Source: Pseudomaricurvus alkylphenolicus
Lineage (GTDB): Bacteria > Pseudomonadota > Gammaproteobacteria > Pseudomonadales > Cellvibrionaceae
NCBI RefSeq assembly: GCF_011683955.1
Contig: NZ_JAAQPI010000016.1
Coordinates: 1-64,000 of the forward strand
DNA: 64,000 bases
Direction of reading: 5' to 3'
Shown here: piece after piece, positions 1 to 64,000 of the stretch
Layout: the number at the start of each line of letters is the position of its first letter
How positions within the stretch are numbered: the first letter of the stretch is position 1
The notes under the pieces: generated by a model
Database searches by the model: none
The model's input: the letters and a program-made list of their open reading frames with translations, nothing else
Told to the model about the DNA's origin: nothing
Made by a program: the position numbers and the translations under genes

Positions 1-262
1 GTTGTTTATGCGTAGGGCGGATTAGGCGCTTGCGCCGTAATCCGCCGGTTCTGCCGGAGATGTTCGTTGGCTGCGGCCCGGTTTTTAACACCCTTGAATG
101 TGCCTGCAACAGGTGATTTGTACACGGCCGCCGCCAATTTAAACCTTCGGCGGATCGGTGGATTACGAAGCGCAAAGCGCTTCTAATCCACCCTACGTCG
201 TGCGGCCGTTGCGGACATTATCGAACGCCCATGGTGCCCTGAACCAGGATTATGAACTTCCG
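1..262. repeat. 262-bp interspersed repeat, copy 1
   Basis: This stretch recurs at 44761-45022 in the same orientation with only three differences (positions 110, 206 and 213). It holds two imperfect hairpins, at 16-46 and 157-192. Their arms resemble the GGCGGATTA/TAATCCGCC and GGTGGATTA/TAATCCACC elements common between genes in proteobacteria, and each stem has one bulged C. Both copies lie just past the 3' end of a minus-strand gene (28 bp here). The left end cannot be set because the window begins inside the match. No open frame in it looks like a gene. Confidence 0.9.
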
Positions 263-289
263 GTTATGGCACACAGCTGCCAGATTAGG

Positions 290-2329
<2,040 letters not shown>

Positions 2330-2386
2330 CTAGTGCGTGGTTGTTTCTCTAATTGTCTTTGTGTTTATCGAGTGACTGGATGGTGG

Positions 2387-2791
2387 TCAATCTTTAGGTA
2401 TAAATCCGGCGTCCTGCAGGCGGTGGGTCATTTCTGCAAACACCAGGTTAAGGGCATTGAGTGGGCGCAGCATCACTTCGAAGTGGACAATTTGTCCCTG
2501 TTCATTCCAGCGAATCAGGTCGATGCCTTTCAGGCTTTTACCTTGGACTTCGGCAGAAAATTCCAGGGCAAAACTGTCGCCGTCCATCCACTCGCGGTGG
2601 TAAGTGAAGTTCTCGAAGATGTCTGAGATCATAGAAAGGATGTAATGAACAATCTCTCTGCCCTGTTTGGGTTGCCAAACCGTGGGAGAGTGGAATTCCA
2701 CATCTTTGTGCAGCAACTCTGCCAAAAGGTCCATGTCTTTTTCCAGCACTGCGCGGTGCCAGCGTTCCAGGTTGTTTGCATTCACAGTCAT
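2387..2791 (-). CDS. SnoaL/NTF2-like fold protein
   Basis: This 134-residue protein has the pattern of the NTF2/SnoaL alpha-beta barrel family: an N-terminal helix (NNLERWHRAVLEKD), then DLLAELLHKDVEFHSPTVWQ and a long curved sheet. Members are small ligand-binding or isomerase-type proteins, and the substrate cannot be read from sequence. An AAGGA ribosome site precedes the ATG, and only 8 bp separate it from the dienoyl-CoA isomerase gene, so the two should be co-transcribed. The context suggests a role in acyl-CoA or related lipid metabolism, but that is inference. Confidence 0.8.
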   Translation of the reverse strand: MTVNANNLERWHRAVLEKDMDLLAELLHKDVEFHSPTVWQPKQGREIVHYILSMISDIFENFTYHREWMDGDSFALEFSAEVQGKSLKGIDLIRWNEQGQIVHFEVMLRPLNALNLVFAEMTHRLQDAGFIPKD

Positions 2792-2799
2792 CGATCCTT

Positions 2800-3642
2800 T
2801 TATTTGATGGGGGCGTCGATGGCGCAGAGTTCGTCAAACTGAGGTTCACGCTTTTCCAGTTTGGCGGTAAAGGTTTCAGCCATGTCAACCTGGGGCTGAA
2901 ACATGCCGGTTTGCCAAAGCGCCATGGCGTTGAGACCGTCGGCTACGCTGTGGTCGCGGGCGTAGTTGATCATCTCTTTGCAGCCAGTTACCGCCAGGGG
3001 AGAACGGCTGGCAATTTCTGCGGCGATCTCCATAACGCCGTCGAGCAGGGCTTGCTGATCGGAGTAAACGCGGTTCACCAGGCCAAATTCCTTGGCTTCG
3101 ATGGCTTGCATACGGCGGCCGGTGTAGGCCAGTTCCCGCATAAGCCCCTGGGGAATCAGGTGGGGCAGTCGCTGCAAGGTTCCGAGGTCGGCGGTCATGC
3201 CCAGTTTGGTTTCTTCGATACTGAAGAAGGCGTCTTCGGTGCAGTAGCGACTGTCGCAGGCAGAGACCATGTCCACGGCGCCGCCGATGCAACCGCCCTG
3301 GATGGCCGCCAGCACTGGCATGCGGGCACGTTCCAGGCGGTTAAAAACGTCTTGCAGCTGCAACACAGTGTGGCGCAGGAGCTCGTGTTTGCGTCCGATC
3401 TCTACGTCATTGTTGGTCACGTTACCTTCCGTAAATACGGCCAGATCCATGCCGGCACAGAAGTGTTTACCGGTGGAGGAGAGCACAATCACCCGGGCGG
3501 CTGCTTCCTGATTGATCTGGTCGACCACCACCGGCAGTTCACGCCAGAAGTCAGGGTTCATGGAGTTGTATTGATTCGGGCGGTTGAGTTGGATATGGGC
3601 AATTTTGTCCTGAATATCCAGTTTCAGGCTGTTGTAGCTCAT
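2800..3642 (-). CDS. Enoyl-CoA hydratase/isomerase, delta(3,5)-delta(2,4)-dienoyl-CoA isomerase type
   Basis: This crotonase-fold protein of 280 residues shows the CoA/oxyanion-hole motifs HFCAGMDL and QGGCIGGAVDM. The segment SIEETKLGMTADLGTLQRLP places Glu and Asp where human ECH1 (dienoyl-CoA isomerase) has its catalytic pair, so I favour that activity over a plain hydratase. The reaction would move 3,5-double bonds to 2,4, giving the substrate of FadH, encoded two genes downstream. The ATG at 3642 was chosen over the longer frame (3708) because an AGGAGG sits 11 nt upstream and the extra residues would run into the operator region. Confidence 0.9.
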   Translation of the reverse strand: MSYNSLKLDIQDKIAHIQLNRPNQYNSMNPDFWRELPVVVDQINQEAAARVIVLSSTGKHFCAGMDLAVFTEGNVTNNDVEIGRKHELLRHTVLQLQDVFNRLERARMPVLAAIQGGCIGGAVDMVSACDSRYCTEDAFFSIEETKLGMTADLGTLQRLPHLIPQGLMRELAYTGRRMQAIEAKEFGLVNRVYSDQQALLDGVMEIAAEIASRSPLAVTGCKEMINYARDHSVADGLNAMALWQTGMFQPQVDMAETFTAKLEKREPQFDELCAIDAPIK

Positions 3643-3695
3643 TGGGCTCTGTGCCTCCTTTTTGTCTTCTTCACCGTGCGGTCGCACGCTCAAAC

Positions 3696-3708
3696 TAGAC
3701 ACTGTCAA
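3696..3708. promoter_or_regulatory. TetR-type operator O1
   Basis: TAGACACTGTCAA is a 13-bp near palindrome (TTGACA-N-TGTCAA with one mismatch). It matches the stronger copy at 3739-3751, centred 43 bp away. On the minus strand it lies just downstream of the predicted start of the fatty-acid operon transcript, where bound repressor could block elongation. Assignment to the neighbouring TetR protein is inference from position. Confidence 0.7.
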
Positions 3709-3722
3709 GTTGGTGTGAGGCT

Positions 3723-3767
3723 AAGGTATCGTTGTATTTTGACAGTGTCAAGATGGATTGGTACATT
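3723..3767. promoter_or_regulatory. Divergent promoters sharing TetR operator O2
   Basis: The palindrome TTGACAGTGTCAA (3739-3751) supplies a perfect -35 TTGACA on both strands. Rightward, a 17-nt spacer leads to TACATT (3762-3767), only 7 nt before the tetR ATG. Leftward, TTGACA (3751-3746) and a 17-nt spacer lead to TACCTT (3728-3723) for the dienoyl-CoA isomerase operon. A single repressor dimer at O2 would cover both -35 elements, giving joint repression and autoregulation. Transcription starts are inferred from the motifs. Confidence 0.72.
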
Positions 3768-3774
3768 GGCTCCC

Positions 3775-4404
3775 ATGACTGATCAGACACTTTCCAACAA
3801 GAAGACATATCACCACGGTGATCTGCGAAAAACGCTGCTGGACGAAGCGGCCAAGATGATTTGCGAGGAGGGGGAGGATGCCCTGTCGATGCGCAAGCTG
3901 GCGGCGCGGGCGGGTGTGTCTCGTACCGCGCCTTACCATCATTTCGCTGACAAACAGACGTTGTTGTGTGCAATTGCGGAAGAGGGGTTCAGGCTTTTCT
4001 CCGAGATGATGCGACGGTCCAGCATCCCTGAAGAGGGGCCCGTCAGTTGTGAAGGTTTGCAGCATTATGTGAATAATTATGTGGGCTTTGCGGTTGAGCA
4101 TCATCAGTATTATGACTTGATGTTTGGTGGCCGCTTGTGGCGGGATCAGGGGCTGACGGATTCGCTTAAGAGGGTCGCTCATGGGTCGTTTAGGGGATAT
4201 GTGGAGCGAATTCGGAGTCTGCAGGAGAAGGGTTTGGTGGCCAGGGAAATGGATGCGCTACGCTTTTCGCAGGTGAGCTGGAGTACGATGCATGGTATCA
4301 GCCGTCTGATGATTGATGGTATTTATGTGGATTCGGCAGCGATCAAGCCGATTTGTGACAACGCAGGCGCAATGTTTTGGGCGGAGTTGACCGGGGGGCG
4401 TTGA
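3775..4404 (+). CDS. TetR/AcrR family transcriptional repressor
   Basis: This 209-residue regulator has a TetR-type helix-turn-helix at about residues 25-65 (ALSMRKLAARAGVSRTAPYHHFADKQTLL) and a helical ligand-binding C-terminal half with a WHG-like motif (WSTMHGISRLMIDG). It lies divergent to the unsaturated fatty-acid oxidation operon and probably represses it until an acyl-CoA is bound, as many fatty-acid TetR regulators do. The frame stays open far upstream, but the ATG at 3775 fits the start of homology and the promoter. There is no Shine-Dalgarno sequence, and the -10 ends 7 nt before the ATG, so the mRNA may be leaderless. Confidence 0.92.
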   Translation: MTDQTLSNKKTYHHGDLRKTLLDEAAKMICEEGEDALSMRKLAARAGVSRTAPYHHFADKQTLLCAIAEEGFRLFSEMMRRSSIPEEGPVSCEGLQHYVNNYVGFAVEHHQYYDLMFGGRLWRDQGLTDSLKRVAHGSFRGYVERIRSLQEKGLVAREMDALRFSQVSWSTMHGISRLMIDGIYVDSAAIKPICDNAGAMFWAELTGGR

Positions 4405-4412
4405 TTTCGTTT

Positions 4413-4426
4413 TTGATCGGGATCAA
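4413..4426. promoter_or_regulatory. FNR/Anr box, distal
   Basis: TTGATCGGGATCAA is an exact match to the FNR/Anr consensus TTGAT-N4-ATCAA. It begins 8 bp after the tetR stop and lies 60 bp upstream of a second box in front of the 42-codon gene. Confidence 0.75.
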
Positions 4427-4472
4427 CTGAAGGCTAGGTAGTTGGCCTGCTGTGACACACGGGGCGCGGGGG

Positions 4473-4514
4473 TTGACCGAGATCAAGGTTAGCGTCCGGG
4501 CCGGGATTTATCGT
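4473..4514 (+). promoter_or_regulatory. FNR/Anr-dependent class II promoter
   Basis: TTGACCGAGATCAA (4473-4486) matches the FNR/Anr consensus at nine of ten fixed bases. A TATCGT -10 candidate lies at 4509-4514. If transcription starts near 4521, the box is centred at -41.5, the classic spacing for FNR-activated promoters. The downstream gene starts at 4589. Confidence 0.7.
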
Positions 4515-4588
4515 ATCACTGAATTTTAGAGAAGCCGTTAAGCCAGCGGCTGTAAACACTTAACAGTGAATGATAAGGAAGGTGTGTG

Positions 4589-4717
4589 ATGTATCTCGAT
4601 AGCTATGTGGTTTCCGGTCTGGTGATTGTCGCGTTGACTTGTGTGGTGTTGGGTTATGTGGGCTACTACGGCTTTCGTCACATTAAGCAGGATATGGCGA
4701 AGTCTGAGAAGAAGTAA
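4589..4717 (+). CDS. Small single-span membrane protein (42 aa), oxygen-regulated
   Basis: This short gene encodes 42 residues. Residues 7-28 form one hydrophobic helix, followed by a charged tail (GFRHIKQDMAKSEKK), so a membrane protein with a cytoplasmic basic end is expected. A clear AAGGAAGG ribosome site lies 6 nt before the ATG. It resembles short DUF3149-like proteins in size and in the RHI-x-D tail, but I cannot confirm the family. Two FNR/Anr boxes upstream suggest induction at low oxygen. No partner gene is adjacent: the tetR gene ends before it and a tRNA cluster on the other strand follows. Function unknown. Confidence 0.75.
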   Translation: MYLDSYVVSGLVIVALTCVVLGYVGYYGFRHIKQDMAKSEKK

Positions 4718-4842
4718 TACTTCTCAATCCGATAGCTTCATGCGGCCCGGAACTGCCTGCGGGCACAGTGGCCGTTTTCGACAGATTGGTCCGTCGTGTT
4801 TTGTGCCCTGAAAGGCGGTAACGAATAGGCAAGTTCGGGAAA

Positions 4843-4919
4843 TGGCGGACCGGACGGGACTCGAACCCGCGACCTCCGGCGTGACAGGCCGGCATTCTAA
4901 CCAACTGAACTACCGGTCC
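4843..4919 (-). tRNA. tRNA-Asp(GTC), copy 2
   Basis: A 77-nt cloverleaf with encoded CCA, anticodon GTC, acceptor stem GGACCGG/CCGGTCC and a normal T-loop (GGTTCGAGTCC). It is identical to the copy at 5000-5076, and together with tRNA-Val they form one minus-strand transcription unit. Confidence 0.97.
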
Positions 4920-4950
4920 AACGGTAGGATTATCCAAAGATAATCTAAGC

Positions 4951-4969
4951 TTTGGGCAATTTGCCCAAA
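4951..4969. repeat. Inverted repeat in tRNA spacer
   Basis: The spacer between the two tRNA-Asp genes holds perfect 9-bp inverted arms, TTTGGGCAA and TTGCCCAAA, around one central base. It may help fold or process the tRNA precursor. There is no U-run to make it a terminator. Confidence 0.5.
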
Positions 4970-4999
4970 AGGGCGTTTCAGTAAAACGCTAGGGAAAAA

Positions 5000-5076
5000 T
5001 GGCGGACCGGACGGGACTCGAACCCGCGACCTCCGGCGTGACAGGCCGGCATTCTAACCAACTGAACTACCGGTCC
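5000..5076 (-). tRNA. tRNA-Asp(GTC), copy 1
   Basis: Identical over 77 nt to the copy at 4843-4919, with encoded CCA and anticodon GTC. It lies 45 bp downstream of tRNA-Val in the same minus-strand unit. Confidence 0.97.
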
Positions 5077-5121
5077 GCTGTACTGACGCTTCACAAAACC
5101 TCTCATCACGCTCTGAGGAAT

Positions 5122-5197
5122 TGGTGGGTGGTGAGGGGATCGAACCCCCGACCCTCGCCTTGTAAGGGCGATGCTCTCCCAGCTGAGCTAACCACCC
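5122..5197 (-). tRNA. tRNA-Val(TAC)
   Basis: A 76-nt cloverleaf with encoded CCA, acceptor stem GGGTGGT/ACCACCC and anticodon TAC. It is the first tRNA of the minus-strand Val-Asp-Asp unit. Confidence 0.97.
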
Positions 5198-5215
5198 CCG
5201 CTGTCAGTGGCGCGT

Positions 5216-5243
5216 ATAATACGGATTAATTTGGCTCCGTCAA
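5216..5243 (-). promoter_or_regulatory. Promoter of the Val-Asp-Asp tRNA unit
   Basis: Read on the minus strand, TTGACG (5243-5238), a 16-nt spacer and TATTAT (5221-5216) form a strong sigma-70 promoter, followed by a GC-rich discriminator (ACGCGCC) typical of stable-RNA genes under stringent control. It lies about 18 bp before tRNA-Val. Confidence 0.75.
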
Positions 5244-5385
5244 CGATTTTTTCTAGAAAATTCAAAAAGCTACTGTCATTGTCTGGTTTGTCCTCAAAAA
5301 GGTTTCACGCAGGGGACGGGGTTCTAGTGGCGGCCCTGGGCGGTTGTTATAATCCGCGTCATTATTGTTGGAGCGCTCTATCGCT

Positions 5386-5937
5386 ATGGTAAAAATTCCG
5401 GGGGCTAAACGCTTGGCCAAATTAGCCGTTTTGTGGCTACCACTGACATTCCTGCTGGCAATGCCCGGGCAGGCGGTTATTGATGCCTATGAGTTTGAAG
5501 ACGAGGTGATGCGTCAGCGTTATCTGGCCTTTATTGAGGAGATGCGTTGCCCCAAGTGTCAGAATCAGAATCTGGCCGGTTCTGATTCTCCGATCGCTTC
5601 CGATCTGCGGCGGGAGTTGCACCGTCTGTTGATGGACGGCAGGAGCGATAAGGAGATCGTCGATTTTATGGTTGATCGATACGGAGACTATGTTCTCTAC
5701 CGTCCCAAAGTGCAGCGCAATACCCTGGTTCTCTGGGGCTTGCCTTTGTTGTTGCTGGTGTTTGGGGGGCTGCTGGTGGCAGTGACTTTACGGCAGCGGC
5801 GCCGGTCCGCGTTGGGTGCCGAGGGGCAGCCTCAGGATGAAAGCCAGCAGGAGGCTCAACAGCAGCGACTGCAGGAGCTGCTGGAACAGGCGCGTCAGCG
5901 TGATCAAGAGCAGTCTGACAAGGACTCACAGAATTAA
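5386..5937 (+). CDS. ccmH: Cytochrome c maturation protein CcmH
   Basis: CcmH is a membrane-anchored periplasmic thiol protein that keeps apocytochrome c cysteines reduced and works with CcmF/CcmI in haem ligation. The 183 residues have an N-terminal signal or anchor (residues 10-31), the MRCPKCQNQN redox motif (Cys55, Cys58), and a second membrane helix near 104-126. A Gln/Glu-rich cytoplasmic tail follows. The ATG at 5386 has GGAG 12 nt upstream; a TTG at 5365 would add seven residues. It pairs with ccmI 49 bp downstream. The rest of the ccm operon is not upstream, where the tRNA cluster lies. Confidence 0.93.
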   Translation: MVKIPGAKRLAKLAVLWLPLTFLLAMPGQAVIDAYEFEDEVMRQRYLAFIEEMRCPKCQNQNLAGSDSPIASDLRRELHRLLMDGRSDKEIVDFMVDRYGDYVLYRPKVQRNTLVLWGLPLLLLVFGGLLVAVTLRQRRRSALGAEGQPQDESQQEAQQQRLQELLEQARQRDQEQSDKDSQN

Positions 5938-5986
5938 AGCTGCACCTTAATAGATGTAGCTGTCTCAAGTATCTGGAATTTTAATC

Positions 5987-7240
5987 ATGACAATGGAATT
6001 TTGGGCTCCTGTAGCTCTGATGGTGCTGCTGGCGCTGGTGTTTCTCGGTTGGCCGTTGTGGCGTCGACAGAAGTTGGTCGGGGAGAGCCGGGACCAGCTG
6101 GTGCTGGATCTGTTTAATGAGCATCTTCATAGTCTGGAGGCACAGCGGGCTCAGGGTGAGCTGGATGAGGATCAGTTTGTTCAGCTGAAACAAGAGCTGG
6201 AACTGTCTTTGTTGGAGGATGCTCCGGAAGCGGTCAATTCCGGATCTGATCACAGCCGTTGGCCACTCTATCTGCTTTTGCTATGTCTGCCACTGGCATC
6301 GGTCATCTTCTATTTTGAGCGCGGCTCTGTGGAAGACATTAAAATTCTCGAGTTGCGCCAGCGTTATTTCGAGCTGCAGGTGCGTGCGGGTGACAATTCC
6401 GTGGAAGAGGAGGCTGCTCTGGCTGAGTTGGTCACCCGCCTGGAACAGCGTTTGGAACACAAGCCGGATAACATCGGTAACCGTTATTTGTTGGCTCGTT
6501 CATTGATGCAGCAGGGCCTGTTTGTGAAGGCGGTCGCTCAGTACAGTGTTCTGGTGCAGCAGAATGATCCCAACGAAGTCCCTGCCAATATCCTTTCTGA
6601 ACTGGCCCAGGCTGTGTTCCTGGCGGCGGACAATCGCATTACGCCAGAGGTGGTATTGCTGGTGGAACGGGCGCTGACCAAGGATCCGAACGATACCACG
6701 GCATTGGGATTGGCCGGCATTGCTTCGTTTGAGCAATCAGATTATACGGCTGCCATTGAGCACTGGCAGCGGGCAGTGCAGTTGATGGGGCCGATGAGCC
6801 CGGGTGCGGGGTCTCTGCAGGCGGGTATTGCCCGCGCGCGGCAGTTGCTGGCGGAGTCGGGTGGTGCGGTGTCTGCCCCGGAATCGCAATCGAACGCAAG
6901 CCGCATAGATGTAGAGGTTTCCCTGGCGGATGGCCTGGATGTTCCCGCCGATGCTGTTGTCTTTATATACGCCCGTGCCTGGCAGGGCCCGAAAGCGCCG
7001 CTGGCTATTACTCGGTTAAGCGCAGATCAGCTGCCCAGCCGGGTAAGTCTGGATGAATCTATGGCGATGGCACCCAATATGACCATCACCAGTTTTCCCC
7101 AGCTGGAATTAGTGGCGAGAGTTTCTCTGAGCGGCCAGCCCGCGCCCAGCAGTGGCGATTGGCAAGTGACCAAAGGTCCGTTGAAATTGGCCGACATTCA
7201 GGCTCCAATCTCTCTGGTGGTGGAGCAGCAGTTACCATAG
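5987..7240 (+). CDS. ccmI: Cytochrome c biogenesis factor CcmI (TPR protein)
   Basis: CcmI is an apocytochrome c chaperone that hands the polypeptide to the CcmFH haem lyase. The 417 residues show a membrane helix at about 6-24, a cytoplasmic loop with the family pattern (RDQLVLDLFNEHLHSLEAQRAQGELDEDQF), and a second helix at about 92-108. A TPR region (GNRYLLARSLMQQGLFVKAVAQYSVLV and later repeats) and a C-terminal periplasmic domain follow, rich in beta structure. An alternative ATG lies two codons in. It directly follows ccmH, and the gap of about 220 bp after it holds no clear signal. Confidence 0.92.
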   Translation: MTMEFWAPVALMVLLALVFLGWPLWRRQKLVGESRDQLVLDLFNEHLHSLEAQRAQGELDEDQFVQLKQELELSLLEDAPEAVNSGSDHSRWPLYLLLLCLPLASVIFYFERGSVEDIKILELRQRYFELQVRAGDNSVEEEAALAELVTRLEQRLEHKPDNIGNRYLLARSLMQQGLFVKAVAQYSVLVQQNDPNEVPANILSELAQAVFLAADNRITPEVVLLVERALTKDPNDTTALGLAGIASFEQSDYTAAIEHWQRAVQLMGPMSPGAGSLQAGIARARQLLAESGGAVSAPESQSNASRIDVEVSLADGLDVPADAVVFIYARAWQGPKAPLAITRLSADQLPSRVSLDESMAMAPNMTITSFPQLELVARVSLSGQPAPSSGDWQVTKGPLKLADIQAPISLVVEQQLP

Positions 7241-7457
7241 GTGGTTACGGCTGCGGCTTTGATATCCGGGCTAGTTTTGAGCACTTTTTGATCAGTTGGT
7301 TGCCATTCAACCAATAGGTCAAAGAGGATGCTTTCCGGCCGCCAATGGGTGTAGAATCCCTGCTTTGGTTTATCCGTTGAGTAGCGGGCAGGATGCCTCA
7401 GGTACTCCAAGTAAATTATAAGAAAATCAAACTATTAGGTCTGAGTGAAGCAGTTGT

Positions 7458-10400
7458 ATGCGGCTAAAATGTATTAAGCTGGCGGGGTTCAAATCCTTTG
7501 TTGATCCAACCACGGTCAATTTTCCAAGCAACCTCGGCGCGGTGGTAGGGCCGAACGGCTGCGGCAAGTCCAATATCATCGACGCCGTGCGCTGGGTGAT
7601 GGGGGAATCGTCCGCCAAGAACCTCCGTGGTGAGTCCATGACGGACGTTATTTTTAACGGATCCGGTGGGCGCAAACCCGTAGGGCAGGCCTCTATCGAG
7701 CTGGTGTTTGACAACAGTGATGGCTCCTTGGTGGGCGAATACGCCGCGTTTTCGGAGATTTCCGTCAAGCGCAAGGTGACCCGCGACGCGCAGAACAGCT
7801 ATTACCTTAACGGTTCCAAATGCCGTCGCCGCGATATTACCGATATCTTCCTGGGCACGGGGCTGGGGCCTCGCAGTTATGCGATTATCGAACAGGGCAT
7901 GATTTCGCGTCTGATCGAAGCCAAACCCGAAGAGCTGCGGGTGTATATTGAAGAGGCGGCGGGCATCTCCAAATATAAGGAGCGCCGCCGCGATACTGAA
8001 AACCGTATGCGCCGCACCCATGAAAACCTGGAGCGTCTGACCGATATCCGCGAAGAGCTTGAGCGTCAGCTGTCGCGTTTGCAGCGTCAGGCCCAATCCG
8101 CCGAGAAATACACCGAATTCAAGAAAGAAGAGCGCCAGCTGAAGGCCCAGCTGCAGGCGCTGCGCTATCGAATCCTGGACGAAAAATCTACCGCCAAGAA
8201 AGCCACGATCAGTGAGTTTGAACTCAAGGTGGAATCCTTTGTTACCGACCAGGTCACCAAAGACACAGCGATCGAAAAATATCGCACGCAGTACACTGAA
8301 CTCGGCGACAAGTTCAATGATGTTCAGGGCCGTTACTACTCTCTGGGGGCCGATATTGCCCGCATTGAGCAAACTATCCAGCACGCCCAGGAGCGTGGTC
8401 GCCAGCTACAGACAGATTTGGACCAGACCGAACGGGACTGGAAGGAATCTGAAGAACATCTGGTCGCCGATCGCGAAAAGTCGGAGCAGTTTGAAACCGA
8501 ACTGATGGAACTGGAACCCGAGCTGGAAATGGTCAGGGCCGCGGAGGAGGGCTCCGGCGATGAACTGCTGGGCGCCGAAGAGGCCATGCAGGCCTGGCAA
8601 CAGGATTGGGACAATTTTAACCAGACGGCTGCCGAACCGCGCCAGCGTGCTGAAGTGCAGCAGTCCCGCATCCAGCATTTGGAGACGGTACAGACCCGCT
8701 TGCTGGATCGCATCCGCAAGCTGGAGGACGAAAAAACCGATCTGATTCCGGACGCGGGCGAAGACGAAATCGAAGAGCTCACCGAACAGCTGGCCGAGCT
8801 GGATATGGGGGTCAGCGAAAAGCGCGAGCGTACCGAAGAGCTGAGCGAACAGGTGGACCAACAGCGCGAGCGCAATAACCAGCTGAGTGACCAACTCAGC
8901 GAAGCCCGTGGCGAAGTGCAGACCCTGCGTGGTCGTCACGCCTCCCTGGAGGCCCTGCAACAGGCCGCCATGGGCGAGCAGAGCGGCGCCGTCAGCACCT
9001 GGCTGCAGGAACAGAGCCTGAGCGCCAATCCGCGTCTGGCCGAGGGTATCAATGTTCAGGACGGCTGGGACAAGGCGGTTGAGACGGTGTTGGGTGACAC
9101 CCTGCAGGCCGTTTGCGTCGACAGCCTGGATGCCGTCAGTGATATGGTTTCCAAGCTGACTCAGGGTGAACTGGTGCTGCTCGATTCCAATGCCCAGGTG
9201 TCCGCCAATGAGGCGCAAGCGGGGCCGCGCTTGCAGGACAAAATCGATTCCAACGTCAATGTCAGTGGTCTGCTGGGTTCTGTTTATGCGGCTGAAGATC
9301 TGGCCGCCGCACTGGCACTGCGTGGTTCACTGCAGGCTCACGAATCCGTCGTTACCCGAGACGGCCTGTGGCTGGGGCCAAACTGGCTGCGGGTTGCCCG
9401 CGACAGTGATGCCACCTCCGGTGTGATTGCCCGTCGCCAGGAGCTTGAGGAACTCACCGAAACCCTGGAGCAAACCGAAGCTCGGGTTGAAGAGCTGACC
9501 GGACAATTGGAGCGGGGCCGGGAAACGGTCAAATCTCTGGAGCAACAGCGCGAGCAATTGCGCCGCGAAGTCGAAGAGCAGAACCGCCGTCACGGTGAAT
9601 TGCGCTCCCAGTTGACCGCCAAACAGGTCAAGGTGGAGCAAATAACCGCCCGTCGTGATCGGGTGGACAATGAAATCGCTGACGCCCGCGAGCAGATGGA
9701 CCAGGAAAGTGAGGCGTTGTCTGAAGCCCGCATGATCCTGGAAGAAGCCATTGAGGCGATGGAGCGGGACACCGAAGCGCGGGAGGCGCTGTTGGCCCGT
9801 CGCGACGACATCCGCTCAAAGCTGGACGATGCCCGTCAGCGGGCTCGCCACGACAAGGATCGTGGGCATCAGTTGGCGATGCGTCACCAGGCGTTGAAAA
9901 CCCAGGTAGACGCCATTCGCGCCGGGCTGGGGCGCCTGCAGGAGCAAACCCAGCGCCTGCAGGAGCGTCGTCAGCAGTTGCGTGAGCAGTTGGAGGATTC
10001 GCGGGATCCGGCCGAGGAGCACCAGCTGGAACTGGAAGCACTGCTGGAGAAGCGTCTCTCCGTTGAGGAAGAGCTCAATAAAGCCCGCCAGGCGGTGGAG
10101 CAGGTGGAAGTGGACCTGCGCCAGGCGGAGCAGGATCGCAATCGCACCGAACAAGATGTGCAGGCGGTCCGTGCCAAGCTGGAACAGGCTCGCCTGGAAG
10201 CCCAGACATTGGAGGTTCAGCGCAAAACCCTGCAGGACCAGCTGACGGAAGACAACTTCCATCTGCCGACATTGATCGAAGCACTGCCCGAAGACGCCAC
10301 CGAGCAGCCAATGGAGGAAGAGCTGGAGCGCATTGCTGCGCGTATCACCCGTCTCGGCCCCATTAACCTGGCGGCTATTGACGAATATAAAACCGAAGCG

Positions 10401-10967
10401 GAGCGCAAACACTATCTGGATGCGCAAAACGACGAATTGATGGACGCCCTGGATACCCTGGAAAACGCCATCAAGAAAATTGACCGCGAGACCCGCACTC
10501 GCTTTAAAGAGACCTTTGACCAGGTCAACAGTGGTTTGCAGGAGCTGTTTCCGAAGGTGTTCGGCGGTGGTCACGCCTATCTGGAGCTGACCGGCGAAGA
10601 CCTGCTGGACACCGGGATTGCCATTATGGCGCGCCCACCGGGCAAGCGGAACAGTACTATTCACTTGCTTTCCGGTGGTGAAAAAGCCCTCACGGCGATC
10701 GCTTTGGTATTTTCCATCTTCCGGCTGAATCCGGCGCCTTTCTGTATGCTCGATGAGGTGGACGCACCACTGGATGACGCCAACGTGGGTCGTTACGCAC
10801 GCATGGTGGAGCAAATGTCTGAGCACGTACAATTTATCTACATCACCCACAACAAGATCGCTATGGAAATGGCGCATCAGTTGCTGGGGGTTACCATGCA
10901 TGAACCGGGCGTGTCGCGTCTGGTGACCGTGGACGTGGAAGAAGCTGCGGAACTCGCAGCCAGTTAA
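7458..10967 (+). CDS. smc: Chromosome segregation ATPase SMC
   Basis: SMC forms a ring with ScpA/ScpB that compacts and separates sister chromosomes. The 1169 residues show the full SMC plan. There is an N-terminal Walker A (GPNGCGKSN, residues 31-39), a coiled coil to about 500, and a hinge near 515-650. A returning coiled coil is followed by the C-terminal ATPase half with the LLSGGEKALTAIAL signature and Walker B FCMLDEVDAPLDD. Order smc-zipA-ligA is the arrangement known in Pseudomonas. A second, different SMC system (MksFEB) lies at 29-35 kb, so this strain carries both condensin types. Confidence 0.97.
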   Translation: MRLKCIKLAGFKSFVDPTTVNFPSNLGAVVGPNGCGKSNIIDAVRWVMGESSAKNLRGESMTDVIFNGSGGRKPVGQASIELVFDNSDGSLVGEYAAFSEISVKRKVTRDAQNSYYLNGSKCRRRDITDIFLGTGLGPRSYAIIEQGMISRLIEAKPEELRVYIEEAAGISKYKERRRDTENRMRRTHENLERLTDIREELERQLSRLQRQAQSAEKYTEFKKEERQLKAQLQALRYRILDEKSTAKKATISEFELKVESFVTDQVTKDTAIEKYRTQYTELGDKFNDVQGRYYSLGADIARIEQTIQHAQERGRQLQTDLDQTERDWKESEEHLVADREKSEQFETELMELEPELEMVRAAEEGSGDELLGAEEAMQAWQQDWDNFNQTAAEPRQRAEVQQSRIQHLETVQTRLLDRIRKLEDEKTDLIPDAGEDEIEELTEQLAELDMGVSEKRERTEELSEQVDQQRERNNQLSDQLSEARGEVQTLRGRHASLEALQQAAMGEQSGAVSTWLQEQSLSANPRLAEGINVQDGWDKAVETVLGDTLQAVCVDSLDAVSDMVSKLTQGELVLLDSNAQVSANEAQAGPRLQDKIDSNVNVSGLLGSVYAAEDLAAALALRGSLQAHESVVTRDGLWLGPNWLRVARDSDATSGVIARRQELEELTETLEQTEARVEELTGQLERGRETVKSLEQQREQLRREVEEQNRRHGELRSQLTAKQVKVEQITARRDRVDNEIADAREQMDQESEALSEARMILEEAIEAMERDTEAREALLARRDDIRSKLDDARQRARHDKDRGHQLAMRHQALKTQVDAIRAGLGRLQEQTQRLQERRQQLREQLEDSRDPAEEHQLELEALLEKRLSVEEELNKARQAVEQVEVDLRQAEQDRNRTEQDVQAVRAKLEQARLEAQTLEVQRKTLQDQLTEDNFHLPTLIEALPEDATEQPMEEELERIAARITRLGPINLAAIDEYKTEAERKHYLDAQNDELMDALDTLENAIKKIDRETRTRFKETFDQVNSGLQELFPKVFGGGHAYLELTGEDLLDTGIAIMARPPGKRNSTIHLLSGGEKALTAIALVFSIFRLNPAPFCMLDEVDAPLDDANVGRYARMVEQMSEHVQFIYITHNKIAMEMAHQLLGVTMHEPGVSRLVTVDVEEAAELAAS

Positions 10968-11034
10968 GAATCAAAGAGATCGAGCTATGATCAAACACTC
11001 ACACAATCCATCAGCTAAGGAGGCACGGTAGCGA

Positions 11035-12030
11035 ATGGAATTCGAAATGCGTGAATGGCTAACGGTCATTATTGTATTGCTGATTCTCGGCGTCCTGCTG
11101 GACGGATGGAGGCGCATGCGTCAGTCCCGCCAGCAGTCGATCAAGATGTCGCTGAGTATGCACAATGGTACGGAAAAAGAAGACCTGGAAGGTTACGGCA
11201 GCGAACTGCCCAATGGTGGTGCGCGGGTGGTCGGCACTCGCCCGGATGATGACGCCCGCGCCTTGACCCGGGACCTGCAGGCCAGCTTTGAGCAAAACCG
11301 CACCACCTCGCAATTCAACCGCATTCCGGAGCAGGTGGCTCTGAATCTGGATGAAGAAGTACCCATGCTGATGGACCCCATTGACGAGGCCATCCACGAT
11401 ACCAGTGGCCGGGTGGAGCCGGTTATCGACAGCGATTTGCCGCTGTCAGAAGAGGTGTCTGAATCCCGTCAGCAGGAGATGGCACCGCAGCCGGAGGAGC
11501 AAATCTCAGCCCCACAGCCGCCTGAGCGCCAGCCGGCCAAAGCAGCTGAGCCCGTTCAGGAGCCCGCAGCCAGTGCTGTTGAGGACGAACCGGCGGCTGA
11601 AGCGGAAGAGGTTCTGGTCATCAACGTTATGGCGCCAAAGGGTACCTATTTCTATGGCGGTGACCTGCTGCAGGTGATTTTGGAATGCGGTATGCGCTAC
11701 GGTGACATGCAGATCTTCCATCGCCACCAACAAACCGACGGCGAAGGCCCTCACTACTTCAGTATGGTAAATATGGTGGTGCCAGGAACATTCGACCTCA
11801 ATACCATGGATCAATTCGAAACACCCGGCGTGAGTCTGTTTATGACGCTGCCTATGAAAGCCAAAAGCCTGGAGGCTTTTAACACCATGGCTTATACCGC
11901 CCAGACTCTGGCAGAACGCCTTGGGGGGGAGCTAAAGGACGAAAATCGCAGCGTCATGACCAGCCAGACTCTGGAGCATTGCCGCCAGCGTATTCGCGAC
12001 TTTGAGCGCAAACAGCTGTCAAGGGCATAA
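11035..12030 (+). CDS. zipA: Cell division protein ZipA
   Basis: ZipA anchors FtsZ to the inner membrane at mid-cell. The 331-residue protein has an N-terminal membrane helix (residues 8-23, TVIIVLLILGVLLDGW) followed by basic residues. A long acidic, Pro/Ala/Glu-rich linker reaches to about 190, then comes the C-terminal FtsZ-binding domain (VLVINVMAPKGTYFYGGDLLQ onward). The ATG at 11035 was kept because AAGGAGG lies 11 nt upstream; an ATG four codons later is possible. It sits 67 bp after smc and 27 bp before ligA. Confidence 0.95.
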   Translation: MEFEMREWLTVIIVLLILGVLLDGWRRMRQSRQQSIKMSLSMHNGTEKEDLEGYGSELPNGGARVVGTRPDDDARALTRDLQASFEQNRTTSQFNRIPEQVALNLDEEVPMLMDPIDEAIHDTSGRVEPVIDSDLPLSEEVSESRQQEMAPQPEEQISAPQPPERQPAKAAEPVQEPAASAVEDEPAAEAEEVLVINVMAPKGTYFYGGDLLQVILECGMRYGDMQIFHRHQQTDGEGPHYFSMVNMVVPGTFDLNTMDQFETPGVSLFMTLPMKAKSLEAFNTMAYTAQTLAERLGGELKDENRSVMTSQTLEHCRQRIRDFERKQLSRA

Positions 12031-14701
<2,671 letters not shown>

Positions 14702-14732
14702 AGCCACTCTAAAATCAGTGCTGAGGCAAACT

Positions 14733-15158
14733 ATGGATCAGGAATCAATTGTTTACGGTTGTATCAAGGACGTCTCACTGGTGGATGGAGAGTCCACGCG
14801 CCGACGGGTAAACCGCAAAGCCATGTTGGCACTGCCCAAAGCGGATGGCTGGCCATTCCTGTGCCAGGAAATGTTTGCCATTCCACAAATTGAAGTCGAT
14901 CAGGCCAACTATCAAACCGAAGTCATGCATTTTGGCGCATCCTACAAAGCGGTGGAATACGAGTGGGAGCAGTGGATTCAGAAATTTGAAGAGTTACTGA
15001 GCCGTATGTACTGGGTATCCGCTACCGTGCATCTGGAGACGGAGTTGTCCGGTTCCCACACTTTTACCTGGGAATCCAACGGTGACTACCATGAGCCGGG
15101 CTCCGGGGATTTGCAGATTCGTTGTGAGTGGAGCCACGACGGTGTGCTGTCACTGTAG
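14733..15158 (+). CDS. Conserved hypothetical protein (141 aa)
   Basis: I do not recognise a named family. The 141-residue protein has no signal peptide or membrane segment and looks soluble, with alternating strands and several Trp residues in its second half (EYEWEQWIQKFEELLSRMYWVSATVHLETELSGSHTFTWESNGDYH). It lies 31 bp after the SLT-like lipoprotein and 18 bp before a HAD phosphatase on the same strand, so it may belong to a cell-envelope or housekeeping transcript that begins at ligA. Confidence 0.72.
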   Translation: MDQESIVYGCIKDVSLVDGESTRRRVNRKAMLALPKADGWPFLCQEMFAIPQIEVDQANYQTEVMHFGASYKAVEYEWEQWIQKFEELLSRMYWVSATVHLETELSGSHTFTWESNGDYHEPGSGDLQIRCEWSHDGVLSL

Positions 15159-15176
15159 GGGCAGATCCAGGTAGAA

Positions 15177-16040
15177 ATGATGCAAACAGTAATCCAATCT
15201 CTGTCCGAATACCCGCTGAAGAATATTCGCCTGGCGTTTTTTGATGTGGATGGGACCTTGTTGGGGCTGGATGGTCATTACACGGAACACCTGCGCCGCA
15301 CAATTTTACACAGCCGTGAGCTGGGTATTAAAACCGCAATAGCTTCCGGGCGTCCAAAATTCGCCAGCGAATATTTGATTGAAGAGCTGCAACTCACCGA
15401 TGCCGGAATGTTCTACACCGGAGCATTGTTGTTTGACCCCTCCAAGAACCTCACGCTTGAGCAGATTGTACTGGATACTCAGGTGGTTGAAGACGTAGTG
15501 GAAACGGCGCGGTCCATGGGGCTATACACCGAGCTATGTACGCGTGATGATTTCTATGTCGAAAGCATGCCGGAGGTGGGGCTGCGCCACAGTGAGCACC
15601 TGCGAGTAACACCGAAGATTCACAGCTTCGATTCCATACTGCAAAACGAGCCTGTGATTAAACTCCTGTTTGCAGTGACCTCACGCCCAGAGCACGATTT
15701 GCTGTTTAAGCTGGAATCAATGTTTCCTCAGCTGGTGTTTGCCTACGCCAAGCTGGCCGCGGAACCCCATTGGCTGTTTGTAAGTGTGATTGATGCCCAT
15801 GCCTGCAAGGAGCGCGCGTTTCAGCAGCTACTGGATTACCACGACGTCAGTGCCGACCAGGTGGTGGCTTTTGGAGACGCTCATTCCGACATTCAATTTC
15901 TCCGCCAGGCGGGTCTGGGGATTGCCATGGGTAATGCCAATGCGGACGTTCAGGCGGTTGCCGACCTGGTGACATCACCGGTCTGGGAAGATGGTGTGGC
16001 GCTGGTGCTTGAAGAAATCAATGCCCGTCAAAGTGACTAA
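15177..16040 (+). CDS. HAD-superfamily (Cof-type) phosphatase
   Basis: This cytoplasmic hydrolase of 287 residues carries the HAD motifs: FFDVDGTLLGL (nucleophile Asp at about 22 and acid two residues on), the Ser of IASGRPK, a C2-type cap in the middle, a conserved Lys, and VAFGDAHSDIQFLR for Mg binding. It ends with the typical VADLVTSPVWEDGV segment. Cof-type enzymes dephosphorylate sugar phosphates, FMN or other small metabolites; the substrate cannot be told. It follows the 141-aa unknown by 18 bp. Confidence 0.88.
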   Translation: MMQTVIQSLSEYPLKNIRLAFFDVDGTLLGLDGHYTEHLRRTILHSRELGIKTAIASGRPKFASEYLIEELQLTDAGMFYTGALLFDPSKNLTLEQIVLDTQVVEDVVETARSMGLYTELCTRDDFYVESMPEVGLRHSEHLRVTPKIHSFDSILQNEPVIKLLFAVTSRPEHDLLFKLESMFPQLVFAYAKLAAEPHWLFVSVIDAHACKERAFQQLLDYHDVSADQVVAFGDAHSDIQFLRQAGLGIAMGNANADVQAVADLVTSPVWEDGVALVLEEINARQSD

Positions 16041-16060
16041 TAATCTAACAGAACACCGGT

Positions 16061-16279
16061 ATGTTTGGTAAAAAACGAAAACCTGCTACGGCACTCAGTA
16101 TTGCCATGTTGTCCAGCGCCGCCTTTATTGCACTGGCAATTTACGGCTGGGATCTGCCCACGGAATCCGCGCTACGGTTCTTCTGGATGTCGGCAATTAT
16201 GGTTGGCGGCATGATGATCGCGGCAGTGATCATGGTGCTCTTAATCAGATTGTTGCGTCGACTCAGTAGTCGAGATTGA
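16061..16279 (+). CDS. Small inner-membrane protein, two membrane spans (72 aa)
   Basis: The 72 residues form two hydrophobic helices (about 12-29 and 40-63) between a basic N-terminus (MFGKKRKP) and a basic C-terminus (RLLRRLSSRD), so both ends probably face the cytoplasm. I do not recognise a family. It starts 20 bp after the HAD gene and is likely co-transcribed. Function unknown. Confidence 0.65.
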   Translation: MFGKKRKPATALSIAMLSSAAFIALAIYGWDLPTESALRFFWMSAIMVGGMMIAAVIMVLLIRLLRRLSSRD

Positions 16280-16351
16280 AACCGTCCCAACTTGCGTGGA
16301 AAATAGCACCAAGCTTCCCAACCATCCATAATCTGCTGGAGTTGTTGTTCA

Positions 16352-17398
16352 ATGACGGTGTTCGACAGTCACGTTCCGGTCGAGTATGTACGCTCGCTGT
16401 TGTCCACAGCGGCGGAGCAGGGCTGTGATGTCGATGGTTTGTTGGCGGATATGCACATCAGTCGTGCAGATATCGACGAGGGACGTTTCTTTTCCTCTGT
16501 AAAATACGGTCAGCTCTACCAGCGCATTATGTGGCTGATGCAGGACGAATGCTTCGGCATGATGGCCGGTGGCAAGGTTCGCTGGGGCTCATTCCGACTT
16601 ATGTGCCTGACCCTGATCCAGACTGAAAACCTGCGCCAGGCCATTGTCAGGGCCGGTGAGTTCAGTGAAATCTGTCGTGGTTTTCAGATCCGCTCATCCC
16701 TTCACTACGAAGACGACGATTTGGTCTCTGTAAGAATGGCCGGCATTGAAGGCCTGCCCGAAGCCGATTTCGAGCAGTTGATGTCTCAGCAAAATGCCGA
16801 CCGTATCCGCACCTCGCTGGCGGTTTGGCATCGCTTCCACTGCTGGCTGATCGGGCAGGAAATCCCCCTGGAGGCCATTAATTTTCGCTTTTGCTGCCCC
16901 GAGTCCTTTCGGGCCCTGGCCGAGTCATATCCCGCTCAAGTGCAATTTGATCAGGAATATAATGGGTTCAATTTCCATCGCCGTTACCTGGAAGAGCGTG
17001 TGATACAAAACCCTCAGACGCTGGATGAGTTTATCCGCATGGCGCCCTACCATCTGGTGATCAGCGACAGCACCCGCAGTACCCTCAAGTCCAAGGTACG
17101 CACGATACTGTCCAAAGATGTCAGCGATTCCATGCCAGGCGCCGAGCAGGTGGCTTCTCAGCTGAACCTGTCGGTCACCACCTTGCGACGTCATCTGCAG
17201 CAAGAGGGCACTTCATTCCAGAAGATCAAGGATGAGTGTCGCCTTGAGGCCGCTATCCATTATCTGGGGTGCAGAGATCTGACCAACAGCGTTATTTCGG
17301 AGCGGTTGGGATTTGACGAAACCAGTGCATTCTTTCGCGCGTTCAAGAAGTGGACAGGGCTGACGCCGGGCGAATACCGCAAACAAATGGCTGAATAG
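16352..17398 (+). CDS. AraC-family transcriptional regulator with Arabinose_bd-type N-terminal domain
   Basis: A 348-residue activator of the OruR/ArgR-like AraC group. Residues 1-200 form the sensor domain of this group (PVEYVRSLLSTAAEQGCDVDGLLADMHI onward). The C-terminal hundred hold two helix-turn-helix motifs (QVASQLNLSVTTLRRHLQQEGTSFQ and VISERLGFDETSAFFRAFKKWTG). It lies 241 bp upstream of the acyl-CoA dehydrogenase gene, in the same orientation. A 22-bp-spaced direct repeat lies between them, so it probably activates that lipid-oxidation operon. The inducer is unknown; acyl compounds would fit the context. Confidence 0.92.
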   Translation: MTVFDSHVPVEYVRSLLSTAAEQGCDVDGLLADMHISRADIDEGRFFSSVKYGQLYQRIMWLMQDECFGMMAGGKVRWGSFRLMCLTLIQTENLRQAIVRAGEFSEICRGFQIRSSLHYEDDDLVSVRMAGIEGLPEADFEQLMSQQNADRIRTSLAVWHRFHCWLIGQEIPLEAINFRFCCPESFRALAESYPAQVQFDQEYNGFNFHRRYLEERVIQNPQTLDEFIRMAPYHLVISDSTRSTLKSKVRTILSKDVSDSMPGAEQVASQLNLSVTTLRRHLQQEGTSFQKIKDECRLEAAIHYLGCRDLTNSVISERLGFDETSAFFRAFKKWTGLTPGEYRKQMAE

Positions 17399-17518
17399 CC
17401 ACTCCTTCCAGCATATCTTGCCTCTAAACTACCAGCCAGAACAAATATCCGGCTGTTTATTCTTATCCAATCTGTCGACCGGGCGGTCACTGCACGAAAA
17501 TGTCCAGATGCTGCGCTA

Positions 17519-17559
17519 TAGTCATATTTGTCATTGAATGTAGTCAAATTTGCCATTGA
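17519..17559 (+). promoter_or_regulatory. Direct-repeat site suited to AraC binding
   Basis: Two 19-bp sequences, TAGTCATATTTGTCATTGA (17519-17537) and TAGTCAAATTTGCCATTGA (17541-17559), differ at two bases and are exactly 22 bp apart, two helical turns. AraC-type activators typically bind such tandem half-sites beside the -35 element. The downstream copy overlaps a weak -35 (TTGAGG, 17556-17561). The next gene starts at 17640. Confidence 0.68.
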
Positions 17560-17639
17560 GGCAAATCGGCGAATTCGGGATTCTAGCGCTCACTCCCAAT
17601 GGGACCCAAAACAACAGAACAGAGATAGAGGTTATCAGG

Positions 17640-19424
17640 ATGGCTGACTACAAAGCGCCCTTACGTGATATTCAATTCACCATGTACGAACTGCTGGACT
17701 ATGAGCAGCACTGGCAATCTCTGCCTAAGTTCGCGGAGACTGGCTCCGACATCGCCAACGCAATCGTTGAGGAAAACGCCAAATTCTGCGAAAACGTTCT
17801 GGCTCCCCTCAACCAATCTGGTGACGAAGAAGGCTGCAAGTGGGATGACGGTGTCGTGACCACGCCAAAAGGCTTCAAAGAAGCTTATGCGCAGTACGTA
17901 GAAGCAGGATGGCCTTCCATGACCAGTGACGTTGAATACGGCGGCCAGGGCCTGCCTCCGTCACTGGGTCTGATCCTCAACGAAATGGTGGGTTCTGCCA
18001 ACTGGTCCTGGGGAATGTATCCCGGTCTGTCTCACGGTGCCATGAACACCATCGAAGCTCACGGTACCGAAGAGCAGAAGCAGACTTACCTGACCAAGCT
18101 GATCAGCGGTGAGTGGACCGGCACCATGTGTCTGACCGAGCCACATTGTGGTACTGACCTGGGCATGCTGCGAACCAAAGCTGAGCCTAACGCCGACGGT
18201 TCTTACTCCGTATCCGGCACCAAGATCTTTATTTCCGCTGGTGATCACGACATGGCGGAGAATATTGTTCATATCGTTCTGGCGCGCCTGCCGGATGCTC
18301 CAGCCGGCACCAAGGGTATCTCCCTGTTTATCGTGCCCAAGTTCAATGTCGCAGAAGATGGCACTGTGGCCGATCAAAACGGTGTTTCCTGCGGCTCCAT
18401 CGAGCATAAGATGGGCATTAAGGCCAGCGCCACCTGTGTGATGAACTTCGACAACGCCAAGGGGTATCTGATTGGGCCTCCGAACCGGGGTCTGAACTGC
18501 ATGTTCACCTTTATGAACACGGCTCGCCTGGGTACAGCCCTTCAGGGTGTTGCTCACGCTGAGCTGGGTTTCCAAAAGTCTCTGGACTACGCCCGTGATC
18601 GTCTGCAAATGCGCTCTCTGAGCGGCGTCAAGAATCCTGAAGGCCCTGCCGATCCTATTATCGTTCACCCCGACGTACGTCGCATGCTGTTGACCCAAAA
18701 GGCATTTGCCGAAGGTGGCCGTATGCTGATGGCCTACTGCGGCAAGTTGGTTGACGTAATTTCCAGCGCAGACGAAGAAGAAGCCAAGATTGCCGATGAC
18801 AAACTGGCGTTCCTGACACCTATCGCCAAGGCGTTTCTGACGGAAGTGGGTTTTGAAGCCGCCAACCACGGTGTTCAGTGCTTCGGCGGTCACGGCTTCA
18901 TCTCCGAGTGGGGCGCTGAGCAGAACGTACGCGACTGCCGTATCTCCATGTTGTATGAAGGCACCACTGGTGTGCAGGCGCTGGATCTTCTGGGTCGTAA
19001 AGTACTCATGACTCAGGGCGAAATCATGAAGCCTTTCACTAAAGAGATTCACAAGTTCTGCCAGGCCAATGAAGGCAATCCGTTAGTGTCCAAGCTGGCT
19101 GAATTGAATAAGCAGTGGGGCGAGCTGACCATGAAGGTGGGTATGGCCGCCATGGAGAACCCGGATGAGGTAGGTGCTGCATCTGTGGATTACCTGATGT
19201 TCTCCGGTTATGTGACTCTGGCGTATTTCTGGGCGCTGGCTGCCATTAAGGCTCAGGCTGCAATTGATGAAGGCCAGGGTGATGCGAACTTCTACACTGC
19301 CAAGGTTCAATGTGCGCAGTTCTACTTCGCGCGTCTGCTTCCACGTACTGAGACTCTGGCTACCACTATGACCTCAGGTGCCGATAGCCTGATGGATATG
19401 GATGCCGAGCACTTTGCGTTCTAA
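17640..19424 (+). CDS. Acyl-CoA dehydrogenase, DmdC-like large form
   Basis: This FAD enzyme of 594 residues catalyses the first oxidation of acyl-CoA. It has an N-terminal extension, the FAD-binding middle domain (CLTEPHCGTDLGMLRTKA, ISAGDHD), and the C-terminal helical domain. Glu440 in MLYEGTTGVQALDL is the likely catalytic base, and an extra C-terminal domain follows, as in the 590-600-residue group that includes 3-methylmercaptopropionyl-CoA dehydrogenase. Real chain-length preference is unknown. The ATG at 17640 fits the conserved start MADYKAPL and has GAGG upstream; the frame extends 30 codons further without support. SCP2 and FadD genes follow. Confidence 0.93.
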   Translation: MADYKAPLRDIQFTMYELLDYEQHWQSLPKFAETGSDIANAIVEENAKFCENVLAPLNQSGDEEGCKWDDGVVTTPKGFKEAYAQYVEAGWPSMTSDVEYGGQGLPPSLGLILNEMVGSANWSWGMYPGLSHGAMNTIEAHGTEEQKQTYLTKLISGEWTGTMCLTEPHCGTDLGMLRTKAEPNADGSYSVSGTKIFISAGDHDMAENIVHIVLARLPDAPAGTKGISLFIVPKFNVAEDGTVADQNGVSCGSIEHKMGIKASATCVMNFDNAKGYLIGPPNRGLNCMFTFMNTARLGTALQGVAHAELGFQKSLDYARDRLQMRSLSGVKNPEGPADPIIVHPDVRRMLLTQKAFAEGGRMLMAYCGKLVDVISSADEEEAKIADDKLAFLTPIAKAFLTEVGFEAANHGVQCFGGHGFISEWGAEQNVRDCRISMLYEGTTGVQALDLLGRKVLMTQGEIMKPFTKEIHKFCQANEGNPLVSKLAELNKQWGELTMKVGMAAMENPDEVGAASVDYLMFSGYVTLAYFWALAAIKAQAAIDEGQGDANFYTAKVQCAQFYFARLLPRTETLATTMTSGADSLMDMDAEHFAF

Positions 19425-19450
19425 TTGGCTTTGACGTCTGATTTGAACCA

Positions 19451-19777
19451 ATGACTGCGTTAAGGAACGTATTTCTCCAGGCTCGTGACCGCTTTGACCG
19501 CAAAGCGGCCGAGGGCCTGGAAGCCTGCATCCAGTTCTCCATCCCCGACGCCGGGGATTGCTACCTGACGATCACCACCAGCAATTGTCAATTGCACGAC
19601 GGTGTGGCGAAGGCTCCGACGTCAACGCTGGTCATGGATCAACAGACCTTGATTGATATTCTCAATGGTTCTCTTAATGCCATGCAGGCGTTTATGTTTG
19701 GCCGTATCCGAGTCGAAGGCAATGTGAAGCATGCGACTCGGTTGGTCGAGTTGTTTCCTATTGATGAGAAGGTTTAG
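19451..19777 (+). CDS. SCP2 sterol-binding domain protein
   Basis: The 108 residues match a stand-alone SCP2 domain: a mixed alpha-beta fold with the stretch TSTLVMDQQTLIDILNGSLNAMQAFMFGRIRVEGN close to the end, which is diagnostic. SCP2 proteins carry fatty acids or acyl-CoA in a hydrophobic tunnel. It starts 26 bp after the acyl-CoA dehydrogenase and lies 106 bp before fadD, so it may present lipid substrates to those enzymes. Confidence 0.9.
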   Translation: MTALRNVFLQARDRFDRKAAEGLEACIQFSIPDAGDCYLTITTSNCQLHDGVAKAPTSTLVMDQQTLIDILNGSLNAMQAFMFGRIRVEGNVKHATRLVELFPIDEKV

Positions 19778-19883
19778 TTTATTTCGGCGATTCATCATTG
19801 GCCGATGGGTCAGATTCATAAACTTCTAAGTGAATCGTCGTTTTTTGCACATGAGAGAGTAATATTCCTGCCTGGGAGGGATA

Positions 19884-21524
19884 ATGGATACGAGTAATCT
19901 GCACACGGTGCCGGAAGTTTTCCTGGCCGCTTTTAAAACCTACCGCGATCGTCCCGCTTTTACCTGCCTGGGGCAAACTCTGACTTACGGCGATATTGAT
20001 CAGTACAGCGCCCAGTTCGCCAGTTATCTGCAGCATCATACCAGTCTCAAGCCCGGTGATCGGGTGGCCGTGCAGTTGGCAAACATTCTGCAGTACCCGG
20101 TAGCTCTCTACGGCATTTTACGCGCGGGTATGACACTGGTGAACACCAATCCGTTGTATACAGAGCGCGAAGTGGAGCACCAGTTAAATGACTCCGGTGC
20201 CAAGGCGCTGGTGGTGATGGCCAATGTTGCCAGCACGGCGGCAGCGGTAATTCGCAATACCAGTGTTGAGCAGGTGATTGTGACGGAAGCGGCGGACCTG
20301 CACGGTTTCCCCAAGCGTCCGATCATTAATTTTGTGGCCAAGCACATCAAGAAAATGGTGCCCCCGTTCTCTTTCCCGAATCAGGTTTCTTTCCGCAAGG
20401 CACTGAGTCTGGGGGCTGTGGTAGCGCCGACAGATATGATGGCGAAGCCCGAAGACGTTGCAGTGTTGCAATACACCGGTGGTACAACGGGTGTTGCCAA
20501 AGGTGCGATGTTGACCCATCACAATCTGGTTTCGAATATGAAGCAGATGGATGATCGTTTGGGAGAGCGTGTGCAGCCGGGGCAGGAGGTGTTTATTGCA
20601 CCTTTGCCGCTTTACCATATCTACGCCTTTACGCTGCATTGCATGATGATGACGAGTACCGGCAATCACAGTATTTTGATTCCCAATCCGAGGGATCTGG
20701 ACAGCTTGGTGGCTGCGATTAAACCCTATCAGCTGACAGGCTTTGTCGGGCTGAACACGTTGTTTAATGGCTTGTGTCATCACGAAGGGTTCCGCAACCT
20801 GGATTTCTCCAAGCTGAAGACGACGGCTTCCGGTGGCATGGCACTTACCACGGACGTGGGTAATCTGTGGGAAAAAACCACGGGTTGCGTGGCGGCTGAG
20901 GGTTACGGAATGACAGAGACGTCTCCGGTGATTTCTACCAGTCCGGCGGATGATATCCGTGCGGGCACCGTAGGTATGCCGGTTAAGGATACTGAGGTCA
21001 AGGTGGTGGACGAGGAAGGTAATGCTCTTCCCAATGGCGAGCCTGGTGAGTTGTTGGTTCGCGGGCCACAGGTGATGAAGGGGTATTGGCAGCGTCCTGA
21101 GGCGACGGCTGAGGTTCTCTCCGAGGATGGCTGGCTGAATACCGGTGACATGGCGGTCATTGACGACGACGGTTACATTAAGATTGTGGACCGTAAGAAG
21201 GATATGATTATTGTCTCCGGTTTTAATGTGTACCCGAATGAGATTGAAGATGAGGTGTGTAAGCATCCCGGTGTTTTAGAGGCAGCCGCCATTGGCGTTG
21301 AGGATGCCAAGACCGGTGAGGCGGTTAAGTTGTTTGTGGTTAAGAGTGATGCGGCGTTAACCCGTGAGGATGTGGTGGCGTTCTGTCGCAAGCAGATGAC
21401 GGCTTATAAGATACCTCGTCAGATTGAGTTCCGTGAGGAATTGCCCAAGTCGAATGTGGGTAAGATTCTGCGTCGGGAGTTGAAGGCTGAAGAGGAAGCC
21501 AAGGCAGGTAGTAAAGCGGCCTAA
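19884..21524 (+). CDS. fadD: Long-chain fatty acid-CoA ligase, FadD
   Basis: FadD activates fatty acids to acyl-CoA with ATP at the inner membrane. The 546 residues align closely with E. coli FadD as I remember it. There is a P-loop (YTGGTTGVAKGAMLTH), the GYGMTETSP motif, the hinge IVDRKKDMIIVSGFNVYPNEIE, and the catalytic Lys in LPKSNVGKILRREL near the end. It follows the SCP2 gene in the same direction, completing a small uptake-to-oxidation set that the upstream AraC protein may control. Confidence 0.94.
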   Translation: MDTSNLHTVPEVFLAAFKTYRDRPAFTCLGQTLTYGDIDQYSAQFASYLQHHTSLKPGDRVAVQLANILQYPVALYGILRAGMTLVNTNPLYTEREVEHQLNDSGAKALVVMANVASTAAAVIRNTSVEQVIVTEAADLHGFPKRPIINFVAKHIKKMVPPFSFPNQVSFRKALSLGAVVAPTDMMAKPEDVAVLQYTGGTTGVAKGAMLTHHNLVSNMKQMDDRLGERVQPGQEVFIAPLPLYHIYAFTLHCMMMTSTGNHSILIPNPRDLDSLVAAIKPYQLTGFVGLNTLFNGLCHHEGFRNLDFSKLKTTASGGMALTTDVGNLWEKTTGCVAAEGYGMTETSPVISTSPADDIRAGTVGMPVKDTEVKVVDEEGNALPNGEPGELLVRGPQVMKGYWQRPEATAEVLSEDGWLNTGDMAVIDDDGYIKIVDRKKDMIIVSGFNVYPNEIEDEVCKHPGVLEAAAIGVEDAKTGEAVKLFVVKSDAALTREDVVAFCRKQMTAYKIPRQIEFREELPKSNVGKILRRELKAEEEAKAGSKAA

Positions 21525-21657
21525 ACCTATTGATTTAAGTCGCTCCTGAGATACGATCGAGATTGGATTTATTCTGGCATGCTTGTGCCATTTCCGGAAG
21601 TCGCGCACCGGGCCTGACCTTTGAGCTTTGAATTCCGTATGGAGTAAACCCATCGCG

Positions 21658-21711
21658 CTCAGAGCGCGCTCTTACAGGAGGTTGAAGAACCCTGTAAGAG
21701 CCGGCTCTGAG
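21658..21711. repeat. Large REP-like stem-loop between convergent genes
   Basis: Two 21-nt arms (21658-21678 and 21691-21711) are inverted copies with two mismatches around a 12-nt loop. The arms include GCTCTTACAGG and CCTGTAAGAGC. A second small hairpin, TGCGCTC-GAA-GAGCGCA, lies at 21742-21758. The gap from fadD to trmO (about 320 bp) holds no gene. No T-run follows, so it is more likely a REP-type element, perhaps protecting mRNA 3' ends, than a classic terminator. Confidence 0.7.
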
Positions 21712-21843
21712 AGCCTGCCCCGCCTTATCGGGTACGGCGATTGCGCTCGAAGAGCGCACACATCTATTTGCGTTTATGGCGCAAAAGAGAAATTCCCAAC
21801 AGTTCTGTACCCAATTTGCTTCGAAGCGTTCTGAAGCGGCTTT

Positions 21844-22542
21844 TTATAATCTCTCCACTTCTATTACGCTCAACATATCCCCGGTTCGCCGCCAACGTAT
21901 ATTAAACCCCATTAACTGCATACCGTAGATACGTTCAGGGTCACGATGGTAAGCAGGTTGTGGCTGCTGGCTCAACACCTGTTCAATCAACTCCTTAAGC
22001 TGAGGATAGCGCCCGGCCTGTTGGTGTAGCTGGGCTAATGCCGCTTCACTGAAACTGATCTGATTGAGCGTTGCTGGGCTCTCATCAGCATAATCACCGG
22101 AAGCGTCCTGGATGGCATCGGCGTAGGGAATATAGGGTTTGATATCGAGAATCGGGGTCTGATCGAGAAGATCAACGCCCTTGACGTGAATCTGCCAACG
22201 GGACCCTTTTTTTTCGATACTCTCAAGCTCTACCACAGACAATCCAATAGGATTCGGGCGAAAGGGGCTGCGGCTGGCAAAGACCCCGATGCGCTGATTG
22301 CCTCCTAGCCGCGGCGGCCGCACCGTGGGTTTCCACTGTTCTCGCATCGCCTCGTGAAACACGAAGACCAGCCACAGGTGCGAAAAACCATCCAGGCCGC
22401 GGAGAATTTCCTCCCGGTTGCAGTCAGCTCTCAGCGAGATCACGCCCCGCGCAGCGGTGACCAGCCCCGGTTGGCGGGGAATGGCAAATTTTTCGGGATA
22501 GGGCGTGGCAATTGTGCCAATGGGGTCAAACTGGTAGCTCAT
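21844..22542 (-). CDS. trmO: tRNA (N6-threonylcarbamoyladenosine-37-N6) methyltransferase TrmO
   Basis: TrmO methylates t6A at position 37 of certain tRNAs using S-adenosylmethionine. The 232-residue protein shows the family's beta-barrel motifs: PIGTIATPYPEKFAIPRQPGL at the start, GLDGFSHLWLVFVFHE, and GVFASRSPFRPNPIGLSVVEL with the SAM-binding RSPFRPNPIG signature. DLLDQTPILDIKPYIPYAD follows. It is convergent with fadD and lies 26 bp downstream of lpxH on the minus strand. Confidence 0.93.
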   Translation of the reverse strand: MSYQFDPIGTIATPYPEKFAIPRQPGLVTAARGVISLRADCNREEILRGLDGFSHLWLVFVFHEAMREQWKPTVRPPRLGGNQRIGVFASRSPFRPNPIGLSVVELESIEKKGSRWQIHVKGVDLLDQTPILDIKPYIPYADAIQDASGDYADESPATLNQISFSEAALAQLHQQAGRYPQLKELIEQVLSQQPQPAYHRDPERIYGMQLMGFNIRWRRTGDMLSVIEVERL

Positions 22543-22568
22543 GACGCTCGGCTCGCAGCAGGTGCCAA

Positions 22569-23315
22569 CTAAGTAACGGGGGCAATGGGAGCGATAGGTG
22601 CCTGATTGAGTTGCAGATTACCGTCTGTTTCTGCCTGCAGCCACCAAAGGTGGTCATGCCAATCGCCCAGTACGATTCTTTCCGCACTTTCACCGGCGAT
22701 TTGCAATGGATGTCGGTCGGGCCGGTGGGTGTGGCCATGGATCATGAGCCGCACAGAGACCCGCTCCATATTGCCAACAACTTCCTCCTGGGTGACGTCC
22801 ATGATGTCCTCAGCCTTCATGCTGTTCATGCTCTTGCTTTGGGCCCGGAGCTGACGGGCGATCTCACGTCGCGCTTCAATAGGCTGAGCGAGCAGGTTTT
22901 GCTGCCATTCAGGCGAGCGGGCCTGGGCTCGAAAAGCCATATATTCTGTATCTTTGGTGCATAGGCTGTCACCGTGCGTCAACAGGGTGGGGCGGCCATA
23001 GAGATCTATCACGGTGGGATCAGCCAGCAATTGGGCACCACATTCGGCGGCGAAATCCTCTCCCATCAGAAAGTCCCGGTTACCCACCATCATAAACAAG
23101 TTGCCGCCACTATCCGTGTACTGGCGAAGCTGCCGGACAATCAGTTGGTTGAATTCTGAACGATCATCGTCGCCGATCCAGACTTCAAAAAAATCCCCCA
23201 GAATATACAGCGACTCAGCGCCTGGGGCCTGGATTTCCATAAAACGGACAAAGGCGGAGGTAACGTCAGGACGGCTGGCGTCCAAATGGAGGTCGGAGAT
23301 AAACAGGGTGGTCAT
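22569..23315 (-). CDS. lpxH: UDP-2,3-diacylglucosamine diphosphatase LpxH
   Basis: LpxH hydrolyses UDP-2,3-diacylglucosamine to lipid X in lipid A synthesis, acting at the inner membrane face. The 248 residues carry all metallophosphoesterase motifs: FISDLHLD, LGDFFEVWIGDD, GNRDFLMG and HGHTHRP. Length is normal. It lies 89 bp after ppiB in the same direction, matching the Pseudomonas gene order. Confidence 0.96.
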   Translation of the reverse strand: MTTLFISDLHLDASRPDVTSAFVRFMEIQAPGAESLYILGDFFEVWIGDDDRSEFNQLIVRQLRQYTDSGGNLFMMVGNRDFLMGEDFAAECGAQLLADPTVIDLYGRPTLLTHGDSLCTKDTEYMAFRAQARSPEWQQNLLAQPIEARREIARQLRAQSKSMNSMKAEDIMDVTQEEVVGNMERVSVRLMIHGHTHRPDRHPLQIAGESAERIVLGDWHDHLWWLQAETDGNLQLNQAPIAPIAPVT

Positions 23316-23345
23316 GGAACGGCCGGATTGGAAAAAGCGGGTGGC

Positions 23346-23377
23346 CCTGCGGCGGCATCAGATTACGGCGCCGCAGG
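23346..23377 (-). terminator. Possible hairpin terminator after ppiB
   Basis: Inverted 9-bp arms CCTGCGGCG (23346-23354) and CGCCGCAGG (23369-23377) surround a 14-nt loop in the ppiB-lpxH gap. On the minus strand a short T-run comes only about 12 nt later, so termination would be weak; it could be an attenuating or mRNA-stabilising stem. Confidence 0.35.
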
Positions 23378-23404
23378 CGCCTGATTTGGACACGGAAAAG
23401 GGGC

Positions 23405-23899
23405 TTAGCCTTCAACCGTTACCTTTTCAATGGTCACAGGATCGACCGGAACGTCTTGATGGCCGGCCTTCATGGTGGTTTTGACGCCCTTGATCTGGTC
23501 AACCACCTCTGTGCCTTCTACCACTTTACCGAATACGCAGTAACCCCAGCCCTGGCTGTTTTTGCCGGTATGGTTGAGGAAACCATTGTCTTTTACATTG
23601 ATGAAAAACTGCGCAGTAGCGCTGTGGGGGTCCATGGTACGGGCCATGGCGATGGTGTAGCAATCATTGGTGAGGCCATTGTCGGCCTCGTTTTCAATGG
23701 TGTCGCGGGTGTCTTTCTGGTCCATGTCCTCAGTAAAACCACCCCCCTGGATCATAAAACCGTCAATCACGCGGTGGAAAATGGTGCCTGCGTAGAAACC
23801 GTCTTCGGCGTACTGCTTGAAGTTGGCGGCAGTTTTCGGGGCCTTGTCAAAGTCCAGCTCCAGTTTGATATCGCCGAAATTGGTGTGCAAAGTGATCAT
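23405..23899 (-). CDS. ppiB: Cyclophilin-type peptidyl-prolyl cis-trans isomerase PpiB
   Basis: PpiB speeds proline isomerisation during cytoplasmic protein folding. The 164 residues contain the cyclophilin core ([18 protein letters not shown] with the catalytic Arg, [20 protein letters not shown], and [17 protein letters not shown]). There is no signal peptide, so it is the cytoplasmic form. It is divergent to glnS, with a 276-bp shared upstream region. Confidence 0.95.
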
Positions 23900-24014
23900 T
23901 TTGAACTCCCTGGTTCGTGTTCAGGTACTTTTCGAAAAATAGTGATGTGCCTTGTGGCCCCTGGCAGCGCCAAAAATCTTTGTTTTTTAGGTGCTTAGAG
24001 CACGTCGAGGCGGC

Positions 24015-24020
24015 TATAAT
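24015..24020 (+). promoter_or_regulatory. Candidate -10 element for glnS
   Basis: A consensus TATAAT lies in the ppiB-glnS divergent region, about 155 bp upstream of the glnS ATG. No good -35 is visible at 16-18 nt. The leader between it and glnS shows no structure that I can name. Confidence 0.4.
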
Positions 24021-24175
24021 ACACGATTTTTCAGCCTAAGTATGAAGTATGGACCACTCCCGCCCGGGCCGCGACAATCCGTCGATGAAAGACGCTTTGG
24101 GCCGGTTTGTTGGGAAGACACCGTATTTGGGCAAAACACAGTATTAAGCAGCATTAACCGGATTGATCGACCAGC

Positions 24176-25858
24176 ATGAGCGACACACCCTCCAAGCCAC
24201 TGAATTTTCTCGAACAAATTATCACCAGGGATCTGGACGGCGGTATCACCAGTAAGGTGATCACCCGCTTCCCGCCGGAGCCTAACGGCCACCTTCACAT
24301 TGGCCACGCCAAGTCCATCTGTCTGAACTTCGGGCTGGCCGAGCGTTTTGGTGGCGAGTGCAACCTGCGCTTTGACGACACCAACCCGGAGAAAGAAGAG
24401 CAGGAATATGTGGATGCCATCAAGCGGGATGTCAGCTGGCTGGGATTTAACTGGGCCGGTGAGGTTCGCTACGCCTCGGACTACTTCGACCAGTTTTACG
24501 AATGGGCGCTGCACCTGATCCGTGAAGGCAAGGCCTATGTTTGCCATCTCTCGGCGGAAGAGACCAAAGAATATCGTGGCTGGGCCACCAAGCCAGGTAA
24601 GGACAGCCCTTATCGCGAACGCTCTGTGGCAGAGAATCTGGCGGAATTTGAAAAAATGCGTGCCGGCGAATACGACGAAGGCCAGTGTGTGTTGCGGGCC
24701 AAGATCGATATGGCCAGCCCCAATATGAACATGCGCGACCCTATGCTGTACCGGATTCGCAAGCAGAGCCACCATCAGACGGGTGACAAGTGGTGCATTT
24801 ACCCCACTTATGACTTCGCTCACGGCCAGGAAGACGCCATTGAGGGCGTCACGCACTCTATCTGTACCCTGGAGTTTGCCGATCACCGTCCGCTCTACGA
24901 GTGGTTTATCGATAACCTGCCGGTGCCCGCAGAACCCCGTCAGTACGAATTTGCCCGCCTGGAGCTCAATTATACGGTGACCTCCAAGCGCAAGCTCAAG
25001 CAGCTGGTGGACGAAGGCCATGTCGATGGCTGGAATGACCCCCGCATGCCCACCATCTCCGGCATGCGCCGTCGCGGCTATACACCGGCCTCCCTGCGCA
25101 CCTTCTGTGAGATGATTGGCGTCACCAAATCCGGCAGCACGATTGATGTAGGCCAGCTGGAATACTGCGTGCGTGATGATCTCAACAACAATGCGCCCCG
25201 TGCCATGTGCGTGCTGGATCCGATAAAAGTGGTTGTCCAGAATTTTGACGAAGCTGATTTCAGTGGTGCGATGGTGCAGCCGGCGCACCCCAACAAGCCG
25301 GAGCTCGGCGAGCGCGAACTGCCATTTGGCCGGGAGCTCTATATCGACCGCGCGGATTTCTCTGAAGACACCACCCTGTCCCGCAAGAAATTCAAGCGAC
25401 TGGTGATGGGCGAATACGTACGTTTGCGCGGCGCTTATGTGATTAAGGCGGAAGAAGCCGTTAAAGACAGCGATGGCAATATTACCGAGTTGCGAGTCAG
25501 CCTGGTACCGGGCACGGTTGGCGAAAACCCGCCAGAAGGCATCAAGCCCCGCGGTGTGATCCACTGGGTAAATGCGGAAGACTGCTTGGATTGTGAAGTG
25601 CGGCTGTACGACCGCCTCTTTAACGACGCGGCCCCGGACGCCGGCGACAAAAACTACCTCGATGCCATCAATCCCGAGTCACTGCGTATTCTCAGTGGCT
25701 GCAAGGCTGAGAAAGGCCTGGCCCAGGCACAGCCGGAGCAGGGTTTTCAGTTTGAGCGTGAAGGTTACTTTTGCCTCGACAGTCAATACAGCAGCGATGA
25801 CAAACTGGTGTTTAACCGCACCATCGGATTGAAAGACAATTGGGGCAAGAGCGTATGA
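24176..25858 (+). CDS. glnS: Glutaminyl-tRNA synthetase
   Basis: GlnRS charges tRNA-Gln in the cytoplasm. The 560 residues match the bacterial enzyme: class I HIGH motif in [15 protein letters not shown], the catalytic core, and the KMSKS-like loop VTSKRKL near residue 268, then two anticodon-binding beta barrels. The loop has Thr where most GlnRS I know read VMSKR. The stop overlaps the cysS start by 4 bp (ATGA), so the two are translationally coupled, as in Pseudomonas order glnS-cysS. Confidence 0.97.
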
Positions 25859-27228
25859 CACTCCAGGTATATAACACCCAGACCCGCCAGAAAGAGGCGT
25901 TTGAACCGCTGGAGCCCGGCAAGGTCAAGATGTACGTCTGTGGCCCCACAGTGTACAACCTGGTACATATCGGCAATGCCCGTCCTGTGGTTGTGTTTGA
26001 TACGCTGTTCCGGGTATTGCAGAGCGAGTACGACGAGGTTACTTACGCCCGTAACATTACCGATATTGACGATAAAATCATGAAAGCGGCGGCGGAAAAC
26101 GGTGAGCCCATTTCGCAGCTGGCATCGCGTTATGCGAAGGAGTTCGAGGCCGATATGTCACAGCTGAACAACCTTCAGCCGACCATCGTGCCCTATGCCA
26201 CCGACCACCTGCCTCAGATGATCAGCATGGTTCAACGGTTGATCGACAAGGGTCACGCCTATGAGGCCGAAGGCCATGTCTTGTTTGCGGTACAGTCCAT
26301 GGAGGATTACGGCAAACTCTCCAATCGTTCTCTGGAGGACATGCTGGATGGAGCACGTGTCGAAGTGGCGCCCTACAAAAAGTATGCCGGCGATTTCGTG
26401 CTGTGGAAACCCTCCACCGGAAACGAACCCGGCTGGGACAGTCCCTGGGGCCGCGGCCGGCCGGGCTGGCATCTGGAGTGTTCGGCCATGATCGAGGCGC
26501 ACCTGGGTGAGACCATCGATATTCATGGCGGTGGGCGCGATCTGGTGTTCCCGCACCACGAAAACGAAACCGCCCAGAGCTGCTGTGCCCACGATGGCAA
26601 ACAGTATGTGCGTTACTGGATGCACAACGGCTACATCAATATTGGCGGCGAGAAGATGTCCAAATCCCTGGGCAATTTCCGCACGGTTCGGGAGTTGCTG
26701 AGCCAGTACCGTGGCGAGGTGATCCGCTGTGCACTGCTGTCAGCCCAGTACCGCTCCGAGATGGATTTCTCCACCGATCTGCTGGAAGAAACCAAAGCCC
26801 GCCTGGATGCCTTTTACGGTGCCCTGCGCGACGCCGGTGACATAGCCACCGTTGATGTGGATATCAAATCAGAACCGTTTTACGCCGCACTGCTCGACGA
26901 TCTCAATACGCCGGTTGCGTTTGGTGAGCTGCGTCAGATAGCCCGTGATCTGAACAAAGCAGATGACGGGGACAAGCCCAAATACAAGTCGCTGTTGCTG
27001 AAAGCCGGCGAACTTCTGGGTTTGTTGCAGCAGGATCCGGAGCAGTGGTTTACCGATGCCGGTGCAGACGGTATCAGCGCGGAAGAGGTTGAAGCCCTGA
27101 TCGCCGAGCGTGTGCAGGCCAAGCTGGACAAAAACTACGGCCGCGCCGATGAAATCCGGGAAGAATTAAAGGTCCAGGGAGTTGTGCTAGAAGATTCCCG
27201 CGAGGGCACCAAGTGGAGACGTGAATAA
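25855..27228 (+). CDS. cysS: Cysteinyl-tRNA synthetase
   Basis: CysRS charges tRNA-Cys and needs zinc to select cysteine. The 457 residues have the first Zn ligand in [19 protein letters not shown] with the HIGH-type HIGN, the family box [27 protein letters not shown], and KMSKS in [13 protein letters not shown]-terminal helical anticodon domain ends in [10 protein letters not shown]. The ATG at 25855 overlaps the glnS stop. The PcaC-like gene begins 3 bp later. Confidence 0.97.
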
Positions 27229-27231
27229 TTC

Positions 27232-27609
27232 ATGAGTATTGAAGACCGCAAACGGGGCGAAGCAGTTCGCCGTGAAGTCATGAGCGATGAGTTTGTCGAC
27301 CGCGCGTTAAACAACGCCACCGACTTCGACCAACCGCTCCAGGATCTGGTGATGGAAAACGCCTGGGGTGGCCCCTGGACCCGCGACGATCTGCCGCGCA
27401 GTACCCGCAGCCTGGTCACCATTGCCATGCTGATTGCGTTAAAAGCGCCCAATGAACTAAAAGGTCATGTTCGCGGCGCGCTTCGCAACGGTGCCACCAA
27501 GGAAGAAATCCGCGCGGTAATTTTGCAGGCGACAGCTTATTGTGGTTTTCCCGCGGCTATCGACGCCATGCGTGCCGCACGGGAAGTGATCGACAATTGG
27601 GAAGACTGA
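27232..27609 (+). CDS. Carboxymuconolactone decarboxylase (PcaC)-like protein
   Basis: The 125 residues match the CMD family: RGEAVRREVMSDEFVDRAL, then FDQPLQDLVMENAWGGPWTRDDLPRSTRSLVTIAMLIA, as in PcaC of the protocatechuate pathway. The usual AhpD CxxC is absent, so a decarboxylase-like rather than peroxidase role fits. No other pca genes are nearby; it sits between cysS (3 bp) and hemB (4 bp). True substrate unknown. Confidence 0.85.
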   Translation: MSIEDRKRGEAVRREVMSDEFVDRALNNATDFDQPLQDLVMENAWGGPWTRDDLPRSTRSLVTIAMLIALKAPNELKGHVRGALRNGATKEEIRAVILQATAYCGFPAAIDAMRAAREVIDNWED

Positions 27610-27613
27610 TGCC

Positions 27614-28609
27614 ATGACCGCAACGATTACCCCAGAATTTCGTTTTCGCCGCCTGCGCCGCACGTCAGTGCTTCGGGATTTGGTGCGTCAACATCGCATA
27701 ACCACTGATGATCTGATTCTGCCGCTGTTTATCGAAGAGGACATTACCGAGCCGGTTCCCATCAGCAGCATGCCAGGCGTTGTTCGCTATCCGGAAAGCC
27801 AGCTGACAGAAGTGGTACAGAGGGCCTGGAACAAAGGCATAAAAGCCGTACTCTTGTTTGGGGTTTCCACCCACAAAGACAACGTTGGTTCCGATACCTG
27901 GGACGACAACGGACTGATGGCCCGCTGCATCCGCACGGCAAAAGCGGCACAGCCCGAAATGGTGGTGATCAGCGATAATTGTTTCTGTGAATATACCGAC
28001 CACGGCCATTGTGGCGTGCTCTGTGAAGGCTCCCACGAGGGCATGGATGTCGACAACGATCCGACATTGGCCAATCTGCAAAAACAGGCACTGGTGGCTG
28101 CACGTGCCGGTGTGGATATGATTGCACCATCGACCATGATTGACGGCATGGTGGCGGCCATTCGCCAGGCATTGGACGAAGAGGGCTATAACCATCTGCC
28201 CATTATGTCCTATTCGACCAAGTTCGCCTCAGCGTTCTACGGGCCATTCCGGGATGCCGTCGACAGCACCTTCAAAGGCACCCGTTCCACCTACCAGATG
28301 GACCCCGCCAATGCCCGCGAGGCCCTGGCCGAATCCGTGCTGGATGAATTGGAAGGCGCTGATATCCTGATGGTAAAACCGGGTTTGGCTTATCTGGATG
28401 TTATCGCCAGTATTCGAGCCAACTGTGATCGGCCACTGGCCGTGTATCACGTCAGTGGTGAATATGCCATGATCAAGGCTGGCGCGGCAGCCGGTGTTAT
28501 TGATGAAGAAGCCATCGTTATGGAAACCATGCTGGCTTTCAAACGTGCGGGATGTGATTTGATCATTACGTATTTCGCTGAACAGATTGCCGACTGGCTC
28601 AATGCGTGA
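27614..28609 (+). CDS. hemB: Delta-aminolevulinic acid dehydratase (porphobilinogen synthase) HemB
   Basis: HemB joins two 5-aminolevulinate molecules to porphobilinogen in haem synthesis. The 331 residues show the Schiff-base lysines in SYSTKFASAFYGP and LMVKPGLAYLD. The metal site reads DNCFCEYTDHGHCGVLCEG, the three-cysteine zinc-binding type of E. coli, not the aspartate-rich magnesium type known from Pseudomonas aeruginosa. It is the last housekeeping gene of the glnS transcript, 4 bp after the PcaC-like gene and 50 bp before a DUF3012 gene. Confidence 0.96.
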   Translation: MTATITPEFRFRRLRRTSVLRDLVRQHRITTDDLILPLFIEEDITEPVPISSMPGVVRYPESQLTEVVQRAWNKGIKAVLLFGVSTHKDNVGSDTWDDNGLMARCIRTAKAAQPEMVVISDNCFCEYTDHGHCGVLCEGSHEGMDVDNDPTLANLQKQALVAARAGVDMIAPSTMIDGMVAAIRQALDEEGYNHLPIMSYSTKFASAFYGPFRDAVDSTFKGTRSTYQMDPANAREALAESVLDELEGADILMVKPGLAYLDVIASIRANCDRPLAVYHVSGEYAMIKAGAAAGVIDEEAIVMETMLAFKRAGCDLIITYFAEQIADWLNA

Positions 28610-28659
28610 AAATATTCGATGGAATCGGTGATAAATTTAACAACAACAAGGAAAACCCC

Positions 28660-28821
28660 ATGAAAAAACTGATGTTTGCTGTATCCGCTCTGTTCATGTT
28701 GAATGCCTGTGCCCCTGAAGTAGGCAGCGACGCCTGGTGTGCCGACCTCAAGGAAAAGCCCAAAGGTGACTGGACCGCTAACGAAGCCACAGATTTTGCA
28801 AAGCACTGCGTGTTCAAATAG
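28660..28821 (+). CDS. Small DUF3012 lipoprotein, copy A (53 aa)
   Basis: The 53-residue product has a signal peptide with a lipobox-like LNAC (Cys17) and then the compact DUF3012 motif GSDAWCADLKEKPKGDWTA...ATDFAKHC with two cysteines that may pair. Function is unknown for the family. The ATG at 28660 has AAGGA 8 nt upstream; an earlier ATG lacks a signal peptide in register. A diverged copy follows 45 bp later. Confidence 0.82.
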   Translation: MKKLMFAVSALFMLNACAPEVGSDAWCADLKEKPKGDWTANEATDFAKHCVFK

Positions 28822-28866
28822 AGCACAGTATCCTTAACTATCGATCTGCGTAATTAAATATATTCC

Positions 28867-29064
28867 ATGAAGAAGTATTTGGGTGTCCTCTGTCTGCTGC
28901 TCTTTGCCTGCGCCTCCATTTTTGTGGGCTTGTCCATCATCGAGGGTGGCGGTGACACCCAGCTCCAAGGGGAGGCCTGGTGTGATGCCATGGTCGAGAA
29001 ACCCAACCAGGAATGGACCGACGCTGAAACCCGAAGCTTCGCCAGAACCTGTCTGTACGAATAA
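28867..29064 (+). CDS. DUF3012-like small membrane-anchored protein, copy B (65 aa)
   Basis: The 65 residues repeat the DUF3012 pattern of the preceding gene (GEAWCDAMVEKPNQEWTDAETRSFARTC). The N-terminus here is a longer hydrophobic segment (residues 4-26) in which Cys15 is followed by more hydrophobic residues, so it looks like a membrane anchor rather than a cleaved lipoprotein signal. No ribosome site is visible. The gene ends 6 bp before mksF. It probably arose by tandem duplication. Confidence 0.72.
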   Translation: MKKYLGVLCLLLFACASIFVGLSIIEGGGDTQLQGEAWCDAMVEKPNQEWTDAETRSFARTCLYE

Positions 29065-29070
29065 CGCTCC

Positions 29071-30588
29071 ATGTTTTTTACCCAGGAACGTCAGCAGTTC
29101 TTTAAACCGCTGACCGGCAAGTACCGCGAGGTGTTGGTGGAGTGCCTGAGGCTGCTCTACCAGCGCTTGTACACGGACTTGACGGATTTTGGCCATGTGC
29201 GCGATCGCGAGCAATTGGTGGAAATCTTCCAGGAAGCCATCGCCCGGGCACCCGTGTTGGATGCCGAGCCGGAAACGGAGGAGGAGGGGCGCTTTAAAAA
29301 CCAGCGCGAACTGGCTGGCTTCGTTATCAATACGTTGCTGGACTACGGTTGGCTGGAAAAACAGGTGGACGAAGCCAGCTTGCAGAGCACCTTCGCCTTT
29401 ACCAAGGTCGGTCGACTGTTTACCCAACCATTTATCGAAAACGATCAGGGACGGTTTCGCACCCGAAATCGCAATACCCGTAATACCCGTAACAGTTTAC
29501 AGGCATTTTTGGAGCAGGGCGAAGTCCACGATCTGTTGGATGCCTATGAATACTCCGAACGTATCATCAGCGACTTTACCGACGTTATTGCTGAGCTGGA
29601 GGAGCGTAAGCGATTGCTGGTTCGAGAGGTGGAAGCGCGGGAACTGATCGTGCAGGCCAGCGACGAGTTTTTCGAATTTATGGAAAACACCTTTAAGCCT
29701 GATCTCGAAGTGAGACTGTCAGCAGACAGCGTGGAAAAGTACCGCGATCAGATCGAAACCCTGATCCGCCAGATACGGCGAAAACGTAAGTACGGTGGCG
29801 AAGCTGAAGACCGGGATCGGGATTGGCGGGCGGTGATGGAACAGCGATTACGACGATTGCTGCCGGGCAGCGTCGTCCAGGGGCAATCGATACTGGAAAA
29901 CCTGCTGACCGGTATTGAGGAGCGCCTGCGCAGTGCCTGCGAAGGTATGCTGCCGGCGTTGCGTCGATCATTGAATAACTTTACCCAGCGGGCCGATATC
30001 ATCATGCGTCAGCTGAGTTATATCCACGCCCAAGGCGACGACGGATTGCTAGAGACCTGTCGCTTACTGAGCGAACAACCGCAACAGCAACAAGACCGAC
30101 GTCTGTGCTTGGCGGGAGAGCAACTGGCCAGTCTCAACATGGGTTATCTGGACCCAAGTCAGATTCAGCTGCGTCAACGCAGTGGTAAACGGGTGGTGAA
30201 CAGCCGTGTCGAGGATGAACGCCAGGTCGATAAGAATGCCCGGCGAGAGCTGTTTATCCAGCAGGCCCTGGATAACGCCTTCAGCATTCAGTCCGGGGAT
30301 ATTCGCGGATATGTGATTGATGCTTTGAAACAGACCGGTCGCATCAATAGCCGCCACCTGCCGATCAATGATGCCAGGCAGCTACTGGCAGCAGCCCACA
30401 GCATCGCAGTCGCCTCGGCTGACAACCGCTCCAGCGAATATCGCCTTATGGTCACGGCGGCGAGCGCGGATAGCAATGGTGCACAATGGCTGCCCCTCGA
30501 TGCCCGTGTACGGGATGAACTCTTTTTTACCAGTCGCGACGAATTCATCATTGAGTTAGTCGAATCGGAGGCGAGCGCGCTTGACTAA
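29071..30588 (+). CDS. mksF: Condensin subunit MksF (JetA/DUF5716-like kleisin)
   Basis: The 505 residues start with MFFTQERQQFFKPLTGKYREVLVECLRLLYQRLY, which resembles kleisin-type subunits of MksBEF condensins and JetA of Wadjet systems. A winged-helix-like N-terminus, a helical middle (ISDFTDVIAELEERKRLLVREVEARELI) and a second winged-helix-like C-terminus are expected; no enzymatic motif is seen. It would bridge the MksB ATPase heads. It overlaps mksE by 8 bp and is preceded by the DUF3012 pair. The distinction between MksF and JetA rests on the missing nuclease gene. Confidence 0.85.
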   Translation: MFFTQERQQFFKPLTGKYREVLVECLRLLYQRLYTDLTDFGHVRDREQLVEIFQEAIARAPVLDAEPETEEEGRFKNQRELAGFVINTLLDYGWLEKQVDEASLQSTFAFTKVGRLFTQPFIENDQGRFRTRNRNTRNTRNSLQAFLEQGEVHDLLDAYEYSERIISDFTDVIAELEERKRLLVREVEARELIVQASDEFFEFMENTFKPDLEVRLSADSVEKYRDQIETLIRQIRRKRKYGGEAEDRDRDWRAVMEQRLRRLLPGSVVQGQSILENLLTGIEERLRSACEGMLPALRRSLNNFTQRADIIMRQLSYIHAQGDDGLLETCRLLSEQPQQQQDRRLCLAGEQLASLNMGYLDPSQIQLRQRSGKRVVNSRVEDERQVDKNARRELFIQQALDNAFSIQSGDIRGYVIDALKQTGRINSRHLPINDARQLLAAAHSIAVASADNRSSEYRLMVTAASADSNGAQWLPLDARVRDELFFTSRDEFIIELVESEASALD

Positions 30589-31348
30589 ATTGCAACAATT
30601 GGTGGCTGAGCATCTGCAAGAAGAAAACCTGCAGCTTGATGACTGGCGGGAATTGATCACGCGCCTGCTGGATTACGGCGTTCTGTGCCGCGATGAAAGT
30701 CAGGTTGAGGCCGAGCTTTATGACCGGTTCCTGCGTGTTGAAACACTTGTTGACGATTATCTGTCATTGATGGGGGTCCGCCTCCATCACGACAATCGCT
30801 TTCAGTACCTGCGACTCATACCACCCGGCGCGCGGGTTCCGGGGCTTGATGATGAAACTGATACACCTTTCAATGGTGGCCTGCGCACGCGCCTGGGTCA
30901 GCATGAAGTGGCTGTATTGTTGGCACTCCGGGCGCAGTACGATAACAGCCTGCGTGAAGGGCAGGTGGATGAAAGCGGGTGCGTGGCACTGTCGCTGGAG
31001 TCACTGGCGCTGGGACTAAAAAATCTGTTGGGCCGATCCTTGCCGGAATACCTGCAGGACCGTAAACAGGTATTTAGCCGATTGCGGCAATTGCGGGTTA
31101 TTCGATTTGGTGGGGATGCCGATCTGGCCAGCGCCGACACCTGGATTAAAGTGCGCCCGATGATCCTGCATCTGGTGGACGCCGAGCTTATCAGTGATCT
31201 TGGCGATGACCTTGAAGGAGACGAATTTGAGGGGCGGGCGCCTGTCATTGATGATCCTGTTGCATCGGCAGTCGATCCAGCCGCATCAAATGATCCCGTG
31301 GAGGCACTCGTTGCCGAAGCCGGCCCCTCCGTGTTTGATGTTGAATAG
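30581..31348 (+). CDS. mksE: Condensin subunit MksE (JetB/DUF4194-like)
   Basis: The 255-residue protein has the pattern of MksE/JetB proteins: paired winged-helix regions (LDDWRELITRLLDYGVLCRDESQVEAELYDRFLRVETLVDDYLSLMGVRLHHD... and later HEVAVLLALRAQYDN), followed by an acidic disordered tail. It is predicted to bind MksF and DNA as the KITE-like subunit. The start is TTG, supported by GGAGG 9 nt upstream and by the 8-bp overlap with the mksF stop. It lies 11 bp before mksB. Confidence 0.82.
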   Translation: MTKLQQLVAEHLQEENLQLDDWRELITRLLDYGVLCRDESQVEAELYDRFLRVETLVDDYLSLMGVRLHHDNRFQYLRLIPPGARVPGLDDETDTPFNGGLRTRLGQHEVAVLLALRAQYDNSLREGQVDESGCVALSLESLALGLKNLLGRSLPEYLQDRKQVFSRLRQLRVIRFGGDADLASADTWIKVRPMILHLVDAELISDLGDDLEGDEFEGRAPVIDDPVASAVDPAASNDPVEALVAEAGPSVFDVE

Positions 31349-31359
31349 AGACGCGAACC

Positions 31360-34300
31360 TTGTACCTGAAGAAATTTATCTACGTTAATTGGGGCAACAT
31401 TCCTCACGCGGAGTTTGAATTCGGACCGGTGAACCTGTTTGCAGGTGGCAATGGTTCCGGCAAGACCACGGCGGCCGATGCGCTGCAAACCGTGATGACG
31501 GCCGCTCATGATAACCTGTTTCATTTCAATCCCGGTCAGGATGAATCGACCCAAAGGGGCCGAGGTGGTAAGCAGGTGCGTACACTGGCCTCTTATGTAT
31601 TAGGTTGTGACGACGGGGCCTATGCCCGTCCGGATTCCTGCCAGGGTTATCTGGCCGCCGTATTTGAAGCCACCCCCGGTGAAGACAGCGACGGCTTTAC
31701 GGCCTTGCTGTCCATGAGCGCTTATGTAGAGGGCAAAAACCAACAGCGGGTGGCACGCCTTAATCAAATGGAATTCTTTGTGCTTCCCGATGTACGCCTG
31801 GCCCTGGGTGATTTGGTCAAGGAGGATCGAGGCGGACGCTATGTGATACCGGGTGAACACATTTACAAACAGCTGCGCAGCCAGTTCGGAGCCGCGCAAG
31901 TGGAGCGCTACGAAAAGAAAAAGGGTTATCTGAGCCGTCTCTATGGCATTCTGCGCGGACGCCGAGAAGCGGTATCCGAACGGGAGGCGTTAAACGCCGC
32001 AAGGGCTTTCTCGCGCTTTATGGCCTATAAACCCATTCAGGGTATCGATGAATTTGTTGCCTCAGAAGTCTTGGAGCCCAAAGATCTCGGTGAGGCTATC
32101 CGCGACGTATCGGCGATGCTTAAACGCATTCACTCGATGGAAACCGATGCCCGTAGCCTGCGCGAATCCAGCCAGCGATTGTGGCAGGCCAATCAAAAAG
32201 CCAGCCATTTTATTGATCAGTGGCTGGAGCAACAGGTTCTGGATTACAGTCTTGCCAAACGTCGCTACAGCGAAATCCAAAATCATTATCTGCGTGAAAA
32301 GCATCAGCAACAGGTGTTGCGGGACCGATTGCAGAGTAACCTGCGAGACAAACAGCTGGCCGAGCAGCGTCGGCGGGAGATGCGGCAGCGGCTGATGGAG
32401 CTGGAGCTGGCTCGTCTGCAGGTGCCTGCATTGAGGGATAAAGATCAGCTCGAAAAAGACATCGAAGAGCTTGATGCCTCGATCCGCCATTCAGTGCCTG
32501 CGCTGCTCTCCCAGCACCAGCAACTCCAAACCAATAGAAGTGGTGCATCGCAGATACTCCACGCGCTGCAACAGACGTCCCTGTGCCTCTCCATCCCTGC
32601 ATTGGGGGAGAAAGCGTTACTTAAGGCGGCGCAATCGTTATCCCGGGAAATGCCATCGGTGGATTTTCAGTCCCTGTTCAATCAGGACTGGATCGATATT
32701 TCGCCGCTGGAAAACCACCTCGATGAAGCACTGGGTCTGCAACAAAACCATAATCTTTTTGTCGGGTTGTGGTCGCTTACTGAATCCGGCGATCTCTCTT
32801 TACGTGATCAACTGGCTCGAGAACGGGATCATCGCAGCCAAAATGCGGATCGCATCAAAAAGCAGCTTCACAGCCTCGACGCAGATGTGCGGCAACTGCG
32901 GCAATACAAAGCGGTTTATCCGGGCTATGTACGACAGGCTTTGCAGGCGCTGCAGCAAAAATTACCCGAAGCAGATGCCCGTGTACTTTGTGATTACATC
33001 GAGATAGTGGACGAGCGCTGGCAAAATGCGATTGAAGGTTATATTGGTGGATCTCGATTTGGTATTCTCGTGGCCCCGGAATATGAAGCAGAGGCGATCG
33101 CCCTGGTTCGCGGCCTTGGCAAGGGTAATCGCGCCCGGGTCATCCAGGGCCAGAAGGCCATGAGGGACGCAGAAAAACTCTCACAACTGCCTGCCGACTC
33201 CATTGTCAACGCCATGGAATTCCAACACGCCACTGCCAAGGCCTATATTACCGCCAGTTTTGGTCAGGTACAGAGGGTTGACAGCGCAGAACAGTTGCGC
33301 GTAACCCGCCGCGGCATCACTGTAGACGCGATGGGATCGGGCAGTTACGCCATGTTCCGCTGTGATCTTCAGGATACGGATCTGGTTTTTGGTCAGGCGG
33401 CGCGAGACAAAGCCCTGGCCGCTACCGAGCAAGAACTCGAGCAGTTGCAGCGGGAATGGCGGGACGCCTCAGATCAGGCCAACGAATGCCAGCTGTTATT
33501 ACAGGCGGTGGACCAGCTAAAAAGTGTGAATTACGCCGATGAGTTGACTCAACTGTTGACCTGGCAGCGCAAGCTGCTAAATGTTGAACAGAGTCTGAAG
33601 CAGCTGGATTTTTCCGATTTTGAGCAATTGGAAGCTGAGCTTGAACAGCTTAAAGACAGCGAGCAGGATCAGGAACAAAAGCTCTCGGAGTTGTCAGATC
33701 AGGAAGTCGAGCTGCGTGCCGAACTGAAGCAAGTGGACAAGAAGTGCCTGCAACTGAACGAAGAGCAGGACCTTAATCTGGAACAGGTTGATACAGCCGA
33801 AGACAATTTGCGAGGCCTCGCCACACTGTGGGCGGAGTTTGACCCGGAGCAGACTCTTATTCAGGCTGATCAACACATTGACTTACATGGTATCGATTAC
33901 TTTGAACGCTCAAGCGAAACCCTGAGCGGTGAACTCAACAGTCTGCTGCACAGTTTGAAAGGATTGGTGCTGGAACACAATCAACATTGTAATGGCGCAG
34001 ATGCACTGGCACTGGAGCTGGACTTCACCAAAAGTCTTGGTCGAACCAATTTCCAGACTGTATGTGACCTGAATCGTCAGTTAGATGGTCTATACAACCG
34101 CTACAAGAACAACGTTCTGGCACAAAGGCTCGAACAACTGGAATCCCTAAAGCAGAGTTTTGATAACGCCTTTGTCACCAACCTCTGCCACTCGATCTAT
34201 CAGGCGATTCAGGACGGTGAACAAACCTTAAAAACGCTTAACCGGGAACTGACAAACCATCGCTTCGGAGCCGATCGGGAAAGCTATGAATTTGGCTGGA

Positions 34301-34989
34301 ACTGGATACCCGAATTCAAGGACTACTGGCAGTTTTTTAAGGCAGTGATCGACAATCCCAGTCTCGGCGATGGAGACACGCTGTTTGAGATGAAACTGTC
34401 GAGCAAGCATCAGGACGTACGCACCCGTCTGATGAACCTGTTGCTTGATGAGGATGAAGCCAAAGCGCTGCGGGAGCTGACGCGAATCGCCGACTATCGC
34501 AACTACCGTCGCTACGAGATTTACAAAAAGCCGGAAGGCAAACCGCCTATTGCCCTCAGCCAATATGGCACCGGCAGCGGCGGCCAGCTGGAGACGCCGG
34601 CCTACATCATTCGCAGTGCCGCCATTACATCCGCCTTTCGATTCAATGAGGGAAAGACTCATTTACGCATGGTGCTGGTGGATGAAGCTTTCTCTAAGAT
34701 GGATGAGCACCGCTCCAAAGAGGTGATCAACTATTTGACGGAGAGCCTGGGATTGCAGTTGATGTTTATCATGCCGTCGAGCAAATGTGGTCCCTTTATG
34801 GATCTGATCAGCAACCAGTTTGTCTTCAGCAAAGTGCCCACCCAGCATCCGGTGGGAGAGCTGAATACCCGCGTACTGGTGGACCGGCAGCAGTGCGACA
34901 AGGACAAAATTGCCGAGCTGATGGCCAACCACCGGCGCACAATCAGGCAGCAGGCATCACTCGATTTTCTCGATGAAGTGGAAGCCTGA
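31360..34989 (+). CDS. mksB: Condensin ATPase MksB (SMC-like; JetC relative)
   Basis: This 1209-residue SMC-like ATPase has Walker A GGNGSGKT at 29-36, long coiled coils, and a hinge-like globular part in the middle (about 530-690). The C-terminal half carries signature GTGSGGQLETPA near 1070 and Walker B LVDEAFSKMDEH near 1106. With MksF and MksE it should form a loop-extruding condensin. The start is TTG, with no clear ribosome site. In Wadjet operons a JetD/MksG nuclease follows; here an ion channel gene does, so plasmid cleavage is not expected. Confidence 0.9.
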   Translation: MYLKKFIYVNWGNIPHAEFEFGPVNLFAGGNGSGKTTAADALQTVMTAAHDNLFHFNPGQDESTQRGRGGKQVRTLASYVLGCDDGAYARPDSCQGYLAAVFEATPGEDSDGFTALLSMSAYVEGKNQQRVARLNQMEFFVLPDVRLALGDLVKEDRGGRYVIPGEHIYKQLRSQFGAAQVERYEKKKGYLSRLYGILRGRREAVSEREALNAARAFSRFMAYKPIQGIDEFVASEVLEPKDLGEAIRDVSAMLKRIHSMETDARSLRESSQRLWQANQKASHFIDQWLEQQVLDYSLAKRRYSEIQNHYLREKHQQQVLRDRLQSNLRDKQLAEQRRREMRQRLMELELARLQVPALRDKDQLEKDIEELDASIRHSVPALLSQHQQLQTNRSGASQILHALQQTSLCLSIPALGEKALLKAAQSLSREMPSVDFQSLFNQDWIDISPLENHLDEALGLQQNHNLFVGLWSLTESGDLSLRDQLARERDHRSQNADRIKKQLHSLDADVRQLRQYKAVYPGYVRQALQALQQKLPEADARVLCDYIEIVDERWQNAIEGYIGGSRFGILVAPEYEAEAIALVRGLGKGNRARVIQGQKAMRDAEKLSQLPADSIVNAMEFQHATAKAYITASFGQVQRVDSAEQLRVTRRGITVDAMGSGSYAMFRCDLQDTDLVFGQAARDKALAATEQELEQLQREWRDASDQANECQLLLQAVDQLKSVNYADELTQLLTWQRKLLNVEQSLKQLDFSDFEQLEAELEQLKDSEQDQEQKLSELSDQEVELRAELKQVDKKCLQLNEEQDLNLEQVDTAEDNLRGLATLWAEFDPEQTLIQADQHIDLHGIDYFERSSETLSGELNSLLHSLKGLVLEHNQHCNGADALALELDFTKSLGRTNFQTVCDLNRQLDGLYNRYKNNVLAQRLEQLESLKQSFDNAFVTNLCHSIYQAIQDGEQTLKTLNRELTNHRFGADRESYEFGWNWIPEFKDYWQFFKAVIDNPSLGDGDTLFEMKLSSKHQDVRTRLMNLLLDEDEAKALRELTRIADYRNYRRYEIYKKPEGKPPIALSQYGTGSGGQLETPAYIIRSAAITSAFRFNEGKTHLRMVLVDEAFSKMDEHRSKEVINYLTESLGLQLMFIMPSSKCGPFMDLISNQFVFSKVPTQHPVGELNTRVLVDRQQCDKDKIAELMANHRRTIRQQASLDFLDEVEA

Positions 34990-35038
34990 AACCCTTAACC
35001 CCGAAATTGATAGAATTATGACTGAGGTAAATATAACT

Positions 35039-35860
35039 ATGGAACCGGCAACCAGCGACCGTTGGCAGGCGGCATTTTTCAAGCTCCGGTCCAACAAAGC
35101 GTTTGAACTGTTTGTTATCGGCATTATTGTTTTTTCCGCTTTGGTCATCGGTGTCAAAACCTATCCGCTGCCGGAGACACTGGTGCAAGTGGTCGGCGTG
35201 CTGGACTGGATGATCACTCTGATCTTTCTGGTAGAGATTGTCATTCGATTTCTGGGCGAACCGGAAAAGAAGCGTTTTTTTCGCAGCGGTTGGAACGTGT
35301 TTGATACCCTTATCGTGGTGGTCAGTTTGATCCCGATTGAAGATACCGAAATGGCGTTGATCGGGCGCCTGATCCGTATTTTCCGGGTGTTGCGAATGGT
35401 TTCGATCATTCCCGAGCTGCGGATGCTGCTCAACTCACTGCTCAAAGCGTTACCCCAGCTCGGTTACGTGATGCTGATGATGTTTATCATTTTCTATATC
35501 TACGCAGCCATTGGCAGTACCTTCTTCGCCAGCATCAACTCCGAGCTTTGGGGCGATATAGCGCTGAGCTTGCTGACCCTGTTCCGGGTGATGACGTTTG
35601 AAGACTGGACCGACGTCATGTACGAAACCATGGCGGTGTATCCCTTTAGCTGGGCCTACTACCTGACTTTTATCTTTTTTACCGCCTTCGCCTTTCTCAA
35701 TATGGTGATTGGTATTGTGGTCAACGTACTTGAAGAAGAGCACCAGCGGATGGCCGCAGAGGAGGCAGAGGCCGCAGGGGAGCCAACCCTCAAGGATCTG
35801 CAACAGGAAATTCAAGAACTCAAGCAGCTGCTGCAAAGCCAAGCAGCTGCTCAGAAGTAA
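35039..35860 (+). CDS. Voltage-gated cation channel, single-domain BacNav type with acidic filter
   Basis: The 273 residues form six membrane helices. S4 carries Arg110, Arg113, Arg116 and Arg119 every third position (IGRLIRIFRVLRMV). The pore loop ends in TFEDWTD (186-192) and S6 is FLNMVIGIVVNVLEEE. The C-terminal LKDLQQEIQELKQLL is a coiled coil for tetramer assembly. Known sodium channels of this family read TLESWSM; the acidic TFEDWTD resembles the engineered calcium-selective filter TLDDWSD, so calcium permeation is likely. ATG 35039 has GAGG 11 nt upstream; an ATG at 35018 is possible. It follows mksB by 49 bp. Confidence 0.9.
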   Translation: MEPATSDRWQAAFFKLRSNKAFELFVIGIIVFSALVIGVKTYPLPETLVQVVGVLDWMITLIFLVEIVIRFLGEPEKKRFFRSGWNVFDTLIVVVSLIPIEDTEMALIGRLIRIFRVLRMVSIIPELRMLLNSLLKALPQLGYVMLMMFIIFYIYAAIGSTFFASINSELWGDIALSLLTLFRVMTFEDWTDVMYETMAVYPFSWAYYLTFIFFTAFAFLNMVIGIVVNVLEEEHQRMAAEEAEAAGEPTLKDLQQEIQELKQLLQSQAAAQK

Positions 35861-35895
35861 TATCAACGCAAGAAAGAACAGACGGGTAAGAACAT

Positions 35896-35942
35896 CCCCC
35901 CGATGCTGCCTTCATGGCAACGACGGGGGGTAAGTTTTTTAT
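35896..35942 (+). terminator. Rho-independent terminator after the channel gene
   Basis: A GC-rich hairpin (CCCCCCG arm at 35896-35902, CGGGGGG arm at 35924-35930, with further pairing of TGCC/GGCA inside) is followed by TTTTTT at 35935-35940. It ends the DUF3012-mks-channel transcript. Confidence 0.85.
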
Positions 35943-36006
35943 TGCGCACGTTTATTAACTGCGTGCGTCTTTGTTGCCCTGGACCCTTGCCAGAGCGCTA
36001 CTGGGG

Positions 36007-36525
36007 TTACTGCACCGGAATGGTTCTCGCCGTGCGTAACTGCTCCGTGCCGTCGTAGGGCAGCGAAACGGTCAACACGCCATCCTTGTAGCTGGCATCA
36101 TTCTCGGTTTTCTTCAGACGGTGGCCGGTCAGAGTGATACGTCGCTCAAATTTGCCAAACGCCATTTCCCGGGTGATATCCCGACTGGCGTGTAACCTTT
36201 CTTCCGGCATGCGTTTTTCACCGCTGATAATCAGTTCATTGCCATCGACGGATATACAGATCGATGATGCTTCCATGCCTGGGATTTCCATGGAAACCAT
36301 CAGTACGTCATCCACTTCGTACATGTCCACGGGGATCAGCCCCCACTGACTGTGCTTAGCCTTGTTATTGCCTTGCGCTTCTTCCTCCGTGGATTCTTCG
36401 AAAGGCTCAAAGGGTACAAGTGCGTGATTGTTTCTCTGTTCCAAATGGTGGAGCTGGTCAGCCAAGTGGTGCCAGGCATGTTGGGCTTCATCACGGAAAC
36501 GTTGGTAAAGTTCCTGTGCCTTCAT
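36007..36525 (-). CDS. Small heat-shock protein, Hsp20/alpha-crystallin family
   Basis: An ATP-independent chaperone of 172 residues. After a charged N-terminal region, the alpha-crystallin domain runs from about residue 60 (PVDMYEVDDVLMVSMEIPGMEASSICISVDGNELIISGEKR) to KKTENDASYKDGVLTVSLPY, the diagnostic end. AGGAGG lies 8 nt upstream of the ATG. It is monocistronic. I see no sigma-32 promoter or thermosensor hairpin with confidence. Confidence 0.93.
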   Translation of the reverse strand: MKAQELYQRFRDEAQHAWHHLADQLHHLEQRNNHALVPFEPFEESTEEEAQGNNKAKHSQWGLIPVDMYEVDDVLMVSMEIPGMEASSICISVDGNELIISGEKRMPEERLHASRDITREMAFGKFERRITLTGHRLKKTENDASYKDGVLTVSLPYDGTEQLRTARTIPVQ

Positions 36526-36681
36526 TGGTATTCCTCCTCAGACTGATTGCGTGAGGCTTACAGCTGCTCATTAAGGATAGCCGCAATAGGAGGAGGGCAG
36601 CCCGGCCCCTTTGGACGATATGCTTATTAGCCGGGTCTGGGTTATGGCCGTCAGCGCTAAGAGAAGATGGAGCCAGAAGGA

Positions 36682-37449
36682 TCAGTTTGTTGTATCGACA
36701 TAAATCCAGCGTTTACCTTGTCGCGTCATACGGTGTTGCGGACCCTGTAGACTCAAGTCTCCAGTGGTGTAGGAGATATCTTCCTTGTAGAGAGTGGTGA
36801 CCGTACCGTCATGCTTTACCATCAATGGTGAGATATCCGGCATCTCCCGTTGTTTGGCCATGGTGATCGCCTCATCAGCACTCTGACAGCGATTGAGCTC
36901 CGTCAGAGTACGATAGGTCGGGGGTAAGACAACCAGTTCGCCGTTATCGTGTTCGGTAAGTGCCTGAGCGGGCGTTAACCAGCGAAATTCCACAATTTCG
37001 CCATCATCCACGGTCACCGGTTGGTTTTCTGTTAACTCAGCCAGCAGAAAACGAGTGGAGAAGCGCCGGTTATATTGGGTCGCCGGTGTGGTCCAATGGG
37101 AATAGGTGACCAGGTTGTCGGCATCCAGCTGGATGCCCGTTTCTTCGAGGCACTCCCGCAGGGCCGCGCGTCGGGCAGCGCGATTAAAGGCATCGTCACC
37201 CTTATCCAGCGAGGACGCGGTTACGCCCGCGTCGGTATCGTCATCATCGATGCGTCCTCCGGGAAATACCCAGGCCCCGCCAGCAAACTTTACTGCTTTG
37301 GCACGCAGCAGGAGTAACACCTCAAGTCCCGCAGGGGTGTTACGCAAAAGAATAACGGTAGCCGCAGGCTCCGGGTTTTGAATTGAGGGCTCTTGTTTAT
37401 GAGCTGAGGGCTCTTGTTTATTAGCTGAGGGCTCTCCAGAATCCGTCAT
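36682..37449 (-). CDS. NUDIX hydrolase with repeat-containing N-terminus
   Basis: A NUDIX pyrophosphatase of 255 residues with GGAWVFPGGRIDDDD, an insertion, and the catalytic REUxEE part RAALRECLEETGIQL; the order resembles the NUDT19-like group. Substrate unknown, possibly nucleotide or CoA derivatives. The first 25 residues contain a 7-residue repeat (EPSANKQ, EPSAHKQ, EPSIQNP) from a 21-bp tandem DNA repeat at 37385-37435. It overlaps the mscS stop by 4 bp, so the two genes are coupled. Confidence 0.9.
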   Translation of the reverse strand: MTDSGEPSANKQEPSAHKQEPSIQNPEPAATVILLRNTPAGLEVLLLLRAKAVKFAGGAWVFPGGRIDDDDTDAGVTASSLDKGDDAFNRAARRAALRECLEETGIQLDADNLVTYSHWTTPATQYNRRFSTRFLLAELTENQPVTVDDGEIVEFRWLTPAQALTEHDNGELVVLPPTYRTLTELNRCQSADEAITMAKQREMPDISPLMVKHDGTVTTLYKEDISYTTGDLSLQGPQHRMTRQGKRWIYVDTTN

Positions 37450-38297
37450 GGTTGATTCTCGGTTGGCTGATTGAGCAGGCGAACCTCGCGCTGCGGGAAG
37501 GGTATATCGATTCCGTTCTCGGTCAGAGTCTTGAATACCAGCTGATTGAGCTGGTAGAGGTTCTCATAATATCTTTGGGTGGGCAGCCACAGCCGCATGC
37601 CGATATTGATGCTGCTGTCGGCAAAGGTTTCGATGCCGATGGCCGGCTGCTTTTGTTTGTCGAACAAATCTGTTGCGCAAACGGCGTTCTTGATCAGTTC
37701 AATCGCTCGCATGGGATCCTCGTGGTAGGCAATTCCGATGCTGATCTCTGCCAGAGTGTTCTTAAATGAGTTGTGAATGATCTCGCCAATGATGTGTTTG
37801 TTAGGGATAGTGATGCGAACATCATCTTCATTGCTGAGCACTGTGTATGCCAGGTGTACTTCTTCAACCTGTCCGGAAACCCCTTGCACCTGGATGGTGT
37901 CACCAACCACAAACGGCCGTGTAAGAATAATATTCAGACCGGCGCTATAGTTGGAAAGCAGCCCCTGAACCGCCAGGCCCGCACCCAGGGAGATGGCACC
38001 CACAGCGGCCAAAAAGGGCGTCACACTAATACCGACTTTACCCAGGGCGATAATCGCCACCATAATCACCACAATAATGCGGGCAGTGGCGGCAATAAAA
38101 CGGCTCAGTGTGATATCGAGGTTCTTGCGTTCACAAAGCGCCAGCACCATATTGCCCACTTTGCGGGCCACAATGATGCCAATAATCAGAATCAGCAGGG
38201 CGCCCAATATCTGGAAGCTGTAGTTTACGAAAAACTCGACCACCATTTGGTAGATGGCGGCGGCTTGTTCTAACTCTTTGCCGATATTCTCTTCCAT
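37446..38297 (-). CDS. mscS: Small-conductance mechanosensitive channel MscS
   Basis: A pressure-relief channel of the inner membrane, 283 residues, close to E. coli MscS. Three N-terminal helices are followed by the pore-lining TM3 (LAAVGAISLGAGLAVQGLLSNYSAG) with the Gly/Ala packing pattern, then the beta domain (ILTRPFVVGDTIQVQGVSG) and a C-terminal portal. It overlaps the NUDIX gene and may share its promoter upstream of 38297. Confidence 0.95.
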   Translation of the reverse strand: MEENIGKELEQAAAIYQMVVEFFVNYSFQILGALLILIIGIIVARKVGNMVLALCERKNLDITLSRFIAATARIIVVIMVAIIALGKVGISVTPFLAAVGAISLGAGLAVQGLLSNYSAGLNIILTRPFVVGDTIQVQGVSGQVEEVHLAYTVLSNEDDVRITIPNKHIIGEIIHNSFKNTLAEISIGIAYHEDPMRAIELIKNAVCATDLFDKQKQPAIGIETFADSSINIGMRLWLPTQRYYENLYQLNQLVFKTLTENGIDIPFPQREVRLLNQPTENQP

Positions 38298-38414
38298 TGC
38301 GAAATTCCTTGGCTTTAGCGGATAGATCTTTTCCTAGAGTTTATCACTGCACCGGGCGATTGCCTGTTTTTTGTTGGGGGCTACTTGCCTCACCGAGCCC
38401 TGATTCATGGGCGG

Positions 38415-39824
38415 TTAGCTGTGTTTAAGCAGGGAACCGAGAATACGGGTCAGGTCCCGTAGCGAATTACAGGATTCCACCCGGGAGCAATAGGGCGCGT
38501 ACTCGGACATAATGGAATCGCCCGTGTTCCAGCTGTTGCGCCCCTCCGGATTAAGCCACAGCACCCGTTGGCTGCGCGCGTGCACCTGTTGCCAGATATC
38601 CGTTCTGCCATCGGTATTGTTGTTGCGAGCATCGCCAAGCATGATGACCGTTGTGCGATTATCGATTTCACTCAGAGCGAGTCGTTCAAAGTCGCTCAAG
38701 GCCTGGCCGTAATCGGTGGGGCGATTTGCCCAATGCGCCATGATTTCGGCCAGCGCTTCGTCCATCTCCAAGCGCTCAAACAGATCTGTTACCTCGCCGA
38801 GCTCCGAGGCGAAGACAAAAGAGCGTACCCTGGGTAAAACATCCTGCAGACTGTGTAAAAACAGCAGGAGGAAACGTGCAACCCGGGCTACGGAGCCACT
38901 GACATCGCAAAGCACCACAACCTTGGGGCGTTCCACGCGGGTGGACTTCCACTTGGTATGAAACAGAAACCCGTCAAAGGCCGCATTGGCGGCAATGGTT
39001 TTACGCACATCCAGCAATCCCCGTTTGGTCACCCGACGACGACGGCTGTGGAGTGCCGCCAATTGTTTGGCCGCCTTGCGCACCAATCGACTCATTTGTT
39101 GATGGTAGTGGTGATCGACGTTGGTGAGTTTTACTTTCTGCAGATTGGACTCCCGCAAACGGATGCCTCGGGCCTGGGTAAACAGGAGATATTGTTGCTC
39201 CACATAGTCCCGTACCCGAGTTCGCAGCTGTTCCCTCCGCTCCAGCAATGCCTGCACCAGCTGTGGTTCTTCATTGTTCGCCTGGAGAGCCTGTATTTCG
39301 GCGTTAAGTTCCGGCTCACCCAATTGTTGCAGCATCTGGTAACTGACGCGGGATTTCTGTGTAAACACCTGCATATTGCTGGCGCCGGAACCCGCGGCAG
39401 CGCTGGCAATGGCTATAGCCAGAGCGGCGTCATCACCGGACATCAGCTGCTGCCCCAGTGGCGATTGAGGGGGAGCGGTGCTTTCAGCAGGTTGCCCATC
39501 AGTGCCTGGTGGTGTTTCCACCGACTGTGGCTCACTGCTCACTTCGTCTGCCGCAGACTCACCATTCTGGTTTTTGTCGCCATCAACGACTTCCGTGGAG
39601 TCATCACTGGTACCGAAGGTGAAGAAATCATCAAACAGGGATTCCAGCTGCAGACGATGCTCCGTACTCTTGGCCAGGGTGGTGCCGAGCACCATTTTCA
39701 GTCGACCGCGTTCCTCGATCCCCACCAGCTGTGTGGCCCTCAGGGCATCCAGAGTTTCGGCCGGGGAGATGGGCAGGCCCTGCAGGCGCAAGACCTGGAT
39801 AAAGTCACCGATTAGCTGCTGCAC
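38415..39824 (-). CDS. VWA-domain protein, CoxE-like
   Basis: The 469 residues end in a von Willebrand A domain with the metal site DVSGS (VVLCDVSGSVARVARF) and TTVIMLGDARNN. The middle is rich in acidic and Gln/Pro residues, then a basic region (KQLAALHSRRRRVTKRG). CoxE-type proteins pair with MoxR ATPases to remodel or insert metal into partner enzymes. It begins (GTG) 5 bp after the MoxR gene. No carbon monoxide dehydrogenase or other obvious client is adjacent, so its target is unknown. Confidence 0.88.
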   Translation of the reverse strand: MQQLIGDFIQVLRLQGLPISPAETLDALRATQLVGIEERGRLKMVLGTTLAKSTEHRLQLESLFDDFFTFGTSDDSTEVVDGDKNQNGESAADEVSSEPQSVETPPGTDGQPAESTAPPQSPLGQQLMSGDDAALAIAIASAAAGSGASNMQVFTQKSRVSYQMLQQLGEPELNAEIQALQANNEEPQLVQALLERREQLRTRVRDYVEQQYLLFTQARGIRLRESNLQKVKLTNVDHHYHQQMSRLVRKAAKQLAALHSRRRRVTKRGLLDVRKTIAANAAFDGFLFHTKWKSTRVERPKVVVLCDVSGSVARVARFLLLFLHSLQDVLPRVRSFVFASELGEVTDLFERLEMDEALAEIMAHWANRPTDYGQALSDFERLALSEIDNRTTVIMLGDARNNNTDGRTDIWQQVHARSQRVLWLNPEGRNSWNTGDSIMSEYAPYCSRVESCNSLRDLTRILGSLLKHS

Positions 39825-39829
39825 AGGGT

Positions 39830-40849
39830 TTAGCGCCGCTGTTGCCGGCTATTGCTGAGCAGCTGGTTGATTTCCGGCGAAACCACTTCGATATCATCCT
39901 GAAATTTCAGCAGCAGGTTGAGTGTTGTCTCAATCCAGTCCCGATCCAGTTCCTCCACGTTGAGCAACAGCAAAGCTCTCGCCCAGTCGATGCTTTCACT
40001 GACCGCAGGCACCTTTTTTAACGCCTGCTGACGCAGTTCATTAACAAAGGCCACCACTTGATCTCGTAGCTGTTCGCCCATCTCGGGTACTTGGGAAGCG
40101 ATGATCTGCTGTTCCAGAGCAGCCTCAGGGAAGGGGATATGCAGGTGAAGGCAACGTCGTTTGAGGGCGTCACCCAATTCGCGAGTATTGTTACTGGTCA
40201 AAATCACGATGGGTTTGGAACGGGCCTTCACTGTGCCAATCTCTGGAATGGATACCTGATAATCGGATAACAATTCCAGCAGGAAAGCCTCAAATTCCTG
40301 GTCGGCCTTGTCGATCTCATCGATCAACAGAATGGCACCATCGTCTTCCCGCAGGGCTTGCAGCAAGGGACGGGTTTCAAGAAACTGTTCCGAGTAAAAG
40401 ATATCGCCAAACTGATGCAAGCGCTCTACGGATTCATTAAGCCCCTTGGCCCCGCGCATCACATCACCCAGTTGGTCCTTAAGCAACTGGGTGTAGAGCA
40501 GTTGCTTGCCGTACTTCCACTCATACAGGGCTTTGGCTTCATCCAGTCCCTCATAGCATTGCATGCGGATAAGCGGTGCCTGCAGGTATTCCGATGTTTT
40601 CTTGGCCAACTCGGTTTTGCCTACTCCCGGCGGGCCCTCTACCAGAATCGGCTTCTGCAGCTGACAGGCCAGAAATACGGCTGTGGCAATGGATTCGCTG
40701 CAAATGTAGCCAAGTTGCTGGAAATTACTACGGATGTGTTCCGGTGAGGCGATTTTATCGCGGTGCTTGATGATCACAAAAACGTCCTGGGTGATGCACT
40801 TATTGGAAAACTGAGTGTCTATGCTACTTTGATTTACAACTTTTGCCAC
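39830..40849 (-). CDS. MoxR-family AAA+ ATPase
   Basis: A 339-residue AAA+ ATPase with Walker A LVEGPPGVGKTELAKK, Walker B AILLIDEIDKADQEFE, sensor ILTSNNTRELGDALKRRCLHLHIPFP and a helical lid. MoxR proteins act as chaperones with VWA partners, here the gene directly downstream (5 bp). The GTG at 40849 is the only visible start before the conserved core, and its ribosome site is poor, so the N-terminus is uncertain. Confidence 0.9.
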   Translation of the reverse strand: MAKVVNQSSIDTQFSNKCITQDVFVIIKHRDKIASPEHIRSNFQQLGYICSESIATAVFLACQLQKPILVEGPPGVGKTELAKKTSEYLQAPLIRMQCYEGLDEAKALYEWKYGKQLLYTQLLKDQLGDVMRGAKGLNESVERLHQFGDIFYSEQFLETRPLLQALREDDGAILLIDEIDKADQEFEAFLLELLSDYQVSIPEIGTVKARSKPIVILTSNNTRELGDALKRRCLHLHIPFPEAALEQQIIASQVPEMGEQLRDQVVAFVNELRQQALKKVPAVSESIDWARALLLLNVEELDRDWIETTLNLLLKFQDDIEVVSPEINQLLSNSRQQRR

Positions 40850-41019
40850 TGGCTGTAAGCGCCATCACCTTACCCTAAATGACTGTTTTGGCTGATTTTC
40901 CATATCGCAACCGGGAATTTACAAGGTTTTAACACCTTAGACCGATGGCCGATGGCCGATGTGGTCAAAAGCCGTTACTCTTTGGTATGGGCCAATAACA
41001 GATTGCAACCAGGCCACTA

Positions 41020-41679
41020 ATGTTAATGTTCGGTTCACAGAACCCCCAGGAAGAACAAAAAGTGATCAAATCCATCGGGCGCCATGGCTTGCTGCTGACC
41101 GCCAGGGAATACCGCTGCTTCCAACTTGCTCAAGAGGCTCGGCGCACGGCACGACTGCGGGAGCTGCGGCAGTGGCGACGCTACTTCTGGCCAACCGCGG
41201 TCAATCGATTCTGGTACGCAGGTAATACCCACATAAAAGTTGTGCTGACGGCCTTGTTGATACTGATCTCGCCTTTATACGTCGCTATTGGCCTGTTGTT
41301 TTATCTGTTCACCCTGATCTGCCTTCCTGTTCGCATGCTACAGACGTACCGGGTTCCCAAGACCCTGAAGGCTCCGGGGGAGAAAACCCTGATCGGTTTA
41401 CACAACGCCTTTCAGCCAATTATGGACATGGGAGATCAGCTATACGTGGAATGTATGGACAACTGGGTCGAAGAGCTGTTCGGCAACAAAGCTGCCCAGA
41501 AGCAGAATCTGAGCCGTTATATGAAGGCCCTCGCGGCCAAACGTCAGGACATTGATCCAGTCACAGGGCAGGTTATGGAAGGAATTCGCAGTAACCTGAG
41601 TGTTGCCAGAGAGTATCTGTCCCGGGACCTGGGGCATTATCTCCAGAATCAGAAGAGCCGGCGCTCAGCGGCAGCCTGA
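41020..41679 (+). CDS. Hypothetical protein with one or two membrane segments (219 aa)
   Basis: I do not recognise this 219-residue protein. A basic N-terminal helix region (TAREYRCFQLAQEARRTARLRELRQWRRYFWP) precedes a hydrophobic stretch at about 76-106 that could be one long or two short spans (VVLTALLILISPLYVAIGLLFYLFTLICLPV). A soluble helical tail follows. It sits alone between MoxR (divergent) and a convergent DUF3806 gene 29 bp away. Confidence 0.68.
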   Translation: MLMFGSQNPQEEQKVIKSIGRHGLLLTAREYRCFQLAQEARRTARLRELRQWRRYFWPTAVNRFWYAGNTHIKVVLTALLILISPLYVAIGLLFYLFTLICLPVRMLQTYRVPKTLKAPGEKTLIGLHNAFQPIMDMGDQLYVECMDNWVEELFGNKAAQKQNLSRYMKALAAKRQDIDPVTGQVMEGIRSNLSVAREYLSRDLGHYLQNQKSRRSAAA

Positions 41680-41708
41680 TTCTTGGACCCTTGCCAATAA
41701 TACGCAGT

Positions 41709-42227
41709 TCAGGACTCAGTATCGAAAGGCGATTTGGGCAGATAGGGCAAAATCATTTCGTGACTGTTATCGTATACTTTCTGCACGTTTGGCAGCAGTC
41801 CCACTTCCATACGCCGTGACAGCATAGTGATGGGGAACAGACAGTACTCCGTATCAGCAACACAGATCGCCCGGCTGCGACCCACCTTGTCTTCGTACAC
41901 CACCCACTGCAGTCCCCATTCGGCGACCATCACATTGCCTAATACCGCGCCCAGTGCTTGCAGGGACAAACGTTCGTCCTTCTGAATCAAGCCCCGATGA
42001 ATGACACGTTGCAGCAATCGCAGGTCTTGAGTGGTTCCAGTGACCTGCATACCCAGTTTGATTCGCGCCATTTCGTCGATTTTTTCGACCTGGCGTTCCA
42101 GATGCCGGCGGTCCATCCAGGAAAGCTCTTCAATGGAAACCGCCTTCTTGTCGGTATCCAATACATCCTGAGCAAAGGAGGCATTGAACAGTGACAACAG
42201 CAGACAGAGGGACAAAAAGCGTTTCAT
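41709..42227 (-). CDS. Secreted DUF3806-like protein (172 aa)
   Basis: A cleavable signal peptide (MKRFLSLCLLLSLFNASFAQ, cut near residue 19) leads a 150-residue periplasmic domain. The stretch LQALGAVLGNVMVAEWGLQWVVYEDKVGRSRAICV resembles DUF3806 as I recall it; two cysteines (RAICVADTEYC) may form a disulfide. Function unknown. It is transcribed alone on the minus strand, convergent with the 219-aa gene. Confidence 0.75.
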   Translation of the reverse strand: MKRFLSLCLLLSLFNASFAQDVLDTDKKAVSIEELSWMDRRHLERQVEKIDEMARIKLGMQVTGTTQDLRLLQRVIHRGLIQKDERLSLQALGAVLGNVMVAEWGLQWVVYEDKVGRSRAICVADTEYCLFPITMLSRRMEVGLLPNVQKVYDNSHEMILPYLPKSPFDTES

Positions 42228-42428
42228 AGGAGGTTCAGCCCACCTTAGCAGAGCATTTAACGGAGGTTCAAAAAGAGGCGGACATTATAGGCGTTGTTAC
42301 GGCGCTGTACAGGCTTTCGGGAAACTGATCAATAATTAACCAGAAATGCCCATTGTCGCCAGTCGATGATTTTATGGGGTGGGCTCTTATATAATGCCCT
42401 GCCGTTTGACCAGAGATCAGGAAACTCT

Positions 42429-43451
42429 ATGCCCATTACTGAATGTATCGCCCACGCCATCAGTCGCAGCGGAACCGAAGCACCGATTGAACTCAGACTG
42501 CGCGAAAACAATCTGCCCGTGGACGGCTATCTGGAAGAGTGGGTCAGGGACTTTAAACAGGCTTATATTGCCAAAGCGGGCAAGGAATATGGCCAATTTC
42601 ACCCGGAGGCCGCCAAAAGCCAGGTAGCCCAGTGGTTGCGGGAGTATCGGGACAAGAAATTCAGTTTTCAGCGCTTTAGCCACAAAGCCATGGAACACTT
42701 TCAAACGCTGCTCCAGGACACGGAAGTGGTGATTGACGGACATCTGGTGTTTGCCCTGGAACAACTGGCCGATGCCGACAGTCTCTACATCTTCCTGGGG
42801 CTCCACAGCGAAGGACTTTATCTGGATGGCGACCAAAACCTGCAGACCAGCCGTTATATGGATATCAAAGGACTGTTGCTGGCAGCCAAAATCGATCTGA
42901 CCACCTGGCAGAGCGATGAAGAAGGCAGTTACTTGTCCGTGATCAGAGCGCGCGGGGAGAAGGACCTGACGGACCAGTTCTGGAACTGGCTGGGCTTTGC
43001 CGACCAGCGGGATCTGGCAGCCGAAACCACCAGTTTTCTGGAGGCGGTATCGGCATTCAGTGAAACCCTGGAGGAAGAAGAGGTCCAAGTGTATCGCAAC
43101 AAGGTGGTGGACTATTGCCTGGACCAGGACAAAAAGGGGCAGGCAGTGGTTATCCGCGACCTCTCAGAGCATATCGACGACGAAAAACCCGATCGCTTTG
43201 CCCGTTTTATGGAAGAGAAGCGTTCAGATACCCCACCGGCAATCATGCCGGACCGCCGGCAGCTGAAGCAGTACATTCGCATCAGCGGCCGTAACGATTT
43301 GCTCAGCATGAGCTTTGCCGCGGAATGCCTCGGTGAGACTATCGTCTATGATAAAGGGGAGGACAGCTTGATCATCAAGAATATTCCGGCTCCGCTGAAA
43401 TTGCGTCTGATCAAGCACCTGCAACAGGAAATTGAAGCCGCTGAAGGGTGA
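42429..43451 (+). CDS. yejK: Nucleoid-associated protein YejK/NdpA
   Basis: The 340 residues match the YejK (NdpA, 37-kDa nucleoid protein) family: an N-terminal MPITECIAHAISRSG, conserved FHPEAAKSQVAQWLREY, and ALEQLADADSLYIFLGLHSEGLYLDGDQNL, with the C-terminal domain ending in IKHLQQEIEAAEG. It binds the chromosome; exact role is unclear. The ATG at 42429 matches the known N-terminus. It is 17 bp upstream of a small coiled-coil protein gene. Confidence 0.93.
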   Translation: MPITECIAHAISRSGTEAPIELRLRENNLPVDGYLEEWVRDFKQAYIAKAGKEYGQFHPEAAKSQVAQWLREYRDKKFSFQRFSHKAMEHFQTLLQDTEVVIDGHLVFALEQLADADSLYIFLGLHSEGLYLDGDQNLQTSRYMDIKGLLLAAKIDLTTWQSDEEGSYLSVIRARGEKDLTDQFWNWLGFADQRDLAAETTSFLEAVSAFSETLEEEEVQVYRNKVVDYCLDQDKKGQAVVIRDLSEHIDDEKPDRFARFMEEKRSDTPPAIMPDRRQLKQYIRISGRNDLLSMSFAAECLGETIVYDKGEDSLIIKNIPAPLKLRLIKHLQQEIEAAEG

Positions 43452-43468
43452 ACACCGGAGGACATTCC

Positions 43469-43825
43469 ATGCAAAATTTTCTGGCCAGTGTGGTGTTATT
43501 GTTAATTCTCGCATTGGGTGGTCTGTATTTTCACAGCCAGCAACAATTACAGCAGGTGCATGCTGATCGTCAGGCATTACTGCAAGAAGTACAGGCGCTA
43601 CGCAAAGAGGTAGCGCAACTCAATGCCAAGGTGGCCCAGTTGGATGAAAGCAGCGTGCAAGGTATCGTCCGTGAGGCAAACAACGCCATACTCGATGGCT
43701 GGGAATCACTGGTCAATACGGTGGAAAAAGAAATCCAGGAAGCTCGTCGCGCCTTCGAAAATGACAATCCTCCCAAATCCGACTCGCCCCGGTATGAATC
43801 TCCGGACGGCACTGAACGCATTTAA
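43469..43825 (+). CDS. Membrane-anchored coiled-coil protein (118 aa)
   Basis: A hydrophobic anchor (residues 4-20, FLASVVLLLILALGGLY) is followed by a strong coiled coil (SQQQLQQVHADRQALLQEVQALRKEVAQLNAKVAQLD) and a charged tail. I do not recognise a family. GGAGG lies 7 nt before the ATG at 43469. It follows yejK by 17 bp and precedes the AsmA-like gene by 62 bp; the three could be one transcript. Confidence 0.7.
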   Translation: MQNFLASVVLLLILALGGLYFHSQQQLQQVHADRQALLQEVQALRKEVAQLNAKVAQLDESSVQGIVREANNAILDGWESLVNTVEKEIQEARRAFENDNPPKSDSPRYESPDGTERI

Positions 43826-43887
43826 CGCAGGGTTTATGTTGCTCTGTTAGGAAATCTCTACTCTTAGATCTGACATAAGGATATCTC

Positions 43888-44664
43888 ATGAAAGCAGTAA
43901 AAATTATCGGTGGGCTGGTGGTTGCCGCCATCGCCGTTGTGGCGATTGTTGTCGTTGTGGGCCTGCAAAACCTCGACCAGATTGTGAAAACCGCCGTTGA
44001 ACGGGTCGGCCCGCAGGTCGTCGGCACGGAAGTGGGGTTGGCTGACGTCAAGTTGGACCTGCAAAAGGGGCGTGGTGAATTACACGGACTGACAGTCGCT
44101 AACCCACAGGGGTTTTCCAACAACAGTGCTTTTTCTCTGGGTGAAATCGCCTTGGATATTGACCCGGCCAGTCTCACCGGTGATGTTATCGTGATCAATG
44201 AGGTATTGATCAGCAAGGCGCAGCTACTGGCGGAACACAAAGGATTGGCGGAAACCAATTTACAGGCGCTGCTGGACAATGTGAAGAAGAACTCCGGATC
44301 TTCGGGCAGCACAGAATCCCAAACCAGCGAAGCAGGAGCGGACGTCAAGCTGGCCATTGAAAAATTTACCTTCGAAGAAGGCGCCATGAAGTTGCAGTCG
44401 GAAGAGTGGGGTGAGCAATCCCTTAAACTGCCGACGATTAGGCTGAAAGACATAGGTTCCAAAGAGCAGGGATTAACACCGGATGAGCTGGCTTCTGCCG
44501 TTATCCAACCCATTTTGGCCAGTGCTAAGGAGGCCGTACAAGACCATTTGGAAGATCTGGCAAAAGAGAAAGCCAAAGAAAAACTCAATGAAAAGTTAAA
44601 GGAAAAGCTGGGCGAGGACGGTGCTGAGAAGTTAGACCAGTTGAAGTCACTTTTTAGTAAATAG
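43888..44664 (+). CDS. AsmA/DUF748-like membrane-anchored protein (258 aa)
   Basis: An N-terminal membrane helix (residues 5-26) leads a periplasmic domain with the beta-taco pattern of AsmA/DUF748 proteins (GTEVGLADVKLDLQKGRGELHGLTVANPQGFSNNSAFSLGEIALDIDPASL). The last 45 residues are an unusual Lys/Glu-rich helix (LAKEKAKEKLNEKLKEKLGED). AsmA-like proteins work in lipid transport or envelope assembly; membership here is by pattern only. AAGGA precedes the ATG. Confidence 0.75.
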   Translation: MKAVKIIGGLVVAAIAVVAIVVVVGLQNLDQIVKTAVERVGPQVVGTEVGLADVKLDLQKGRGELHGLTVANPQGFSNNSAFSLGEIALDIDPASLTGDVIVINEVLISKAQLLAEHKGLAETNLQALLDNVKKNSGSSGSTESQTSEAGADVKLAIEKFTFEEGAMKLQSEEWGEQSLKLPTIRLKDIGSKEQGLTPDELASAVIQPILASAKEAVQDHLEDLAKEKAKEKLNEKLKEKLGEDGAEKLDQLKSLFSK

Positions 44665-44760
44665 TTTTCAGATCACTCTAAATTATCGAGATTAATATAT
44701 GACCGTCAGCTGAGTGCCATAACCGGTCTTAGAAATTCGCAGGATTGGTACTCTGACGGC

Positions 44761-45022
44761 GTTGTTTATGCGTAGGGCGGATTAGGCGCTTGCGCCGTAA
44801 TCCGCCGGTTCTGCCGGAGATGTTCGTTGGCTGCGGCCCGGTTTTTAACACCCTTGAATATGCCTGCAACAGGTGATTTGTACACGGCCGCCGCCAATTT
44901 AAACCTTCGGCGGATCGGTGGATTACGAAGCGCAAAGCGCTTCTAATCCACCCTACGTCGTGCGGTCGTTGCAGACATTATCGAACGCCCATGGTGCCCT
45001 GAACCAGGATTATGAACTTCCG
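44761..45022. repeat. 262-bp interspersed repeat, copy 2
   Basis: Direct copy of 1-262 with three base changes. It occupies most of the 400-bp gap between the AsmA-like gene and the nitronate monooxygenase gene, ending 45 bp after the latter's stop. The stretch 44665-44760 before it shows no gene. Both internal hairpins are kept (at 44776-44806 and 44917-44952). Confidence 0.9.
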
Positions 45023-45066
45023 CTCCTGGCACAATGCCACCCCCTAAATTCAAAGATAAACCGAGT

Positions 45067-46032
45067 CTAACCCAAACTCAATCGCTCCCTGGCCGCCTGA
45101 TACTGTTGCCTTAACTGCGCAATAAACTCCGCCGCTGTCTGTACCTTTTCCACGGCCCCGATACCCTGGCCACAACCCCAAATATCCTTCCAGGCCTTAC
45201 TGTCCTGATCGCCCCCGGAACCGAAATTCATTTTCGTTGGATCGCTTTCGGGAAGATTGTCGGGGTCCATACCTGCGTCTTTGATGGAGGGCTTGAGATA
45301 ATTGCCGTGCACACCGGTAAACAGATTGGTATAAACAATATCATCTGCAACACTATCAACAATCATCTGCTTATAGCCATCAACCGCATTGGCTTCCTTG
45401 GTAGCGATAAATGCCGAACCAATGTATCCCAGATCCGCACCCATGGCCTGAGCTGCCAAAATAGCATCGCCTGTGGCAATAGAACCGGACAATAGCAGAG
45501 GCCCATCAAACCACTGCCGAATTTCCTGAATCAGCGCCAGGGGTGACAATGTGCCTGCATGACCGCCTGCTCCGGTCGCAACCGCCACCAGACCGTCCGC
45601 GCCTTTCTCTATTGCCTTGCGAGCAAAGGTGTTATTAATCACATCGTGCAAGGTAATGCCACCATAGGAATGCACGGCATCATTGACATCCTTACGTGCC
45701 CCCAGCGACGTAATCACAATGGGCACCTTATATTTCACACACAATTCCAGATCCTCTTCCAGGCGCCCATTGGAGCGGTGCACAATCTGGTTAACGGCAT
45801 AGGGCGCTGCAGGAGAATCCGGATTTGCCTGATTGTAGGCGTCCAATTCTTCGTTAATTCGAATCAGCCAACGTTCAAACTCTCCCTCACCGCGCGCATT
45901 CAAAGCGGGAAAGGAGCCAACCACACCTGCTTTGCACTGTTCGAGCACCAGATTGGGGTTGGAAACAATAAACATGGGAGAGGCCACTGCCGGAATAGAC
46001 AGACGGCCTTTGAGGATGTCGGGTAACGCCAT
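45067..46032 (-). CDS. Nitronate monooxygenase (2-nitropropane dioxygenase) family flavoprotein
   Basis: A 321-residue FMN TIM-barrel enzyme with the family motifs SPMFIVSNPNLVLEQCKAGVVGSFPALNARG, GADGLVAVATGAGGHAGTLSPLALIQEI and PLLLSGSIATGDAILAAQAMGADLGYIGSAF. It may oxidise alkyl nitronates, or act as an enoyl-ACP-reductase-like enzyme, since the family is broad. ATG 46032 (MALPDIL) fits the family start; 19 upstream codons are unsupported. Its 3' side abuts the long repeat. Confidence 0.92.
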   Translation of the reverse strand: MALPDILKGRLSIPAVASPMFIVSNPNLVLEQCKAGVVGSFPALNARGEGEFERWLIRINEELDAYNQANPDSPAAPYAVNQIVHRSNGRLEEDLELCVKYKVPIVITSLGARKDVNDAVHSYGGITLHDVINNTFARKAIEKGADGLVAVATGAGGHAGTLSPLALIQEIRQWFDGPLLLSGSIATGDAILAAQAMGADLGYIGSAFIATKEANAVDGYKQMIVDSVADDIVYTNLFTGVHGNYLKPSIKDAGMDPDNLPESDPTKMNFGSGGDQDSKAWKDIWGCGQGIGAVEKVQTAAEFIAQLRQQYQAARERLSLG

Positions 46033-46248
46033 GGATTGGACTCCGTCAAGACAAACAACTGCAGAATCACTGGAGAATAGCACCAGCATTTGAAACCGAA
46101 CCAGCGTTATGACCTGCCTAAATCACCCGATTTCGGAAATTACCAAATCAATGGCAGTTTTGGCAGAACTTTGCCATTGCTGACAGGCGTATTTTGCTTT
46201 GTTCCCAGTCGCTGGTCGAAAGTGCGCCTGACTCTGTGCTGCTACCGG

Positions 46249-46857
46249 TTACTCAGGTTTTACCCGCCAACCTATGACTCTGGCTGGATTACCCGCCACC
46301 TTGGCCCCGGCAGGCACGTCTTTTGTTACCACACTGCCCATTCCGATAACCGCTTTGTCTCCAATAGTTATGCCATCGACAATGCCCACATTGGCCCCAA
46401 TCCACACATCTTCGCCTATGCAAACCCCTTTGGACGTGACTGGTTGCTCGGCAACGGTTCTGTCCTCTTCCATACCATGGTTAAAAGCAAAGATGTGAGT
46501 ATTGGCGGCAATACGGCTGTTGCAGCCCACTTTGATTCCCCGACGACCGCCATCCAGCACCGCGCCCTGATTGATACTGACACCATCACCGAGGACGATC
46601 GGACCATGAAGAAACGCATTGGCGGCAATTTGAACGCTATTCCCCAGACGAACTTCTCGTCCGGGTTCGGCAAAGACTTCAGCCTCGGGAGCGACAAAAC
46701 AGTTGGCCCCGATCACCACAGTTTCCATATCCATTAAATGAGACTGCACTTGCAGCTGCCATTGCCTCGCCCACTCAGCGTTGCGGGGTTTTAACCGGTA
46801 ATACAGCCAGGGCATATAGCTGAGTCGTTTTTTATGTTGTTCGCGATACTTATCCAT
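46249..46857 (-). CDS. Hexapeptide-repeat acyltransferase (WbbJ/maltose-acetyltransferase-like)
   Basis: The protein (202 residues from the ATG at 46857) is a left-handed beta-helix acyltransferase. Hexapeptide repeats run from [20 protein letters not shown] through [53 protein letters not shown]. The catalytic His is in [10 protein letters not shown]. It would O-acetylate a sugar or similar acceptor. A TTG at 46893 would extend it by 12 residues. No polysaccharide genes are nearby to name the substrate. Confidence 0.9.
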
Positions 46858-47156
46858 AATCCGTCTCGCCCCTATATCAGGCCGCTTTGGCAAAGGCGGG
46901 AATTATGGAGGCACACTGAATTATTGTCGATGAATTGCAAAATGGGTGAGACAAAGGAGGCAAGAGGTGTCCGTTTTTCGGCGGGTTATGGTCGTCTGTT
47001 ATTGAGCTTTCCAGGCAAACGGATCTTGTCGGGATAACCGCCGCAACTCCATAACAGCGGGCACTTCAATAAGCACCCTTGGGAACTCCCCTTGCGCATG
47101 CGCGATAAAACGGACACCTGAACAGAGTATAGCAAACGGATTCGCGGCCGCCCGGA
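46858..47156. other. Intergenic region without recognised feature
   Basis: This stretch of about 300 bp between the acyltransferase and the EEP-phosphatase gene holds only short open frames on both strands with no homology, ribosome site or repeat that I can see. It may hold the acyltransferase promoter near 46858-46930. Confidence 0.5.
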
Positions 47157-47906
47157 TTAAATGGAATTTGCGACGGAAAATTCCGCCAGTACCGGACAAT
47201 GATCCGACAGATTTGGCCAGTAGCCGTCGCTGCAAACCGTACCGCTGTGCCAGTTCAGCCCCTGAAAGTAAATACGATCCATAGCAACTGTGGGCCGACT
47301 TGCAGGAAAAGTCGCCTGAGGCGAGCTTTGTCGATAGGAGGTTACCTCCTGCAGTCCCAATTTACGGGTCAGGAAACGATGGATTCGTTGATGCCAGTCG
47401 TTAAAGTCTCCCAACAGAATCAAAGGTTCATGACGGTCAAAAGCGGCCAGCCACTGTTGGATCCTCCTGGCTTGGCGGAATTGTTCATACGGAAGAAAAC
47501 CCAAATGCACACAGGCCAAATGGATCTTGGTGCTATCGATTTCCACCTCACCGCAGAGCAGCCCCCGGCGGGAAAACCACCATTGGCTTATATCGTGGTT
47601 GCGGGTAGTGAGAAAGGGGTATTGGCTCAGTAAGACATTACCGTGATGACCATGCTGATAAATGGCGTTTTTGCCGTAGGCGTAGTGAGGCCAAACGCTA
47701 TCGGCAAGAAACTCGAAATGGGATTCCGGGTGCCAGTTTTCCCACTTTGCCTGATGCCTTCGGTGTTCACCCAACACTTCTTGCAAGCCAACAATATGGC
47801 TGTCCGTCTCGCGAATGGCGTCACGGATGTCGGCCAACACATAGTCGCGATTTCTGACGGTAAAGCCTTTGTGGATATTGTAGGAAAGCACGCGAAAACG
47901 AGTCAT
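47157..47906 (-). CDS. Endonuclease/exonuclease/phosphatase family protein, YbhP-like
   Basis: A 249-residue EEP-fold hydrolase with motifs LSYNIHKGF, VGLQEVLGE, LLGDFNDWH and SDHCPVLAEF. In E. coli, ybhP lies next to the cardiolipin synthase gene clsB (ybhO), and the same pairing occurs here, which supports a YbhP role linked to phospholipids. The ATG at 47906 begins the conserved core; a longer frame would overlap the clsB-like gene. Confidence 0.88.
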   Translation of the reverse strand: MTRFRVLSYNIHKGFTVRNRDYVLADIRDAIRETDSHIVGLQEVLGEHRRHQAKWENWHPESHFEFLADSVWPHYAYGKNAIYQHGHHGNVLLSQYPFLTTRNHDISQWWFSRRGLLCGEVEIDSTKIHLACVHLGFLPYEQFRQARRIQQWLAAFDRHEPLILLGDFNDWHQRIHRFLTRKLGLQEVTSYRQSSPQATFPASRPTVAMDRIYFQGLNWHSGTVCSDGYWPNLSDHCPVLAEFSVANSI

Positions 47907-47920
47907 AGGCCGGTCTTTGA

Positions 47921-49060
47921 TTACATCCAGTAACGCAGTAGTAAAGCCAGTTTTCCCAGCAGCCATGATGCGAGATCACGGCGTTCACTCAGCACCTTTT
48001 CTGACTGTTTGAATAACTGTGTCATCCAGTGTTGCAGATGAGTCTGGGACTCCTCACACCACAGACGAATATCCAATTCCAGATCGTGCAAAAAACTGCG
48101 ATGGTTAAAGTTGGTACTGCCAATCAAGTATACCTCATCAATGATCAGTGCCTTGGCGTGGAGAAAACGCGCCTGGTATTCATATACCGCGATGTCACTC
48201 GCCAGCAGATCCGCATAATAAGTGGCAGTCAGGAAAGGGAAAATACCAATGTCAGAGTGGCTTGGTACCACGATGCGAACATCCACTCCTTTGCGGCGCG
48301 CGCGCTTCAACGCCGTAATCACCCGATGAGAGGGGGCGAAGTAGGCACTGGCAACCCAGACCTGTTGTTTAGCTGCTTCGATGTGTCGTACCAGCAATTG
48401 ATTTTTGCGCCGACGGGTCCAGACACTCAGGTTATTCCAGTAGAGCGAAAACAAACCGCTGCCAAAGTGTGCCTTTGATCGGTTCCACAGAGAATCAAAG
48501 TGTTGACTGATCTCCGTCACGGCGCCACCACATACCCTCACGCCAATATCCTGCCAGCCTTCGCCACCCTGGCCAGGAGGAAGGTGAGTGACACTGATGT
48601 TAAAACTGCCGCTCCAAAGAAATCTGTTATCCACCAGGCACAGCTTGCGATGATCCCGTTGATTGACACGACTGACGAGATACAAGAATTTGGTGAGAAA
48701 ATCGCCCCTCTTCACCGCACGATGGTAGTGGTGAATCTGCCAGGGCAGGGGATGAAAGACTTTGACTTCGATGCCGTTGCATTCCAGTTGATCTGCCAGC
48801 TCTGCCGACCCTCGATAGGAGCCCACGGCATCGATTAATACCCGTACCTGAACCCCGCGATCCCGGGCTCGGCACAGGCTGGCGGCCAGGCGTTGCCCAA
48901 TGGCATCGGGTGAAAAAATGTACACTTCCAGATCGATACTGCGACACGCCTGATCGCAATCCCGGATCAATGCCTCAAAATAGGCGGAGGCATCATCGTA
49001 GAGTGCTTCCTGACTCCAGCCGGAGTGGGTTTTGGGGTCAGGCGCCTTGAGAAGGCTCAT
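47921..49060 (-). CDS. clsB: Phospholipase D family cardiolipin synthase, ClsB-like
   Basis: The 379 residues carry two HKD motifs, HRKLCLVD (with SGSFN after it) and HAKALIID (with GSTNFN after it), the active pair of PLD-type cardiolipin synthases. There is no N-terminal membrane helix pair, as in ClsB rather than ClsA. It would transfer phosphatidyl groups to make cardiolipin or phosphatidylglycerol at the inner membrane. Its 5' end overlaps the 87-aa gene by 23 bp and the YbhP-like gene follows 14 bp later. Confidence 0.88.
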   Translation of the reverse strand: MSLLKAPDPKTHSGWSQEALYDDASAYFEALIRDCDQACRSIDLEVYIFSPDAIGQRLAASLCRARDRGVQVRVLIDAVGSYRGSAELADQLECNGIEVKVFHPLPWQIHHYHRAVKRGDFLTKFLYLVSRVNQRDHRKLCLVDNRFLWSGSFNISVTHLPPGQGGEGWQDIGVRVCGGAVTEISQHFDSLWNRSKAHFGSGLFSLYWNNLSVWTRRRKNQLLVRHIEAAKQQVWVASAYFAPSHRVITALKRARRKGVDVRIVVPSHSDIGIFPFLTATYYADLLASDIAVYEYQARFLHAKALIIDEVYLIGSTNFNHRSFLHDLELDIRLWCEESQTHLQHWMTQLFKQSEKVLSERRDLASWLLGKLALLLRYWM

Positions 49061-49301
49061 CGATAATAATCACACCGTCAAGGCAGGTGACTTTGATACC
49101 GTCGAGTCGTGGATGATTGTCGCACTTGAGCCTTTCAGCAACATCCGCGGCATCAAGCTGCACAGTGCCCAGATGCAACACCCGTACGGCAATACCTTTA
49201 CAACCCTGGTGGCCAAGCAAATCCCTCAACTGAAAACTGTTCAGTTGATATCGCCCGACCGGGAACAGTTCGTGTAACTCTACAAAAGTATCATACTGCA
49301 T
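49038..49301 (-). CDS. Hypothetical protein (87 aa) coupled to clsB
   Basis: I do not recognise the family. The 87 residues look like a small globular or DNA-binding-sized protein without membrane segments (ELFPVGRYQLNSFQLRDLLGHQGCKGIAVRVLHLGTVQLDAADVAERLKCDNH). A strong AAGGAG lies 6 nt before the ATG and the gene overlaps the start of the clsB-like gene by 23 bp, so it is very likely translated and coupled to it. Confidence 0.7.
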   Translation of the reverse strand: MQYDTFVELHELFPVGRYQLNSFQLRDLLGHQGCKGIAVRVLHLGTVQLDAADVAERLKCDNHPRLDGIKVTCLDGVIIIDEPSQGA

Positions 49302-49353
49302 AGGTTCTCCTTATCCGGATCAACGAGTTAGAATACGCAGGTGTTTTATGCGC

Positions 49354-49401
49354 AGATGATCTTAAGACCAGATGATTTTAAGACCAGATGATTTTAAGAA
49401 T
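49354..49401. repeat. 16-bp tandem repeat, three copies
   Basis: AGATGATCTTAAGACC, AGATGATTTTAAGACC and AGATGATTTTAAGAAT follow each other without gaps upstream of the 87-aa gene, in the divergent region facing the pseudouridine synthase gene. The period is about one and a half helical turns. It could be a regulatory-protein site or simple slippage. Confidence 0.8.
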
Positions 49402-49466
49402 AGCGCAAGCCAACGGAATTCCCTTGATTTGGTTCAAGGTTCCGGACGGAAAATAATAGGTATAGG

Positions 49467-50144
49467 GTGAACGCGCTGCGTATTATTGATCAAAATAACG
49501 ACTATGTGATTGTGAATAAGCCGGTTGGGATGACCGTTCAACGGGATGACGGACATCCCGGGGTGTTGGCTGAAACCGCGGAGCTGTTAGGTTTGGAAAT
49601 ACTCTATCCCGTCCACCGGTTGGATCGAGTGACTTCCGGCCTGCTGCTGATGGCAAAGACCACCGCGGCCAATCGCCAATTATCCATGGCATTTGCCGAA
49701 CATCAGGTACAGAAATACTATCTGGCGCTGAGTGATCGCAAACCCAAAAAGAAGCAGGGATGGGTAAAAGGCGATATGGAAAAGGCTAGAAGAGGCGCCT
49801 GGCGTTTACTCAACAGCCACAAAAACCCAGCGGTTACCCAATTTTTTTCCCACTCCCTGGCACCAGGCTGCCGCGCTTTTCTGCTGCGGCCACGAACCGG
49901 AAAAACCCACCAGCTGCGGGTCGCCTTAAAATCCCTGGGAGCGCCAATTCTGGGGGATACGCTCTATTCGGGAAGCGCTGCGGATCGGACCTATTTACAC
50001 GCGTATGGACTTGAATTTATCTGGCGGGGAGAGCACCGGGTTTACCGCTGCTGTCCCCAGCACGGGGAGGCTTTTGCGCAGCCGGCGCTGTTACAACAGC
50101 TGGACACGAATTGGGCAGTCCCCTCGGAGCTGCCCTGGCCTTAA
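49467..50144 (+). CDS. RluA-family pseudouridine synthase
   Basis: The 225 residues have the RluA catalytic motif HRLDRVTSGLLL (Asp attacks the uridine), the N-terminal DYVIVNKPVGMTVQRDD, and the binding motifs RTGKTHQLRVALKSLGAPILGDTLYSG. No S4 domain is present. It resembles a small family of RluA-like enzymes with unassigned target, so the rRNA or tRNA site is unknown. The start is GTG with an AGG-rich leader. Confidence 0.9.
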   Translation: MNALRIIDQNNDYVIVNKPVGMTVQRDDGHPGVLAETAELLGLEILYPVHRLDRVTSGLLLMAKTTAANRQLSMAFAEHQVQKYYLALSDRKPKKKQGWVKGDMEKARRGAWRLLNSHKNPAVTQFFSHSLAPGCRAFLLRPRTGKTHQLRVALKSLGAPILGDTLYSGSAADRTYLHAYGLEFIWRGEHRVYRCCPQHGEAFAQPALLQQLDTNWAVPSELPWP

Positions 50145-50172
50145 ACGGCTTGTTCTGTGCTTCTGGCCCTGG

Positions 50173-50454
50173 TTATTCGTACAGGCAAAGGTAAGAGCTT
50201 TCGACTTCGGCCTTAACCTGAAAACTCTGGTTGGCTTCGACGGTAAAGGTTTCACCTTGCTTGAAGGTTTGCCATTCACTGCTGCCCGGCAATTTGACGG
50301 TCAAAACACCACTGGTCACCGTCATGTATTCCTTTTGGCTGGTACCGAATTCGTAGTCGCCCTGGGCCATCACACCAACAGTGGCGGGTAACGTTTCAGT
50401 TTGGAATGCGATGGATTTAACCTTGCCGTCAAAATATTCGTTGGTTTTGAACAT
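50173..50454 (-). CDS. ppnP: Pyrimidine/purine nucleoside phosphorylase PpnP
   Basis: The 93 residues match the YaiE/PpnP cupin: [38 protein letters not shown], then [29 protein letters not shown]. It cleaves nucleosides with phosphate. GGGAG lies 7 nt before the ATG. The frame is open 20 codons further but without support. It converges with the pseudouridine synthase gene. Confidence 0.93.
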
Positions 50455-50590
50455 AATATTCTCCCTATAGGGATCCAATAATTTCAGGGGAGGGCGATTA
50501 TACGGTGGAGCCACAGGCCTGACCAGTGCAAGCGCTTCTGCTACACTGCGCGGCCTTAACCCTTATCGCAACCTCAGGGCTAACCATCAG

Positions 50591-51355
50591 ATGGCAATCC
50601 TCTGGCAGAAACGCGTTGGACGCGGCGCCAAGCAAACGCTGTACGAAGTGCGCAGCGCCGGACGTACCCGACGGCTCTACACCAATGGCGTATTTCACAG
50701 CCAGTATAATCCCGCCCGTCCGGTGGCAGGCTCCGTTTGGGATCTGTTGTTCCTGCCCGCTATGCTGCACAAACCCGGCGATATAAAGCGGGTACTGGTT
50801 CTGGGGGTCGGGGGTGGAGCCGTTATAAAACAGCTGGAATACTTTCTGCAGCCTGAATCGATCACTGGTGTTGAACTTTGTCCAGTGCACCTGCAGGTGG
50901 CCAGGCAGCATTTTGATGTCAAGGGCAAACATATTCACCTTCACTGTGGGGATGCGGTTGCCTGGCTTAAGGCGTATTCGGGGCCAGCCTTTGATTTGAT
51001 TATCGAAGACCTGTTTGGCGAATTCGAGGGGCAACCGCAGCGGGCGGTGGCAGCCGACACATCCTGGTGTCAACTGCTGCAAAAACACCTCGACCAGCAG
51101 GGTACTCTGGTAATGAACTTCGACACGCCAAACGCACTGGGGCGAAGCGCCTGGCGTCGGGACCGTACTCTAAAACAGCAGTGGCGCCGGCAGTATCGCT
51201 TTTCCACTCCGCTTTACAGTAACGTGATTGCGGCGTTTACCCATCAGAGCACCAACCGCAGGCAACTGACCAGGCATCTGCAACAGTTTCGGGAACTGGA
51301 CCAGCGTCGCAGCAACTGCGCACTGAAATTCGAAATGCGCAGTTTGCCTCGATAG
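50591..51355 (+). CDS. Spermidine-synthase-like methyltransferase-fold protein
   Basis: The 254 residues have the spermidine-synthase fold: VLVLGVGGGAVIKQLEYFLQPESITGVELCPVHLQVARQHFD as the nucleotide site, HCGDAVAWLKAY and FDLIIEDLFGEFEG. The catalytic Asp region differs from true SpeE, and no speD lies nearby, so it is probably one of the SpeE-like proteins of unknown substrate. It begins 136 bp after the divergent ppnP and converges with the Memo-AMMECR1 gene (9 bp apart). Confidence 0.82.
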   Translation: MAILWQKRVGRGAKQTLYEVRSAGRTRRLYTNGVFHSQYNPARPVAGSVWDLLFLPAMLHKPGDIKRVLVLGVGGGAVIKQLEYFLQPESITGVELCPVHLQVARQHFDVKGKHIHLHCGDAVAWLKAYSGPAFDLIIEDLFGEFEGQPQRAVAADTSWCQLLQKHLDQQGTLVMNFDTPNALGRSAWRRDRTLKQQWRRQYRFSTPLYSNVIAAFTHQSTNRRQLTRHLQQFRELDQRRSNCALKFEMRSLPR

Positions 51356-51364
51356 ATTCGATTC

Positions 51365-52765
51365 CTATTCCAATATTTTCAGGGCCTGATAACGCCAGGC
51401 ATGAACATTGTCCGGCCAGTGGTCCGGATCCAGGCCGGCCTTGATCTTCAGTTGACGAATAAAACGAGGCGGCTCTTTTAGCTCCTCCCAAACAGAGGGC
51501 AGAAATGTCGCTTGATGATGACCGCTGCTGATCGTCAAGCCATCAATTCCCGGCCGCAGCTGCTCCAATACCTGCAGCTCGGTGGTGGCCGCCAAAGGCT
51601 GTTCTGGAGAAAGGACGGAAATCTCGATGCGGGTTTGTTCCAGCTCCTCTTCCCTGAGAGGAGTGAAACGATGATCCCGAAACGCAGCGGCATGGGCATG
51701 TTCTATCACGTCCTGATAAAGCGGCTGGTGGGGGCGCAAAGACCCTATGCAGCCCCTGAGTTGCCCATCTTTGCGCAAAGTGACAAAACTGCAATGGTGT
51801 TGTTTGAGGATATCGGGTAGCCCCTCCAGATCAATAGGGATTCTGCCGTCAAAGTGATTCTGCAGCGTTTGACGAGCTAACAATAACAGCCTGCGTCGAT
51901 CCTTTTGGGTCAGATTCAAATCGGAATCCTGCCCCTGATTCAGGACAAAGGCGCCATAACCCACCACCTGATCACGTCCACCCGCCGTATCGCCGGAATT
52001 TCTCAGATCAATACAGCTCACCCCGAGGTCTGCGGCAAAACGGCTAACCATGAGGCCATTGATGGCCCGACAGCCACAGGCCTCGTCACCTTCCAGTTTA
52101 TGGCTGTGATCGCAGATCGCTTGTGAGGTGCGCTGGTCTTTATCGCAGGCAAACTGGTAGTCGTGGAAGTGACTTAGATCGGAACTGATGAGCACCAGAA
52201 TTTCTTCTTCACCTACGCCCTGGGCAAGATAATCCTCAACAACCCGGTCAATCACGTCAGCGACTTGCTGAGAGCTGGCATCGCCCACCAACAACGGCAG
52301 CAACTCAAACTCCGACAAGAGTTCCTGCAAAAAGGGCAATTGCACCTCCAGGCTGTGTTCGCGACGGTGTGCCTCCGGTGAGCTGACGATCAGTTTCTGC
52401 TGCAACAGAACCTCGGTTTCCGTCTCATCCACGTCAACTGAACCCAGCGGGGTCGCAAAGGCGGAACAATCCGCAGTGGCAATGCCGCGAAACGCCAATC
52501 GATGCGCAGGACCCAGCAGCAGGACTTTGCAGATCAATTCCGGCCTCACTACCCGTGCGTAGGCTGAGGCTGCAATCTCACCCGAATAACAATAGCCGGC
52601 ATGGGGCACGATCAGTGCTTTGGGGTTATGACCGGGTTGCTGTTCGCGGTCCCAGGCTTTATCGAGCATGGCGTCTACCGACATGCGCAGAATATCGCTC
52701 TGGGCAGGATAAAACGTGCCAGCGACAGCAGCGGGGCGAATGGATAAAGAAGGGGATAAAGACAT
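51365..52765 (-). CDS. Memo-AMMECR1 fusion (AmmeMemoRadiSam system proteins B and A)
   Basis: The 466 residues join two families. Residues 1-275 are Memo-like: RPAAVAGTFYPAQ, ALIVPHAGYCYSG, LLGPAHRLAFRGIA, REHSLEVQLPFLQ and SSDLSHFHDY, with His and Asp residues that could bind metal. Residues about 290-466 are AMMECR1: CSFVTLRKDGQLRGCIGSLRPHQPLYQDV and FRDHRFTPLREEELEQTRIEISVLSP. These two families are usually encoded beside a radical SAM enzyme; here that gene diverges 88 bp away. The biochemical role of the set is not established. The modules are often separate genes; the fusion supports joint action. Confidence 0.93.
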   Translation of the reverse strand: MSLSPSLSIRPAAVAGTFYPAQSDILRMSVDAMLDKAWDREQQPGHNPKALIVPHAGYCYSGEIAASAYARVVRPELICKVLLLGPAHRLAFRGIATADCSAFATPLGSVDVDETETEVLLQQKLIVSSPEAHRREHSLEVQLPFLQELLSEFELLPLLVGDASSQQVADVIDRVVEDYLAQGVGEEEILVLISSDLSHFHDYQFACDKDQRTSQAICDHSHKLEGDEACGCRAINGLMVSRFAADLGVSCIDLRNSGDTAGGRDQVVGYGAFVLNQGQDSDLNLTQKDRRRLLLLARQTLQNHFDGRIPIDLEGLPDILKQHHCSFVTLRKDGQLRGCIGSLRPHQPLYQDVIEHAHAAAFRDHRFTPLREEELEQTRIEISVLSPEQPLAATTELQVLEQLRPGIDGLTISSGHHQATFLPSVWEELKEPPRFIRQLKIKAGLDPDHWPDNVHAWRYQALKILE

Positions 52766-52853
52766 GATATCGGCTCCCGGCGGTGATGTGATTAACCGCT
52801 ATACTCAATGGTGGAAGAACAGTCTTGTCACTGGATCAGTATAGGTGTTAGTT

Positions 52854-53948
52854 ATGCCGTCCAGCCACTTGTTGTTCCAGGCGCCAGGATCATTTCCCAC
52901 CGAGTATTGGCATACCCTGGACAACGGCAAAACCCAATGTGATCTTTGCCCACGTTACTGTAAGCTCAAAGACGGTCAGCGGGGGTTGTGTTTCGTGCGC
53001 GGTTGTGAAAATGGCGAAATTCGGCTTTTCAGCTATGGGCGCTCAAGCGGTTTTTGTATCGATCCCATAGAGAAAAAACCCCTCAATCACTTTTTACCCG
53101 GAACTTCCGTCCTATCTTTCGGCACTGCAGGATGTAACCTGGCCTGCAAATTTTGCCAAAACTGGGACATGAGTAAGTCCCGACAAATGGATGCGCTGGC
53201 CGATCAGGCATCTCCAACCGCACTGGCAGATGCCGCCAGCTCCCATGACTGTCGCAGTATCGCTTTCACCTACAACGACCCTGTTACATTTTACGAATAT
53301 GCCATTGATACGGCTCAGGCCTGCCGTGAACGAGGTATCAACAGTGTGGCGGTCACTGCCGGATATATTTGTGAAGCGCCCCGCGAGCGCTTCTTCGCTC
53401 ACATGGACGCCGTCAATGTCGACCTGAAATCCTTCAATGACGCCTTTTATTACAAGTTGTGTGGGGGACACCTGGAACCGGTCTTGGAGACTCTTCAGTA
53501 TATTCATCACAAAAGCAGTGCCTGGCTTGAGATCACTACCTTATTAATCCCCGGCGAGAATGACAGTGATCAAGAATTACACCGGCTGTCCGAATGGATT
53601 GCCGAACACTTGGGCGCAAACGTACCCCTGCACTTTACCGCGTTTCACCCGGACTGGAAGATGCGTGATATACCACCCACGCCACCGGAAACTCTGAGCC
53701 GTGCAAGAGCCATCGCCCTTGAAAAAGGGCTTCATTATGTTTACACCGGCAATGTTCATGATCGGGAAGGGGGCAGCACGTATTGCCCCGTGTGTGAGGA
53801 GCTTCTGATTGAGCGGGACTGGTACCAGTTGCGGGAATGGCACCTGGACAACGGCCACTGCAGTTTTTGCGGTGCCCGTATTTCCGGTCATTTTGAATCG
53901 CGGCCCGGGCACTGGGGCGCGCAGCGACAACGTGTACGCATAGTTTAA
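52854..53948 (+). CDS. amrS: AmmeMemoRadiSam system radical SAM enzyme
   Basis: The 364-residue enzyme holds the radical SAM 4Fe-4S site CNLACKFC (Cys94, Cys98, Cys101) in a TIM barrel. It has extra cysteines at the N-terminus (CDLCPRYC, 29-36) and near the C-terminus (YCPVCEE, CSFCGA) that may bind more metal or clusters. This PflA-like family occurs with Memo and AMMECR1, as here with the divergent fusion gene. The ATG at 52854 is preceded by AGGTG; a GTG at 52845 would add three residues. Substrate unknown. Confidence 0.93.
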   Translation: MPSSHLLFQAPGSFPTEYWHTLDNGKTQCDLCPRYCKLKDGQRGLCFVRGCENGEIRLFSYGRSSGFCIDPIEKKPLNHFLPGTSVLSFGTAGCNLACKFCQNWDMSKSRQMDALADQASPTALADAASSHDCRSIAFTYNDPVTFYEYAIDTAQACRERGINSVAVTAGYICEAPRERFFAHMDAVNVDLKSFNDAFYYKLCGGHLEPVLETLQYIHHKSSAWLEITTLLIPGENDSDQELHRLSEWIAEHLGANVPLHFTAFHPDWKMRDIPPTPPETLSRARAIALEKGLHYVYTGNVHDREGGSTYCPVCEELLIERDWYQLREWHLDNGHCSFCGARISGHFESRPGHWGAQRQRVRIV

Positions 53949-53949
53949 A

Positions 53950-54936
53950 TCAGGGCTTCAGTTCCAGGGCTTCGGCAAGCAATTCATAGGAACGCTTGCG
54001 CGCTTCAAAGTCGTAGGTAATGGTCACCACCATGATTTCATCTGCGCCATACTCATCGGCCAATTGAAACAGTTTATCCCGAACCTGTTGCGGAGAGCCA
54101 ATGGCGGCATTGCTGGAACGGGACAACAGAAACGCTTCTTCGTCGGCGCTTAGCACCTGACGTGCCGCTTCCTCCGGTGGGCAGATGCGACTATCCCCTT
54201 TACCCGTGGCAAAGCGCAGATAGGAAATCAGGCGGCTGCGGGCGAGATAGCGCGCCTGCTCTGCGGTATCGGCACAAACCGCATTGACTGTCAGACAGGT
54301 GTATGGCCGTTGGAGGGCATCGGAGGGCTGAAAACGACTGCGGTAATAATCCAGAATACGCGTATCCATCTGCGGGTTGATAAACAGCGCAAAGTTGTAG
54401 GGTAATCCTCGCTCGGCAGCAAGAATGGCGCTGTCCGGGCTGGAGCCGAGCATCCAAAGTACGGGAGCCATATCCGGACGTGGATTCACGGCAGGCTTGA
54501 ACGACGTATCCACTAGCATCCGCTGCAGGATTTCCACCTGACGGGGAAACTGCTCGAAGCGAGTGGTGCCGTCTACTGAGAGAGCCTTGGCGGATACCAT
54601 ATCCGTACCTGGTGCACGACCCACACCCAGGTCAATACGATCCGGAAACAGACACGCCAATGTGGATGCCACCTCGGCCACCTTAAAGGGGCTGTAGTGA
54701 GGCAGCATAATGCCGCCAGTACCAAGACGCAGGCTTTCGGTTGCCTGCCCAATGGCACCCAGCAACACCTCCGGCGCACTGCCTGCCAATGCATCTGTGC
54801 TGTGATGTTCGGATACCCAAAAGCGATGATAACCGAGGTTTTCACAGAAGCGGGCCAGTTCGACGGTTTCGGCAAATGCCTGACTGGCGTCGCCTCCCTG
54901 TCGAATTGGTGATTGGTCAAGGACCGAGAGTAACAT
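53950..54936 (-). CDS. LLM-class flavin-dependent oxidoreductase (luciferase-like)
   Basis: The 328 residues have the bacterial-luciferase-like TIM barrel: LSVLDQSPIRQGGDASQAFAETVELARFCENLGYHRFWVSEHHS, LRLGTGGIMLPHYSPFKVAEVASTLACLFPDRIDLGVGRAPGTD. It would use FMNH2 or F420-like flavin to oxidise an unknown substrate; the group with HHST resembles YhbW. It ends 1 bp after the stop region of the radical SAM gene (convergent) and follows rsmC by 11 bp on the minus strand. Confidence 0.92.
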   Translation of the reverse strand: MLLSVLDQSPIRQGGDASQAFAETVELARFCENLGYHRFWVSEHHSTDALAGSAPEVLLGAIGQATESLRLGTGGIMLPHYSPFKVAEVASTLACLFPDRIDLGVGRAPGTDMVSAKALSVDGTTRFEQFPRQVEILQRMLVDTSFKPAVNPRPDMAPVLWMLGSSPDSAILAAERGLPYNFALFINPQMDTRILDYYRSRFQPSDALQRPYTCLTVNAVCADTAEQARYLARSRLISYLRFATGKGDSRICPPEEAARQVLSADEEAFLLSRSSNAAIGSPQQVRDKLFQLADEYGADEIMVVTITYDFEARKRSYELLAEALELKP

Positions 54937-54947
54937 ACCAAATTCCT

Positions 54948-56015
54948 TCAGAGGTTCAGCGCGAGCACTTTAAACTGGCCGTCACTGGCGATCATTTCCA
55001 CTTGACCGAAGTAGTGGTCGGCGCGTTTTTCGAGTCCGATAAATTGATTGACGACAAACAGCGCAACGCCGTCTGCTTGCAATAAACGCCGGGTATTGCG
55101 CAGAAACTTGTCTGTCAATGCCGACTCGACCTGAAAGCCTTGATGAAAAGGCGGATTGCAAAGCACCAGATCAAAACGCCGATCAATACCGGCTCCCGCA
55201 TCACCCGCAATAACCTCGACAGAAAGCCCCCATTCACGCGCATTGTGGGCACAGGTTGCGAGGGCGGCGGCATTGTTGTCCGTTGCCCATCGGGTGTCTA
55301 TGCCCGGCCAGTCGGCCGTACGCAGTGTCAGATAACCATAACCACAACCGAGGTCCAGGATCGATGCCGGATTCAGCGACCTTTGCTGCAGATAGTCAAC
55401 CGCCGTGTCGATCAACAACGCGCTGCCCTGATCTCTCTTTTCCCAACCGAATTGGCCGGGTTTACTGAACACCTCGCGGCCTGCGATTTCAAAAACCGGA
55501 CGAAGTTGATTGTATTGTTTGGTGTCCAGGCAAGAATCAGGATCGAATGCCTGATGTTTGCAAATGATGCCCAGATACCCATTGCCAAGCTTCTGCGCAT
55601 TGACCTTTTTGCCAAACAGTTTTGATGCCTTATCGACAAAGGATTTCGCGCCTTCGTTCTTGGCACCGCTCAGAATCAGATGCCCGCCCGGTTTGAGAAT
55701 TCTCCACGCCTGGTTGATCACCTGATGAACCACCGGTTTTTCTTTTGAAACCCGGTAGACCACACGATCCAGACTAGTATCGTTGAACTCACTGAAATCG
55801 TAATCGCTGAATACCGCCTCCAGTCCCGCCTTACAGGAACCTTGCCAGACATCGTAACGATTACTGATGACTCGAAGTTGGCTGTGAGCACGCATATGCT
55901 CCACCTGTGCCAACAGGTTTTCATCAGCGATCCAGAGGGTATCGCCATCAGGCTTTTGCAGATAGGGGAGCAGGGGAGTAAAGCAGGGATCGACCATGGC
56001 TGTTTTCTCGATCAT
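54948..56015 (-). CDS. rsmC: 16S rRNA (guanine-N2)-methyltransferase, RsmC type
   Basis: The 355 residues show a degenerate N-terminal methyltransferase-like domain and a C-terminal active one. SAM motif [14 protein letters not shown] and the catalytic NPPFHQG are present; the end ([11 protein letters not shown]) is like RsmC rather than RlmG, though the two are close paralogues. It methylates G1207-type guanine in 16S rRNA if it is RsmC. The start overlaps the rsuA stop by 4 bp, so the two are coupled. Confidence 0.85.
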
Positions 56016-56713
56016 GGTTGTAACAATACGCTGTTAGCCTCTTCCTCGGTGAGCTCGCGATATTCTCCCGGCGTCAGGTCCGGATCGAGAATAATCTCGC
56101 CAATCTGTTCCCGGTGCAATTCTTCGACCCGGTTACCCACTGCGGCAAACATGCGCTTGACCTGGTGATACTTGCCCTCGCTGATGGTAAGGCGTGCTTC
56201 GTTGCTGAACAGAACTTCCAAGTTTGCCGGCTTGGTGATCTTAAGCTCCCCCTCCAGCAAAACGCCTTCCTGAAAGCGTGCTTCAGTGTCTTCAGCGATG
56301 TCATTTGCCAGAGTAACCAAGTAGGTTTTACGGCAATCACGCTTGGGAGAGGTCACCGCGTGATTCCATTGGCCGTCGTCGGTCAGTAACACCAGCCCGG
56401 TGGTGTCGATATCCAGACGGCCGGCAATCTGCAGTTTTTCTTTATTGGGTTCGTCCAGCAACTCCAATACCGTGGGATGATCCCTGTCTTTGGTGACGCA
56501 AACATAACCCTGGGGCTTGTTAAGCATAAAATAGCGGGAGCGGGGTGCCTGCAGGGGTTCGCCGTCTATACTGACCTCCATGGTGTCTTCAATGTGCATG
56601 CCGGCGTCTTTAACAGTCTCGCCATCGACACTGATATACCCGGCGCGAAGCAGGCGTTTGACTTCCTTGCGAGACAGGTCACTGACCTGACTGACGTATT
56701 TATCGAGACGCAT
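56012..56713 (-). CDS. rsuA: 16S rRNA pseudouridine(516) synthase RsuA
   Basis: The 233 residues align along their length with E. coli RsuA as I remember it: an S4 domain ([31 protein letters not shown]), [30 protein letters not shown], the catalytic [17 protein letters not shown] with Asp, and [30 protein letters not shown]. It makes Psi516 in 16S rRNA. It overlaps rsmC by 4 bp and lies 14 bp after truC. Confidence 0.94.
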
Positions 56714-56727
56714 ATCCTAAACTCCTT

Positions 56728-57504
56728 TCAGCCCTCAGTGTGCCAGCGCGACGGTAACGCGTCGAGCCAGCCAAATCGGGTCAGCAACTGCTGCCAGACA
56801 CCATCGATGGGCGCATCGAGCGTCAGAGGCACGCCGGACAGGGGGTGTTCCAACGTCATGCGGCTGGCATGCAACAACAACCGTCCCGCCTGCAGGTGTT
56901 GCTTAAAATAACGATTGTGCCGACCACGGCCATGCTTGGCATCACCGATGATTGGGTGGTTGATGTGCTTCATATGGCGTCGGATCTGGTGTTTGCGCCC
57001 GCTTAGCGGGGTACACTCCACCAGAGAATAACGACTGCGTGGGTAGCGTTCTATTTCGGCGTCGATTTCCGTTCGGGCGAGGCATCGGAAGCGGGTCTGG
57101 GCCTCCTGGGGGGGCTTGTTCTGCCGTGCTTTCTTGTCCGTGTACTTGTCCAACTCTTCCTTCAGAGGGTGGTCGATCAATCCTTCATCCGGAGCATAGC
57201 CGCGAACAACAGCGTGATAGAGCTTCTGCACCTGGCGGTTTTCCATCTGCTGACTGACCCGACGTGCCATATCAGGACAAAGCGCGAACAACAGAACGCC
57301 GGAGGTGGGCTTATCCAACCGATGCACCGGATACACCCGCTGACCAATCTGGTCTCGAACCAGTTGCAGGGCAAAGCGGGTTTCATGGCGATCGATCTCA
57401 CTGCGATGGACCAATAGGCCTGTTGGTTTGTTGACCGCGACAAGCGAGTCATCCTGAAACAGGAGAGGAAGCGTTTCGGTCGGGGATTCAGTCACAGCTG
57501 GCAA
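56728..57504 (-). CDS. truC: tRNA pseudouridine(65) synthase TruC
   Basis: The 258 residues match TruC: DDSLVAVNKPTGLLVHRSEIDRHET, the catalytic HRLDKPTSGVLLF, ELDKYTDKKARQNKPPQEAQTRFR, and SGRKHQIRRHMKHINHPIIGDAKHGRGRHNR. It acts on U65 of tRNA-Asp and some others. It is the first gene of the truC-rsuA-rsmC-LLM minus-strand run, after folD. Confidence 0.92.
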   Translation of the reverse strand: MPAVTESPTETLPLLFQDDSLVAVNKPTGLLVHRSEIDRHETRFALQLVRDQIGQRVYPVHRLDKPTSGVLLFALCPDMARRVSQQMENRQVQKLYHAVVRGYAPDEGLIDHPLKEELDKYTDKKARQNKPPQEAQTRFRCLARTEIDAEIERYPRSRYSLVECTPLSGRKHQIRRHMKHINHPIIGDAKHGRGRHNRYFKQHLQAGRLLLHASRMTLEHPLSGVPLTLDAPIDGVWQQLLTRFGWLDALPSRWHTEG

Positions 57505-57539
57505 CAGTCAAGGAGCGGGAAAGGGACCATAGAAGGGTA

Positions 57540-57563
57540 CCGGCGTGAGAAATACCACGCCGG
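57540..57563. repeat. Inverted repeat between folD and truC
   Basis: Perfect 8-bp arms CCGGCGTG and CACGCCGG around an 8-nt loop lie 10 bp after the folD stop. No T-run follows on the minus strand, so it is at best a weak or Rho-assisted stop, or an mRNA-stabilising stem. Confidence 0.5.
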
Positions 57564-57572
57564 CAAGGTCAT

Positions 57573-58418
57573 TTAGCCGATTTTCTGCTCACCGGAATCC
57601 ACCGATTGATAGATCAGGGTGTTGATGGTCATAGGGCCTACGCCGCCGGGAACCGGAGTATAGGCAGCAACGCGATCCTTAAGCGGCGCCAGCTCGATGT
57701 CGCCCACACCACCCGGATGATAACCGGCGTCCACTACCACGGCACCATCCTTGATCCAGTCAGCCTTGATAAATTCGGGCTTGCCCACGGCACCGACCAG
57801 AATGTCAGCCTGGCGAATATGTTCTTCCAGATTCTGGGTGCGAGAGTGGCAGATGGTGACAGTTGCGTTGGCGCCCAACAACATCATCGCCATGGGCTTG
57901 CCCAGAATCGGGCTGCGCCCCACAACAACGGCGTGCTTGCCGGCGATATCGATATCGTAGGCTTCCAACAGACGCATAATGCCCTTGGGTGTCGCGCACC
58001 CATAGGCCTCTTCGCCCATACTCATGCGGCCGAAACCGAGGCAAGTCACACCATCAACGTCCTTTTCCAGGGCAATAGCGTCAAAGCAGGCGCGCTCGTC
58101 AATCTGGGCCGGTACCGGGTGCTGCAGCAGTATGCCGTGGACATTGGGGTTTTCGTTAAGCTCCTGGACCTTGGCCAGCAGCTCTTCGGTGGTGGTTTCT
58201 TCGGGCAGCTCGACCTTGAGGGAGTCCATGCCGATACGGGTACAGGCATTACCCTTCATTTTGACGTAGGTCGCTGAAGCCGGATCGCCACCCACCAGAA
58301 TGGTGGCCAAAATTGGAGTTTGGCCGCCACTCTTCTCTTTCAGGGCAGCGACACGTGTGGTGAGTTCTTCCTCGGTTTTCTTGGCAAGGGCCTTGCCGTC
58401 CAATACCAGTGCTGACAT
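57573..58418 (-). CDS. folD: Bifunctional methylenetetrahydrofolate dehydrogenase/cyclohydrolase FolD
   Basis: FolD interconverts 5,10-methylene- and 10-formyl-tetrahydrofolate with NADP. The 281 residues show [15 protein letters not shown] with the catalytic Lys, the [11 protein letters not shown] motif, and the diagnostic [28 protein letters not shown] and [17 protein letters not shown]. It lies next to a tRNA cluster, as I recall for Pseudomonas, where it also follows cysS; here it is separated from cysS by about 30 kb. Confidence 0.97.
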
Positions 58419-58664
58419 TCGATAATCTCGTGCAGGAGCTGAAAAAGGGCGCTATTCTCCCATAAGCGGCAGCTTGCGCCAACATAAGCGACGCTAATAG
58501 TGCGGATGACCAAAAGAAATGCCAGGGTCATCCAATTTAATGGATAAGGTGTCAATTTCCACCAATTAACCACGTTTGATTCAAGGTTAATTAAAGGCGA
58601 CAAACCGGTTTACAAAGGCCCGCCTAAGTTACTGCAATTGTTAGGGATTTTTTTAAAAAAGCCG

Positions 58665-58693
58665 TTGACGGGGAAGGGGACCATGGGTAATAT
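58665..58693 (+). promoter_or_regulatory. Promoter of the Pro-Arg-His tRNA operon
   Basis: TTGACG (58665-58670), a 17-nt spacer and TAATAT (58688-58693) form a near-consensus sigma-70 promoter, followed by a GC-rich discriminator (GCGCACC), the mark of stringently controlled stable-RNA genes. tRNA-Pro begins 37 bp later. The remainder of the 310-bp gap upstream, to folD, is AT-rich, perhaps as an UP-element, and has no gene. Confidence 0.82.
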
Positions 58694-58730
58694 GCGCACC
58701 TCCTCAGCGGCGAGAGCCGCAGAGACCCGT

Positions 58731-58807
<77 letters not shown>

Positions 58808-58877
58808 TTATTGTTCAAGTTCGAGCCTAGGAAGGCTTAGAGTCTCGGGCTCAGCGATTTGCCATAGGCAACACAAC

Positions 58878-58954
58878 GCGCCCGTAGCTCAGCTGGATAG
58901 AGCATCCGCCTTCTAAGCGGATGGCCGCAGGTTCGAATCCTGCCGGGCGTGCCA
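58878..58954 (+). tRNA. tRNA-Arg(TCT)
   Basis: A 77-nt cloverleaf with CCA. Anticodon loop CTTCTAA gives TCT; the acceptor has a G-U first pair (GCGCCCG with CGGGCGT). Confidence 0.95.
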
Positions 58955-58980
58955 TATGCACACAGGCAACAACGATCAAT

Positions 58981-59057
58981 GGTGGGCGTAGCTCAGTTGG
59001 TAGAGCCCTGGATTGTGATTCCAGTCGTCGGGGGTTCAAGTCCCCTCGTCCACCCCA
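58981..59057 (+). tRNA. tRNA-His(GTG)
   Basis: A cloverleaf with anticodon GTG, CCA, and the extra 5' G (58981) paired to C73 that marks tRNA-His. Its 3' end borders the integrated element, so it is the likely attachment site. Confidence 0.96.
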
Positions 59058-59065
59058 TATAGATG

Positions 59066-59098
59066 GCGGCCTCTAGCGATAGTGGCCGCTATTTTTTT
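59066..59098 (+). terminator. Rho-independent terminator after tRNA-His
   Basis: GCGGCC (59066-59071) pairs with GGCCGC (59084-59089), followed by TTTTTTT at 59092-59098. It ends the tRNA operon just before the integrase 3' end. Confidence 0.8.
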
Positions 59099-59160
59099 GC
59101 CTGTTCCTAACGTTTTCCTAATATTATTTCCTAATATACAGCGCTGGATGTTTGTCCAGC

Positions 59161-60225
59161 TTACCTCGTTGGTGACACCACGTCAGGGCGTCGGTTGTAC
59201 ACTTTTCGCATCTTTTCTGACCGGTGGCCTGCATCTTTCTCCGGGTGGTCAGTCAGACCTTTAGCCTTAAGATCATGTGCATGGAAACGGGCTTCGAGCT
59301 TTACCTGCTTGCCGTCAATATGGGCGCCATTCTCAAGTGCCAGTTTCATCACCCGCGCCCATGCCGTTTTGAAGGATTCCATTCGGATGCCGCCCCCCTT
59401 GGTGTTGGTAACCAGGGGCTGACCCTTCATTTTCCGCGGCCTATCAGCACGTAAAGATCTCGCAAAAGCAACCGCAGCCTCAAGCCTTGGCGACCATTGT
59501 GTGATCTCACTGTCTGAGCCCTTACCGCGCTGGGCGAATATGCCGTCTTTCTGCAAGTGTTCCTCGGTTAGCTTACATGCTTCATTCGGTCGTAGCCGGC
59601 ACAGATAGATAAACTCCATCAGCGGGGCAATGTAGCTATAGCTTGCGTGCTGAGCCGCCACCTCGTAAACGATATTGTATTCATGGTCATCAACATATCG
59701 ATCCCTTGGTTTTTCTTTGAACTTTCTGACGCCCTTGCAAGGGTTGACGTCACAATATTGTCGCTCGCGGCCCCAGTTGAACAGGGTGCTCAAAAAGCTG
59801 TGACACCTGTTCGCATTTACAGGGTGCTTTGCGCCTCTAGCGTCCATGAATTTCCGTACATGGTGCGCACGGACTGCGCGAGGGTCCATTTTTCCAAAAA
59901 CCGGCTCTACTGTTTTACGGTAATTTCGCTGATCAGCCTGTGAAGAGACGGCGAGATCCCGGAATTGCTGACTTATAAAGTACTTATCAATGAGCGCTGA
60001 CACAGTATCTCTTTTGACCAATTCAGCCTGCTTTTCATCAAAAGCCTGTAAAACACGCAATCGAATGTCGGGAGTCTCGATAACTTCTCCATCCTGGCTT
60101 TTGGTTAGTGCCAAAAGTTTGATTGCTCCGCCGCCTTTAGGGTGCCACTCATATGCGGATTTGCCCCGATATACCCGGGAGGGAAGCCATTTGTCAGCTT
60201 TATTGGTTCTTTGCTTGGGGGCCAT
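59161..60225 (-). CDS. Tyrosine-type phage integrase
   Basis: The 354-residue recombinase has an N-terminal arm/core domain and a C-terminal catalytic domain. Arg212 is in FIYLCRLRPNEACKL. The HxxR box reads HDLK (His317, Lys320), with GHRS (His334) and the likely nucleophile Tyr343 in MRKVYNRR. Lys in place of the second Arg fits a phage subfamily that I recall with HDLKAKG. Its 3' end points at tRNA-His, the expected target. It overlaps the DUF4224 gene by 1 bp. Confidence 0.92.
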   Translation of the reverse strand: MAPKQRTNKADKWLPSRVYRGKSAYEWHPKGGGAIKLLALTKSQDGEVIETPDIRLRVLQAFDEKQAELVKRDTVSALIDKYFISQQFRDLAVSSQADQRNYRKTVEPVFGKMDPRAVRAHHVRKFMDARGAKHPVNANRCHSFLSTLFNWGRERQYCDVNPCKGVRKFKEKPRDRYVDDHEYNIVYEVAAQHASYSYIAPLMEFIYLCRLRPNEACKLTEEHLQKDGIFAQRGKGSDSEITQWSPRLEAAVAFARSLRADRPRKMKGQPLVTNTKGGGIRMESFKTAWARVMKLALENGAHIDGKQVKLEARFHAHDLKAKGLTDHPEKDAGHRSEKMRKVYNRRPDVVSPTR

Positions 60226-60443
60226 TACTGCAGGCTCTCCAGGTCGAATCCATCGTTAGCGGGCGAAGAGGGCAGAGCAGTAGATCCCGCGAGGCGAGCG
60301 TTTACCGCCTCCCAAGTTGTGGTCGGCCCACCGTTTAATCTCTTAATGTAGCCGATTCTGTGCTCTTCCAGAACCTCGATTTGCTTGGAGGGCACCTTGG
60401 CTCCAGTGAGTTCTTGCATTTCTTTTGGGGTTAGAAGGCTCAT
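60225..60443 (-). CDS. DUF4224-domain protein, possible excisionase partner
   Basis: The product (72 residues from the ATG at 60443) reads LLTPKEMQELTGAKVPSKQIEVLEEHRIGYIKRLNGGPTTTWEAVNARL, the DUF4224 pattern, a small helix-turn-helix-like domain commonly found next to phage integrases. It probably helps recombination directionality or regulation. GAGAGG lies directly before the ATG, which is too close, so an upstream TTG (60467) is an alternative start. Confidence 0.82.
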   Translation of the reverse strand: MSLLTPKEMQELTGAKVPSKQIEVLEEHRIGYIKRLNGGPTTTWEAVNARLAGSTALPSSPANDGFDLESLQ

Positions 60444-60497
60444 CCTCTCACCATCGTTAATCGTCAAAAATGGAGCATGTTGGGGTTATTCGGGCGC

Positions 60498-60767
60498 TCA
60501 TTCAGAGAGGGAGGGGTAAACCTGATTGACAAATTCGGCCTTGGTTTTTGCTCTGGCCTCGCCCTCGGTCTTGCACCACACCCACTCCTTGCTAAAGCCT
60601 CCAACGGATAAAACCCGCTCCGTCTTATACAGGTTCAGCCCTTTCACGTTATGCATGTACAGGCGTTTAACTGGCGACCAAATGAATATCTTGACTGAAT
60701 AATATGCAATGGCAGTTGCTACAAAAATCGCCAGCAGGATGAAATCAGAAGTTAACAATATGTTCAT
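60498..60767 (-). CDS. Phage-element membrane protein (89 aa)
   Basis: The product from the ATG at 60767 has one N-terminal membrane helix (residues 5-27, TSDFILLAIFVATAIAYYSVKIFIW) and a soluble tail (VLSVGGFSKEWVWCKTEGEARAKTKAEFVNQVYPSLSE). I do not recognise it. AGGTAG lies upstream. It may be a small phage accessory or superinfection protein, but that is a guess. Confidence 0.65.
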   Translation of the reverse strand: MNILLTSDFILLAIFVATAIAYYSVKIFIWSPVKRLYMHNVKGLNLYKTERVLSVGGFSKEWVWCKTEGEARAKTKAEFVNQVYPSLSE

Positions 60768-60843
60768 ATCACTACCTATTAGGGTTGGTGGTGGGGTTAT
60801 CCCGTCCGAAACTGTCAATTTCTAAGACTCTTTTTGTGCAGGA

Positions 60844-61773
60844 TTACTTGTTAAATTGTGTCGACAGCAGGGTGTAAGCAGCCGCGGCTTGCAGTGGCAC
60901 CTGGCCATTACCCAAACACTTTATTCGGTTGACCCGATTGGCCACCCCATCAGCCACTCGACCCACGTTGGGTTCAACTGACCACCATGCTGGCGTTTGA
61001 CCTCTCGACCGAGACTCACTGTGTTTTGGTTCGGTCCCGCGCCCCGACTGTCCCCGGCGACCGGTGTTGGCCACAAGTTGTGCCTGGCCATCGTTTCCAG
61101 TGATGGGCGCATCTTCCCGGTCCTGCCGGCTCCGCCTCCCTGATTCGTCCCGTAGCTGCTGGCTGTCGGAGTTGGAAACTTCTCGGCATAACCTGCGAGA
61201 GTTGTTCCTCTCTTTGGTTGACCCTTCGCCGCTCCTTCCCCGGCTACCTGGACGTTGCTCTGTGTGGTCGGCGTCGGCACGCCTTGCAAGACACCACCAG
61301 CGAGCTCGTAAGTGCGGTGCACCAGCTGCCGAAGCGGGAAGGACACACCATCTTGCATCAAACCCCAGCTCGGCCAGGTCCCCGAGAACGGTACCGAGTC
61401 CCCGAGTAGAGATAGCTGGGCTGTTTTCCAGGAACAGCTCTCGGGGTCGAATGACGCCAGCGACTCGCTTAACCTCTTTCCAGAGCCCGCTTCGCTCTCC
61501 CTCAATGCCAGCGCCATTACCGGCTGTTGAAATATCCTGGCAAGGGAATCCCGCATGGATGCTATCCACTCGTCCGGTCCAGTCGGATGGATCGAACAGC
61601 TGGACGTCTCCATGGTGCACGTGCAGCCCTGGGAACCATCCGTCATCTGCTCTTCGTTGGAGCACTCCGGCTGCGTAGTCGTCCCACTCGACGGCAAAAA
61701 CTGGTCTGTGTCCAAGAATGAGGTCTGCATATAATCCGCCTCCGGCGCCTGCAAAAAGATGTCCTGTTCTCAC
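60844..61773 (-). CDS. Phage DNA (cytosine-5)-methyltransferase
   Basis: The 309 residues hold the C5-methyltransferase motifs in order. Motif I is LFAGAGGGLYADLILG, and motif IV is GFPCQDIS with the catalytic Cys78. Motif VI appears as LFLENSPAI (ENS for the usual ENV), and motif VIII as APHLRARWW. Motifs IX/X are in WWSVEPNVGRVADGVANRVNRIKCLGNGQVP. The target-recognition part is short and low in hydrophobics. No restriction partner is seen, so it is an orphan phage enzyme, perhaps guarding DNA from host restriction. The start is GTG, 6 bp after the preceding stop. A second 269-codon frame lies inside it. Confidence 0.9.
   Translation of the reverse strand: MRTGHLFAGAGGGLYADLILGHRPVFAVEWDDYAAGVLQRRADDGWFPGLHVHHGDVQLFDPSDWTGRVDSIHAGFPCQDISTAGNGAGIEGERSGLWKEVKRVAGVIRPRELFLENSPAISTRGLGTVLGDLAELGFDARWCVLPASAAGAPHLRARWWCLARRADADHTEQRPGSRGRSGEGSTKERNNSRRLCREVSNSDSQQLRDESGRRSRQDREDAPITGNDGQAQLVANTGRRGQSGRGTEPKHSESRSRGQTPAWWSVEPNVGRVADGVANRVNRIKCLGNGQVPLQAAAAYTLLSTQFNK
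60921..61730 (-). CDS. Overlapping ORF in the +1 frame of the methyltransferase gene (269 aa)
   Basis: An uninterrupted frame of 269 codons lies wholly within the methyltransferase gene, shifted by one base. Its ATG (61730) has GGAGG exactly 8 nt upstream. The product is Ser/Thr/Trp-rich and contains phrases that I recall from annotated phage proteins: ESLASFDPESCSWKTAQLSLLGDS, RPSLETMARHNLWPTP and LNPTWVEWLMGWPIG near the end. These are the alternate reading of methyltransferase motifs (SLARIF over FPCQDIS, WVEWLMGWP over GRVADGVAN). It may be a genuine overprinted gene or a by-product of conserved motifs; translation is unproven. Confidence 0.45.
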   Translation of the reverse strand: MQTSFLDTDQFLPSSGTTTQPECSNEEQMTDGSQGCTCTMETSSCSIHPTGPDEWIASMRDSLARIFQQPVMALALRESEAGSGKRLSESLASFDPESCSWKTAQLSLLGDSVPFSGTWPSWGLMQDGVSFPLRQLVHRTYELAGGVLQGVPTPTTQSNVQVAGEGAAKGQPKRGTTLAGYAEKFPTPTASSYGTNQGGGAGRTGKMRPSLETMARHNLWPTPVAGDSRGAGPNQNTVSLGREVKRQHGGQLNPTWVEWLMGWPIGSTE

Positions 61774-61779
61774 GTTACG

Positions 61780-61992
61780 TTACTTTGGTCGGTGCTTCTG
61801 GTTTATGTCGTGCTTCAGGGCATGGAGAGTTTCAACCTCAGACTTAAGCGTCTTTATCTGCGCCTCTCTGGCCTGAATACCAAAATCAATATGCTGAACT
61901 ATTGAGTCGGTGATTTCGGTTGCTGTTTGGCTACAACCTTCTTTGTAGCCAATGTCGTAATCGTCTGATGTCATATTGTTTTTGCCGTTCAT
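61780..61992 (-). CDS. Phage hypothetical protein (70 aa), coiled coil
   Basis: The 70 residues have an acidic start and a helical heptad-like second half (IVQHIDFGIQAREAQIKTLKSEVETLHALKHDI). No family recognised. It ends 6 bp before the methyltransferase GTG and is probably co-transcribed. Confidence 0.62.
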   Translation of the reverse strand: MNGKNNMTSDDYDIGYKEGCSQTATEITDSIVQHIDFGIQAREAQIKTLKSEVETLHALKHDINQKHRPK

Positions 61993-62015
61993 TATTTATG
62001 GCCTGACGATGTGCA

Positions 62016-62297
62016 TTACCGCTTATTATCAATAACCAGCTCAGGTTCAACGCCGATCATTTCAACAGCCTTGGCATAGATAGCCTTGATATTGTTCCAG
62101 CTGACATAAACCTTGCTGTTGATTACCGCCGTGCCGTCACACTCATGGCACCCGGTATCCTCATCGTGGTGTTCATTGTCGGCGGCACAGTGAGGGCATG
62201 GATAATTGACTTCCTCGAAAAATTCACCTGACAGAAAGCCCTTGGCTCCGTTCTCTGCCGTCAGGCTTTTAGGCATCAATACATCTTCGTCACTCAT
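62016..62297 (-). CDS. Phage hypothetical protein with zinc-ribbon-like motif (93 aa)
   Basis: The 93 residues contain CPHCAADNEHHDEDTGCHEC, two CxxC pairs 13 residues apart that could bind zinc, like a DnaJ-type or ribbon motif. An AGAGG lies 10 nt before the ATG. Role unknown. Confidence 0.72.
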   Translation of the reverse strand: MSDEDVLMPKSLTAENGAKGFLSGEFFEEVNYPCPHCAADNEHHDEDTGCHECDGTAVINSKVYVSWNNIKAIYAKAVEMIGVEPELVIDNKR

Positions 62298-62348
62298 ATC
62301 TCAAAAACCTCTCAAAATTTATCGACCGTGGTAGTGCAGGATTTCCGA

Positions 62349-62636
62349 TTAGGCGCCAGGAGTGAATGCCTGATTTTCCCTCTTCCCAAAATCCGGTAAG
62401 TGGCGAACATCGCTAAGCCTAAATGTATCCACTTTCGTTTCATCTACTCCGCAGCAGATCGCCTGAACAACTTCGACCATATCCCCGCGCCTGCACTCGC
62501 GTTCGCGGGCATCTACAGGGACACCCTTGTAGTAATTGCATCGAAGACCACCGCGAACAACCTTGTAAACAAACATCTCGTTATCGGTGCCGTACCGTTT
62601 TTGCTCAATCTCTACGTAATCACCAAAATCAATCAT
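62349..62636 (-). CDS. Phage hypothetical protein (95 aa)
   Basis: From ATG 62636 (GAGG 8 nt upstream) the product is a 95-residue beta-rich soluble protein (DFGDYVEIEQKRYGTDNEMFVYKVVRGGLRCNYYKGVPVD). No family recognised. A longer frame to 62657 is possible but lacks a ribosome site. Confidence 0.65.
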   Translation of the reverse strand: MIDFGDYVEIEQKRYGTDNEMFVYKVVRGGLRCNYYKGVPVDARERECRRGDMVEVVQAICCGVDETKVDTFRLSDVRHLPDFGKRENQAFTPGA

Positions 62637-62692
62637 TTCTATGGCCTCGATTACCATTCATTTCTTATGCACTACAGGAGTGCAGGACAGCG

Positions 62693-62869
62693 TCACACAG
62701 CCCAAAGGGGTAAGCCGCCATGCTCAAACTTAATCATCGGCTCACGGTCAACCAACGAGCGCGGCACCGGACCAAAGTTAGTCATTGAATATCGACAGCC
62801 TTTGTTTGTGCCCGCTGAACGGCGCTTCAATTTCTGGTTTGGTCTGTTGCGTCTCTGCTTCTTCTTCAT
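62693..62869 (-). CDS. Phage hypothetical basic protein (58 aa)
   Basis: A short, very basic product (MKKKQRRNRPNQKLKRRSAG...) with a possible nucleic-acid-binding role. The start is uncertain (ATG 62869 or TTG 62887) and the ribosome site weak. It fills a gap in an otherwise tight column of phage genes, which is the main support. Confidence 0.45.
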   Translation of the reverse strand: MKKKQRRNRPNQKLKRRSAGTNKGCRYSMTNFGPVPRSLVDREPMIKFEHGGLPLWAV

Positions 62870-62919
62870 GTCTCTGTTACCGTTCAAAATTCATCGAAGG
62901 CCAAATGCAGAACAGCAAC

Positions 62920-63306
62920 TTACTTGCCGTACCACATGTAGGCCGGTCGTACAGCACAGATCGAATAGTGTTGATTACCTACATGTCCCCACTGCTCGAC
63001 ATAAACTTGCCAACCCTTTCCGTTGTCAACATCTGAGCTTTTGTATGGCCCGCACATTTCACCGAATTTCACCTTGCTAGCGAAGTCAGACTCCAGCCAA
63101 GCCGTAATAAACGGTAAGCACTGCTCGGCGGTAAGGTCGCCGGGCATCGGGTTGATACCAACTGAATCTGCCGTCCAGCAAAGGATCATTCCGTGATCTT
63201 CAGTTTCCTGCCATCCAGAGCAGGTCTGGCCACCAAAGGCCAATTCCAATGTCTTTAGCAGTTGATCTTCGCCGCTTCCATTCACGTTAAAAACTTTGTT
63301 GTCCAT
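62920..63306 (-). CDS. Phage hypothetical protein (128 aa)
   Basis: The 128 residues form a soluble alpha-beta domain with several Trp and Cys (DLTAEQCLPFITAWLESDFASKVKFGEMCGPYKSSDVDNGKGWQVYVEQWG). No family recognised. It lies 33 bp after the 99-aa gene. Confidence 0.68.
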   Translation of the reverse strand: MDNKVFNVNGSGEDQLLKTLELAFGGQTCSGWQETEDHGMILCWTADSVGINPMPGDLTAEQCLPFITAWLESDFASKVKFGEMCGPYKSSDVDNGKGWQVYVEQWGHVGNQHYSICAVRPAYMWYGK

Positions 63307-63339
63307 TCTAATATCCCAAAAGTCTTACCGGACTGTTGA

Positions 63340-63639
63340 TTACCCAATACCCAAGAACGTGGCGAATGAATCGCCTGCCTCGTAGTAGAGGCTATCCAGG
63401 TACTCCTGATACCGTTTCTGCGAGCGAGTCAACTTTCGTGGCTCTCCCATCTCCAGATACTTCAGATCAGGGTCCGTAGGGTGAATGTTCACCGTTCTGC
63501 CGGGTTTGTCGGAATCCATGCAGACACAGATGTAATTGCCGCCATCTTTCCAGATGATTCCGCCCTCGCCTTGATATTCGATCCGCCGATTAACCTGGGC
63601 TGGAACCCCGTAATACTCTCTTACATATTCGCAAGCCAT
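63340..63639 (-). CDS. Phage hypothetical protein (99 aa)
   Basis: The 99 residues begin MACEYVREYYGVPAQVNRRIEYQGEGGIIWKDGGNYICV, a small beta-rich start, and end in a helical basic part (RKLTRSQKRYQEYLDSLYYE). I do not recognise the family, though such proteins recur in prophages. GAGAAGAG lies upstream of the ATG. Confidence 0.72.
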   Translation of the reverse strand: MACEYVREYYGVPAQVNRRIEYQGEGGIIWKDGGNYICVCMDSDKPGRTVNIHPTDPDLKYLEMGEPRKLTRSQKRYQEYLDSLYYEAGDSFATFLGIG

Positions 63640-63653
63640 TTATCTCTTCTCGC

Positions 63654-63830
63654 TCACTGCCCAAACCAAATATCCGATTCGCGCGCCCGCATCCGCTCCT
63701 GATGTTCCTCAACCGCCCAGCGCTTTGGTGCCGTGATCTTGTCCACGCCGTCGGTACGGGCCTGGATTTCAACGTTGCGAATGGTCATCGGGTTGTTGGG
63801 CTTTTTCTTGTTCTTGCGTTGGCCTGACAT
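63654..63830 (-). CDS. Phage hypothetical basic protein (58 aa)
   Basis: A 58-residue frame: MSGQRKNKKKPNNPMTIRN, then VDKITAPKRWAVEEHQERMRARESDIWFGQ. AAGGAGG lies 6 nt before the ATG, so it is very probably translated. It ends 14 bp before the next gene. The basic start suggests nucleic-acid or protein contact; no family recognised. Confidence 0.72.
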   Translation of the reverse strand: MSGQRKNKKKPNNPMTIRNVEIQARTDGVDKITAPKRWAVEEHQERMRARESDIWFGQ

Positions 63831-63845
63831 TGGTGGCCTCCTTCT

Positions 63846-63980
63846 TTAGTCTTCGTCACTTTGCTCTTCGAGCTTCAGGTTTTTGATAAGCAGATCCATA
63901 GCGCAGCCTGATTCGTAACTCATGGAATACTCTTCTCTATACGCCTCTAGGGCTGCAATCAGTTCCAGGCGCTCTTTCAT
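63846..63980 (-). CDS. Phage hypothetical acidic helical protein (44 aa)
   Basis: A 44-residue frame (MKERLELIAALEAYREEYSM, then ESGCAMDLLIKNLKLEEQSDED), mostly helical and acidic. AGGACC lies 9 nt before the ATG. It is followed 15 bp later by the 58-aa gene. Function unknown. Confidence 0.6.
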   Translation of the reverse strand: MKERLELIAALEAYREEYSMSYESGCAMDLLIKNLKLEEQSDED

Positions 63981-64000
63981 GGGTCAGCGGTCCTATTCGA

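Follow-up and report, generated by a model that had tools for sequence, protein, structure and literature searches.

A C5-cytosine DNA methyltransferase gene of Pseudomaricurvus alkylphenolicus (alpha) contains, offset by one base, a second reading frame (beta) that is real and under selection. Conserved sequence motifs, structure models and the comparison of relatives make it very probable that the two products are parts of one two-subunit C5 methyltransferase, similar in its working to M.EcoHK31I, with the gene for beta nested in that for alpha. Alpha (frame 1) would fold into the catalytic large domain, its motifs I–VIII binding S-adenosylmethionine and attacking cytosine and its motif X closing the fold, with about 100 unstructured residues between VIII and X where motif IX and a target-recognition domain would be expected. 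The missing part would come from beta (frame 2), in the form of motif IX, the PTP boxes and a conserved SWKT/ETWPRWG block. We infer that one message yields both products, translation of beta beginning at an internal start codon, and that they assemble into a single methylating enzyme, which presumably shields the phage genome against host restriction.

The locus and its two frames

The window is the whole analysed stretch of 64,000 nucleotides from contig NZ_JAAQPI010000016.1. The features discussed below are the following:

60844..61773, minus strand: alpha, C5-cytosine DNA methyltransferase subunit, an ORF of 309 aa with a GTG start and motifs I–VIII and X
60921..61730, minus strand: beta, second gene nested in alpha in the +1 frame, 269 codons from ATG 61730 (phrog_1008 match, stop depletion, wobble switch)
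61739..61743, minus strand: GGAGG, 8 nt upstream of ATG 61730 and a candidate ribosome site for the long beta form
60921..61556, minus strand: possible short beta form from ATG 61556 (MRDSL...), close to where relatives show a second start (alpha residues 69–71)
61735..61764, minus strand: alpha motif I, GHLFAGAGGG, as read from the sequence
61528..61548, minus strand: alpha motif IV, FPCQDIS, including the catalytic cysteine, as read from the sequence
61300..61323, minus strand: alpha motif VIII region, GAPHLRAR, as read from the sequence
60958..61248, minus strand: alpha residues 176–272, without predicted structure by pLDDT; by the wobble switch, beta constraint prevails over most of it
60895..60924, minus strand: alpha motif X, IKCLGNGQVP, residues 284–293, from sequence and model
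61347..61463, minus strand: conserved beta block SLASFDPESCSWKTAQLSLLGDSVPFSGTWPSWGLMQDG, overlapping alpha motifs VI–VII and conserved in both frames
61149..61178, minus strand: beta PTPTA box, FPTPTASSYG, conserved among relatives
61050..61076, minus strand: beta PTP box, LWPTPVAGD, conserved among relatives
60924..60986, minus strand: putative beta motif IX, GGQLNPTWVEWLMGWPIGSTE, by conservation and position; the same DNA reads WWSVEPNVGRVADGVANRVNRI in alpha
59161..60225, minus strand: phage integrase-like gene adjoining the pair (Pfam Phage_int_M, E 4.8e-05; Phage_integrase, E 0.0011; both below the Pfam cut-offs)
60225..60467, minus strand: DUF4224 protein (Pfam), between the integrase and the methyltransferase region

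As the original prediction had stated, the methyltransferase is intact and the 269-codon frame inside it runs without a stop; the +1 frame is open across 60921–61754 on the minus strand, i.e. upstream of ATG 61730 as well. The ATG does lie 8 nt after GGAGG, which is made of the codons for the glycines of alpha motif I and thus proves little by itself. Two phrases of the second product had further been presented as alternate readings of methyltransferase motifs. This is correct for LNPTWVEWLMGWPIG, the second-frame reading of the segment that contains VGRVADGVAN, and incorrect for RPSLETMARHNLWPTP, whose DNA encodes methyltransferase residues 222–238 (APITGNDGQAQLVANTG). FPCQDIS, which we take to be motif IV from established knowledge of C5 methyltransferases, reads DSLARIFQ in the second frame.

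The neighbouring integrase-like gene places the pair in a prophage context. Among ten neighbouring proteins Pfam shows no restriction endonuclease family. The locus is also included in an IMG/VR virus contig, whose methyltransferase is 100% identical to that of the window. The assembly of the window measures 8.9 Mb, against 4.0–5.7 Mb for five genomes listed under the same genus.

Alpha is a catalytic domain and beta probably carries the remainder

Alpha matches PF00145 (E 1.3e-28, 100.8 bits against a Pfam cut-off of 22) and phrog_363 (E 2.6e-60), and it has the catalytic large domain of that family, with motifs I, IV, VI and VIII, and motif X in the same chain. Its structure model is confident up to about residue 170 and again from 277, where the motif X region forms confident helices at 277–288 and 293–308; residues 170–276 are assigned no secondary structure at all, with pLDDT below 50 at 189–262 and 264–272. 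The best Foldseek match is M.HhaI (E 7e-13), whose chain of 327 residues is aligned in 171 columns and in the large domain only. No target-recognition domain or motif IX was found in the alpha chain, residues ~176–276 being unstructured in the model and the IX-like motif lying in the other frame. With both parts outside it, alpha alone would not be a complete single-chain member of PF00145.

Beta has no match among Pfam families and matches phrog_1008 (E 4.3e-31), whose label is DNA methyltransferase. Three blocks are conserved in it: DPxxxSWKTxQxSLL...ETWPRWGxM, the WPTPxA boxes and GGxLNPxWVEWLMGWPxGWTD. In the last of these we identify LNPxWVEWLMGWPxGW as the likely motif IX of C5 methyltransferases, by its position, its spacing and its occurrence in fusions rather than by a significant profile score. 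In sister loci the beta motif stands just ahead of motif X. Phages Heather, Phanphagia, ArV1 and phiBT1 have an alpha that stops after motif VIII and a second ORF with a LSPEFAEWLMG-type motif and a GNGVVP-type motif X, and in Rhodococcus phage ReT1v-2 both motifs are in the alpha frame and beta ends ahead of them. Gordonia phage Leonard gp5 is a single chain with the alpha profile at 5–193, followed by PTP boxes, a motif of IX type and X; ORF2 of Phanphagia aligns with its residues 333–516 at 44.6% identity over 186 aa. Among the phage records matching Leonard gp5, 128 of 690 have one place covering at least 80% of it, joined pieces allowed, and single-piece matches make up 32 of the 50 listed. 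LAGLIDADG or HNH endonuclease genes are annotated inside the region that matches the fused methyltransferase in several Gordonia phages, among them Hans, Sedona and Bibwit, which suggests homing elements there.

The spacing from IX to X is 31–33 residues in actinophage ORFs and fusions, 29 and 33 in the ordinary enzymes Miro and Javan318, and 57–79 in three of the loci collected here (L195, L210 and L237). Profile comparison connects the beta family of the window with actinophage-type C-termini at an hhalign probability of 99.7, although 3 of the 8 C-terminal rows are closely related to the window's beta. When beta-type C-termini were compared with two ordinary C5 enzymes, the IX–X segment was aligned at E 0.46, not significant, a PDB search pointed to the IX–X segment of plant DRM at E 1.7, likewise not significant, and Pfam and NCBIfam gave no methyltransferase matches for these C-termini. 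The model of beta alone is poor (pLDDT 60, pTM 0.29), which might be expected of a half that depends on its partner and is not evidence for one. It matches no PDB fold (best E 1.3); in a viral structure library its best hits, a phage protein that bears the name methyltransferase (E 3.1e-5, TM 0.17) and a second protein without a name (E 5.8e-4), are of little value as evidence.

The lack of a Pfam family and of a fold match would suit a beta that is an independent protein merely sharing DNA with alpha, such as the small regulator or anti-restriction partner that had been proposed for it. We consider this very unlikely, since the strongest block of beta is motif IX by position and shares a chain with motif X in seven loci (L003, L004, L008, L195, L210, L237 and L258) and with motifs I–VIII in Leonard gp5 and its relatives, and since alpha has no predicted small domain. 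By position and by the natural fusions, beta would hold motif IX together with the target-recognition region, and its most likely role is that of the missing second subunit of the enzyme.

Layouts among relatives

Relatives were collected from viral contigs with a beta query (at least 600 stretches matched, 596 confirmed, 80 kept) and an alpha query (99 stretches, 96 confirmed, 80 kept), and from bacterial and archaeal genomes with a pattern of the beta family (458 stretches, 261 confirmed, best 80 kept). In the best 80 of the 261 bacterial and archaeal loci there is no stand-alone beta without an overlapping alpha, alpha being in register in 80 of 80. At L224 alpha is in register and divided over two frames. 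By tblastn, beta occurs in 57 and alpha in 1228 records of annotated phages; beta is also found in 4 plasmid records and in 4 of 38 related genomes.

For 261 fetched loci the layout was assigned by profile searches, as a pattern search alone missed the motif pair in 84 of them. Motif IX is in beta and X in alpha, with alpha in one open frame, in 235 loci, and in 5 more with a stop in alpha; both motifs are in beta in 7 (the seven loci named above) and both in alpha in 2. A further 6 are frame-broken otherwise, 3 have IX in beta and no X found, and 3 have neither motif (two ordinary enzymes and one cut locus). Some contigs are present twice among the 261, and beta queries supplied 160 of the loci, so that these counts are not prevalences. 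At L070, L072, L139, L141, L142 and L224 the motifs are unusually spread over the frames, which may reflect sequencing errors or recent indels.

Different regions are constrained by different frames

Position 1 of an alpha codon is position 3 (wobble) of a beta codon, and the rate of change at each position thus tells which protein is being kept. We compared 21 close pairs, after collapsing sequences at least 97.5% alike; 26 pairs before collapsing gave the same outcome. Per site, the pairs differ at alpha positions 1/2/3 by 0.052/0/0.336 over residues 5–20, 0.085/0.039/0.123 at 101–165, 0.373/0.210/0.217 at 166–262, 0.170/0.048/0.070 at 263–283 and 0.081/0.024/0.262 at 284–303. Position 3 is the fastest at residues 5–165 and 284–303, and position 1 at 166–262 (20 of 21 pairs, 1 tie) and at 263–283 (17 of 21, with 1 opposite and 3 ties). 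Alpha prevails at both ends, both frames are tight at 101–165 and beta prevails at 166–283. The same is seen in single boxes: the T and P of LWPTPVAGD are conserved in 96% and 92% of 112 relatives, and the alpha residues there in 44% and 35%.

These rates bear on the status of VGRVADGVAN. If this were alpha's own motif IX, alpha would be a complete enzyme that beta only stabilises or tunes; the segment looks like a conserved motif, and alpha residues 271–280 do keep residual conservation beyond that imposed by beta (2.84 versus 1.81). However, position 1 is more variable than position 3 at 263–283, so that beta drives the segment and VGRVADGVAN is largely its shadow, and the model of alpha is disordered at 189–262 and 264–272. 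A self-sufficient alpha is accordingly, in our view, highly improbable.

Likewise highly improbable is a programmed frameshift, by which ribosomes would slip from the alpha to the beta frame and make one fused chain with no separate beta. The natural single-chain fusions of actinophages and the non-uniform start signals of beta (see below) would agree with it. At alpha residues 101–165, however, each frame is conserved beyond the other, and both must be translated there. Moreover, alpha is kept open as far as motif X, which a frameshift-only product would lose: in the region from the PTP boxes to IX, 151 de-duplicated beta-selected loci have 23 alpha-frame stops against 593 expected from beta-synonymous shuffles (24 against 618 in 157 loci before de-duplication). 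That alpha stays open across a region dominated by beta argues against such a product and fits translation of both frames. Sixteen of the 23 stops fall in L195, L210 and L237, precisely the three with motif X in the beta frame; alpha thus seems to be kept open only where motif X must be reached. These three loci show a natural frame swap: motif X has shifted to beta, and stops then occur in the alpha frame.

Stops are depleted from the beta frame

Stop counts in the beta frame were compared with a null in which synonymous codons are shuffled within each gene; it keeps the alpha protein and codon usage and does not keep shared ancestry, which a nearly saturated subset and the codon-position rates above address. 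In 126 non-redundant relatives, included if alpha was open in a single frame from close to its start as far as motif X, alpha residues 61–262 have 3 stops in the +1 frame where ∼412 are expected. The depletion sets in near alpha residue 21 (5 versus 43.5 at residues 21–40), and beyond residue 300, where beta ends, stops exceed expectation. The result holds for loci found by alpha only: 58 non-redundant ones have 1 stop versus 173.1 expected, and 57 of them are stop-free in the +1 frame versus 2.7 expected. In the nearly saturated subset of 20 sequences (core identity at most 70%, fourfold third-position identity 0.43) there is 1 stop versus 61.9. A first pass had given 20 versus 274.5 for 61 alpha-query loci and 8 versus 263.4 for 66 beta-query loci, with no depletion in the +2 frame (872 versus 768 and 937 versus 802, respectively). 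Stops scattered freely through the +1 frame of relatives, named in the original prediction as the observation to set against it, are therefore not what the relatives show, and its view of an overprinted, dual-coding gene pair with both frames selected is borne out by the stop depletion and the wobble switch.

Single genes carry less information. The window alone has 0 stops at alpha residues 15–283 versus 4.2 expected (P = 0.002, synonymous shuffling), and 11 phage and plasmid genes mostly have few or zero +1 stops, some of these tests being non-significant (Vibrio ZQ26, P 0.27; Leyra, P 0.09). The ordinary single-chain C5 genes Miro and Javan318 have 7 and 5 +1 stops, respectively, with mild depletion in the latter (5 versus 8.6 expected, P 0.023).

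It had also been considered that chance, or conserved motifs and high G+C, kept stops out of the second frame, and that the similar proteins in databases are spurious; beta belongs to no Pfam family, its GGAGG codes for motif I and part of the second-frame similarity is imposed by alpha (null scores exceed 0 in many bins), but depletion beyond synonymous shuffles in the +1 and not the +2 frame, the switch in wobble position, beta boxes conserved where alpha is not and the stops in the two ordinary genes reduce the probability of such an artefact to almost nothing. The second frame looks like a real gene, and its homologues are, as had been supposed, annotated as separate proteins in other phages (Leyra gp62, Phanphagia gp66 and ArV1_067b).

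The start of beta and the state of the window's copy

A ribosome-site-like motif followed by ATG, GTG or TTG is found at alpha residue 15, where the window has its ATG, in 50 of the 126 relatives versus 25.1 expected, and again at residue 69 (44 versus 16.2) and residue 71 (21 versus 5.6). The peaks appear once TTG is included; with ATG and GTG only, no peak with such a site was seen. By locus, 29 have the early signal only, 22 the late only, 26 both and 49 neither, and no single conserved start site of beta was found among the 126. At ATG 61556 of the window a ribosome-site-like motif is absent.

The window's beta lacks the family tail, ending in GSTE where most relatives have GWTDLK and ∼20 further residues. 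It has S for W (GST for GWT) at a position that is W in 67% of relatives, and its stop sits where 72% of them have leucine. Judging by these three sequence features, this copy could be impaired. Its closest relative among those compared has 82% alpha-core identity.

DISCUSSION

Strong support is rare for long same-strand gene overlaps outside small viruses; here selection acts on both frames over ∼200 codons, and the probable functions of the two products complement each other in a single enzyme. We lean, by a modest degree, towards a more general view, in which the pair belongs to a large and ancient class of C5 methyltransferases, found in phages and prophages, whose catalytic and DNA-recognition subunits are encoded in two frames of the same DNA. 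Small indels would have moved motifs IX and X between the frames more than once, giving rise to nested, split and fused forms; VGRVADGVAN would be largely a shadow of beta motif IX; and many members annotated as single genes would be inactive without their unannotated partner. The two-subunit reading would account for the two overlapping 'DNA methylase' genes in phage records and for the annotation of phiBT1 gp9.1 as possibly inactive. It would also give a probable identity to phrog_1008. For practical work, expression from the annotated methyltransferase ORF alone may give no activity, and the locus offers a natural case in which to study how a single sequence can meet the demands of two subunits.

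Two annotations can be described in this regard. In phiBT1 (L258, NC_004664.2, 1486–1986) gp9.1 is annotated as a DNA methylase, maybe inactive, and an unannotated overlapping ORF with motifs IX and X lies directly behind it. In Rhodococcus phage ReT1v-2 (L007, 1190–2393) the beta frame is annotated as a hypothetical protein (1489–2163), and the name 'DNA methyltransferase' is given only to the IX–X tail (2241–2393) of a long methyltransferase ORF.

No description of a nested second subunit in phage methyltransferases was found in the literature searched, which took in few subscription papers and no REBASE entries. An HNH endonuclease gene lying out of frame within an insertion in another phage methylase, as described in PMC11855218, is a different case.

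Among known systems, the two-polypeptide C5 enzyme M.EcoHK31I (YGGCCR), compared here by description, resembles the window most in the distribution of motifs, with I–VIII and X in the large chain and IX in the small one. In work attributed to Lee et al. (1995), its small polypeptide is said to be read from another frame within the large one. For the window, the presence of motif IX alone in the small polypeptide is indicated by position and by spacing in sister loci, the profile score (E 0.46) being not significant. PMC3404938 assigns motifs I–VIII, X and a predicted target-recognition domain to the large M.EcoHK31I polypeptide and motif IX only to the small one. In contrast, residues 166–262 of the window's alpha are disordered in the model and mainly beta-constrained; target recognition seems to be placed differently, and we therefore do not file the window as a member of the M.EcoHK31I type. 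M.AquI (CYCGRG) is a split enzyme with motifs IX–X in the small polypeptide (PMC3404938). The second ORF likewise has both motifs in the seven loci listed above, whereas the window's motif X lies in alpha and the two genes overlap over nearly their whole length.

The DNA methylases of actinophages (Leonard gp5, Mycobacterium phage DLane gp65, Phanphagia gp65/gp66 and ArV1_067a/067b) consist of the same building blocks as the pair in the window, and their second ORFs match phrog_1008 as the window's beta does. Unlike in the window, the blocks of the fused forms are in one frame, and in the split forms alpha ends after VIII and X is in the second ORF. The single-chain C5 enzymes M.HhaI and M.HaeIII share the catalytic domain of alpha, but alpha matches their large domain only, without a target-recognition domain of the usual form or motif IX.
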